Shown here piece by piece: positions 1-41,610 of a stretch of DNA of 41,610 nt. The notes beneath the pieces were generated by a model. The model was not told the origin of the DNA and searched no databases. It was given only the letters and a program-made list of their open reading frames with translations. A program made the position numbers and the translations under genes. The stretch is from the NCBI GenBank assembly GCA_003135635.1, contig PLCJ01000001.1, positions 174,155 to 215,764 of the forward strand. The letters run 5' to 3'. The number at the start of each line of letters is the position of its first letter. Position 1 is the stretch's first letter. Origin of the DNA: Candidatus Adlerbacteria bacterium. GTDB lineage: Bacteria > Patescibacteriota > Minisyncoccia > Phycocordibacterales > SBAW01.

Positions 1-893
<893 letters not shown>

Positions 894-962
894 TTTCTTT
901 GTATATGGAGAGAGGCTTGAGTGCCGCAATAATTTGTTGTTGAAATTTTTTGGAAATTCTAT

Positions 963-1075
963 TCTGGTGGTTTGGCGGTGGGGCCACACCCGTTCTCATT
1001 CCGAACACGGAAGTTAAGCCTACTAGCGGCGATGGTACTCCATGTCACAGTGGGGGAGAGTAGCTAGCCGCCAGA
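963..1075 (+). rRNA. rrf: 5S ribosomal RNA
   Basis: Canonical 5S motifs: CCACACCCGTTCTCATTCCGAACACGGAAGTTAAGC and GGCGATGGTACT...GTGGGGGAGAGTAG; terminal helix TCTGGTGG/CCGCCAGA. Confidence 0.95.
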
Positions 1076-1137
1076 GTAGAGTATCCAAAAACGCCTATGT
1101 GATCTGCCCAACCGCTTGTATGCTAGGATGACGACAT

Positions 1138-1893
1138 ATGGCAATCGGATGGGGAGCACAACGGAAAATACTTTATTTTTCAGCCGTCACCATCATCGGA
1201 GGGCTTATTCTCCTTATCCTTTATTTTAACTTCTTTGTTGTAGCTCCCAGCTGTTTTGATGGCAGACAAAATGGCGACGAGACGGGCGTTGATTGTGGCG
1301 GCTCATGCACACTCCTGTGCTCCAACCAAGCCCATGCGCCGAGCGTACTGTGGGCGCGGGCATTTCTTGTAGCAAGTAGTACCTATACGGTTGCCGCGTA
1401 TGTGCAAAATACCAATGCCGGCGCGGGAGCAAAAAATGTTCACTACACCTTCCAGTTATTTGATGCTAAAAACTCCTTAATTACCGAGCAAAGTGGAATA
1501 ATCGATCTTCCGCCGGCTCAAGTAATACCTATTATTGAGACGGGTATTACTACGGGACAACGCACGGTGGCACGGACTCTTTTTTCTTTTTCGGATATTC
1601 CCGTGTGGAATAAGGTACCCGCTACAGCGCTCCCAGCGCTTTCAATTAGCAGTGAAAATCTTTCTGCGGATGGTACTCGATTATCAGCCACGATTACTAA
1701 TAATTCCTTTGAAAACGTCATGAATCTAACTGCCGCTGCAGTTATTTTTAATACTGATAATGTCGCAGTGGCAGCATCAAAAAGTCTCATGAAAAATTTG
1801 GCACAAAAATCTTCCCAAGAAGTTGTGTTTACGTGGCCCAATAGTACTTTAAATATATCGCATGCCGAAATTATTCTCCTTCCCGCATTTTGA
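1138..1893 (+). CDS. Hypothetical membrane protein with Cys-rich CFDGxxNGxExGxDCGG motif
   Basis: 251-aa ORF with N-terminal TM segment, then CFDGRQNGDETGVDCGGSC. Confidence 0.8.
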   Translation: MAIGWGAQRKILYFSAVTIIGGLILLILYFNFFVVAPSCFDGRQNGDETGVDCGGSCTLLCSNQAHAPSVLWARAFLVASSTYTVAAYVQNTNAGAGAKNVHYTFQLFDAKNSLITEQSGIIDLPPAQVIPIIETGITTGQRTVARTLFSFSDIPVWNKVPATALPALSISSENLSADGTRLSATITNNSFENVMNLTAAAVIFNTDNVAVAASKSLMKNLAQKSSQEVVFTWPNSTLNISHAEIILLPAF

Positions 1894-1917
1894 TTACTCC
1901 ACTTAGTGTTATAGATA

Positions 1918-3066
1918 ATGCCACCTCTTCCTTTCACACATAAGACAAACTCTATCGATTGGATTGCGTTTGGTGCGGCGCTCATACTTTGTTTTTTGGG
2001 ACTCATCACCATGAGTTCATTTACCAGTTCAAACCCGTTTTTAATTCGCCAAACAATATGGGTTGTGGTCGGCGTAGGTGTCTTTTTTGCCGCCAGTAGG
2101 GTGGATTGGAGATTTTTGCGTCGCAGTGGTGTTGCGGCAGGGGTATATGCAGCACTCGTCATTCCACTTGTTTTGTTACTCGTACTCGGACGAGCAGTCA
2201 GAGGTGCAAAAAGCTGGCTGGTGCTCGGCGGCCTCGGCATTGAGCCAGTTGAGTTTGCCAAGCTTGCTCTCATTATTCTCCTGGCAAAATATTTTTCTCG
2301 TCGACATATTGAGATACGTAATTTTAGGCATATTTTTGTATCAGGAGCGTACGCTCTTGTCGTGTGTGTATTAGTCGCACTCCAACCAGATTTTGGAGGC
2401 GCTATCATCGTTCTTCTTATCTGGCTCAGCATGGTACTTTTTTCAGGAATTTCTCGGACGCATTTGCTCACCGTAATTATGTGTGCAGTCATAGCGTTCG
2501 TGGGCCTATGGTTTTTTGGCTTCCATGACTATCAAAAGCAGCGGATTCTCACATTCATAAATCCTGCTGGAGACGTCCTTGGTGCTGGGTATAATGCCTA
2601 TCAATCAATGATTGCGGTCGGCTCTGGAGAGCTTTTGGGTAAGGGAATCGGCTATGGCACGCAAAGCAAATTACGTTTTTTGCCCGAATATCAGACTGAT
2701 TTCATCTTTGCTGCATTTGCCGAAGAGTGGGGATTTATTGGGGTACTCATCGTCTTTGCGCTGTATGGGATAATTTTCATACGCTTGGGAAGTGCGGCGA
2801 TGCGAGGGGCAACTAACTTTGAAATGTTTTTTGCGCTCGGTGTCTTATCCTATTTCTTTGCACACTTCATGCTCCACGTTGGGATCAGTATGGGCGTGCT
2901 GCCCGTCACTGGAACCACTATACCCTTTATGAGTTATGGCGGTTCACATTTAGTGGCAGAATTTTTAGCGCTCGGCATAATTTCTGGACAACTGCGCTAT
3001 GCCCGCGCAACATCGCGCGATGCCTTCGGCAGGGAACTCGCCGGTGGCTATGATATCGCCGAATAG
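1918..3066 (+). CDS. rodA: FtsW/RodA/SpoVE (SEDS) family cell-wall polymerase
   Basis: Polytopic 382-aa protein; motifs LQPDFGGAIIVLLIWLSM, GLLGKGIGYGTQSKLRFLPEYQTDFIFAAFAEEWGFIG and GTTIPFMSYGGSHL are typical of SEDS proteins. Confidence 0.93.
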   Translation: MPPLPFTHKTNSIDWIAFGAALILCFLGLITMSSFTSSNPFLIRQTIWVVVGVGVFFAASRVDWRFLRRSGVAAGVYAALVIPLVLLLVLGRAVRGAKSWLVLGGLGIEPVEFAKLALIILLAKYFSRRHIEIRNFRHIFVSGAYALVVCVLVALQPDFGGAIIVLLIWLSMVLFSGISRTHLLTVIMCAVIAFVGLWFFGFHDYQKQRILTFINPAGDVLGAGYNAYQSMIAVGSGELLGKGIGYGTQSKLRFLPEYQTDFIFAAFAEEWGFIGVLIVFALYGIIFIRLGSAAMRGATNFEMFFALGVLSYFFAHFMLHVGISMGVLPVTGTTIPFMSYGGSHLVAEFLALGIISGQLRYARATSRDAFGRELAGGYDIAE

Positions 3067-4196
3067 AGCGCTATAGTTTTCTCCAGCTCTCTTTCAAGAG
3101 AAAACTCTAGGGCTATGTGTTGTTGCAGCGCTTTGCCAAATTGAATACGTAACTGAGGGTTCTCTAGTAATTGTAAAAGTTTTGCTGCAATATCGCGTGT
3201 ATTTCCCGGTGTACATAAAAAACCTGAGATATTGTTTTTGATGATATCTCCAACACCACCAACGTCGCTCGCCACCACCGCTCTTTCCGCTTGTCCCGCT
3301 TCAAGAAGTACGTAGGGCAACCCTTCTTTCAGTGAAGGAAGTACCACGATATCAAAAGCGGTCAGATACTGGTACGCCTCCGGTATGAATCCCAAAAACC
3401 AGACACACTCCGCGACATTTTTTTCCCGAGCAAGCTTCTCTAAAAAAAGCCGCTCTTCGCCCTCGCCAATAAGACAAAGCGAAACCGGTTTGTGTTCTTC
3501 CTTCAAAATACCCGCTGCCTCAATGAGAAAGGAGAGTCCTTTATTGTGGGTATATTCCGCTATGACGCCAATCCAGGGCCTGCCGTAAGGCATTTTGGCA
3601 GAAAGCACTTGTTGGGCTTTTTCAGGGCTTAAAAATATGAGCTCGGGGATGCCATTGTGAATAAGATAAATTTTTGATCTGCATCCCGGTAGTTGATGCG
3701 CCCGCTCATAGTTACTCTGCGATACTACAATGACCTTCGTAGAAAGAAGAAAGGTGACCCAGGTAGCAAGAAATATGAGTGCGCGTGCAAACGTGTTTCG
3801 ATCTTCTTCATAAGGAAGTCCGTGGGAGGTGAAAATGATGGAAGGAACTCCTGCAATACGCGCGGCAAGTGCGCCGAGTCCTCCCGCTTTTGAGCTGTTG
3901 AGGTGGACGATGTCGGGTTTTTCTTTGGCAAATATTTTCAACAGTTCCCAAAACGCACGGCACTCTTTTATCAGAGAGATATCACGCATAAATGATTGTA
4001 TGTAAATGCTGCGGATACCCGCGCCTTGAAGACGAGTATCCAGAAGTCCCGGAGTGGCATCGGTGTTTCCGCTGCCTCCTAAGGCAACGCAAATATCAAA
4101 ATCTTCCTTGGGAAGATGGGTTGCAAGATCAAACACGTATCGCTGAGCTCCTCCCCAGTTAGATTTCGTGATAATAAAGAGAACTTTCTTTTTCAT
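3048..4196 (-). CDS. Glycosyltransferase, family 4-like
   Basis: N-term KVLFIITKSNWGGAQRYVFDLATHLP; C-term PSLKEGLPYVLLEAGQAERAVVASDVGGVGDII (GT-B fold, E-x7-E-like motif). 3' end overlaps rodA convergently. Confidence 0.92.
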   Translation of the reverse strand: MKKKVLFIITKSNWGGAQRYVFDLATHLPKEDFDICVALGGSGNTDATPGLLDTRLQGAGIRSIYIQSFMRDISLIKECRAFWELLKIFAKEKPDIVHLNSSKAGGLGALAARIAGVPSIIFTSHGLPYEEDRNTFARALIFLATWVTFLLSTKVIVVSQSNYERAHQLPGCRSKIYLIHNGIPELIFLSPEKAQQVLSAKMPYGRPWIGVIAEYTHNKGLSFLIEAAGILKEEHKPVSLCLIGEGEERLFLEKLAREKNVAECVWFLGFIPEAYQYLTAFDIVVLPSLKEGLPYVLLEAGQAERAVVASDVGGVGDIIKNNISGFLCTPGNTRDIAAKLLQLLENPQLRIQFGKALQQHIALEFSLERELEKTIALYSAIS

Positions 4197-4223
4197 ATAA
4201 TTGTTGTAGTATATACGAATTCT

Positions 4224-5573
4224 ATGGAAACCATATTCCGCCCACGGACGCTGGTGCTATTTTTAGGGGACATTTTTTTCTTTATTTTCGCACTATGGCT
4301 CTCACTTTTCTTACGAACTTTTCGGGTTCCAAGTGAAGCGCTTTTGGCTTCATATATACCGCCATTTCTTTTTCTTTTTATCGTGTGGATAGTGGTATTT
4401 TTCATTGCCGGGTTGTATGAGAGCCGTTCGATTATTTTTCCCCGTCGTGCTATTTCGGCAACACTTTTTATCGCTCAGACAGTAAATGTTATCTTTGCTG
4501 CGCTCTTTTTCTTTTTATTCCCCGTTTTTGGTATCGAACCCAAGACCATTCTTTTCATATACCTTATCATTTCATTCTTATCGGTATCTGCATGGCGCCT
4601 GGTTCTTTTTCCTCGCCTCGGCCTTCAAAAGACAGAAGCTGCCATCGTGATAGGCGAAGGAAAAGAAATCGATGAACTCATAAAAGTTCTCGCCAATGCC
4701 CCCCTTGCACCCGCACGCGTCGCTGCAGTCATACGCCCGAGCGCGGGCCAGGTTTCAAAGGGTATAAGCAGCGCGGTAGATTTCTACCAGCCGCGATTTA
4801 TTATTGCCGATTTTAGCGATACTCGAGTCGCCGCGGCATTCCCTGAGCTCTATAACTTCCTGTCTCGCGGTATTCGTTTCTTTGATGGCATGGAGCTCTA
4901 TGAAGAAATTTTTGGTCGGGTACCGCTTTCTCAAATTGATGATATGTGGCTTGCACGCAATGTTTCCCGCTACGCACACGTATTGTACGATGCGGTAAAA
5001 AGCCTTATGGATATCCTCCTCGGCACACTGCTCGGATGTATCTCGCTTCTGCTGTATCCTTTCATTGCTCTTGCAATTATTTCTGAAGATGGATTCCCCG
5101 TATGTATCGTGCAAGACAGGGTGGGGGAAGACAATAAACTGGTGCGCATCTATAAATTTCGCAGTATGTCCGGCAATGACAATGGCAAATATGGAGTAAG
5201 TGGGAGCAGTGCACTGCATGTAACAAAGGTAGGTGCTTTTTTGCGCGCCTGGCGACTTGATGAATTGCCTCAACTGTGGAACGTGGTACAGGGTAATTTG
5301 TCTCTCATTGGTCCTCGGCTTGAATTTCCCACGCTGGTTGCTCAATATGAACAAAGTATTCCGTACTATGGTGTGCGGCATCTCATTAAGCCGGGACTGT
5401 CAGGCTGGGCGCAATTGTACTATCACGATGACCCGCACCACGCCGCAAATGTCGAAGCGACCAAAATGAAACTTGCCTACGATTTATATTATCTGAAACA
5501 TCGCTCACTTGCGCTTGATGCTATCATTGCGCTCAAAACAGTTCGTCGCTTGCTCATAAAGGGAAACGCATAG
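4224..5573 (+). CDS. Undecaprenyl-phosphate sugar transferase (WcaJ/WbaP-like)
   Basis: Motifs KSLMDILLGTLLG, VQDRVGEDNKLVRIYKFRSM, RLDELPQLWNVVQGNLSLIGPRLEFP, KPGLSGWAQ; METIFRP start at 4224 preferred over the long upstream ORF start. Confidence 0.93.
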   Translation: METIFRPRTLVLFLGDIFFFIFALWLSLFLRTFRVPSEALLASYIPPFLFLFIVWIVVFFIAGLYESRSIIFPRRAISATLFIAQTVNVIFAALFFFLFPVFGIEPKTILFIYLIISFLSVSAWRLVLFPRLGLQKTEAAIVIGEGKEIDELIKVLANAPLAPARVAAVIRPSAGQVSKGISSAVDFYQPRFIIADFSDTRVAAAFPELYNFLSRGIRFFDGMELYEEIFGRVPLSQIDDMWLARNVSRYAHVLYDAVKSLMDILLGTLLGCISLLLYPFIALAIISEDGFPVCIVQDRVGEDNKLVRIYKFRSMSGNDNGKYGVSGSSALHVTKVGAFLRAWRLDELPQLWNVVQGNLSLIGPRLEFPTLVAQYEQSIPYYGVRHLIKPGLSGWAQLYYHDDPHHAANVEATKMKLAYDLYYLKHRSLALDAIIALKTVRRLLIKGNA

Positions 5574-5592
5574 AGTGTGTTTTTGAGCCCAT

Positions 5593-6387
5593 ATGATTAT
5601 TGACGGCAAAAAAATAGCCGAGAATATCCTGCAGGAACTCATAGCTGAGCGAGCCCAGTTTGGTCATCTGCGCCTGGGTGTCCTTATGGGCCTCGGTGAT
5701 AAGGCAACAGAATCATTTGTGCGCATCAAGGGCCGCATAGCGGCTGAACTTACCATAGAGCTCATGCGCAAAGAATTACTTCCTTCCGCGACCACAAAAG
5801 AAGCACTTACGGAAATCAAAGAACTGTTGAGGACGACTGATGGCATTATTATCCAGCTGCCACTGCCGCTTGGCGTCAATGTAGAGGAAGTGCTTCAAAG
5901 TCTGCCGCCCGGGCAGGATCCAGATGCCTTAGGGAGAGAGGGAAAGTCGCTGGTCACGCCTCCGGTAGTTGCGGCAATTCAGGAAATTTTAAAAAAAGAG
6001 CGGGTAGACATACAAGGCAAACGTATACTCGTGGCCGGCCAAGGTCGGCTCGTGGGAATACCTGTTGCCGTGTGGCTACGCCAAGAGCACCTATCTTTTG
6101 TAATTGTGGAGGATTCTTTAGGTATGGTTAAAGAAGCCCCAAGCGCTGATATCATTGTTTTGGGTACAGGATCTCCCGGTATACTCAAGCCCTCAATGAT
6201 TAAAAGTGGAGTGGTGATTCTTGATGCAGGCACCAGTGAAGCCAGTGGCAAAATAGTTGGGGACGCAGATCCCTCCTGCGCCGCGAAGGCCGCTCTTTTT
6301 ACCCCGGTGCCGGGGGGTATCGGGCCTATTGCAGTGATGATACTGTTTAGAAATTTTTTAGAGTTGATAAAAAGAAAAGGAATATAA
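5593..6387 (+). CDS. folD: Bifunctional methylenetetrahydrofolate dehydrogenase/cyclohydrolase
   Basis: IDGKKIAENIL, GIIIQLPLP, LPPGQDPDALG, LVTPPVVAAIQEIL, LVAGQGRLVGIPVAVWL, FTPVPGGIGPIAVMIL. Confidence 0.92.
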   Translation: MIIDGKKIAENILQELIAERAQFGHLRLGVLMGLGDKATESFVRIKGRIAAELTIELMRKELLPSATTKEALTEIKELLRTTDGIIIQLPLPLGVNVEEVLQSLPPGQDPDALGREGKSLVTPPVVAAIQEILKKERVDIQGKRILVAGQGRLVGIPVAVWLRQEHLSFVIVEDSLGMVKEAPSADIIVLGTGSPGILKPSMIKSGVVILDAGTSEASGKIVGDADPSCAAKAALFTPVPGGIGPIAVMILFRNFLELIKRKGI

Positions 6388-6427
6388 ATTTTTGCTTTCC
6401 CCCCCTCGGTACGTTATAATCCGGCGC

Positions 6428-7747
6428 ATGTTTGCTTTGCGCTATGTCGCAACACTCATTCTTATTGTCGCCGTGGCGCTGGGTATTTTTGTGTATAAAA
6501 CGCAAAATGGTGGCCGGTTTGCGTTTAAGCTTGGACTTGATCTCTCCGGCGGCACCGAACTTACCTATAACGCCGATACCAGTAAAGTTCCTCCGGCGCA
6601 GCTCAGCGATTCTCTTTCCACACTCCAGAGTGTCATTGAGAGGCGGGTCAATGCGTTTGGGGTAGGTGAGCCTGTGGTGGCTCTCGAACAAGGGGGGGCG
6701 CTTGGAAACGGCGTGTACCGACTTGTTATCGAGCTTCCTGGGGTCACGAACGTCAATGATGCGATCAGCCGCATCGGCCAGACGCCGCTTTTGGAATTTA
6801 AGCTAGTAAAATCCGGATACGAAGCCTCAACCACGGATGCGCTCGGCAATCCAAATCCGGCAGCATTTGAAGATACGGGCCTCACTGGCGCATATATTTC
6901 AAGCGCGCAGCTTCAGTTTGGCAATGGCTCTGCGGTGTCTACCGAGCCCGTCGTGGTGGTCAATTTCAACTCGCAAGGTACCGCGCTTTTCTCAAAGATC
7001 ACAGATGCAGACGTCGGCAGAGAACTTGCTATTTTCTTGGATGGAAATCTTCTTTCAGTTCCGGTGATTCAGCAAAAAATTGATAATGGTGCGGCAATTA
7101 TTTCTGGCAACTTCACCGCCCAGCAAGCAAAAGATCTCGCAAGTAGCCTTAATTTAGGGGCTCTGCCAGTACCCATCCAGCTTGCAAGTTCCCAGACCAT
7201 TGGTCCTACTCTTGGCGCCAATACCCTGCAGCAAGGCCTTATAGCAGGACTCGTTGGTTTTGTGGTGCTCTCCCTCTTTATGCTGCTGTGGTACCGACTG
7301 CCGGGATTGATAGCAATCATCTCTTTGTCGATCTATCTTATTTTAATGTTGGTGCTCTTTAAACTTATCCCGGTGGTGCTTACTGCTGCGGGCATCGGGG
7401 CGTTTATTCTCTCGGTTGGTCTTGCGGTTGACGCGAATATTCTTATTGCAGAGCGCATGAAGGAAGAGTTGCAGGGAGGGAGTGGTGCAAACGTGGCGAT
7501 TCGCGATGGTTTTTCTCGCGCTTGGGGCGCAATTCGTGATTCTAATATCGCCCACGTGATTGCAGCGGTAATTCTCTTTTGGATTGGGACATCTATTATT
7601 CGCGGCTTTGCTTTGGTTTTCGGACTCGGCGTTTTGATCTCGCTTCTTTCTGCGGTGACAATTTCCCGCACGTTTTTACTTGCCCTTGGAGTGAAGACCG
7701 ACACCCCGCTTGGCCGTTTTCTTATGCGCTCGGGTCTGAGGCTATAA
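6428..7747 (+). CDS. secD: Protein translocase subunit SecD
   Basis: KLGLDLSGGTELTYNAD, VIERRVNAFGVGEPVV, ALPVPIQLASSQTIGPTLG, AVDANILIAERMKEEL. Start at 6428 follows TATAAT at 6415-6420. Confidence 0.95.
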   Translation: MFALRYVATLILIVAVALGIFVYKTQNGGRFAFKLGLDLSGGTELTYNADTSKVPPAQLSDSLSTLQSVIERRVNAFGVGEPVVALEQGGALGNGVYRLVIELPGVTNVNDAISRIGQTPLLEFKLVKSGYEASTTDALGNPNPAAFEDTGLTGAYISSAQLQFGNGSAVSTEPVVVVNFNSQGTALFSKITDADVGRELAIFLDGNLLSVPVIQQKIDNGAAIISGNFTAQQAKDLASSLNLGALPVPIQLASSQTIGPTLGANTLQQGLIAGLVGFVVLSLFMLLWYRLPGLIAIISLSIYLILMLVLFKLIPVVLTAAGIGAFILSVGLAVDANILIAERMKEELQGGSGANVAIRDGFSRAWGAIRDSNIAHVIAAVILFWIGTSIIRGFALVFGLGVLISLLSAVTISRTFLLALGVKTDTPLGRFLMRSGLRL

Positions 7748-7748
7748 C

Positions 7749-8663
7749 ATGAACCTTCGCCGCTACAACAATTACTATCTTCTTATCCCGGGACTTCTTT
7801 CCCTTGTGGCTGTCATTGTGCTTATTATCTGGCCACTCAAGCTCGGCATTGATCTGGCAGGCGGCTCGCTCCTTGAAATTTCTTATCCACAAGGTACGCC
7901 GACAATTCAACAAGTAGAAAGTGTCATCGTGCCTCTTTCCTTGGGGCCGGTTCTCGTGCAAGCAAGCGGCTCTAACGGGTATACACTCCAGCAGCGAGAT
8001 CTCACTCCTCAAGAGAAGCAATCACTTGAGACGGCGCTTGGCACGCTGGGGCAAGTGCAAGAGCAGCAGTTTACTTCAATCGGCCCGTCTATTGGTGCGG
8101 AGCTGTTGCAGAAAGGTCTTATTGCGTTTGGGCTTGTTATTGTGTGCATTATTCTTTTTATCGCGTTTGCGTTTCGCGGGGTATCAAAGCCCGTTGCCTC
8201 GTGGAAATATGGCGTGGTTGCGATTGTGTCGCTGTGCCACGATGTACTTATTCCTGTGGGGCTTTTCGCGGTCTTGGGACATTTCACCGGGGTAGAAATT
8301 AGCTCCCTTTTTATCGTTGCACTACTTACCATCTTTGGTATTTCTATTAATGACAAGATTGTGGTTTTCGATCGAATTCGCGAGAACCTGCGCCGCAACG
8401 AGGAGCAACATAAGCACGAAGCCTTTGATGAAATAGTTGATCACAGTATTATGCAAACACTCACTCGCTCCATTAACACCTCTCTTACCGTGGTTATTGT
8501 ACTGTTGTGCCTATACTTTTTGGGTCCTGCCTCGACCCAGGATTTTGCACTCACCCTTACTGTTGGCATGATTGCAGGAACATATTCCTCGCTTCTCCTG
8601 GCGTGTCCGCTTCTGGTGTTGTGGGAGCGGTCACAGCACAAACCAGTGAAGAAGGGGAAATAA
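7749..8663 (+). CDS. secF: Protein translocase subunit SecF
   Basis: LGIDLAGGSLLEI, SIGPSIGAELLQKG, GISINDKIVVFDRIRENLR, TLTRSINTSLTVV; directly follows secD. Confidence 0.95.
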   Translation: MNLRRYNNYYLLIPGLLSLVAVIVLIIWPLKLGIDLAGGSLLEISYPQGTPTIQQVESVIVPLSLGPVLVQASGSNGYTLQQRDLTPQEKQSLETALGTLGQVQEQQFTSIGPSIGAELLQKGLIAFGLVIVCIILFIAFAFRGVSKPVASWKYGVVAIVSLCHDVLIPVGLFAVLGHFTGVEISSLFIVALLTIFGISINDKIVVFDRIRENLRRNEEQHKHEAFDEIVDHSIMQTLTRSINTSLTVVIVLLCLYFLGPASTQDFALTLTVGMIAGTYSSLLLACPLLVLWERSQHKPVKKGK

Positions 8664-8733
8664 ACTTCTACCTAAGCAACCTAAGATGCGTGAGGATTTG
8701 CCTCTGTCAGTTTTTGCTATAGAATAAAAAGGA

Positions 8734-9765
8734 ATGGAAAATCCTCCTCCCCAAGAGAAAAAGTTACCAAGATCTACGACTGCATGGGCAGTCGTAATTG
8801 CGCTTGTCATCGGTCTCGGGGGGTTTGGGGCGGGCTGGATCGTGAAAGGATTCTCTAGCGTAATAGCGCCACCACAATCGCTCCGGCTTAATGGCTATCA
8901 ATTCATTGATCCACTTCTTGCCTGCAATATAAATAATTCCAATGTCTTTCAGGAAGATCAATCGCTCAACAAGCAAATCCAATCCATCATTGATGCACAC
9001 AAGAACTCCGGTGATATTAGCAAGGCATCGGTCTACTTTTTAAATTTAGCAAATGGAAAATGGTCCGGTGTGTATGATACTGAAGCGTATTACCCTTCGA
9101 GCTTAGGAAAAATACCGATTATGATTGCCTATTATCAACTCGCTGAAGAGTCACCGGGGATTCTTAATCAGGAGGTAACCTATCCTGTTGGGAGTACTGA
9201 TTTAAACCAGATGCAAGATATTATCCCGCCTGAAGTGATTGTCCCCGGACAAACCTATACCGTCGAGCAGCTTATCGAATACATGATCAAATATTCTGAT
9301 AACAATGCCACGCAACTCCTCTATAGCCATATCAATCAAAACTCATTAAGTAAGGTCTACGGTGACTTGGGTATTCCGGTCAATAGTGATGCAACCCTCG
9401 CCAACCTCGACTTTATAACTCCGCACCAGATATCAACACTATTCCGCATTCTCTATAATGCTACGTATCTTTCTCGGGATGATTCTGAAAAAGCACTTCA
9501 GCTTTTAAGTCAAACGAGCTTCACACAAGGCATTGTTGCGAGTGTAGCAAGTTCGACAGTTGTCTCTCATAAGCTCGGCCTCGTTGAGATAGCACCCAAT
9601 GACATTTTAACCGAACATGAATTACACGATTGCGGTATCGTTTATACAAAAACCCCCTATCTTCTGTGTATCATGACGCGAGGATCTGCTTCTTTGCCGA
9701 CTCTTGAGGGCATCATTGCTCAGATTTCGGGAATTGTTTACAGCAATGTCCAGAAGGGCGGATAA
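8734..9765 (+). CDS. Beta-lactamase-like serine hydrolase, membrane anchored
   Basis: N-term TM; SxxK motif YPSSLGKIPIM; SDN motif YSDNNATQLL; HKLG near the C terminus. Confidence 0.85.
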   Translation: MENPPPQEKKLPRSTTAWAVVIALVIGLGGFGAGWIVKGFSSVIAPPQSLRLNGYQFIDPLLACNINNSNVFQEDQSLNKQIQSIIDAHKNSGDISKASVYFLNLANGKWSGVYDTEAYYPSSLGKIPIMIAYYQLAEESPGILNQEVTYPVGSTDLNQMQDIIPPEVIVPGQTYTVEQLIEYMIKYSDNNATQLLYSHINQNSLSKVYGDLGIPVNSDATLANLDFITPHQISTLFRILYNATYLSRDDSEKALQLLSQTSFTQGIVASVASSTVVSHKLGLVEIAPNDILTEHELHDCGIVYTKTPYLLCIMTRGSASLPTLEGIIAQISGIVYSNVQKGG

Positions 9766-9781
9766 AGAAATTGTCCAAATC

Positions 9782-9806
9782 GGTTCGAATCCTAGACTCC
9801 CAGCCA
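9782..9806 (+). other. Orphan tRNA 3'-end-like fragment (T-loop to CCA)
   Basis: GGTTCGAATCCTAGACTCCCAGCCA resembles T-loop + acceptor + CCA, but the preceding bases do not form a T-stem or tRNA body. Confidence 0.5.
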
Positions 9807-9831
9807 GCTTATGCTAAGTCAGGTGACTGAG
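9799..9831 (+). repeat. 33-nt repeat copy A
   Basis: CCCAGCCAGCTTATGCTAAGTCAGGTGACTGAG; 31/33 identical to 10602-10634; contains dyad AGTCAGGTGACT. Confidence 0.95.
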
Positions 9832-9865
9832 ACGCATAGCTAAATATTTCGTCACTATATAACTC

Positions 9866-10546
9866 ATGTTTTGGAACCATTTTTTTCAGTACCCTGCGGA
9901 GTCGTGGTACCACACTGCCGAGTGGTGGACAGCAATAGGCACGATCATCCTTGGTGCTGCCGCTTTTGCAGCCCTATTTTTGCAAGACATAATTTCTCGT
10001 TTGTATTCTCAGACACGACTAAATAGTTCAATACGGGTCGCCCCGCCCGATTGTCACATGATTCAAACTCAGGGTATGGGCTATGTGCACTATGTGCGTA
10101 TGAAAGTTGAGAATATAGGTAAGCATGTTGCGCAAAACGTTGAGGTGATGATCGATACATGTTGGCGCATACATGAAAATGGGACACGAGAAGAAGTTAA
10201 AACATTCCTACCCATGAATCTTAAATGGAGTCACTACGGCGGCGTTGTTACTATGCCGCGCATACTGTCTAAACATTTTAGACATTGCGACATCGGATTT
10301 GTGGGAAAGTATGGAGGATCTCGCCCCGAGGTGCAGTTTCATGTGGATACTGTAGTGGACCCCAACTCCGTTGCCGGTGGAATATATCCAAATCTTCTAC
10401 CCCCGGGGAAATACCAGTTTAATTTGCTTATTGGTGCTGACAATGTGCCGACATACGAACAGAGCTATCAAGTATCTTTTACGGGCACATTTTACACAAC
10501 TGAAGAGGAGATGTTTAGTAAAAGTTTATCCATTCAACCATTATAG
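9866..10546 (+). CDS. Hypothetical membrane-anchored protein
   Basis: 226-aa ORF, N-terminal TM (TAIGTIILGAAAFAALFL), soluble C-terminal domain of unknown family. Confidence 0.75.
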   Translation: MFWNHFFQYPAESWYHTAEWWTAIGTIILGAAAFAALFLQDIISRLYSQTRLNSSIRVAPPDCHMIQTQGMGYVHYVRMKVENIGKHVAQNVEVMIDTCWRIHENGTREEVKTFLPMNLKWSHYGGVVTMPRILSKHFRHCDIGFVGKYGGSRPEVQFHVDTVVDPNSVAGGIYPNLLPPGKYQFNLLIGADNVPTYEQSYQVSFTGTFYTTEEEMFSKSLSIQPL

Positions 10547-10601
10547 AAACTAGATACCGATCGTTTTAAGCTGAAGTAAAGTTCCAACATCGTTCCACAA
10601 A

Positions 10602-10634
10602 CCCAGCCAGCGTATACTAAGTCAGGTGACTGAG
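10602..10634 (+). repeat. 33-nt repeat copy B
   Basis: CCCAGCCAGCGTATACTAAGTCAGGTGACTGAG; 31/33 identical to 9799-9831. Confidence 0.95.
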
Positions 10635-10652
10635 GTGCGTCACTAAACTTTT

Positions 10653-11228
10653 ATGTCTAAAAATAATGCACACTTGGGAGAAACGAAGGAGCAGAGATTA
10701 AAGCGGTTTCGAGATGGTCATCCCATAGAAGTCATCGAGACAGTCATTCAATCAATAGCTAACCACTTCGTAAACGAATTACGCTCTGTTTTTGATAATC
10801 CTCCAAATCGCCAGACCACTTTAATGTTTCTTGGTACTCACTCAATCGCTCTCACGATCGCATACGGCTTATTCGGTAAGGGCGGCGAAGATGGCTACAA
10901 GCTTTTCTTAGAAAACTTTGTCGACGGGGATAGACCGGATACACAGTTTTCAACTGTCGCCCCCGAGATCCACGAGTGGAGGAATATACTCGCACATCGT
11001 TGGATAAACGTTGCAGGTCATAGTTTTAGCTACGAATTCGGTATGCCAGAGGGCTGGAAGCGAGAGGACGAGTTTTTGTTGGTAAATCCACAGATATATC
11101 TCAATCAGTTCTTGGCGACCTTTGGTGCCGGCGGAAGAATCTATGGCTATAAAAAGGTTCTGACTACAGATGAGATGTATGAAGCCGCAAAACAAAGGTT
11201 CATTTCTAAGTACGTTGAAGAAGCTTAA
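10653..11228 (+). CDS. Hypothetical protein, possible HEPN-like domain
   Basis: 191 aa, helical; motif EIHEWRNILAHRW fits R-X4-6-H of HEPN proteins. Confidence 0.7.
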   Translation: MSKNNAHLGETKEQRLKRFRDGHPIEVIETVIQSIANHFVNELRSVFDNPPNRQTTLMFLGTHSIALTIAYGLFGKGGEDGYKLFLENFVDGDRPDTQFSTVAPEIHEWRNILAHRWINVAGHSFSYEFGMPEGWKREDEFLLVNPQIYLNQFLATFGAGGRIYGYKKVLTTDEMYEAAKQRFISKYVEEA

Positions 11229-11243
11229 TTTGGAATCGCTTCC

Positions 11244-12527
11244 TTATTCGAGGCTTATTTTCTTGTCCTTCAGGAATAATTTGCTCTGTAAGCATCCGAG
11301 TAATTCACGCTTCTCTATAAGCGTCCCTTCTCTCAGTAAGTACTTGGTGTAATTTCTCACATCCACATCAATCTCAATATTGTCTTGTTTGTGTCCGAGC
11401 ACTCCCGACCTGAATTTGTTGAAGCGTTTTATCTCGTCCTCTATTCTCGTTCGTATTCCTAGTTCGTCCATATTGACCGTATCCATGAGCCCTATCAGCT
11501 CCTCTATAAGACTCGGCTCATTTATGGCCGGATTCTTGCAGTCTATATTCCTTGCCTTAGTGCAAAAGTAGTACACGTGCCTGTTTACGCCGCCATCCTT
11601 TAACTTCTTAAACTTCTCGTCAGCAGATATACCGGAGCCACAGTGCCCACATCGTATGAGCTTGGTAAAGGCAAACTCCTTACTCTCAGTTTTTGGTATA
11701 AAGTTCGCGTTCAGCGTCATCTGCACCTTTGTATACAGCTCCTTATCAATAATAGGCGTGTGCTTGCCCGTGTACCACTGGCCACCGCCGACAGGATACT
11801 CAAAGTCTCCATAGTAAAAAGGATTCCTTAATATTATGTAGACATTAGCGAGTACGAGCGGTTTACCGCGATGCGTCTTAAAGTCTATCTCTCGGAGCCA
11901 GCGATACAGCTTGCGCCCACTCCATTGTTCATTGGCGACCTTTTCAAACATCTGTTTGATGACCGGCCCGCGCTTTGGGTCAATCCTACATTGGCACTTT
12001 TTATCAACGTGCTTTTCGTTTAAGTATCCGGTCGGTGCAACACCAGGCCTCCACCCCATCTCGCATCGTGTGCGCAAGCCGCGCTTAACATTCACTGCTT
12101 TGTTGTCATTCTCGAGCTTTGCTTGGCTCCCCAGTATCATCAGCAAAAACTTTTCATTGGGGTTGTTGGTAAACTTTTGCCCGTAGGTGCGTATCTCATG
12201 TAGGAGCTTTTGATCCATGAGGTCTACGACCGACCCCAAGTCTCCGGCGTTGCGGCTCAGCCGGTCCGGTGCCCACGTGAGTATCGCGTTGAACTTTTGT
12301 GAGCGCAGATCCTCGAGCATCTGGTTGTATACAGGCCGCTGGCCTACCTCCTTAGAGGAGTGCGACTCCCGTTTTATCTCTACTATATGGAGCCCGTCAC
12401 GCTCGGCGAGCACCTGCATCTCCTTCACCTGTGACTCTATCGAAAGAGCCTGTTTATCCTCTGCCTCGGTACTCTTGCGTGCGTAGAGGCAGTACCTTAA
12501 AGCCTCCTGCGGCTGTGTTTTTTCCAT
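11244..12527 (-). CDS. Large serine recombinase / site-specific integrase
   Basis: N-term RYCLYARKSTEAEDKQALSIESQ, ILTWAPDRLSRNAGDLG, recombinase domain GRKLYRWLREI, zinc-ribbon LIRCGHCGSGISADEK...YYFCTKARNIDCKNPAI. Confidence 0.95.
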   Translation of the reverse strand: MEKTQPQEALRYCLYARKSTEAEDKQALSIESQVKEMQVLAERDGLHIVEIKRESHSSKEVGQRPVYNQMLEDLRSQKFNAILTWAPDRLSRNAGDLGSVVDLMDQKLLHEIRTYGQKFTNNPNEKFLLMILGSQAKLENDNKAVNVKRGLRTRCEMGWRPGVAPTGYLNEKHVDKKCQCRIDPKRGPVIKQMFEKVANEQWSGRKLYRWLREIDFKTHRGKPLVLANVYIILRNPFYYGDFEYPVGGGQWYTGKHTPIIDKELYTKVQMTLNANFIPKTESKEFAFTKLIRCGHCGSGISADEKFKKLKDGGVNRHVYYFCTKARNIDCKNPAINEPSLIEELIGLMDTVNMDELGIRTRIEDEIKRFNKFRSGVLGHKQDNIEIDVDVRNYTKYLLREGTLIEKRELLGCLQSKLFLKDKKISLE

Positions 12528-12551
12528 ATACCCCAATGAATGACGCAACGG

Positions 12552-12561
12552 CTCCTAGGAG
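12552..12561. repeat. Perfect 10-bp palindrome upstream of the recombinase gene
   Basis: CTCCTAGGAG equals its own reverse complement; overlaps TCCTAG-GAGT-CTAGGA. Confidence 0.7.
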
Positions 12562-12631
12562 TCTAGGACCCTCGGAGTTGGTAACTTAGCCCTTCAAAAA
12601 GTCATAAAAAGTGTTACAGTTGAGCCAAATC

Positions 12632-14161
12632 ATGGCACCGGACATCATCAAAAGCCTTGAAACTAGGCTCTGGGAAGCGGCGGATCATCTTCGCGCTAAT
12701 TCATCATTGAGACTCAACGAATTTGCCGAGCCTGTCCTAGGACTTATTTTTTTGAAATTTGCTGACGTCAAATTCACAACAGCCAAGAAAGAAATTGAGA
12801 GCGAAAATAAATCAGCTACTTCTAAGCGCCAGCGCCCGATAACTGCAGAAGATTACCAGTCTCGAGGTGTTCTTTTTGTGCCAGAGCAAGCCCGATTCTC
12901 ACATCTCATCGCTCTTCCGGAGGGAACGGATATGGGAAAGGCGGTAAATGATGCAATGAAAGAGATTGAAGCACAGAATAAAGACCTTGCTGGTATTCTG
13001 CCGAAAAATTACAACCTCCTCGACAATCCAGCCATCATTACTCTCCTTAAAAATCTCAATCATATTCCTGACAGTATCGAGGGTGATGCCTTTGGTCTTA
13101 TCTATGAATACTTCCTCGGCAAGTTTGCAATTGCTGATGGTTCTGGTGGCGGTGAATTCTTTACCCCAACCTCTATCGTCAAGTTGATTGTTGAAATTCT
13201 TGAACCGTATCAAGGCAAGATCTATGACCCCGCCTGTGGCTCAGGTGGCATGTTTGTGCAATCACTTGAGTTCATCAAACGACATCTTGAAAATGGCAAG
13301 AAGGCCAAGGCGTCTCGTGAGATCTCAATTTACGGACAAGAGAAAACTGATCAGACAGTACGCATTGCTAAAATGAACCTCGCTATCCACGGACTCTCTG
13401 GCGACCTTCGCCAAGGTAATACCTACTACGAGGACTTGCACCGCTCACTCGGCAAGTTTGATTTCGCAATGGCTAATCCTCCCTTTAACGTTGACGGTAT
13501 TGATAAAGAGCGAATTAAAGACGATCCTCGTTTCTCATACGGTCTGCCTCGCACTGATAACGGAAACTATCTCTGGATTCAAATATTCCTCAATGCTCTT
13601 AAAGTAGGTGGTCGTGCCGGCTTCGTCATGGCTAACTCTGCGAGCGATGCGGGATATAGCGAGAAAGATATTCGCCAAAAGCTCGTACACGATAGTTTGG
13701 TGGATGTAATGATCGCCGTTGGTCCAAATATGTTCTACAACGTCACTCTGCCGGTCACACTTTGGTTCTTGGATAAGGGAAAGAAGAAAACAGACCGCAG
13801 GGACAAAATCCTTTTTATTGATGCCCGCAATATCTATAGTCAAATTGATCGTGCGCACCGTGAATGGACAGAAGAGCATGTGCAGCAGATTTCAGAAATT
13901 GTTCGAAGTTATCGATGCGAGAAAGGCGCGAAGAAGTACAAAGATATAAAAGGGCTTTGCAAGGTAGCAAATCTGAAAGAAGTCGCAGATGCCGGGTATT
14001 CCCTCAACCCCGGACGATATGTCGGTGCAGTAGAATCAACCCAAACAGACGAGGATTTTGAATCTTCAGTCAAAGCTTTGCATGGCGAATTTTTGAAGTT
14101 GACCGAAGAAGCGCACGATCTTGAAAAGAAGATTGCGGACAATTTCAAAAAACTATTCTGA
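12632..14161 (+). CDS. hsdM: Type I restriction-modification system methyltransferase subunit HsdM
   Basis: GEFFTPTSIVKLIVEIL, IYDPACGSGGMFVQS, FDFAMANPPFNV (NPPF motif). Confidence 0.97.
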   Translation: MAPDIIKSLETRLWEAADHLRANSSLRLNEFAEPVLGLIFLKFADVKFTTAKKEIESENKSATSKRQRPITAEDYQSRGVLFVPEQARFSHLIALPEGTDMGKAVNDAMKEIEAQNKDLAGILPKNYNLLDNPAIITLLKNLNHIPDSIEGDAFGLIYEYFLGKFAIADGSGGGEFFTPTSIVKLIVEILEPYQGKIYDPACGSGGMFVQSLEFIKRHLENGKKAKASREISIYGQEKTDQTVRIAKMNLAIHGLSGDLRQGNTYYEDLHRSLGKFDFAMANPPFNVDGIDKERIKDDPRFSYGLPRTDNGNYLWIQIFLNALKVGGRAGFVMANSASDAGYSEKDIRQKLVHDSLVDVMIAVGPNMFYNVTLPVTLWFLDKGKKKTDRRDKILFIDARNIYSQIDRAHREWTEEHVQQISEIVRSYRCEKGAKKYKDIKGLCKVANLKEVADAGYSLNPGRYVGAVESTQTDEDFESSVKALHGEFLKLTEEAHDLEKKIADNFKKLF

Positions 14162-14162
14162 T

Positions 14163-15347
14163 ATGACTACGCAAACTTCTACAAAATGGGATGATTATCT
14201 CGTAAGAGATTTTTCGAAAGTAAAAGGTGGTAAACGGTTACCAAAGGGTCAGTTTGTGCAGAACGAAAAAACTGCCCATCCATACATTCGAGTTACAGAT
14301 ATGCATACCGATGGACTGGATGCTTCAAATATTAAATACATTACCGACGAGCAATTTGAGAAAATCAAAAGATATATTATTTCCTCAGACGATGTTTATG
14401 TAAGTAATGCTGGCACAATTGGATTAGTTGGGAAAGTGCCGCGCTGGCTTTCAGGGGCCAATCTTACAGAAAACGCTTTGAAACTTACCGACATAGATAA
14501 AAAGAAAGTCATTCAAGACTTTATAATTTACTTTCTACGAAGTTCAGTTGGGCAAGATCAGATTAAAGCGCGGACAGGTGGAAGTTCTCAGCCCAAATTA
14601 GCGCTAACAAGGCTCGCTGATGTGACAGTCACTGCACCTGATGTGCCAAGTCAAAACAGAATTGTGGATGTTTTGTCTGCTTATGATGATCTAATTGAGA
14701 ACAACAATCGGCGCATTAAAATTCTTGAGGATATTGCTCAGAAAATCTATACGGAATGGTTCGTAGAATTTCGTTTCCCTAGCTACGAAAAAGCAAAGTT
14801 TGGGAAAGATGGATTGCCTAATGGATGGAAGATGGCAAAAATTCGTGCGCTTATAGAGACCGTAAAGAGAAAGGAGAAATTAAAGACAGATCAGTATCTT
14901 TCGAATGGAATATATCCCATCATAGATCAAGGAAAGGATTTTATCGCTGGATATACAAACGATACGGACACCGTATACAAAGAGCATCTTATAGTTTTTG
15001 GAGATCATACTCGGTGTTTTAAATATTGTAATTTTGACTTTGCCTGCGGTGCAGATGGTACGCAATTACTCAAATCTAAAAATTCAGATAATTTACCTGA
15101 AATCCTTTTGTATTTTTTAGTAAAGAACGCAGATTTAAAAAGTAATCATTATGCTAGACACTTTAAGTTTCTAAAGGAAATAGAGGTGATAACTCCGGGG
15201 AAAAAGCTTGCACAAGATTTTGCAGAGTTGTGTGCACCAACTTATGAAAATATTAAACAGATGATGTTTAAGAATGTCATTTTACGCAAATCTCGCGATC
15301 TTCTCATACCGCAACTTGTAACTGGAAAGTTAGAAATAAAATCATGA
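14163..15347 (+). CDS. hsdS: Type I restriction-modification system specificity subunit HsdS
   Basis: Two target-recognition domains separated by a helical region (QNRIVDVLSAYDDLIENNNRRIKILEDIAQKIYTEWF), C-terminal LIPQLVTGKLEI; next to hsdM. Confidence 0.95.
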   Translation: MTTQTSTKWDDYLVRDFSKVKGGKRLPKGQFVQNEKTAHPYIRVTDMHTDGLDASNIKYITDEQFEKIKRYIISSDDVYVSNAGTIGLVGKVPRWLSGANLTENALKLTDIDKKKVIQDFIIYFLRSSVGQDQIKARTGGSSQPKLALTRLADVTVTAPDVPSQNRIVDVLSAYDDLIENNNRRIKILEDIAQKIYTEWFVEFRFPSYEKAKFGKDGLPNGWKMAKIRALIETVKRKEKLKTDQYLSNGIYPIIDQGKDFIAGYTNDTDTVYKEHLIVFGDHTRCFKYCNFDFACGADGTQLLKSKNSDNLPEILLYFLVKNADLKSNHYARHFKFLKEIEVITPGKKLAQDFAELCAPTYENIKQMMFKNVILRKSRDLLIPQLVTGKLEIKS

Positions 15348-18300
15348 ACGAATTCTCTGAAGATAAATTGATTGAACAAACAGCTGTCAATATATTTGGC
15401 GAGCTTTGGGGCGCAAAGAATTTTATTAATGCCTATTCTGAGGAAGGTGACGCATTGCTCGGTCGCGACAATCAAGGTCAGGTTGTCTTGGTAAATCGTC
15501 TTAATCTAGCGCTGGAGAAGTTAAACAAGGACGCTCCGCAGGAAGCCATCGCTCAAGCGGTTGAGGAACTGACCCGTGATCGCTCAGCGATGAGCTTGGT
15601 GAATGCAAACGCTGAGATATACAAACTTATCAAAGATGGTGTCAAAGTTGAGGTACGTGATGCGCGTGGAGGAATTGAGACAATAAGTATAAAGGTTATT
15701 GAATTCAGCGAAGCTTCTAAAAACGATTATCTCTTAGTGTCTCAGATGTGGATCACCGGCGATCTGCATAAACGCCGTCCTGACCTCATTGGATTTGTAA
15801 ACGGTCTGCCACTTGTTTTGATTGAGCTCAAAGCTTCGCATAAGAATCTTCGAAATGCCTATCAAGAAAATATCCGTGACTACAAAGACACCATTCCTCA
15901 GCTTTTCTGGCACAACGCGTTTATTATTATTTCAAACGGTATCGAGAGTAAAGTCGGAACACTGACATCTGCTTACGAACATTTCAATGAGTGGAAGAAA
16001 ATAAAGGATGAAAACGAAGAGAGTGGTGTGAGCTTAGAGACTGTACTCAAGGGAACATGCGAGCCATCTCGTCTTTTAGATATTGTTGAGAACTTTACGC
16101 TGTTTGACGGCTCACGAGGAGAACTCACCAAGATTGTCGCTCGGTACTTCCAGTTTCTTGGAGTAAACCGTGCTTTTGAGCGCATAGAGCACCGTGAGGA
16201 GAACGGGGGTCGTCTCGGTGTATTTTGGCACACCCAAGGCTCCGGCAAATCGTACTCCATGATCTTCCTTTCTCAGAAGGTATTTCGGAAGACGCATGGT
16301 AACTTCACTTTTGTATTGATTACGGATCGTAGAGAACTCGATAAACAGATCTACAAAAACTTCGTTGATTGTGGAGCAGAAAAGGATAAAGAGGTGCATG
16401 CAGACTCTGTAGAAAACCTGCGTGACTTACTTGGTGAGGACCATCGCCATGTCTTCACTCTCATTCAGAAATTCAATGAGCCTATCGAGCTCAATAAACG
16501 CAACGACATTATTGTCATGGCAGACGAAGCGCATCGTACTCAATACGACACCTTTGCAAAGAACCTGCGTATTGCACTCCCAAATGCCTCATTCATTGGC
16601 TTTACTGGAACTCCGATCATGGCCGAAGGTGAAGAGAAGACGCGTTCTACTTTTGGAGACTATGTTTCGACATATAACTTTGCTCAGTCAGTAGAAGACG
16701 GTGCAACGGTGCCTCTGTACTACGAAAACCGTGTGCCCAAGCTCGAAAACGCAAACCCTGAAATTCAAAAGGATCTTGAGAAGGTCATGGACTACTACGA
16801 TCTTGCTACTGATGAGGAAGACAAGCTCGAGCAGGAGTTTTCTACGTTCTACCACCTTATTTCTCGTGAGGACCGTTTGAATAAGGTTGCCGAGGATATT
16901 GTTACCCACTTCACTTCCCGAGGGTATGACGGCAAAGCGATGGTTGTCTCTATTGATAAGAAGACAGCTATCCGCATGTACGTGAAGGTAAAGGAACAGA
17001 TGCAACGTTATGTAGCCAAACTCAACATTGCCGTATCAAAAGCTAAGGACGATCACGAAAAGGAATCGATACGGGATCAAATTCACAAATACGAGGATAT
17101 CGACATGGCGGTGGTGGTAAGTCAGAGCCAGAATGAAATTGCAGACATGGAGGAGTTTGAGATCGATATGCGTCCTATTCGTGCACGCATACTCGACGAA
17201 GATCTTGAAACGAAATTCAAAGATCCTACTGACAACCTCAAGATAGTCTTCGTCTGTGCGATGTGGATGACGGGCTTTGATGTACCAAACCTTTCAACTC
17301 TCTACCTCGATAAGCCGCTTAAAAATCACACTCTGATGCAGACCATTGCTCGTGCGAACCGTGTCTATCCCGGTAAAACAAATGGCCTTATTGTTGATTA
17401 CATTGGTGTATTCCGCAACCTCCAGAAAGCTCTTGCTATATATGCAGTAAATAAGGATGGAACCGACGACATTATTAAGGATAAAGACGAGCTCGTCGAA
17501 ATCCTTTTTGCCTCTGTTGCAGAAACACGGAAATTCCTCAAAACTTTGGATCTCAATATCAACGACCTTCTTGACGCAAAGGATGTCGAGAAAATTCGTC
17601 TTGTTGATGTGTTTACAAACCGCATACTCGTCGACGAGCAGACAAAACAGAGATACCTAGAGCTCGCCGGTAATGCTCACAAATACTACAAGTCAGTTCT
17701 GCCTGAACCGAAGGCCGAGGACTACTACCAAGAAGTGACTGCATACAAGGTTATTGCTTCGCGCATTCGTGAGGTGATTGATGAGGATACTGATGTATCG
17801 CAGGTGAAGAAGGACTTGGAGGATCTCCTTGATCGCTCCATTCGTGCTGGCGAATATGTTATTAAAGATGTTCCAAAATTGAAGGATCTAAGCAAGATTG
17901 ATTTTCAAGCATTACGAAAGTTTTTTGATGACTCAGATACTAAGAATATTGAAGCCGAAGAGCTCAGTACTGAGTTAGAAGAGAAAATAAAGGAGATGGT
18001 ACGGAAGAACAAACTCCGCAAAGCTTTTCTTGATCGCCTGAATAGACTTCTCACTAATTACAATTCGGGCTCTCAGGATCTTGAGACCTTCTTTGAACAG
18101 TTGGTTGAATTGGCTAAGGATTTGAGTGAGGAAGACCGTAGAGCTATTTCAGAGAATCTCACCGAAGAGGAACTGGCTATTTTCGACCTCCTAAAAAAAG
18201 AAAACTTAAACCCTGATGAGGTGGATGAAGTTAAAAAGGTTGCAAAGGAACTCGTCTCAAAACTAAAGGCGGAGAAACTTGCACTTGATTGGAAGAAGAA

Positions 18301-18463
18301 GGAAGAGACTCGCGCAGACGTAAAGGTTACAATCCGCTCCCTGCTGTATGACAATCTTCCTGAGCCGACATATTCAGAAAGTGATTGCGAGGATCGAACC
18401 CAAAAGGTCTATTTGCATGTGTACGATAGTTATGCGGATAATAAAGTAAGCGTATATTTATGA
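15344..18463 (+). CDS. hsdR: Type I restriction-modification system endonuclease/translocase HsdR
   Basis: 1039 aa; GFVNGLPLVLIELK (nuclease), FWHTQGSGKSYSM (Walker A), MADEAHRTQYD, FIGFTGTPI, QTIARANRVYPGK. Confidence 0.97.
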   Translation: MNEFSEDKLIEQTAVNIFGELWGAKNFINAYSEEGDALLGRDNQGQVVLVNRLNLALEKLNKDAPQEAIAQAVEELTRDRSAMSLVNANAEIYKLIKDGVKVEVRDARGGIETISIKVIEFSEASKNDYLLVSQMWITGDLHKRRPDLIGFVNGLPLVLIELKASHKNLRNAYQENIRDYKDTIPQLFWHNAFIIISNGIESKVGTLTSAYEHFNEWKKIKDENEESGVSLETVLKGTCEPSRLLDIVENFTLFDGSRGELTKIVARYFQFLGVNRAFERIEHREENGGRLGVFWHTQGSGKSYSMIFLSQKVFRKTHGNFTFVLITDRRELDKQIYKNFVDCGAEKDKEVHADSVENLRDLLGEDHRHVFTLIQKFNEPIELNKRNDIIVMADEAHRTQYDTFAKNLRIALPNASFIGFTGTPIMAEGEEKTRSTFGDYVSTYNFAQSVEDGATVPLYYENRVPKLENANPEIQKDLEKVMDYYDLATDEEDKLEQEFSTFYHLISREDRLNKVAEDIVTHFTSRGYDGKAMVVSIDKKTAIRMYVKVKEQMQRYVAKLNIAVSKAKDDHEKESIRDQIHKYEDIDMAVVVSQSQNEIADMEEFEIDMRPIRARILDEDLETKFKDPTDNLKIVFVCAMWMTGFDVPNLSTLYLDKPLKNHTLMQTIARANRVYPGKTNGLIVDYIGVFRNLQKALAIYAVNKDGTDDIIKDKDELVEILFASVAETRKFLKTLDLNINDLLDAKDVEKIRLVDVFTNRILVDEQTKQRYLELAGNAHKYYKSVLPEPKAEDYYQEVTAYKVIASRIREVIDEDTDVSQVKKDLEDLLDRSIRAGEYVIKDVPKLKDLSKIDFQALRKFFDDSDTKNIEAEELSTELEEKIKEMVRKNKLRKAFLDRLNRLLTNYNSGSQDLETFFEQLVELAKDLSEEDRRAISENLTEEELAIFDLLKKENLNPDEVDEVKKVAKELVSKLKAEKLALDWKKKEETRADVKVTIRSLLYDNLPEPTYSESDCEDRTQKVYLHVYDSYADNKVSVYL

Positions 18464-18762
18464 TTAATAACGTACTCCAAAAAACAAAAGAACAGTTGTT
18501 GGAAGAATTCGCCGCTAGAAGGGATCACAATACCCTGGAGGGAGAGCAGTATACAGCGGCATTAATGGTTAAATCATCGTCAGATATAGAATCAGCGGCC
18601 AGGGAAGTAAAGAATTCGGTTGATAAATTTGAACAGACAGTCCAAGATATTGGGAAAAGTTCTGACCGTCTATCAGGAAAGCTTCTTTGGTTGAATGTGG
18701 TCTTAACCGTTGCAACAATCATAGGAACTATTGCAACAGCTATGATTGCATTTAATAAATAA
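18460..18762 (+). CDS. Small coiled-coil protein with C-terminal TM helix, translationally coupled to hsdR
   Basis: ATGA overlap with the hsdR stop; heptad-like middle and hydrophobic tail LLWLNVVLTVATIIGTIATAMIAF. Confidence 0.75.
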   Translation: MINNVLQKTKEQLLEEFAARRDHNTLEGEQYTAALMVKSSSDIESAAREVKNSVDKFEQTVQDIGKSSDRLSGKLLWLNVVLTVATIIGTIATAMIAFNK

Positions 18763-18763
18763 T

Positions 18764-18895
18764 ATGGACGAGGAACTTTTTAACCTAGCAAAAGATAACG
18801 ACCTGACCCTTGATGAGGCTCAGGAAGTACAGGATTTGTCCGATGAGATAGGCGTCGATCTGGAAGAAGCCCTAGAAATTTGGCAGGAGCAATAA
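18764..18895 (+). CDS. 43-aa acidic small protein
   Basis: ORF MDEELFNLAKDNDLTLDEAQEVQDLSDEIGVDLEEALEIWQEQ, 1 nt after the previous stop; absent from the supplied track because of length. Confidence 0.55.
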   Translation: MDEELFNLAKDNDLTLDEAQEVQDLSDEIGVDLEEALEIWQEQ

Positions 18896-18919
18896 ATACC
18901 TTAGGAGTACAATGTAGTC

Positions 18920-20140
18920 ATGGTTAGTAAAGTTAAAATTTCACCGGAAGTATTGAAATGGGCAAGAGAGTCATTGCACTTGCCAGAAGAAGTAGTCTTG
19001 GCGCATTTCAATAAGAAGACGAAAAAGAAATTCAAGTTTAATGACTCGCTTTTGAGAAAGATCGAGAATGGAGGTGGTGAGGAGATTGCTTTTACTCTGC
19101 TTCAAGAGCTTTCGAGCCTTTATAAGCGTCCACTCGCAGTATTTTTTCTGGATAAACCACCAACAGAACCGGCATTACCAAACGATAGACGTACAATTAA
19201 TTCCGACGTTCACAAGATTATTTCTCCGGCCGCTGTGTTGGCGATACGCCGCGCTCGCTACGTTCAAGAAGTTTTCCGCGATTTGTCAAAAGAATTGGAA
19301 ATCAGTCTCAAGTTTCCATTCAGAAAGTTTACGCTTTCAGATGACCCTGTCGAAATGGGGAAAAAATTCAGAGAGATTTTAGATTTCTCTCTCGATGATC
19401 AAAAGAAAGTTCGAGATGCACGAGGGCTGTTTGATGCGATTCGAGTTAGGCTCGAAGGTGTAAATGTATTCACTATAAAGTCGTCTTTCCCATTAAAAGA
19501 CGCAAGAGCATTTTCGCTTGTCGATCAAACTCCTTATCTCATTCTCATAAATAACAAGGATGGGGGCTATTTTGGCTATGCGCCAAAGACGTTTTCGCTT
19601 CTGCACGAATTCACGCATATTCTCTTACGGGAGAGTGCTATCTGCAATGATTTTAACCACTCACATCAGCGGATCGAAAAATTTTGTAATAGCTTTGCAG
19701 GTTCTTTCCTAGTCCCAGATGAGTATTTTTGGGAAGTGTTGGAAATTACGCGAAAAGAATTTGATGTAGCAAATCTTGAGGATTATCTTGATACGCTCAA
19801 AGCCGCATTCAAGGTGAGCAGGGATGTACTTCTTCGGAAATGTCTCACTCTGAGACTGATTGACGATAATTTTTACAAAACGAAGATTCGAGAATGGAAT
19901 GAAGAATTTGAAAGGGAGAAAAAAGAGAAGGAAGAGAGAGGAGAAGAACAATTTATTCCAGCGATAACCCCAGGTCGCAGGGCAATCAGTAATAATGGAA
20001 GAAAATTCGTTGAGCTAGTTCTCCATGCACGGGGCGAGGGCAAAATTACCGTTGATAGTGCCGCCGATTACTTGGGGGTGAGCCTCAAGTCGTTGCCGGA
20101 GGTTGAAAAACTATCGGTAAGACCTCGCTCACATGCGTAA
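18920..20140 (+). CDS. ImmA/IrrE-family metallopeptidase (antitoxin-like)
   Basis: FSLLHEFTHILLRES (HExxH zinc motif), N-terminal region typical of COG2856-like proteins; overlaps the next ORF. Confidence 0.9.
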   Translation: MVSKVKISPEVLKWARESLHLPEEVVLAHFNKKTKKKFKFNDSLLRKIENGGGEEIAFTLLQELSSLYKRPLAVFFLDKPPTEPALPNDRRTINSDVHKIISPAAVLAIRRARYVQEVFRDLSKELEISLKFPFRKFTLSDDPVEMGKKFREILDFSLDDQKKVRDARGLFDAIRVRLEGVNVFTIKSSFPLKDARAFSLVDQTPYLILINNKDGGYFGYAPKTFSLLHEFTHILLRESAICNDFNHSHQRIEKFCNSFAGSFLVPDEYFWEVLEITRKEFDVANLEDYLDTLKAAFKVSRDVLLRKCLTLRLIDDNFYKTKIREWNEEFEREKKEKEERGEEQFIPAITPGRRAISNNGRKFVELVLHARGEGKITVDSAADYLGVSLKSLPEVEKLSVRPRSHA

Positions 20141-20630
20141 TTTATTTTCACAACCAAAATACACGATAGACACGAGTTCTCTGCTTGCGATGTTAAATCG
20201 TGGGGAGAAATATGACAAAGGGGTGTTCAAAAAACTCTGGGCGGATTTTCAGACATTATGCGATGCCGGAAAAGTTGTTTCCCATATTGAAGTCCAAAAG
20301 GAAATAAAAGGGGGTGGAATAAAAGATCAAATCGCATGGATAAAAACATATAAGCGAATCTTCCAGAAATATAATCTTCCCGATGAAGAAAATGTGATCC
20401 GAGATATTGGATCACGAGGCGGTCATTTCGTATCTTTTCTACAGCAACAAAAGTCAAAATCAGTGCATGCTGATCCATGGCTGATCGCACAGGCGAAAGT
20501 CGAGAATCTAATTTTGATAACCGAGGAAGCCGTGAACAGCCCTAAAAAAATTCCACAAGTCTGTATTGCATTGGGCGTGAAATCAATCAGTATCTTTGGG
20601 TTAATTCAGGAAGAAGGTTGGAGCTACTGA
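20133..20630 (+). CDS. DUF4411-like PIN-domain protein (toxin-like)
   Basis: YTIDTSSLLAMLNRG, SVHADPWLIAQAKVENLILITEE; overlaps the ImmA/IrrE gene by 8 nt. Confidence 0.88.
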   Translation: MRNLFSQPKYTIDTSSLLAMLNRGEKYDKGVFKKLWADFQTLCDAGKVVSHIEVQKEIKGGGIKDQIAWIKTYKRIFQKYNLPDEENVIRDIGSRGGHFVSFLQQQKSKSVHADPWLIAQAKVENLILITEEAVNSPKKIPQVCIALGVKSISIFGLIQEEGWSY

Positions 20631-20646
20631 ATCCTTACGCATTTTT

Positions 20647-21006
20647 AATGCGAGTGGCGATAGGTAGGATTTGACGCATCCGTTCATTAAGGAAAAGGCT
20701 TCGACATACACCCCAGTAGTCCTCTAAGTCCAGTGTTGGTAACCCGCTTCGCAAGCCCCCTAATCTAAGCTAGGGTGTCAGACGGTAGCCTAGGTGCTAT
20801 CATGTCCTTGTACAACTTAATAAAAAGGGCCTAACCCGGAGACTCTCTCCGGCAAGGTCGACAAATCCCTTCGCAGACACTGAACCCCGCGTTCAGCAGC
20901 TCTGCGAAGGGTCATACTTGGAAACGGGTATGGGGACGCAAGTCTCGGCTGGCGCGGGGTTCAGTGTTTGATCTCCACGCCGGGCTTATCAACTAGCCCC
21001 GGCAGT
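20647..21006 (+). ncRNA. Candidate structured RNA / long regulatory leader with pseudoknot potential
   Basis: Several perfect helices: CCGGAGA/TCTCCGG (20836-20852), GGTAGC/GCTATC (20784-20801), 11-bp CCCTTCGCAGA(20867-20877)/TCTGCGAAGGG(20901-20911), 14-nt CACTGAACCCCGCG(20878-20891) complementary to CGCGGGGTTCAGTG(20953-20966), GNRA hairpin GGGAC-GCAA-GTCTC (20933-20946). Boundaries uncertain. Confidence 0.65.
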
Positions 21007-21507
21007 ATGAAAAAAATAATCGGTTTTAAATCAGGAGGAACAATCTTTTCAGGAATAGCAGGAGAATATTTTGTTGCGGCCGAGCTTTCCAGAAGAGGAT
21101 GCATCGCTAGTGTAACCCTTAGAAACACAGAGGGGATCGATATCCTTGCGAGCAATGGAGAGAAAACTGTAAATATACAAGTTAAGACAAGACGCACTGA
21201 TAAAACAAACGGCTGGAATTTCGGAGGCAAAAAATTAGAATCCAAAAAAGAATGGAACAATGTTTTTTATGCGCTTGTAGAGATTTCTTCCAATCCGATG
21301 GAAAAAACAGTGAGTTACTACATAATTCCAAAAAACGAACTCAACGAGAGAGTGGAGGATAATTTTCAAAGATGGCTACACGGAAGCAAGAAAAACGGTG
21401 AACCGAGAAAAAGCAAAATGAGGATGTGCATCCCATCGGAACTTAAAGAATTTTTGGATTTTCGAGTTGAAAGATACAAAGATAGATGGGATAGACTTTT
21501 TAATTAA
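21007..21507 (+). CDS. PD-(D/E)XK nuclease-like protein
   Basis: GIAGEYFVAAELSRRGCIASVTLRNTEGIDILASNGEKTVNIQVKTRR fits E...D-x(n)-QVK PD-(D/E)XK layout; ATG at 21007 preferred over TTG at 20968. Confidence 0.7.
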   Translation: MKKIIGFKSGGTIFSGIAGEYFVAAELSRRGCIASVTLRNTEGIDILASNGEKTVNIQVKTRRTDKTNGWNFGGKKLESKKEWNNVFYALVEISSNPMEKTVSYYIIPKNELNERVEDNFQRWLHGSKKNGEPRKSKMRMCIPSELKEFLDFRVERYKDRWDRLFN

Positions 21508-21527
21508 CCAATAATCACCCTCTTACT

Positions 21528-22148
21528 ATGGACACATTTTTACTTCTCGTCATCTCGGTGCTTCTCGGTTTAGTGCTGTACGAAATCGGGAGAATTTTCG
21601 AGCGCAATATGCACCAACCGCCACCAAAATACACTCCCAGTAAAAATCTTATGATGAATAAGGACTCGGACATGTATGCGCTCTACTACACTGACATGCT
21701 CTATCCTGTATACGGAAGGGAAACAATACTAACTATCCAAAGAGCCTACAGGGATTGCACTCATAAAGCATTCGACCTAGAGATTTTTGGTATCAGTCAT
21801 GCCAGTGAGGCGGACAAGAAAAACAAGGAAATAGAGTGGCGCATCCAAGAGATGTACAAGATAACACTAGAGAAGAATTTGACACTAATGATGCAAGCTA
21901 ATCTCGACGTTCTTAATGGAAAAATATCTATTGAAGAAGCCCGTCGCCAAACAGTGAATGCAGTCGATATCAACAATGCTATGATACCGCCACTTGCTTC
22001 TAGACAAATTGCGATTGATGTCCATGCTGGCGTAGGACGTCCTATGTACGAATATTTAGATTTTAATTTTCTTAATAAACTAAATAAAGAGAGACAAAAA
22101 CAACATAGCCAAAATGACACGCAAGAGGCTGCACTAATGTCCAAATAA
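21528..22148 (+). CDS. Hypothetical membrane-anchored protein
   Basis: 206 aa with N-terminal TM helix. Confidence 0.65.
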   Translation: MDTFLLLVISVLLGLVLYEIGRIFERNMHQPPPKYTPSKNLMMNKDSDMYALYYTDMLYPVYGRETILTIQRAYRDCTHKAFDLEIFGISHASEADKKNKEIEWRIQEMYKITLEKNLTLMMQANLDVLNGKISIEEARRQTVNAVDINNAMIPPLASRQIAIDVHAGVGRPMYEYLDFNFLNKLNKERQKQHSQNDTQEAALMSK

Positions 22149-22150
22149 AT

Positions 22151-22873
22151 ATGCAAAGAGAAAAAATCAAAACCTACACAATATTTTTTCTCCTAATTGT
22201 TATTGTCGGCAGTATCTACTTTTTCAATCGGCACACAATACCAAAGGCAGATTCGTTGGGTAGGCCTGACGACCTGATTTCAAATCAACCGTTCCCTACA
22301 CTCCATCTTCCGTCAAAATATTTCTTAAATAAAGACATAACTGGGGAAGAAGTAGATACCGCCTCGCCCCTCTTTGGTAAAGTGAGTGAGAGTAACTGGC
22401 CTTGGACATCGGCAAGTATTGATAGCATAGACAATTCTCAAACCTATCCGACCAAAACAATTTCTTTCACTCGCTATTTCAACGAGGCAAAACCACTTTC
22501 ATCTATAGATGCGTCAAGTTATTCGGTTGAGAAGAAGACTATCAGCGCTGAGGGCGACGGATCAAAAGAAACGGTAGAATTTCTTTGCTCGACTGGTGGT
22601 TCGTCCGCCGGCACTTGTGGCGAAGCGTACATAGTCAAAGGCAACACAGTGATATTTCATGCCACTGACGACCATCGTGTTGATATCCTGCCTTCACCTA
22701 CAGGAAATGGCTTCTACGTTAAATCGGAGAATGATGTTTTACAGCCTGCAGAGTGTTGTGCTCTCGGGTATGTGAAAACCCGCTTCGTCTATGACGGCAA
22801 GGAGTTCAAACCAATTTACGAGCAGACCGTCTACTACCTCAACGTGCAGAATGGTACAAGCACCAGTCTCTGA
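22151..22873 (+). CDS. Hypothetical membrane-anchored/exported protein
   Basis: 240 aa, N-terminal TM IFFLLIVIVGSIYFF; 2 nt after the previous stop. Confidence 0.65.
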   Translation: MQREKIKTYTIFFLLIVIVGSIYFFNRHTIPKADSLGRPDDLISNQPFPTLHLPSKYFLNKDITGEEVDTASPLFGKVSESNWPWTSASIDSIDNSQTYPTKTISFTRYFNEAKPLSSIDASSYSVEKKTISAEGDGSKETVEFLCSTGGSSAGTCGEAYIVKGNTVIFHATDDHRVDILPSPTGNGFYVKSENDVLQPAECCALGYVKTRFVYDGKEFKPIYEQTVYYLNVQNGTSTSL

Positions 22874-22878
22874 GTTTT

Positions 22879-23946
22879 ATGGATGTCCGAACCCTTATCA
22901 TCGGATTTGTGCCGCTTGCCGATATTGCAGGAGTCAAACCCCGCAAGCTCAAAGAAAACACGTACATGCAAGAGCTGTTGGCCGAGTATGATTTTGGCGA
23001 GGTGCATTACACCTCGCATAGCGACTGGAAGCAGAAAGCCGACGAGTTGAACCCTCTCTTTATCATCTACCTCGGCAACTCTTACGGCGCCGAGGAAGTG
23101 AAGGCTCACAAGCCGGACGCTATGCTCTATGCCACCCACGACGCAGGGCAGATTTTCTACCGCAAAGCGGAGATGGAGGAAAAGAAAGCTGAGCAGCACA
23201 AGGTGCTGAAGGAAATCGAGCGTTTGGTGGGTGATGCAAGAAATAAAGGGGAGAAAGAAATAGAGGCGATGCGGCATTTCTCCGCCATGTCCTTCAATGA
23301 CCTCTACGGGATGATCAGGAAAGGGATTTTAAGCAAGGACAAGGATACCCACGACAAGGCGTGGGAGCTGCTGTTCGGGGATGGAGAGCGGCACTCCAAT
23401 GTCATTTGGATGCGTATGCAGTTCATGGTTGAGACGTGGGAACGCTCCGACGGCGAGGGTAAGGAGCATCTCATGTGTCTCTCCATGCAGGAGCTTATCG
23501 ATGAAGGCATCGTCCGAAAGCTCGACGATTTCACCGAGTTGGACGGCCAAAAATACCACCAGTACATGTTCTGCGACTTCAATGGGAACGACTTCAACTA
23601 CATCCGCCGCATTCCCTACGGGGAGAAGGGTCAGGATAGCCACGTGTACCAGTCGCTTCTCGCAAACTATGACGCGCCCGCCAATTTCCTGCGGGTGAAG
23701 GTCGAGGTCGTGGAGGCGCAGCGGCTTAAGAAAGAATATCTCGACGTGGAACTCCCCAAGGTGATCCGGGCGCTGCGTGAGTGGAAGGAGAATCAGGAGA
23801 AATCCATGCGCGAACTTCAGGTCCAGCCGTATGACGAAGGAACGGAAGATGAGCCGATGACCTTTATGGAAATCGGTTGCTTGAAACGCTTTTTGCAGAG
23901 ACACGACAAAGCAGCTTTCGACGAACTATTCCCGACCGTAGAATAG
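22879..23946 (+). CDS. Hypothetical protein, GC-rich gene
   Basis: 355-aa ORF; no recognisable family. Confidence 0.7.
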   Translation: MDVRTLIIGFVPLADIAGVKPRKLKENTYMQELLAEYDFGEVHYTSHSDWKQKADELNPLFIIYLGNSYGAEEVKAHKPDAMLYATHDAGQIFYRKAEMEEKKAEQHKVLKEIERLVGDARNKGEKEIEAMRHFSAMSFNDLYGMIRKGILSKDKDTHDKAWELLFGDGERHSNVIWMRMQFMVETWERSDGEGKEHLMCLSMQELIDEGIVRKLDDFTELDGQKYHQYMFCDFNGNDFNYIRRIPYGEKGQDSHVYQSLLANYDAPANFLRVKVEVVEAQRLKKEYLDVELPKVIRALREWKENQEKSMRELQVQPYDEGTEDEPMTFMEIGCLKRFLQRHDKAAFDELFPTVE

Positions 23947-23969
23947 CGCGGCAAACAATACCCCTTTAT

Positions 23970-25361
23970 TTAATTCTCTTTTCCAATCGAGTTGATTCGG
24001 GCTAGTAGCTTACCCAACTGTTCAGAGACTGTCTCTTCAACCTCGCGTGGCTTAGGCTGCTCTAGACCGGATTCAATATCCTTGCCGCCGTTTTCATACC
24101 ACTCTTTGAAACGGCCGGGATTGACATGAGTTTCCAGGTATTTAACCATGGCCCGCGCCCTTAAATCACGCTCCTTTTGTCTGGCCTCCGACAACTCGAT
24201 ACGTTGCTGTAATGATTTTTTCACTGAGGCCTCCGACGCGAATTTTCTGATTGAAGCTATCTGAACGCTCATCAGTGGAGTGTCCAAATTTACATTTCCG
24301 AAGTATCGAAGGTATAAAGGATCATCTTTGTGCGCGTCGTGAGGCGTCGGCATTTTCCGCGAGAACGGGACAGAGATGCGGAACTCCTTCATCTGCGGTA
24401 TGAGCGGGAGTTGGTAGGAGAGCGGCGATGCTATGAACCCTTTCCAACCCTCCGATTCTGCAACAATAAGTTCATATATGCTTACCGCGCTGTCCTTCTG
24501 TGAGCCAAGCATCTTCAGCAGAAACTCCCGAGTCCAAACTTCATGTGGAACCAGCTTTGTGAGGGCTTCGACGCTCTCAATGTCCGGATACCTCCCGGGC
24601 CATAGGATACGCTGTTCGTCATCGATGATGGGGTAGGCGCGGAAGATTCCATCTGACTCGCCATTTTTGATTCGTGCCTTCAGCCGCATGAGCAACGAGT
24701 CCTCGCAGACAAGATTTCCAAGAAGCACAACTCGGGTATCGTCGACATTTCCGAGAGGCAATATCTCGCTGGTAAAGCGCCGGTATATCTTTTCCCGCTT
24801 CGCCTCTTCATGCGCCGAGTCGCTGCTTTCAATGTCGTCGCAGACGATGAGGTCAGGACGCAGGGCACCGTGCTTCATACCGCGTGCGCCCTGCTCGATC
24901 GAGATAGAGGCTATTTTTGAGCCGTGATATACAAGCTCGAGCGACGCATTGTTCCACTCGCTTCCGCGCTCAGTGAAGGGCCCGAAGTCCTCCCGCAGTA
25001 GGTCGTTGTGCTCGAGCTCTTCCTTGATGTTCGTGAAGTGGTCCACGGCCTGCCCCAGCGTTTGGCTCACCACCACGGCGAATTTCTTCTGCGGCTTTCC
25101 AAGGATCGACCACAACACGTTCGCCGTGTTGAGGATCGCTGACTTGCCGGATCCGCGAAATGCCATGACTACGATTAAGTCGTGTTTGGTCTGCTGGATG
25201 AGATGGAACATCTCCATGTGGAACGGCGCGAACGGATCCTTGAAGTGGTGCCGCAGATAAATGAGGCCAAACCACAGCGGGTCTTCGTAAGCTAAGCGCT
25301 TTCTGACGCTCTGGTTGCCGAGTATTTCACGCAACTTTTTTGGACTTATGTTTTTTGGCAT
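23970..25361 (-). CDS. Phage terminase large subunit-like ATPase
   Basis: Walker A VMAFRGSGKSAIL, Walker B-like LIVCDDIESSDS, coupling motif-like VVLLGN; N-term FHMEMFHLIQQ. Confidence 0.85.
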   Translation of the reverse strand: MPKNISPKKLREILGNQSVRKRLAYEDPLWFGLIYLRHHFKDPFAPFHMEMFHLIQQTKHDLIVVMAFRGSGKSAILNTANVLWSILGKPQKKFAVVVSQTLGQAVDHFTNIKEELEHNDLLREDFGPFTERGSEWNNASLELVYHGSKIASISIEQGARGMKHGALRPDLIVCDDIESSDSAHEEAKREKIYRRFTSEILPLGNVDDTRVVLLGNLVCEDSLLMRLKARIKNGESDGIFRAYPIIDDEQRILWPGRYPDIESVEALTKLVPHEVWTREFLLKMLGSQKDSAVSIYELIVAESEGWKGFIASPLSYQLPLIPQMKEFRISVPFSRKMPTPHDAHKDDPLYLRYFGNVNLDTPLMSVQIASIRKFASEASVKKSLQQRIELSEARQKERDLRARAMVKYLETHVNPGRFKEWYENGGKDIESGLEQPKPREVEETVSEQLGKLLARINSIGKEN

Positions 25362-25776
25362 AGGTATTCTTTCCGCCGGACGAGAGCGCGAGGGCGTGTT
25401 TAATTAGCCGCTCTTCTTTCGCGGTCGGCTCCGATATTTGTGCGGGCTGCGTGCGCGACGCCGCGCGAGCGCCGTAGCGAGCGGAGTTGTTCCTAAGGTA
25501 GAAGATAATAGCCGGCAGTTTCTTTTCTTTGACGAGCTGAATGGCTTGCGTTTCGCTCATATCGCAGATGAAGTCGACGCCCTGCTTGAACGCTTCGCCG
25601 CTTGCCTGCGCGAACGCACTATCTTCCCGGCACCATCGGTAGTACGTGGTGCGGCCGATGCCGCTCCTTTTGCAGGCGACTTCGATGACGGGCGTTTCTC
25701 GGAGCGTATCGAGAAATTTCGCCTTTGAGTCGGCTTGGCGCTTTTCGATGGTTTCGTCGTATGTCTCGTTAGCCAT
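25327..25776 (-). CDS. HTH protein, terminase small-subunit-like
   Basis: MANETYDETIEKRQADSKAKFLDTLRETPVIEVACKRSGIGRTTYYRWCREDSAFAQA; start at 25776; overlaps the TerL-like ORF. Confidence 0.75.
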   Translation of the reverse strand: MANETYDETIEKRQADSKAKFLDTLRETPVIEVACKRSGIGRTTYYRWCREDSAFAQASGEAFKQGVDFICDMSETQAIQLVKEKKLPAIIFYLRNNSARYGARAASRTQPAQISEPTAKEERLIKHALALSSGGKNTYAKKHKSKKVA

Positions 25777-27115
25777 GGATTTTACTGGGGGTGAGGCCGG
25801 TAAGTTTTTCGAGGCGCTTAAGAATGACTGCGGTATAGGTCGGCGACTTCTCCATGAGGAAAAAGCGTCGGCCGAGCTTCCACGCGGCCACGGCGGTGCT
25901 GCCGCTGCCACCGAAGGGCTCAAGCACGACGTCGCCGCGCTTGGTGAGTACCTTTATATACGGCACGAGCAGCTCGATGGGCTTGGTCCCGAAGATGATG
26001 CCTTGGCCGCTACTTTTCTCATCCGCCGCGACGTGGGTTATGAAGTCCGTAGGGCATATCTTTTTACCTTTTTCATAGGACTCGAACTGGGGCTTTCCGC
26101 TCGTCGCAAAGATGGCGTTCTCATACTCATTCTGGAAGAGCCCATCCTCCGGCTCGAGATTAAGAGGCACATCACCGCCCGTGCCGACGAGCGCGATGTC
26201 CTGCTTATTGAAGAACTTATATTTCGCGGCGAAGCCCTGCACGCGATTCGGAACGTGCCACGTGATGGTATTGCGGTATCGCCAGTGTTTCTCCATGGCG
26301 TTCCAGATGGTGCGAAGATTCTTTGGGTGCTCGAAGATGAGGATGGAGAAGTCCGGCTTCTGCACCTTCGCGACGGCTGCCATCCATAGGTCGGAGAAGT
26401 CGTCCGGCAATGTTTCGGTACCGAGATAGACGCGGTTTTTCTTGGCTCCGAAGCCGCGCGTGACGCCGTCCTTCTGTTTCGTCTTGCCTTTGAGGTAATC
26501 GAGAATATACGGAGGGTCAGTGCAGACCATGTCCGCCTTCGCGCCGTCCATGAGCGCGAGCATGTCGGCTTCGACCATGCTGTCGCCGCATTGCACGAAC
26601 GAGTCGCCGAAGGCGAATTTGTCGCCGGGCTTGATGTCTATATCCCCGATGCCGAGTTTCGTCAGCTCTTTTTTGAGGTCGAACTGCTCGGGCGTCTCCT
26701 CGACGGCGAAGATAGTATCTAGGTCCTCGCTGGTGAACCCGACACCCGACAGGAACATCTCGTCGAATTCGGCAAGAAGTTTGAAATCCCATTCGCCCAC
26801 ATTTTTATTGAGACGAAGGTTCAGCTCGCGCTCTTTCTCTTCGTCAGGAATGTCGACGTATACCGCCGGGGCTTCGGTATGACCGAGCAGTCTCATGGCG
26901 GCCAGCCGCATATGGCCGCCGATGAGAATGTTTTTGCGATTGGGCGCGGCATTGAGGATGATCGGGTCGACGGTGCCGAAGAGCTTGATACTATCCGCAA
27001 GCGTGTCGAGAGCCTCTTTGGACCACTTACGCGGGTTGTAAATCGCGGGCTCTATACTGCCGACGGGGACATAGACGATTTTTAAGCTTTGTGTGGGCGT
27101 GTGTATCTTATCCAT
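25769..27115 (-). CDS. ParB-like N-terminal domain fused to DNA methyltransferase
   Basis: N-term IYNPRKWSKEALDTLADSIKLFGTVDPIILN...GGHMRLAAMRLLG (ParB/Srx-like); CTDPPYILDY (DPPY) and EPFGGSGSTAVAAWKLGRRFFLME (SAM site). Confidence 0.93.
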   Translation of the reverse strand: MDKIHTPTQSLKIVYVPVGSIEPAIYNPRKWSKEALDTLADSIKLFGTVDPIILNAAPNRKNILIGGHMRLAAMRLLGHTEAPAVYVDIPDEEKERELNLRLNKNVGEWDFKLLAEFDEMFLSGVGFTSEDLDTIFAVEETPEQFDLKKELTKLGIGDIDIKPGDKFAFGDSFVQCGDSMVEADMLALMDGAKADMVCTDPPYILDYLKGKTKQKDGVTRGFGAKKNRVYLGTETLPDDFSDLWMAAVAKVQKPDFSILIFEHPKNLRTIWNAMEKHWRYRNTITWHVPNRVQGFAAKYKFFNKQDIALVGTGGDVPLNLEPEDGLFQNEYENAIFATSGKPQFESYEKGKKICPTDFITHVAADEKSSGQGIIFGTKPIELLVPYIKVLTKRGDVVLEPFGGSGSTAVAAWKLGRRFFLMEKSPTYTAVILKRLEKLTGLTPSKIHG

Positions 27116-27116
27116 A

Positions 27117-27617
27117 TTATTTTTTCTTATCGCTTTTAATCTCCATACCAGCGAGCCGCAGGAACATCTCTACGTCTTTTGCACTACATTTTTCCCCTTG
27201 CGTCTTGAGGTATAAGCCGCCTATAACATCGGGCACACGCTCAGTCATCCATTGCTTCATGACTTGGTAGACAAGGGTGGCGAACTGAGGGTGTTTTTTC
27301 CAATCAGTCAGCGTGTCCTGGCACACTCCGATTGTCTGGGCAAATTCCTTCTGTGTTTCTGGTTCGCGAAATTGGTGAGGTGTGGCGCACCATATGACGA
27401 ATTTGATAAACTCGGCGTGGCGATTGACGCCGACAACAACCGGCAAGAAATCGGAGTGGATCGGAGTTACCCCTGCCTGAGAGTCAGCTTCATTTTTAAT
27501 TTTTTCCGGCATAATTTGCTCGGGTGCACCGCTACCTAATAAAATAAAAACCTGATGGTGCTTCCCATCGTTATTAACAGTATCCTCGATCACCTCGCGC
27601 GTATAAGAATTAGCCAC
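27117..27617 (-). CDS. HTH protein (phBC6A51-like / terminase small-subunit-like)
   Basis: FREPETQKEFAQTIGVCQDTLTDWKKHPQFATLV. Confidence 0.7.
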   Translation of the reverse strand: MANSYTREVIEDTVNNDGKHHQVFILLGSGAPEQIMPEKIKNEADSQAGVTPIHSDFLPVVVGVNRHAEFIKFVIWCATPHQFREPETQKEFAQTIGVCQDTLTDWKKHPQFATLVYQVMKQWMTERVPDVIGGLYLKTQGEKCSAKDVEMFLRLAGMEIKSDKKK

Positions 27618-27624
27618 CCTACAC

Positions 27625-28368
27625 TTATTTCCTCCGGCTTTTTTCTAGCGATATTATCTTTGCGATTTCCGAGTATTCAAAATACCTCTCTTTGGTAGCA
27701 AATTTGTCATTGACGAGTCCCATAAGTTTTTTCCTCGGGAGATCTCGGTTCTGATAGATAAATTCATTCAACTGTCGGGAAGACTCTTTTCGTGTCCTCA
27801 ACTTAGTAATCTTTGAGCGCGGCCTTCGATATTTTTTCTGAAGGCGGAGAATGTGTGGACCATAGACTCTATTTACATACTCCACAATATCCTCTTTGCT
27901 TGCATCGGGACTGATACGCAGGGCGATTGGATACAGATAGTCATCGTCATTTTGCGTAGCTTGTACAAATGGGTGTTTTTTCTCTTCGACTATATCGCTG
28001 ACGACCAACAGTTCGTAGGTATCTGGCCGACTCGGGGTCTCTGCTCTGTTATAAAGAATAAATGTTGTAATTGCCTCCGACCCTTCGAGATGGTGCAGAA
28101 GGTAGTGTCGACATATTCTCTGGATTTTCTTTTCTAGCTTTTGCCGAATTTGGCGATTGTCCTTGTAGCGCCACTCCTTAGGTGGATATGGGTACTCTGC
28201 GCCTGCCGTAAACCCTTGTTCTGGTATATCTAATTCCGTTCTCGTCTTTGCGACGAATGCGCGAAAATCATCCTTATCAAAAATATACAATATCAGATTT
28301 TTGATTTTCTTATGCCCGCCCGCCGCCGGACGATCTTTCTTTTTTCCCACTATCTTTTGATGATACAC
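27625..28368 (-). CDS. Hypothetical protein
   Basis: 247-aa basic ORF, same operon orientation as the packaging-like genes. Confidence 0.65.
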   Translation of the reverse strand: MYHQKIVGKKKDRPAAGGHKKIKNLILYIFDKDDFRAFVAKTRTELDIPEQGFTAGAEYPYPPKEWRYKDNRQIRQKLEKKIQRICRHYLLHHLEGSEAITTFILYNRAETPSRPDTYELLVVSDIVEEKKHPFVQATQNDDDYLYPIALRISPDASKEDIVEYVNRVYGPHILRLQKKYRRPRSKITKLRTRKESSRQLNEFIYQNRDLPRKKLMGLVNDKFATKERYFEYSEIAKIISLEKSRRK

Positions 28369-28491
28369 AGATTTTTGAAACCGTGTGGAATACTACCTGA
28401 GGAAAACATAAAGAAGAATTACTTCTCAACTTTGTCAAATGGCACATGGGTTTTTTACTATTCCACCCTTATTCCTCAAGCATATACCTAG

Positions 28492-28549
28492 AGAATGGGA
28501 CGTCGTGGAACACCTCATTTGGTGTGCCAAATGTCCCATTCTGTTTTTT
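28492..28549 (+). terminator. Intrinsic terminator (+ strand)
   Basis: AGAATGGGAC(28492-28501)...GTCCCATTCT(28533-28542) with inner ACACC/GGTGT, then GTTTTTT. Confidence 0.75.
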
Positions 28550-28825
28550 CATGCCCCCGACTGAGACGCCTCATTTTGGTACAATGAAAGTGCTCAAAGA
28601 ACCCTTCAACGGCCTCACTGTGGCGGGTTCGCAACCGAGCCAGTCAGCAGTCTAGTTTAGTATCGATAGACTAAGGGCCGTCGAAATTGGTCCCTTCACC
28701 TCAAAATTGCACATTCCTGCGGGGTCATGTATAGTACCTCCGACTTTACATTTGTCTTGGCTCAAATTGGTTGGTAAGACACGTATCGTTGATCCATGTC
28801 CGCTATAGGCGGACCAATAGACAAC

Positions 28826-29446
28826 ATGAAATTTATCCTTGGAACTAAAGGGAAAATGCTTACCGTTTTTACTGAAGACGGTAAAGCATATGCTGCGACT
28901 GTAATCAACGCCGGCCCCGCCGTGGTATCGCAGATAAAAACATCTGAAAAAGATGGATATAACGCGGTGCAAATTGGCTATGGTGTAACGAAAGAAAACC
29001 GAGTTGCAAAAGCGCAGCTTGGACATGCCAAAGGCAAAGCGCTCAAACATTTTCGCGAGTTGCGCAATCGTGATAATTCTTTGCCAGAGGGAATTGAAGT
29101 GGGTGCAACGGTTGATATCTCTGTATTTTCTGCGGGCGATAAGGTTGCCGTATCAGCCATTTCCAAAGGCAAAGGATTTCAAGGTGTCGTGAAGCGTCAT
29201 GGTTTTCATGGGGGTCCTCGCTCCCACGGTCAAAAACACTCTGAACGATCTCCCGGTTCAATCGGCGGCGGCGGCCGCGCGGGTGGCCGCGTCATCAAAG
29301 GAATGCGCATGGGTGGTCGTATGGGAGGGGATCGCGTAACAGTGCGCAATCTTTCAATTCTTCAAGTGCATCCGGAAACCGGGGAATTAGTGCTTGCAGG
29401 CGCGGTTCCCGGTCGTCGCGGCACGTTGGTAGAGATTCGTGGATAA
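28826..29446 (+). CDS. rplC: 50S ribosomal protein L3
   Basis: MKFILGTKGKML; GVVKRHGFHGGPRSHGQKHSERSPGSIG. Confidence 0.96.
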   Translation: MKFILGTKGKMLTVFTEDGKAYAATVINAGPAVVSQIKTSEKDGYNAVQIGYGVTKENRVAKAQLGHAKGKALKHFRELRNRDNSLPEGIEVGATVDISVFSAGDKVAVSAISKGKGFQGVVKRHGFHGGPRSHGQKHSERSPGSIGGGGRAGGRVIKGMRMGGRMGGDRVTVRNLSILQVHPETGELVLAGAVPGRRGTLVEIRG

Positions 29447-29451
29447 CTATT

Positions 29452-30114
29452 ATGGACGCTGTCATATACAACAACAAAGGAGAAAAGGCGGGAACAATAG
29501 AGCTTCCCACAAATATCTTTGGTCTTCCGTGGAATGCTGACCTTGTGCATCAAGTGGTAACCTCCATGCAGGGTAATGCTCGCAAAGGTACCGCACACAC
29601 CAAACAGCGCGGTGAGGTGCGCGGTGGAGGCAAGAAACCCTGGAAGCAGAAAGGAACTGGCCGAGCACGCCACGGCTCATCCCGCTCGCCCCTTTGGAGA
29701 GGGGGTGGAGTGACCCATGGTCCACGCAAGGAAAAAATTTATATAAGAAAAATCAACCAGAAAGTTCGCCAAAAAGCGCTTCTGGTAGCACTTTCGCGCA
29801 AAATGAAAGATGGGGAAATAATTCTTCTTGATTCATTTAAGATAGAAGAACCGAAGACTCGTTCAGCGAAATCTGTCCTCTTGGCGTTATCAAAGAAATT
29901 CCCGAAGCTTACCAAAGCGCGCAATGCAGCACTCATCGCGCTCCCTACCAAACATGCGCCAACTCTGAAGAGTTTTAGAAATATTGGAAATGTCGACGTA
30001 ACCGAAGTGCGCAACCTCAACCCGGTATCGGTGCTAGCAAGTAAATATCTTCTCATAGAAGATCCAGCTGTTTCCATAGAGATGCTTTTACAGAAGCAAG
30101 TGACCAAGAAATAA
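29452..30114 (+). CDS. rplD: 50S ribosomal protein L4
   Basis: KGTAHTKQRGEVRGGGKKPWKQKGTGRARHGSSRSPLWRGGG. Confidence 0.96.
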   Translation: MDAVIYNNKGEKAGTIELPTNIFGLPWNADLVHQVVTSMQGNARKGTAHTKQRGEVRGGGKKPWKQKGTGRARHGSSRSPLWRGGGVTHGPRKEKIYIRKINQKVRQKALLVALSRKMKDGEIILLDSFKIEEPKTRSAKSVLLALSKKFPKLTKARNAALIALPTKHAPTLKSFRNIGNVDVTEVRNLNPVSVLASKYLLIEDPAVSIEMLLQKQVTKK

Positions 30115-30118
30115 AAAT

Positions 30119-30412
30119 ATGATATCGCACAAACATGTCGGCTCTATACTCCTCTCACCCCGCATTACCGAAAAGGGTGCTTACCTCTCTTCCCAAAATG
30201 TCTACGTGTTTAATGTTGCTCGCAGCGCAAATAAAAGAGAAATTGCAGAAGCAATACGCCAGGTGTACAAAGTAACGCCAAAGCGGATTGCGGTTATCAC
30301 AACTCCGCCTAAGCGGGTAAAGACGCGTGGTACCAATCGTCCTGGATATACTGCGCAAGGCAAGAAAGCATACGTGTATCTCAAACAAGGAGACGTCATC
30401 GAATTTAATTAA
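30119..30412 (+). CDS. rplW: 50S ribosomal protein L23
   Basis: SPRITEKGAYLS, KREIAEAIRQVYKV; position in operon. Confidence 0.94.
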   Translation: MISHKHVGSILLSPRITEKGAYLSSQNVYVFNVARSANKREIAEAIRQVYKVTPKRIAVITTPPKRVKTRGTNRPGYTAQGKKAYVYLKQGDVIEFN

Positions 30413-30423
30413 ACGCGAAATAT

Positions 30424-31266
30424 ATGAAACACTACAGACCCTACACCAAATCGCGTCGTCACATGTCGACGGTTTCATTCCGGAAAAAGCTTACTACCGC
30501 TATGCCACACAAGGCGCTTACGAAGGGGAGAAAGCGACACGTCGGGAGAAATTCGGCGGGACGTATCACGGTGCGTCACAAAGGCGGTGGACACAAGCGT
30601 CTCTTTCGTGATATCGATTTTTCGTACAATAAAAAAGGCGTCCCAGGAAAAATAGAAACCATCGAGTACGATCCTAACCGTTCTGGTTTTATCGGCATCT
30701 TGGTATATCGCGATGGGGAGCGCCGCTACGCGCTTTTGCCGGAATCGCTTCACGCCGGGGATGTTATAGAAAGCGGAGAGAGTGTACCGCCGACTCCAGG
30801 CAATCGCATGCCGCTTAGTCATATTCCCATCGGTGCATTTGTCTATAACGTTGAAATAAAGCCGGGGGAAGGCGGTAAGCTGGGACGGGCTGCGGGCATT
30901 CACATTGAAGTGGTTGCGCGCGATCAGGGCTACGTTGACCTCAAAATGCCCTCAAGCGAAATTCGCCGGGTACTTGAAGTGTGCTGGGCGACTATCGGAA
31001 AAGTCTCAAATGAAGAACATCATTTAGTAACCATAGGCAAAGCAGGCCGTAGCCGTTGGATGGGAATTCGTCCCACGGTTCGCGGTACGGCGATGAATCC
31101 GGTTGACCATCCTCACGGCGGCGGTGAAGGGCGCCAAGGGAGGGGTCTGCGCCGCGCCAAAAGTGCGTGGGGAAAACCCACCGGCAAGGGTCAAAAGACA
31201 CGCACCCCGAAAAAATACTCCAACTATCTCATTGTTTCGCGCCGCAAGGTGGGTAAGCGGAAATAA
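30424..31266 (+). CDS. rplB: 50S ribosomal protein L2
   Basis: GRITVRHKGGGHKR, GTAMNPVDHPHGGGEGR. Confidence 0.97.
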   Translation: MKHYRPYTKSRRHMSTVSFRKKLTTAMPHKALTKGRKRHVGRNSAGRITVRHKGGGHKRLFRDIDFSYNKKGVPGKIETIEYDPNRSGFIGILVYRDGERRYALLPESLHAGDVIESGESVPPTPGNRMPLSHIPIGAFVYNVEIKPGEGGKLGRAAGIHIEVVARDQGYVDLKMPSSEIRRVLEVCWATIGKVSNEEHHLVTIGKAGRSRWMGIRPTVRGTAMNPVDHPHGGGEGRQGRGLRRAKSAWGKPTGKGQKTRTPKKYSNYLIVSRRKVGKRK

Positions 31267-31368
31267 ACACGTTGAAAAAGGCGGTTTCCCATTGCTACGG
31301 TTGACTCTTTTTGAGTTTCCTGTACCATGACTGCACTCCCGCGGCTTGCGGGTTTTGCATTGCAAAAT

Positions 31369-31722
31369 ATGGCACGATCAATCAAAAAAGGTCCCTATGT
31401 AGACGAAAGACTCCTCAAAAAAATTGAGGGGAAAAAGCCCCAAACCGCTGACGTGATTACTACCTGGGCGCGTCGCAGTCAAATTTCTCCTGAAATGGTG
31501 GGATTTACCTTTGGTGTGCACAATGGCAAAGCACATACTCCGGTTTTGGTAAGCGAAGATATGGTGGGGCACCGATTAGGAGAATTTTCTCCGACAAAAA
31601 AATTTACCCGCCACGGTGGCAAGATGCAAAAGGAGCTTGAACAGAAACAAAAAGAAAGCGAAATCGCATCCGCACAAGCCGCCAAAGCTGCAGCAGATGT
31701 CTCCACTGCAAAAGCGAAATAA
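31369..31722 (+). CDS. rpsS: 30S ribosomal protein S19
   Basis: [45 protein letters not shown]; lysine/glutamate-rich C-terminal tail. Confidence 0.95.
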
Positions 31723-31728
31723 AAAACC

Positions 31729-32094
31729 ATGGCTGACGTAACCGCACAACTGGCTCAATACCGACAAGCGCCGCGTAAAGTACGCCTCGTCGCTGATCTA
31801 GTGCGCGGCAAATCAGCAGCACGCGCCTTAGCGCTTCTCTCGGTTCTTCCCAAGAAAGCCTCCGAGCCCATGCAGAAACTCATACAAAGCGCCATTGCAA
31901 ATGCGTCAAAATCGGGAAACACCGCAAAGGATCTGTTTATCTCAAAAATTGACGTACAGGCAGGTCCCGTCTCCAAACGCCACATGCCCCGCGCCCGCGG
32001 CCGCGCATCGCTCATTCACAAGCGCACAAGCCATTTGAGCCTCGTCCTTTCCGTGCGCCCGACTAAGGAGATTTCCACAGTAGCAAAAAAATAA
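31729..32094 (+). CDS. rplV: 50S ribosomal protein L22
   Basis: RQAPRKVRLVADLVRGK, MPRARGRASLIHKRTSHL. Confidence 0.95.
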   Translation: MADVTAQLAQYRQAPRKVRLVADLVRGKSAARALALLSVLPKKASEPMQKLIQSAIANASKSGNTAKDLFISKIDVQAGPVSKRHMPRARGRASLIHKRTSHLSLVLSVRPTKEISTVAKK

Positions 32095-32095
32095 T

Positions 32096-32773
32096 ATGTC
32101 CAAAGTAGTCCATCCATACGCACATCGATTAGGTATACTTCGCGACTGGCGGCATCGTTGGTTTGCGCGCGGGGAGAAATATCAAGCCTATCTCAAAGCG
32201 GATATACTTCTTCGCGAATATTTATTGAAGGAACTGCGCGGTATGTACATCGGCGGACTTGAGATAGAGCGTAACGAAAAAACACTTCGCGTGATCGTGA
32301 AAACTTCTCGCCCGGGCGTTATTATCGGCCGCTCTGGCGAAGGGTCTCAGAAGCTTCGCACGAAGATTGTTAATTTTCTACACAAACATAATCTCGCCAC
32401 ACCGGAGGTGAAACTTGATATCGAAGAGATTCGCTCACCTGAGAGTAACGCAGCGATTGTTGCCTATATGGTGGTTGAGAGCCTGGAAAAACGTTTGCCT
32501 TTCAGACGAGTACTGAAGCAAACCGTCGAAAAGGCAATGGCAAACCGCGATGTCAAAGGGGTACGCGTTGCGGTCTCGGGGATGCTCGGGGGCGGGTCCA
32601 TGTCGAGGCGCGAAGAGCTTAAAAAAGGACGTATTCCCCTGCAGTCGTTTCGCTCTGACATCGATTTCGCGCGGGATCGCGCAAATCTCCCCCTTGGCGT
32701 CATTGGGGTCAAGGTATGGATTTACCGGGGCGAGGTATTTGCTGAGAAGTCAAAAGATCGCAAAGACGCATAA
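32096..32773 (+). CDS. rpsC: 30S ribosomal protein S3
   Basis: KTSRPGVIIGRSGEGSQKLR, GVRVAVSGMLGGGSMSRREELKKGRIPLQ. Confidence 0.95.
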   Translation: MSKVVHPYAHRLGILRDWRHRWFARGEKYQAYLKADILLREYLLKELRGMYIGGLEIERNEKTLRVIVKTSRPGVIIGRSGEGSQKLRTKIVNFLHKHNLATPEVKLDIEEIRSPESNAAIVAYMVVESLEKRLPFRRVLKQTVEKAMANRDVKGVRVAVSGMLGGGSMSRREELKKGRIPLQSFRSDIDFARDRANLPLGVIGVKVWIYRGEVFAEKSKDRKDA

Positions 32774-32778
32774 CTCAT

Positions 32779-33204
32779 ATGTTATTTCCAAAGAAAGTAA
32801 AATTTCGCAAATGGCACACGATGCGCCGCAATCCCAAGAAAGGAAAGACGGCAAAACGGGGCCTTACGGTTTCATTCGGGAGTCATGGGCTCAAAGCCAT
32901 GACGCATGCCCGTGTTCGCTCCAATCAGATAGAAAGCGCACGCAAGGTGGTCGTTCGTAGGCTCGGCAAAACGGGTAAAATGTGGGTGCGCATTTTCCCT
33001 GATAAACCTTTCACGCAGAAGCCACCTGAAGTAAAGCTCGGTAAGGGGAAGGGCGATCCGGTGGGCTATGAGGTAGAAGTATGGCCCGGGCGGATCCTTT
33101 TTGAGGTAGATGGGGTTGGTGATGAGGTCGCCATTGAGGCGCTCATCAAAGCGGGTAAAAAACTCCCGCTTAGAGCCAAAGTTGTTCCTCGCTCTGTCCA
33201 CTAA
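32779..33204 (+). CDS. rplP: 50S ribosomal protein L16
   Basis: MLFPKKVKFRKWHTMRRNPKK, KMWVRIFPDKPFTQKPPEVKLGKGKG. Confidence 0.95.
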   Translation: MLFPKKVKFRKWHTMRRNPKKGKTAKRGLTVSFGSHGLKAMTHARVRSNQIESARKVVVRRLGKTGKMWVRIFPDKPFTQKPPEVKLGKGKGDPVGYEVEVWPGRILFEVDGVGDEVAIEALIKAGKKLPLRAKVVPRSVH

Positions 33205-33210
33205 AGAGAT

Positions 33211-33402
33211 ATGGCAAAAAAAGAATCATTTACAAACTATTCCATTGAGGAGATTGACCGCTTTGTGAAGCAGAAGCGCGAAGAACTGCGTGGCTTGCTT
33301 TTTTCTGTCGCGGGGAGTAAAAATCAAAATGTAAAGCAGGCAGCCCAGGTGCGTCGTGAAGTGGCTCGCGCTCTTACGGAACGTAGTGCTCGTCGTGCAT
33401 AA
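33211..33402 (+). CDS. rpmC: 50S ribosomal protein L29
   Basis: 63 aa between rplP and rpsQ; VKQAAQVRREVARALTERSAR. Confidence 0.88.
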   Translation: MAKKESFTNYSIEEIDRFVKQKREELRGLLFSVAGSKNQNVKQAAQVRREVARALTERSARRA

Positions 33403-33406
33403 CAGT

Positions 33407-33652
33407 ATGGAAAAACAAATTATTAAACGAAAAATGCTCCGCGGTGTGGTGATTTCCAATAAAATGCAACTCACCGCTGTGGTTGAAGTGTCGCGCTACG
33501 TGAAGCATCCGAAATATAAGAAATATATGAAGCGCACGAAGCATTATCACGCACACAACGAAGACAATCGCGCCAAAGAGGGGGATCTGGTTACCATTCG
33601 ATCGTCTCGTCCACTGTCTCGGCTCAAACGTTTTGAAATCGTGTTTCCCTAA
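33407..33652 (+). CDS. rpsQ: 30S ribosomal protein S17
   Basis: KMLRGVVISNKMQLTAVVEVSRYVKHPKYKKYMKRTKHYHAHNE. Confidence 0.95.
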   Translation: MEKQIIKRKMLRGVVISNKMQLTAVVEVSRYVKHPKYKKYMKRTKHYHAHNEDNRAKEGDLVTIRSSRPLSRLKRFEIVFP

Positions 33653-33661
33653 TTCACTTCC

Positions 33662-34042
33662 ATGATACAAGATCGCTCAATCGTTCGTATAGCAGATAAC
33701 TCCGGCGCAAAGCTGGGGCGGATCTTTAAAATTGTCGGCTCGTCAAAAAAACGTTATGCGGAAATCGGCGAAGTCGTGATTCTCTCGGTGCAAAGTGCCG
33801 AACCGCGCAAATCGGTAAAGAAAAAAGAAATATTGCGCGCGGTTGTCGTAAGGCAGCGCAAGCCATTCCGCCGTAAAGATGGCTCATATATTCGCTTTGA
33901 TGAAAATGCTGTCGTAATACTTGATGTCTCCGGCAAAGACAAGAAGAAACCAAAAGCGGGCAGAATCTTTGGACCAATCCCTCGGGAGCTTGCTGAACTC
34001 GGCTACCAAGCCATTATCTCCCGCGCGCCTGAAGTCGTATAG
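33662..34042 (+). CDS. rplN: 50S ribosomal protein L14
   Basis: MIQDRSIVRIADNSGAKLGRIFKI, ENAVVILD, GRIFGPIPREL. Confidence 0.95.
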   Translation: MIQDRSIVRIADNSGAKLGRIFKIVGSSKKRYAEIGEVVILSVQSAEPRKSVKKKEILRAVVVRQRKPFRRKDGSYIRFDENAVVILDVSGKDKKKPKAGRIFGPIPRELAELGYQAIISRAPEVV

Positions 34043-34048
34043 AAGCCT

Positions 34049-34321
34049 ATGAAACTTCACGTCAAAAAAGGAGACACTGTGATCATTCTCTCCGGTAATG
34101 AAAAAGGCAAGAGCGGCAAAATCCTTGAGGCATTTCCCCGAATGGGACTGGTGGTAGTGGAGGGCATTGGGATGCGCAAAAAGCACCAAAAATCACGTCG
34201 TGAGGGACAATCAGGCCAAATCATAGACAAACGGCAGGCGATACACGCAAGTAAAGTGATGGAGATGACACTCTATAAAGAGCGTATGAAGAAAGCTCCT
34301 CGTCGGATAGAGAAGAAATAA
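34049..34321 (+). CDS. rplX: 50S ribosomal protein L24
   Basis: KKGDTVIILSGNEKGKSGKILEAFPRMGLVVVEGIGMRKKH. Confidence 0.93.
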   Translation: MKLHVKKGDTVIILSGNEKGKSGKILEAFPRMGLVVVEGIGMRKKHQKSRREGQSGQIIDKRQAIHASKVMEMTLYKERMKKAPRRIEKK

Positions 34322-34325
34322 TCAT

Positions 34326-34865
34326 ATGATGAAACTCACGCAAGAAAAACAGAAGACCGCGTTTAGTGCACTCAAAAGCGATTTCTCATGGAAAAATGTT
34401 ATGCAAACGCCTTCCATAGAAAAGGTGGTGATCTCGGTCGGCGTTGGAAAAATTGCTAAAGACAAAAACAAGGTGGAGCTGATCGCCGACCGTTTGGCAA
34501 AAATCACTGGACAAAAACCAGTGAGCCGCGGCGCAAAGAAATCCGTCGCGACGTACAAAACGCGTGTTGGAGATCGTGTAGGATATCAAGTGACGCTTCG
34601 AGGTAAGCGTGCGCGCGATTTTATGAATCGTCTTATTCATATCGCACTTCCCCGCACTAAAGATTTCAAGGGTGCTACCCTTTCGGCACTCGATGAGATG
34701 GGCAACTATACTCTTGGTATAAAAGAGCACATCGTATTTCCGGAAACCACCGATGAAGAACTTAAAGATGTTTTTGGCATGGCGGTAACGATTGTAACCA
34801 CAGCAAAAAACAAAAATGAAGCGAAGGCCTACCTCGGGCATCTTGGTTTTCCATTCAAAAAGTAA
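34326..34865 (+). CDS. rplE: 50S ribosomal protein L5
   Basis: QTPSIEKVVISVGVGK, ITGQKPV, YTLGIKEHIVFPE. Confidence 0.95.
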   Translation: MMKLTQEKQKTAFSALKSDFSWKNVMQTPSIEKVVISVGVGKIAKDKNKVELIADRLAKITGQKPVSRGAKKSVATYKTRVGDRVGYQVTLRGKRARDFMNRLIHIALPRTKDFKGATLSALDEMGNYTLGIKEHIVFPETTDEELKDVFGMAVTIVTTAKNKNEAKAYLGHLGFPFKK

Positions 34866-34924
34866 AGAAATAATCTTTTCTCAAAATCGGGCTTACCAGC
34901 AAGGGTTTGGAGGCTACAGAGAAA

Positions 34925-34953
34925 TTGCACTTGGGGTACCTCTGTGATATTAT
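34925..34953 (+). promoter_or_regulatory. Candidate internal promoter upstream of rpsZ
   Basis: TTGCAC (34925-34930), 17-nt spacer, TATTAT (34948-34953). Confidence 0.5.
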
Positions 34954-34960
34954 CGCCCGT

Positions 34961-34981
34961 AAGGCCGGCGTGGCCTTTTTG
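34961..34981 (+). terminator. Terminator/attenuator-like hairpin in the rplE-rpsZ gap
   Basis: AAGGCC-GGCGT-GGCCTT then TTTT, 9 nt before the rpsZ start. Confidence 0.6.
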
Positions 34982-34989
34982 TGTAAGAT

Positions 34990-35175
34990 ATGGCAAAAAA
35001 ATCAACCATTGCACGCTCAAATCGTCCTCCGAAGTTTGCTTCACGAGTAGTTCGGCGCTGTTTTCGGTGTGGACGTAAACGTGCGTTCATGCGCGACTTT
35101 GGCATGTGTCGTCTTTGTTTTCGTGAAGCGGCAAACGAAGGTCTTATTCCCGGTATTCACAAATCATCCTGGTAA
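34990..35175 (+). CDS. rpsZ: 30S ribosomal protein S14 type Z (zinc-binding)
   Basis: 61 aa, [38 protein letters not shown]. Confidence 0.95.
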
Positions 35176-35180
35176 ATACT

Positions 35181-35567
35181 ATGGTAACTGATCCCATCGC
35201 AGACCTCCTCGTTCGCCTCCAAAACGCATCTCGTGTGGGCCATATCCGCATGTCTCTTCCTTCCTCCAAGATCAAGGTGGCTATTGCTCAAGTCCTCGAG
35301 CGGGAAGGGTATATTGCTGAAATAGAAAAATCAAAAAAACCTAACTCGCTTTCTTTGATGCTGGCATACAAAAATGGCCGACCTGCAGTTTCCGGTTTTA
35401 AACGTATCTCCAAGCTTTCCCGCCGGATGTATACGGGGGTACACGATATACGACCCGTGAAGCGCGGACACGGACTTCTGGTGCTTTCCACTCCTGCCGG
35501 CGTCATCACGGGCAAACAGGCCCGTGAGAAACGTGTCGGTGGCGAGGTCTTATTTGAAATTTGGTAA
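35181..35567 (+). CDS. rpsH: 30S ribosomal protein S8
   Basis: DPIADLLVRLQNASRVG, GLLVLSTPAGVITGKQAREKRVGGEVLFEIW. Confidence 0.95.
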   Translation: MVTDPIADLLVRLQNASRVGHIRMSLPSSKIKVAIAQVLEREGYIAEIEKSKKPNSLSLMLAYKNGRPAVSGFKRISKLSRRMYTGVHDIRPVKRGHGLLVLSTPAGVITGKQAREKRVGGEVLFEIW

Positions 35568-35572
35568 TACGT

Positions 35573-36106
35573 ATGTCAAGACTCGCAAAAAGACCTATTG
35601 TGGTGCCGCCCAAAACCAAAGTATCTGTTTCGGAGCAGGTGGTGCGCGTACAAGGACCAAAAGGTACGCTCACGCGAACATTTAACCGCCATGTCTCCGT
35701 TGAAGTAGGCGCTGAGGGGGTGCAGGTCTCCCCAAGAAATACAACCATCGAAGCGCGGGCATCCCTTGGCACCTATGCATCACACATAAAAAATATGCTC
35801 CAGGGCGTGAATGAAGGTTTTAGCAAAAAACTTCTCATTGACGGTGTGGGATTTAAGTGGGAAGTTGCGGGCAAGAATCTTAACCTCTCTTTGGGATTTT
35901 CTCATCCGGTTCGGGCAGCTATCCCCGAAGGGCTTACGGTTACTGTTGAAAAAAATATGCTCACGGTAGTTGGCTTTGACAAAGAACTGGTGGGGCAGTT
36001 TGCTGCAAACATTCATGCGCTTAAGAAACCGGAGCCCTATAAAGGGAAAGGTATTCGCTACGAAGGCGAAGTAATACGACGCAAACAAGGAAAGAAGGCA
36101 ACCTAA
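35573..36106 (+). CDS. rplF: 50S ribosomal protein L6
   Basis: MSRLAKRPIVVPPKTKVSV...VRVQGPKGTLTR, KKPEPYKGKGIRYEGEVIRRKQGK. Confidence 0.95.
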   Translation: MSRLAKRPIVVPPKTKVSVSEQVVRVQGPKGTLTRTFNRHVSVEVGAEGVQVSPRNTTIEARASLGTYASHIKNMLQGVNEGFSKKLLIDGVGFKWEVAGKNLNLSLGFSHPVRAAIPEGLTVTVEKNMLTVVGFDKELVGQFAANIHALKKPEPYKGKGIRYEGEVIRRKQGKKAT

Positions 36107-36107
36107 T

Positions 36108-36455
36108 ATGAACCGCATACACGCCAAGCAAATTAATAAACAACGTCGGCAGAATCGTGTTCGTGCACGCATTGTGGGTACCGCTGAGCGCCCGCGTCTT
36201 TCGGTGCACAAATCTAACCGCTATCTTCAGGCACAAATTATCAATGACACGAAAGGCACCACACTCGTATCGGGAAGTACCCGTGAATGGGAAGATAAGA
36301 AAATAGACAGCGCAAAAAAACTCGGCGAAGAAATTGCAAAACGCGCAAAAACGGCCGGAATACGTACAGTAGTATTTGATCGCGGAGGGTTTCGCTATAC
36401 CGGCCGCGTGGCAACCCTTGCTGCGGCGGCGCGTCTCGGTGGCCTTAAATTTTAA
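36108..36455 (+). CDS. rplR: 50S ribosomal protein L18
   Basis: RVRARIVGTAERPRLSVHKSNRYLQAQIINDTKGTTLV; VVFDRGGFRYTGRVATLAAAARLGGL. Confidence 0.95.
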   Translation: MNRIHAKQINKQRRQNRVRARIVGTAERPRLSVHKSNRYLQAQIINDTKGTTLVSGSTREWEDKKIDSAKKLGEEIAKRAKTAGIRTVVFDRGGFRYTGRVATLAAAARLGGLKF

Positions 36456-36461
36456 TTACTT

Positions 36462-37061
36462 ATGGATGAGGAAACAACACAAGAAGTAACTCTAGAGACG
36501 GAGCCTCCTGAGGTAGTAGTGGAGAAAATTCCGGATGCCATTCCTGTTGAGGAGAAAAGTAAACGCATGCCACGACGGGGTGGCCGCGGTGGTCGCCCGA
36601 ACCGTTCCTCTGCGCGAGCGCCTCGGGTGCGCAGTGAGTTTGATCAAAAAATCATCAAGATTCGTCGAGTGGCGCGCGTAGTCGCAGGTGGACGGCGCTT
36701 TTCTTTCTCAGTCGCTATTATCATCGGTAATCGAAAAGGCAAAGTAGGCGTCGGCCTCGGTAAGGCGGGAGACACGACTCTTGCGATTGATAAAGCGGTT
36801 AGGGACGCTAAAAAACACCTCATCACCATACACCTTACAAAAGATAATTCTATTGTGCATGATGTATCGGCAAAGTATTGCGCGTCGCGCGTTATACTCA
36901 TGCCAGCGCCCGGCCACAGCCTTATTGCCGGCTCCTCAGTGCGCCATGTGCTTGAGCTTGCCGGTATTACCAATGCGGTTGCAAAGCTTCACTCTGGCAG
37001 TAAGAATGGTCTCAATAACGCCCGAGCAACAATCAAAGCGCTCTCTACCCTCAAGGCCTAA
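36462..37061 (+). CDS. rpsE: 30S ribosomal protein S5
   Basis: IKIRRVARVVAGGRRFSFSVAIIIGNRKGKVGVGLGKAGD. Confidence 0.95.
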   Translation: MDEETTQEVTLETEPPEVVVEKIPDAIPVEEKSKRMPRRGGRGGRPNRSSARAPRVRSEFDQKIIKIRRVARVVAGGRRFSFSVAIIIGNRKGKVGVGLGKAGDTTLAIDKAVRDAKKHLITIHLTKDNSIVHDVSAKYCASRVILMPAPGHSLIAGSSVRHVLELAGITNAVAKLHSGSKNGLNNARATIKALSTLKA

Positions 37062-37070
37062 ATACGTCAT

Positions 37071-37514
37071 ATGCAACTTAATCAACTCAAAAGAAAAGTA
37101 GCCAATAAGGGCCCGAAACGCGTTGGTCGTGGAGGTCTTCGGGGCAAGACATCAGGCCGGGGCACCAAGGGTCAGAAAGCTCGTGCAGGTCACCGTATTC
37201 GCCCGGATATCAGGGAGACTCTTAAAAAGCTTCCGAAGTTGCGCGGGCGGGGTCGCCAGTCTCTCAAAAGCATCAAAAAAAAGACCGCAGTAGTGAACGT
37301 TTCCTTACTTGAAAGCGCGTTTGCCGCGGGAGATACGATTACTCCAGCACTTCTTCTTGAGCGTGGAGTAGTGCGTGCGCGCCGTGGCAGGATGCCGATC
37401 GTAAAGATTCTCGCTGAGGGCGAGCTTACGAAGAAATTTATCATCAGCGGATGCGCAATTTCTGAAAGTGCAAAAGAAAAAATAGAAAAAGTGGGTGGCT
37501 CCATAGCGCTGTAG
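37071..37514 (+). CDS. rplO: 50S ribosomal protein L15
   Basis: RVGRGGLRGKTSGRGTKGQKARAG; directly after rpsE with no rpmD. Confidence 0.95.
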   Translation: MQLNQLKRKVANKGPKRVGRGGLRGKTSGRGTKGQKARAGHRIRPDIRETLKKLPKLRGRGRQSLKSIKKKTAVVNVSLLESAFAAGDTITPALLLERGVVRARRGRMPIVKILAEGELTKKFIISGCAISESAKEKIEKVGGSIAL

Positions 37515-37526
37515 TTATTTCTTTTC

Positions 37527-38798
37527 ATGAACAATTTCGCTCAAAAACTTACCCTGGTACTTTCAGATTCAGCGCTTCGCGGTCGCTTATTGTTTGTGCT
37601 TGCAATTCTCGCAATCTTTCGCGCGCTTGCAGCTATCCCCATTCCTGGCATCAACGCGACCGAGCTACAACTTTTTTTCAATAACAATCAATTTTTCGGC
37701 CTCCTTAACTTATTTTCAGGAGGCGGACTCTCCAACCTTTCCATTGTCATGTTAGGGGTGGGTCCGTATATCACCGCCTCGATCATTCTGCAGCTTCTCA
37801 CCATGCTCGTCCCACAGCTCAAGGCGCTCTATCAAGAAGAAGGGGAATCGGGACGGCAAAAGTTTTCTATGTATACGCGTTTTTTGACGCTCCCCATTGC
37901 GCTTATTCAAGGAGTGAGTTTCCTTCTTATTTTGCAACGGGAGGGTATTATGCCGTCGCTCACCCCGTTTCAGTTTGGAATAAATCTTTTGGTTATTACG
38001 GGGGGTGCCATGCTTATGATGTGGCTCGGCGAGCTTATCTCTGAGTTTGGTCTTGGCAACGGTGTTTCCGTGCTCATCTTTGCGGGCATTGTTGCGCGCA
38101 TCCCTCGCGCTGCCAGTCAGTTGCTGTTCTCCTATGATCCGACACAGATCCCGGTGTATATAGCGTTTCTAGCTGCCGCAATCGCGGTTGTTGCTGCGGT
38201 TGTATTTATTACTGAGGCTGAACGTCCGATTCCGGTGACCTATGCCAAACGGATCAGAGGCATGAAACTCTTTGGTGGACAATCTACCTATCTTCCTTTG
38301 CGGCTCAATCAGGCGGGAGTTATTCCCATTATTTTTGCACTCTCCCTTCTCCTTATTCCTCAGATGGCGGCGACTTTTTTCTCCACCGCTTCCCAACCCG
38401 TGGTGGCCCATGTGGCAAGTCTCGTTTTGGGATGGTTTCAAAATCTGACCATATACGGAGCCCTCTATTTTATTTTTGTCTTCTTCTTTACCTACTTCTA
38501 CACCGCAGTAACGTTTGATCCACATCTCATCGCAGAAAATCTGCAGAAAAATGGTGCATTTATTCCCGGCGTACGCCCGGGAGGTTCAACTGAGGAGCAC
38601 CTGGGCAAAGTGATTACCCGTATCACGCTTGTGGGGGCTCTTTTTCTTGGTCTCATCGCGGTGTTGCCTATCGTCATGCAATCATTCACGAATATCCAAC
38701 AGCTCACTATTGGTGGCACAGCGCTCCTCATTGTGGTCTCAGTTGTTCTTGACCTGGCGCGGCGTATTGATGCGCAGATCTCCATTCGCGAATATTAA
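37527..38798 (+). CDS. secY: Protein translocase subunit SecY
   Basis: IPIPGINATEL, GGGLSNLSIVMLGVGPYITASIILQLL, GNGVSVLIFAGIV, IRPGGSTEEHL-like loop (VRPGGSTEEHLGKVITRITL). Confidence 0.97.
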   Translation: MNNFAQKLTLVLSDSALRGRLLFVLAILAIFRALAAIPIPGINATELQLFFNNNQFFGLLNLFSGGGLSNLSIVMLGVGPYITASIILQLLTMLVPQLKALYQEEGESGRQKFSMYTRFLTLPIALIQGVSFLLILQREGIMPSLTPFQFGINLLVITGGAMLMMWLGELISEFGLGNGVSVLIFAGIVARIPRAASQLLFSYDPTQIPVYIAFLAAAIAVVAAVVFITEAERPIPVTYAKRIRGMKLFGGQSTYLPLRLNQAGVIPIIFALSLLLIPQMAATFFSTASQPVVAHVASLVLGWFQNLTIYGALYFIFVFFFTYFYTAVTFDPHLIAENLQKNGAFIPGVRPGGSTEEHLGKVITRITLVGALFLGLIAVLPIVMQSFTNIQQLTIGGTALLIVVSVVLDLARRIDAQISIREY

Positions 38799-38801
38799 TC
38801 C

Positions 38802-39374
38802 ATGAAAGGGAAACTCATTCTCGTTATCGGTCCCTCCGGTAGTGGGAAGAGTGTACTACTCGCTTATCTGCGCACGGCCCTGCCAGATATTGTCTTTCCG
38901 GTCTCCTATACTACTCGTCTACCCCGGCCTGGGGAAAGGGATGGAGTGACCTATCACTTTATAAGCGAAGAGGAATTTCAGACCCATGTTGCCCAGGGCG
39001 AGTTTCTGGAATGGGCGAACTACGGAGGAAACCACTATGGAACTTTGCAGTCACAGATTTTGCCCCAATTGGCGCGAGGGAAAGTGATCGTGCGGGAAAT
39101 GGAAGTACAAGGGGCCCACCAAGTACAAAAAGAGCTCCCACCGGAGCAACTTGCGATTATTTTTATCAACGCAGGAAGTTGGGAAGAATCCCAGCGTCGC
39201 ATACGCACCCGCGCACCCATATCAGACGGAGAACTTATGGCACGACGCAGACATTACGAAGATGAAATGGGTTTTATGCAAAAAGCATCTCGGGTCATAG
39301 AAAATCCTGACGGAAGGATTGAAAAAGCAAAAGAGGAATTCCTTAAAGCGGTCCGTGAACTTTCGCTACAATAG
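38802..39374 (+). CDS. gmk: Guanylate kinase
   Basis: VIGPSGSGKSVLL, VSYTTRLPRPGERDGVTYHFISEEEF, FLEWANYGGNHYGT. Confidence 0.93.
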   Translation: MKGKLILVIGPSGSGKSVLLAYLRTALPDIVFPVSYTTRLPRPGERDGVTYHFISEEEFQTHVAQGEFLEWANYGGNHYGTLQSQILPQLARGKVIVREMEVQGAHQVQKELPPEQLAIIFINAGSWEESQRRIRTRAPISDGELMARRRHYEDEMGFMQKASRVIENPDGRIEKAKEEFLKAVRELSLQ

Positions 39375-39398
39375 CATCAGCGTAGCCTTTGTCGTACA

Positions 39399-40001
39399 AT
39401 GGCGGATGTGAATCAGCTGACCGTTATCATTGCAGGACCACAAGGTAGCGGAAAAGATACCCAAGTCGATCTGTTGAAGTCCTATCTCACTGAGCACGAC
39501 CCCTCTCGTCCTGCAGTGCATTTTGATGCAGGGTCGGCACTCAGAAAATTCACGGAAGAAGACGGCTACACACAAGACATTGTCAAAATGTCCTTAGTGC
39601 GAGGAGAGTTGCAACCCATGTTTGTTCTTGCCCACGTCATGTCTACATTTTTCATAACCTCGATGCGGGGGAATGAACACCTTTTGGTAAGTGGATTTCC
39701 GCGCAGCGAGGATCAGCTGCTGCTTTTTAATTCAGCCATGAAATTTTATAAGCGAGAGTCCCCGGTACTTCTCTACTTCACACTTCCCGAAAAAATTTCA
39801 CTTGAGCGCCTTCTAAAGCGCGGCCGCGCCGATGACACGGCTGAAAGCATCCGCGCTCGCCTAGGCTGGACGCGTGAGCAGACTCTTCCAGTTATTGAAG
39901 AATTTCAGAAAAATCCTGCTTACACATATATTGAAATTGATGCCACGCCGACGATTGAAATAATCCACCGCGATATTTTAAATAAACTCAACCTCGCATG
40001 A
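39399..40001 (+). CDS. adk: Adenylate kinase family protein
   Basis: IIAGPQGSGKDTQVDLLKSYL, HLLVSGFPRSEDQ, LLKRGRADDTAESIRARL. Confidence 0.9.
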   Translation: MADVNQLTVIIAGPQGSGKDTQVDLLKSYLTEHDPSRPAVHFDAGSALRKFTEEDGYTQDIVKMSLVRGELQPMFVLAHVMSTFFITSMRGNEHLLVSGFPRSEDQLLLFNSAMKFYKRESPVLLYFTLPEKISLERLLKRGRADDTAESIRARLGWTREQTLPVIEEFQKNPAYTYIEIDATPTIEIIHRDILNKLNLA

Positions 40002-40759
40002 TCGCTCAAACGAAAGAGGACATAGAGAGACTTCGCGTAGGCGGAAAGCTCCTTGCTGATGCGCTACGCGCTACAGCCACACTCGTTTTTTCTGGGCAAA
40101 CAACGGCGGCGCTTGACCTATACGCGGAGAAATACATCCGCGATGGTGGGGGTGTTCCTTCATTTTTGGGCTATAAGCCGCACGAGGCACGTACACCCTT
40201 TCCTGCGGCACTGTGTGTCTCTATAAACGACGAGATTGTCCACGGTATTCCCTCTGAAGGACGCACAGTACAGGAAGGAGATATTGTTTCACTTGATTTG
40301 GGTCTCTCTTATCAAGGAATATTTGTAGACTCAGCGCTCAGCTTGTGTGTGGGGGAGTGTGATGCAGGAGCAAAAAAACTTATCGCAGCGACACAAGAAG
40401 CAATACAAAAAGGCATTGCCACATGCCGCGTGGGAGGGCATATCGGCGACATCGGCGCAGCTGTCAAAGAGGTTGCGGAGCGATATAACTTTTCTGTGGT
40501 GCAGGACCTCGGCGGTCATGCCGTAGGTAAGGCGGTCCACGAACATCCGTTTATTCCAAATGAAGGAGTAGTCGGTGAGGGCGAGAATATACTCGAAGGG
40601 ATGGTCCTTGCGATTGAGCCCATGTTGGCAGAAGGAAAAGGTGCCATCGTACTTCTTTCAGACGGCTGGACATGCAGTACCCGTGATCACTCCCGCGCAG
40701 CGCATTTTGAACATACAATTCTTGTGGGGAAGCAGGGATGCGAGATCGTAACTTCATAA
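39998..40759 (+). CDS. map: Methionine aminopeptidase, type I
   Basis: GGVPSFLGYKPHEARTPFPAALCVSINDEIVHGIPSEGRTVQEGDIVSLDLGLSYQGIFVDSA, GGHAVGKAVHEHPFIPNEG. Confidence 0.95.
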   Translation: MIAQTKEDIERLRVGGKLLADALRATATLVFSGQTTAALDLYAEKYIRDGGGVPSFLGYKPHEARTPFPAALCVSINDEIVHGIPSEGRTVQEGDIVSLDLGLSYQGIFVDSALSLCVGECDAGAKKLIAATQEAIQKGIATCRVGGHIGDIGAAVKEVAERYNFSVVQDLGGHAVGKAVHEHPFIPNEGVVGEGENILEGMVLAIEPMLAEGKGAIVLLSDGWTCSTRDHSRAAHFEHTILVGKQGCEIVTS

Positions 40760-40771
40760 CCCAATCTCAAA

Positions 40772-40799
40772 TTGACAAGATATGTGTTGAAACTATAGT
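40772..40799 (+). promoter_or_regulatory. Consensus sigma70-type promoter
   Basis: TTGACA (40772-40777), 16-nt spacer, TATAGT (40794-40799). Confidence 0.8.
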
Positions 40800-40805
40800 A
40801 GGTGC

Positions 40806-40921
40806 GGGAAGTGAAGGGAAGGGGGTCTTAACCTCACCCTCTCACCCTTTCCGAGTTAAGCGGCGGTATCACGTACACCTGCCCCGATGCTTGGGAGAGT
40901 TGCGGATGGCTCTTACTTCCC
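40806..40921 (+). ncRNA. Stand-alone ~116-nt structured small RNA (5S-like in size, C-rich loop)
   Basis: Terminal helix GGGAAGT(g)AAG (40806-40816)/CTTACTTCCC (40912-40921); consensus promoter upstream and terminator downstream; no ORF or Shine-Dalgarno recognised. Confidence 0.65.
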
Positions 40922-40938
40922 TACCTTTCTTTCTCCGC

Positions 40939-40978
40939 GACCGTCCTAGAGCAAATCGCTCAGAGGGCGGTTTTTTTA
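40939..40978 (+). terminator. Intrinsic terminator
   Basis: ACCGTCCT...AGGGCGGT stem (with G-U pair) followed by TTTTTTT. Confidence 0.75.
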
Positions 40979-41049
40979 TGTAAACATCCGTGTCCTCATT
41001 CCTAAATAGTGGATACATATCTGCCGCACAATTATATAGATATATAACC

Positions 41050-41077
41050 TTGACTGGCATTTTTTTTCCGCTATACT
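41050..41077 (+). promoter_or_regulatory. rRNA operon promoter
   Basis: TTGACT (41050-41055), 16-nt spacer, TATACT (41072-41077), upstream of 16S. Confidence 0.7.
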
Positions 41078-41087
41078 GAATCTCCTG

Positions 41088-41107
41088 TCGCCGAGTGGCG
41101 GCTTTTT
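41088..41107 (+). terminator. Hairpin + T-tract at the 5' end of the rRNA leader
   Basis: GTCGCC-GAGT-GGCGGC followed by TTTTT. Confidence 0.6.
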
Positions 41108-41136
41108 ATGCTCAAGAGCGTAGAAAAACAGTACCG

Positions 41137-41146
41137 ATCTTTGACA
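41137..41146 (+). promoter_or_regulatory. boxA-like antitermination element
   Basis: ATCTTTGACA in the 16S leader, similar to TGCTCTTTRAMA boxA. Confidence 0.45.
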
Positions 41147-41261
41147 CATCACATAATTGATCACACCAGTACAAGAAAGTCCTTTTTGCTTTCCGGCAAG
41201 AAGGCATCAAGAGAAATCACTTTTCTCTTGTTCCGTTCTAACGAGCTAGACAGTTAATTCT

Positions 41262-41610
<349 letters not shown>

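What the first reader, a model, noticed from the sequence alone, without database searches (positions are those of the whole stretch)
20647..21006. ~350-nt unidentified structured RNA with competing long helices (pseudoknot or switch)
Seen: 11-bp hairpin CCCTTCGCAGA/TCTGCGAAGGG whose interior CACTGAACCCCGCG is perfectly complementary over 14 nt to CGCGGGGTTCAGTG at 20953-20966, giving an H-type pseudoknot. The same 5' segment can instead pair locally (CTGAAC/GTTCAG), and the 3' segment can pair locally in GGCGCGGGG-loop-CTCCACGCC. That is classic mutually exclusive pairing. There are also GGGAC-GCAA-GTCTC (GNRA loop), CCGGAGA/TCTCCGG, GGTAGC/GCTATC, ACACCC/GGGTGT, and a final GGGCT/AGCCC hairpin abutting the ATG at 21007. 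I do not recognise it as tmRNA, RNase P, SRP or a group I intron.
Basis: seen in the sequence. Interest (0 to 1): 0.78.

Follow-up and report, generated by a model that had tools for sequence, protein, structure and literature searches.

The report
LOOT leader RNA beside serine recombinase

Summary
The pseudoknotted RNA is real, but it is not unidentified and not ~350 nt. It is Rfam LOOT RNA (RF03000, 20828-20946, 81.1 bits; no function assigned in anything I could read). The transcript probably starts at ~20812; the 5' half of the reported region is promoter and a recombination-site-like block.

The H-type pseudoknot runs past the Rfam model, and 69 relatives support it: 98% of cells paired, compensatory changes at all 7 pairs.

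New context:
(1) In 136 of 143 copies LOOT lies just upstream of a start codon of very diverse genes, so it is most likely an mRNA leader rather than a free sRNA.
(2) LOOT sits beside large serine recombinases (LSRs), almost always divergent from them. A reverse search starting from LSRs confirmed this. Repeats of GTTGGTAAC flank the cargo, an integron-like layout in Patescibacteria.
(3) In 36 of 134 leaders (1 expected), and in 19 of 24 new leaders from the LSR search, a copy of the P3 5' arm sits at the start codon. The P3 3' arm can therefore pair with its own 5' arm or with the start site.

Best reading: a cis-acting leader switch controlling cargo translation. Structure and context are shown; the switch is inferred, and weak in the window itself.

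The parts
20828..20946 (+). LOOT RNA, Rfam RF03000 (P1-P5)
   Evidence: 81.1 bits, cut-off 46.4, full model 1-121
20812..20822 (+). ACAACTTAATA: conserved start box of LOOT transcripts, probable transcription start
   Evidence: 108 of 143 copies at 8/11 or better, 14% expected
20798..20803 (+). TATCAT, probable -10 element
   Evidence: TATAAT-like hexamer most often 12-14 nt before the box in relatives
20867..20877 (+). P3 5' arm (strand D)
   Evidence: P3 covaries
20901..20911 (+). P3 3' arm (strand E), pairs with D
   Evidence: P3 covaries
20878..20891 (+). Pseudoknot 5' strand (A), inside the P3 loop
   Evidence: 98.1% of cells paired in 69 relatives; permutation z 30
20953..20966 (+). Pseudoknot 3' strand (B), beyond the end of the Rfam model
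   Evidence: 14/14 complementary to A
20973..20981 (+). Leader segment C (CTCCACGCC), alternative partner of B
   Evidence: B:C better than 95% of shuffled leaders in 40% of copies, not in the window itself
20997..21005 (+). CCCCGGCAG: degenerate candidate for the start-codon copy D'
   Evidence: weak: -9.1 kcal/mol with E, matched by 7% of foreign E strands
21007..21507 (+). Gene led by LOOT, 166 aa; weak PD-(D/E)XK resemblance, below the Pfam cut-off
20732..20782 (+). Recombination-site-like block, core GTTGGTAAC 20735-20743
   Evidence: profile E 4.6e-13; same block precedes about 30 LOOT copies or follows LOOT-led genes
12577..12585 (+). Second GTTGGTAAC core, next to the recombinase start
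   Evidence: only two exact cores in the window; same position in 29 of 80 recombinase loci, 0.4 expected
11244..12548 (-). Large serine recombinase, divergent from LOOT
   Evidence: PF00239, PF07508, PF13408
12611..20630 (+). Inferred inserted cargo: type I restriction-modification genes, IrrE-like and DUF4411 genes, between the two cores
   Evidence: insertion itself not shown

Best explanation
The feature is a LOOT RNA that forms the 5' leader of a cargo gene in a mobile element run by a large serine recombinase. Transcription starts at about 20812. The leader folds into P1-P5, and the loop of P3 pairs with a strand after P5 to make a pseudoknot. Two of these pairings have rivals further down the leader: the pseudoknot 3' strand B can pair with leader segment C, and in many relatives the P3 3' arm E can pair with a copy (D') of the P3 5' arm placed right at the start codon. 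State 1 (P3 plus pseudoknot) leaves the start codon free; state 2 (E:D' plus B:C) covers it. LOOT thus most likely works as a cis-acting translational switch for genes carried by recombinase cassettes. Shown: family, pseudoknot, leader position, recombinase association, D' copy in relatives. Inferred: that both states form in cells, that they set translation, and what tips the balance. In the window the D' element is degenerate, so there the switch may rest on B:C alone or be decayed.
For: Rfam match. Pseudoknot covariation. Start box and -10. ORF start 7-113 nt after strand B in 136 of 143 copies. D' of 8 nt or more at the start codon in 36 of 134, 1.05 expected, -5 to +6 nt from the ATG; 19 of 24 new loci; at the three G.U pairs of P3, D' carries the Watson-Crick partner of E. 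Recombinase within 12 kb of 45 of 59 copies, 39 upstream and divergent, genome co-occurrence p 1.3e-5; reverse search. Shared cores and blocks.
Against: No transcript, probing or expression data. 98 of 134 copies, the window included, lack a clear D'. State 1 looks much more stable and forms first during transcription, so a trigger is needed and none is known. The genes share no function. Rfam files LOOT as an sRNA gene.
Confidence: 0.55

Rival explanations
1. LOOT is a trans-acting small RNA, released by termination or processing, whose P3 3' arm pairs with start regions of target mRNAs, possibly including the recombinase.
For: Rfam type 'Gene; sRNA'. The code CCCGCTAGAG also lies in the first codons of the recombinase in three genomes. 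A second gene in G201 also has the code before its ATG.
Against: Three other codes have no shared site elsewhere in their genomes. Own recombinase starts are not generally complementary to E. An ATG follows within about 110 nt almost always.
Confidence: 0.17
2. LOOT is a transcription attenuator: the pseudoknot helix followed by a U-rich stretch ends transcription unless a rival pairing forms.
For: Many copies read GGGCTTTTTGTG right after the GC-rich pseudoknot strand; B:C could act as an antiterminator.
Against: The window type has no U-run (CGCGGGGTTCAGTGTTTG), and in many copies the U-run is itself inside the paired strand. D' at the start codon would have no role.
Confidence: 0.13
3. LOOT is an RNA partner of the recombinase, for instance a guide or a factor that sets the direction of recombination.
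For: Tight, oriented association with the recombinase; the P3 sequence recurs between distant genomes while the rest diverges.
Against: P3 arms do not match the shared core GTTGGTAAC. Large serine recombinases are known to act as proteins without RNA (general knowledge). D' sits at start codons, not at cassette ends. About half of recombinase-bearing genomes lack LOOT.
Confidence: 0.08

Closest known systems
LOOT RNA, Rfam RF03000 (Rfam 14, PMC7779021; Rfam 15, PMC11701678; discovery paper Weinberg et al. 2017 not readable here)
   Same: Whole model matched above the cut-off; same P1-P5 arrangement and conserved loops
   Different: The Rfam model stops before the pseudoknot strand B; Rfam calls it an sRNA gene, here it is a leader; recombinase context, sites and start-codon copy not described in anything I could read
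Translation-controlling leader RNAs (riboswitch-like switches; general knowledge)
   Same: Competing helices in a 5' UTR, one of which can cover the start codon
   Different: The led genes share no function; the switching strand is a copy-specific code; no ligand known
Integrons and SCC-type serine-recombinase cassettes (general knowledge)
   Same: Recombinase gene divergent from cargo, direct-repeat sites between cargo units, restriction-modification cargo
   Different: Serine rather than tyrosine recombinase (against integrons); different site sequence; a structured leader RNA; recombination not shown
IS110 bridge RNA (general knowledge)
   Same: Structured RNA beside a recombinase
   Different: Different recombinase family; no pairing of the RNA arms with the shared site found

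Membership tests
LOOT RNA (RF03000) | covariance-model score above the gathering cut-off over the whole model | tested here: met
   81.1 bits against 46.4, positions 1-121
LOOT RNA (RF03000) | stand-alone small RNA gene (Rfam type) | tested here: inconclusive
   genomic position favours a leader; no transcript data
tmRNA | match to RF00023 | tested here: not met
   no match here; the genome's tmRNA is at C3:39374-39753
Riboswitch or leader switch | location in a 5' UTR on the same strand as the gene | tested here: met
   ATG ORF 7-113 nt downstream in 136 of 143 copies
Riboswitch or leader switch | mutually exclusive helices, one touching the start region, conserved in relatives | tested here: met
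   met for about 27% of copies and 19 of 24 new recombinase loci; weak in the window
Riboswitch or leader switch | ligand binding or change of expression | not testable with these tools
   needs experiment
Integron | IntI tyrosine recombinase | tested here: not met
   the recombinase is a large serine recombinase
Integron | tandem cargo units separated by direct-repeat sites next to a divergent recombinase | tested here: met
   works-like only

The most novel reading that the evidence does not exclude
LOOT is the regulatory RNA of a serine-recombinase cassette system: each copy carries a private 10-12 nt code (P3) that addresses the start codons of its own cargo genes, and in some elements the recombinase too, coupling cassette expression to mobility.
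Probability: 0.15. Interest if true: 0.88.

Novelty: new variant of a known kind. Interest (0 to 1): 0.63.

Why it matters
LOOT RNA has been in Rfam without an assigned function. Placing it as a leader of recombinase-borne cargo, with a conserved pseudoknot beyond the model and a three-strand start-codon switch in many copies, gives it a concrete and testable role. It also points to an integron-like cassette system based on serine recombinases in Patescibacteria, whose gene traffic is poorly understood.

Tried and rejected
tmRNA and other Rfam RNAs. P3 arms as pieces of tRNA or rRNA: no excess. P3 codes as sites elsewhere in the genome: none shared for three codes. E-strand repression of the recombinase mRNA as a rule: only one code type clearly fits. 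Shine-Dalgarno loss as a reason for the leader: 13.7% against 15.6% in control genes, no difference. D' in early coding sequence: 1 of 135 copies. One shared cargo function: 133 proteins fall in 86 clusters. A dyad over the -10 as a general operator: 21% of copies against 7% shuffled, weak in the window. Literature on LOOT with recombinases or Patescibacteria: nothing found in the held library. The 2017 discovery paper is not held, so what it says of LOOT's neighbours is unchecked.

Full report
WHAT IS THERE. The genome (0.6 Mb) holds one copy. The reported region mixes three things: 20732-20782 is a conserved DNA block; 20798-20822 is a promoter -10 with the family's start box; from about 20812 to the ATG at 21007 runs the RNA leader. 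So the RNA part is about 195 nt, not 350.

THE FAMILY. LOOT occurs patchily: 32 of 99 near relatives, with up to 7 copies per genome, and 104 of 384 genomes of the class. I assembled 143 copies. Upstream, 108 carry ACAACTGAATA (8/11 or better; 14% expected) with a TATAAT-like hexamer most often 12-14 nt before it, as expected if transcription starts at the box.

THE PSEUDOKNOT. The loop of P3 (strand A) pairs with a strand (B) that begins after the Rfam model ends. Own A:B pairing averages 15.15 against 9.40 when B is permuted among copies (z 30; maximum of 2000 permutations 10.1). On a 69-copy alignment 98.1% of cells pair and all 7 pairs show changes on both sides; the whole structure scores 0.568 against 0.217 shuffled and at most 0.203 when slid. 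B also has a rival: B:C pairing is in the top 5% of shuffled leaders in 40% of copies, and two near-identical loci keep it through compensating changes.

A LEADER, NOT OBVIOUSLY AN sRNA. In 136 of 143 copies an ATG ORF of at least 40 aa starts 7-113 nt after B. The 133 longer proteins fall in 86 clusters, 66 of them singletons: DNA methyltransferases, superinfection-immunity proteins, zinc ribbons, secreted and membrane proteins.

A START-CODON COPY. In 36 of 134 copies at least 8 nt of the P3 5' arm D are repeated so that the copy D' ends -5 to +6 nt from the ATG; permutation gives 1.05 on average and 6 at most. Other parts of the locus show no comparable excess. D, E (the P3 3' arm) and D' vary together between copies. 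At the three places where P3 has a G.U pair, D' carries the base that pairs with E by Watson-Crick rules; three further differences give G.U with E; the other 24 do not pair and are almost all at the ends of the copy. That fits E:D' pairing as RNA better than a mere DNA repeat, though the numbers are small. All 8 DNA methyltransferase genes belong to this class. The loci found through the recombinase (below) overlap little with the first set: of 24 new ones with an ORF, 19 have D'. In the window the best candidate (CCCCGGCAG) is weak.

THE RECOMBINASE. The window has a large serine recombinase at 11244-12548 on the other strand. Of 59 LOOT copies in near relatives, 45 have a PF07508 recombinase within 12 kb: 39 upstream and divergent, none upstream on the same strand, 6 downstream; most of the 14 without one lie on short contigs or near contig ends. 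Genomes: 30 with both, 2 with LOOT only, 34 with recombinase only, 33 with neither (Fisher p 1.3e-5; relatedness of genomes not corrected for). Reverse test: 80 loci of relatives of the window's recombinase, nearly all from named Patescibacteria, searched with a model built here. LOOT is found in 33, in 29 of them upstream and divergent, 12 of these only 143-238 nt away.

THE SITES. A 45-bp block, TGTTGGTAAC-n5-CTTCGCAA-n11-TAAGCTAnGGTG, lies just upstream of about 30 LOOT copies or right after the LOOT-led gene, always in the same direction. The core GTTGGYAAC occurs within 700 nt of the recombinase start in 29 of 80 recombinase loci, mostly 25-154 nt away (0.4 expected; 2 on the other strand). 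The window has two exact cores, 12577 and 20735, flanking a type I restriction-modification gene set with an IrrE-like and a DUF4411 gene. Two loci (L297, L361) have two cores only 11 bp apart, as an empty site would look. I infer an integron-like order: recombinase, site, inserted cargo, site, LOOT-led cargo. Recombination itself is not shown.

THE CODE. P3 sequences recur between genomes: 62 pairs share at least 9 nt against 0-4 in a position-wise null, often with unrelated genes and background similarity elsewhere in LOOT; fetched copies within a genome did not share one (0 of 89 pairs), but G181 has a second, unfetched copy with the same code. Two near-identical orthologous loci differ mainly in P3. 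Transfer of modules plus avoidance of cross-talk would explain this, but for copies without D' the recurrence remains unexplained.

MECHANISM AND LIMITS. Two compatible sets of pairs exist: {D:E, A:B} with a free start codon and {E:D', B:C} with a covered one. I take LOOT to be a cis translational switch for cargo; the trigger is unknown. Rivals are a trans sRNA, an attenuator, or a recombinase partner. What the 2017 discovery paper says of LOOT's neighbours could not be checked. PMC7657543 notes 28 cross-covariations in LOOT, which competing pairings could produce.

Noticed in passing
395-578 (+): Group I intron match (51.3 bits, cut-off 50) inside the 23S rRNA gene.
   Followed up: no
23970-28368 (-): Terminase-like, ParB/DNA-methylase and HTH genes next to the ribosomal protein operon: phage-like genes in the same island.
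   Followed up: partly
L043, L075: Near-identical orthologous LOOT loci whose P3 stem differs as a whole while the rest is conserved; P3 seems to switch between recurring codes.
   Followed up: partly
L245, L246, L247: The P3 code CCCGCTAGAG occurs in the first codons of the recombinase of three genomes that carry a LOOT with that code.
   Followed up: partly
LOOT copies with DNA methyltransferase genes: All 8 LOOT-led DNA methyltransferase genes have the start-codon copy D'.
   Followed up: no
promoters of relatives, -10 region: Inverted repeats such as GATAGC..GCTATC overlap the -10 in 21% of LOOT promoters (7% in shuffles): possible repressor site.
   Followed up: partly
L043, L075, L151 after the LOOT-led gene: The site block is followed by a further gene without LOOT: possible tandem cassettes.
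   Followed up: partly

Follow-up and report, generated by a model that had tools for sequence, protein, structure and literature searches.

Described systems and the locus in the window

LOOT (Rfam RF03000) is an RNA family that is already catalogued, as an sRNA and without a known job, and its 28 “cross-covariations” have been called an extreme case (PMC7657543). The family is characterized by an architecture of four hairpins with conserved CCUAA.C and GGCAUGG segments. Transcription-terminating riboswitches and attenuators, with which the RNA is compared here, have a promoter of their own, competing helices, and a U tract followed by an ORF. Second-messenger riboswitches have diverse surface-protein genes as their targets. 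On the protein side, the closest described enzymes are the I-Ssp6803I and Hjc-type PD-(D/E)XK nucleases with the catalytic residues E, D, and QxK. The organisms concerned are Patescibacteria, a very large and poorly cultivated branch of episymbiotic bacteria.

The window, meaning the whole stretch of 41,610 nucleotides analyzed here, belongs to a genome of 602,608 bases with only one LOOT copy, which lies directly upstream of a gene for a nuclease-like protein. This copy agrees with RF03000 in its full-length match, the four hairpins, and the conserved segments. The Rfam model, however, does not extend to the G-rich strand and U tract that follow LOOT and can pair with hairpin 2, and the genomic evidence describes a cis leader, whereas the Rfam type is sRNA. 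With terminating riboswitches and attenuators the LOOT leader shares the promoter, the competing helices, and the ORF that follows, and most loci of the family also have the U tract, which is degenerate in the window; as with the riboswitches, diverse cell-surface genes stand behind one RNA. It differs from them in that LOOT is the sole Rfam match near the nuclease gene, with no known aptamer at the locus, and in that termination by LOOT is a prediction. The nuclease-like protein has the predicted fold and the catalytic residues of the I-Ssp6803I and Hjc-type enzymes but, unlike I-Ssp6803I, is encoded outside any group I intron.

LOOT RNA in the window

The LOOT RNA was identified with cmscan at 20828–20946 of the plus strand with 81.1 bits (E 6.7e-14), covering positions 1–121 of the 121 in the model, for which the gathering score is 46.4 bits. 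Folding of 20813–21009 gave −95 kcal/mol (z −7.0), and 0 of 200 shuffles folded equally well. Together with the LOOT match, this bears out the strongly structured RNA that the sequence-only reading had placed directly 5' of the ATG at 21007. The 5' boundary at 20647 proposed in the same reading was abandoned, as 20631–20811 folds no better than its shuffles (z +1.1) and a conserved promoter and start point lie near 20798–20812. The RNA therefore probably begins at about 20812 and is smaller than stated before. A −10-like box, TATCAT, occurs at 20798–20803 (+) as part of the leader's own promoter and follows the consensus of a TATAAT-like box plus ACAA, while the −35 region of this promoter is weak, with no convincing candidate for a box. 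The conserved ACAA(T/C)TTAAT at 20812–20821 (+) is the probable transcription start region, judging from its spacing.

All elements of the RNA lie on the plus strand. Hairpin 1 (20828–20859) carries the conserved internal loop CCUAA-C / GCAUGG, a candidate sensing site, as seen from the fold and the conserved columns. Hairpin 2 (20867–20911), the antiterminator state in the reading proposed below, consists of an outer stem of 11 bp (20867–20877 / 20901–20911), which covaries, and an inner stem (20880–20885 / 20891–20896). It is followed by hairpin 3 with a GGAAAC loop (20913–20932) and by hairpin 4 (20933–20946). The 5' arm of a long-range, terminator-like helix lies inside hairpin 2 (20874–20897), and its 3' arm together with a degenerate U tract (GCUGGCGCGGGGUUCAGUGUUUG) occupies 20948–20970; the helix was assigned by fold and covariation and the tract by its U count. 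One more hairpin, at 20979–21003, ends 3 nt before the start codon, exactly as had been noted from the letters, and agrees in sequence, position, and fold. Among the near-invariant LOOT positions (UAA.C, GGCAUGG, and the GNRA-type hairpin 3), the window copy has all but one, with GCAAGG in place of GCAUGG.

LOOT as a 5' leader in Patescibacteria

Of 380 genomes sampled from the phylum, 84 contained LOOT, in as many as seven copies, and 106 loci were oriented for the analysis of their downstream and upstream sides. An ORF of at least 70 aa on the same strand, starting 20–100 nt 3' of LOOT, was found in 74 of 104 loci, compared with 428 of 6,111 random positions (7.0%) and 19 of 105 loci on the antisense side. 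The median distance from LOOT to the ORF was 58 nt, and in about a quarter of the loci the ORF was further off or too short for this strict test. A second set comprised 71 other loci, fetched by sequence pattern from named genomes; 63 of them had an ORF downstream, and the ATG lay 35 nt (median) past the U tract. In about 100 loci whose genes are unrelated, the median spacing from U tract to start codon is 33–35 nt. The named matches of LOOT loci were almost all Patescibacteria.

Upstream of LOOT, a TATAAT-like box followed 6–8 nt on by ACAA occurred in 60 of 106 loci, compared with 8.5 (sd 2.7) in shuffles, and the same consensus was recovered in 47 of the 71 loci of the second set, compared with 4.7. 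Between the U tract and the ATG, −10 boxes were not in excess across the 106 loci (33 observed, 32.4 expected). Because the promoter stands 5' of LOOT and none was seen between LOOT and the ORF, the ORFs can hardly be transcribed except through LOOT. The leader position downstream of a promoter, as in a cis-acting attenuator, is a property of the family, including the window with its box at 20798. The two independent sets of loci give good support to LOOT being a cis leader.

Where two leaders are related, their similarity at the DNA level usually spans the promoter, LOOT, and the tail, and ends before the ORF. In genome G012, two copies of promoter and LOOT leader (L053 and L072) stand before different genes; they have 86% similarity between −47 and +270 and stop resembling each other precisely at the start codons, which suggests that the leader is copied as a module.

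Several other roles were considered and rejected. A ribosome-recruiting leader was dropped with Shine-Dalgarno sites in 15.7% of LOOT genes compared with 13.8% of other genes. A leaderless promoter in the U-rich tract, with a −35 box at constant spacing from the ATG, was dismissed as well, given that the spacing varies (sd 12 nt) and that −10 boxes show no excess. A search for phage-borne LOOT with a loose pattern returned 53 stretches in viral contigs, only 2 of which were LOOT-like, and LOOT is not a typical phage RNA. Clear LOOT RNAs were seen on two contigs of a viral collection (L169:5002 and L197:4756), which may be viral or host DNA. Pattern matches also appeared in records labelled Saprospirales and Pacearchaeota (L225, L235, and L258), which are probably binning errors.

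Competing helices

Immediately 3' of LOOT, a conserved G-rich strand (consensus GCUGGCGG.GGGCUUU) is followed by the U tract. Pairing of this strand with the apical half of its own hairpin 2 scored 25.0, compared with 15.6 (sd 0.34) when it was permuted against the LOOT of other loci, and the best of 2,000 permutations reached 16.8. The same test gave no signal with the hairpin 1 region, which served as the control. In the 71 new loci the long-range pairing was found again, with 24.5 compared with 17.0 (sd 0.40). RNAalifold preferred the long-range helix in its consensus of 71 sequences, and nearly all pairs of this helix had compensatory changes. Parts of hairpin 2 are misplaced in the MAFFT alignment; the permutation tests are independent of it. 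The outer stem of hairpin 2 covaries as well (own 24.5, permuted 12.7, sd 0.26).

The long-range helix has a median length of 17 bp and overlaps hairpin 2 by a median of 9 nt. At least 5 nt are shared in 102 of 106 loci, so that the two helices are mutually exclusive. Past the long-range helix, at least 6 U in 9 nt were counted in 88% of loci compared with 20% in the background. Two conserved helices that exclude each other, one of them a terminator-like stem, correspond to what is found in a cis-acting attenuator, and competition of this kind would explain the cross-covariation described for LOOT (PMC7657543). As points against a switch, the minimum-free-energy fold kept hairpin 2, and not the long-range helix, in three quarters of loci, and part of the long-range pairing may be a tertiary pseudoknot that forms through the loop of hairpin 2 and coexists with it. 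A third segment further 3' also pairs with the G-rich strand (16.05 compared with 12.8, sd 0.27).

Three features make the window copy atypical. At 23 bp and −21 kcal/mol relative to the LOOT-only fold, it has the strongest long-range helix among the 106 loci, while its U tract has 5 U in 9 nt where most loci have 6–8. The third is the hairpin before the ATG, which is particular to this locus: the region from −30 to +15 is the second most stable among 89 LOOT genes, with −14.3 kcal/mol compared with a mean of −4.1 kcal/mol. With a very strong terminator helix and a poor U tract, the copy, if it terminates as predicted, may be OFF for the most part, or its effect may fall partly on translation, by way of that last hairpin. 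It is also possible that the copy is decaying.

Genes behind LOOT

The proteins encoded behind LOOT are mostly unrelated to each other, and their ORFs have no single pathway in common, which is why no ligand is suggested by them. A strongly hydrophobic segment, however, was found in 62 of 89 of these proteins (70%), compared with 22.5% of control ORFs at the same loci. The difference persisted among proteins of 80–400 aa, with 56 of 76 compared with 193 of 815 (Fisher P 4e-18), and in the second set, with 43 of 61 compared with 88 of 413 (P 6e-14). These counts rest on a simple hydropathy threshold as the transmembrane test and on mechanically called downstream ORFs. The remaining proteins include DNA methyltransferases, SNase-type nucleases, and other nuclease-like proteins.

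In the window, a gene for a membrane-anchored protein with an N-terminal hydrophobic segment (21528–22148, +) begins 20 nt past the stop codon of the nuclease gene, and 2 nt after its end comes a gene for another protein with such a segment (22151–22873, +). These ORFs are possibly the second and third genes of the nuclease unit. With two adjoining ORFs of this kind, the unit fits the membrane-protein pattern. The membrane proteins that accompany the nuclease in the putative operons of the window and of G012 showed no homology to one another.

The nuclease-like protein

The gene at 21007–21507 (+) encodes a nuclease-like protein of 166 aa with a predicted PD-(D/E)XK fold, as assigned by alignment, AlphaFold2, and Foldseek. 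In 13 aligned proteins, i.e., the window protein and twelve relatives, E20, D45, and V59-K60 are invariant, and the window protein has Q58-V59-K60. The AlphaFold2 model reached a pLDDT of 78 and a pTM of 0.75, and Foldseek against the PDB returned EcoRV, Hjc, the SPARDA nuclease, and I-Ssp6803I at E 1e-3 to 3e-3. Structural alignments with I-Ssp6803I and Hjc-type enzymes had 13–19% identity, and PDDEXK_5 gave a weak match. A PDB sequence search with the nuclease profile returned no match, and no close relatives were found in contigs of named genomes. A HARE-HTH domain, as it occurs in restriction enzymes, is present in some relatives.

The PD-(D/E)XK arrangement that the sequence-only reading had recognized is sound at the level of the fold, with the predicted structure and the E / D / QxK residues of the I-Ssp6803I type. 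The likeness to I-Ssp6803I itself stands at that level (E about 2e-3), and a special closeness does not, because other PD-(D/E)XK enzymes score equally.

Proposed mechanism

The most economical reading of these data would be that the competing helices control transcription termination. We consider it probable, from the arrangement of the sequence elements, that the LOOT leader is a cis-acting terminator/antiterminator: a riboswitch-like attenuator, still an orphan, that serves a regulon of Patescibacteria. Transcription would start from the promoter just upstream, about 15 nt 5' of LOOT. LOOT would then fold into its four hairpins, after which the polymerase would copy the G-rich strand and the U tract. 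Where the G-rich strand displaces hairpin 2 and pairs with its apical half, the long helix and the U's would form an intrinsic terminator. Where hairpin 2 is kept folded, the terminator would be blocked and the gene starting 25–95 nt past LOOT would be transcribed. Which of the two folds prevails would depend on a signal that LOOT binds, with the internal loop of hairpin 1 and the surrounding junction as the probable site. In many loci, the third segment would capture the G-rich strand after read-through and lock the ON state; it is made only after the decision on termination and could hold this state.

LOOT thus resembles a transcriptional on/off switch more than a partner of the nuclease. 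A cis-regulatory switch limiting the expression of a toxic nuclease had been one of two proposals made from the letters, and it survives in its general form; the specificity for toxic nucleases is lost, as dozens of genes unrelated to each other, mainly encoding membrane proteins, have LOOT in front of them. The other proposal was a single system of RNA and nuclease, whether RNA-guided, RNA-inhibited, or a mobile RNA with a homing nuclease. The RNA does adjoin the nuclease gene in the window, the protein resembles the homing enzyme I-Ssp6803I among others in its fold, and in G012 a nuclease relative is the second gene behind a LOOT, which lies ~900 nt 5' of it with a membrane-protein ORF between. 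LOOT is, however, associated with unrelated genes in 84 of 380 genomes, and no group I intron model matched in 20400–21200 around the nuclease locus. Nuclease relatives were detected in 16 of the 380 genomes, the window genome included, and LOOT in 4 of these 16, which is about what chance gives, so that the expected excess of co-occurrence did not appear as any clear enrichment. Within roughly 1.5 kb on each side of the relatives outside the window genome, LOOT was present at 1 of 16 loci, the one in G012, and absent from 15. Both observations, LOOT at unrelated loci and its absence beside nearly all nuclease relatives, answer the checks set in the sequence-only reading, and they go against a combined unit. 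RNA and nuclease gene thus do not co-occur at loci as in OMEGA-like systems; the nuclease was dismissed as the partner of the RNA, and we regard a common system as extremely improbable.

That LOOT is a trans-acting sRNA, with the genes behind it merely neighbours, would agree with its own promoter and terminator-like 3' end and with the Rfam type line, “Gene; sRNA”. An independent transcription unit was nevertheless not what the loci displayed, as no promoter signal separates LOOT from the unrelated ORFs that start at a consistent short distance, the genes behind it are strongly biased to membrane proteins, and the homology of leaders ends at the ORF. We hold a purely trans-acting role to be improbable; a dual role, as cis leader and trans sRNA, is possible. 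A constitutive structural 5' leader, serving as an mRNA stabiliser or as a localisation or ribosome-recruiting element with the long-range helix as a static pseudoknot, is unlikely as well, if somewhat easier to entertain. Pairing of 6–7 bp between loop and tail could coexist with hairpin 2, and the membrane-protein bias would fit localisation or protection. The full helix of 17 bp, in contrast, is sterically incompatible with hairpin 2 through the 9 nt that they have in common, the U tract is conserved, and the Shine-Dalgarno frequencies give no sign of special ribosome recruitment.

The cis-acting attenuator may be extended to a broader reading, which we advance tentatively and would not yet call likely. 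LOOT would be the sensor of a global, Patescibacteria-specific regulon, in which one aptamer, with a second messenger, a host-derived metabolite, or a protein as its signal, controls whether the genes for surface, secreted, and DNA-modifying proteins are transcribed in organisms living on other bacteria, and which spreads as a copied module of promoter plus leader.

Genomic surroundings

Directly 5' of the LOOT promoter, at 18920–20630, a DUF4411 gene and a gene whose product has an M78 (ImmA/IrrE-like) peptidase domain overlap each other, in the arrangement of a toxin-antitoxin pair. Further upstream (12611–18463), consecutive genes resemble, by their translations, a type I restriction-modification system with methylase, specificity, and restriction subunits. 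On the minus strand, phage-like genes for a terminase-like ATPase, a ParB-like/methyltransferase fusion, and an HTH protein at 23970–28368 suggest a prophage remnant or a mobile island adjoining the LOOT unit. Around the nuclease relatives in other genomes, a tRNA gene was close by at 4 of 16 loci (L134, L137, L145, and L147), which may hint at insertion sites of islands.

The window also touches the rRNA genes of the genome, of which the single 23S and 5S genes (1–901 and 963–1076) are unlinked from the single 16S gene (41266–41610). The 23S gene (C3:171843–175055) and the 16S gene (C3:215420–216682) lie on the same strand about 40 kb apart, and the 16S match is 1,263 nt long though the whole model is covered. 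A group I intron was matched in the 23S gene at 395–578 of the window, just above the gathering score (51.3 compared with 50 bits).

Significance of the LOOT leader

New in this analysis are the position of LOOT, the downstream partner helix, and the gene set, part of which may stand in the original description of the family. With them, an orphan Rfam family gains a testable mechanism. An inducible expression element is said to be missing for genetics in Patescibacteria (PMC11665869), and LOOT could supply one. If the proposed reading is true, a single RNA class would stand before surface-protein genes as well as restriction genes in roughly one in five Patescibacteria genomes, and this would be one of the few regulons in these bacteria that can be read from sequence alone.
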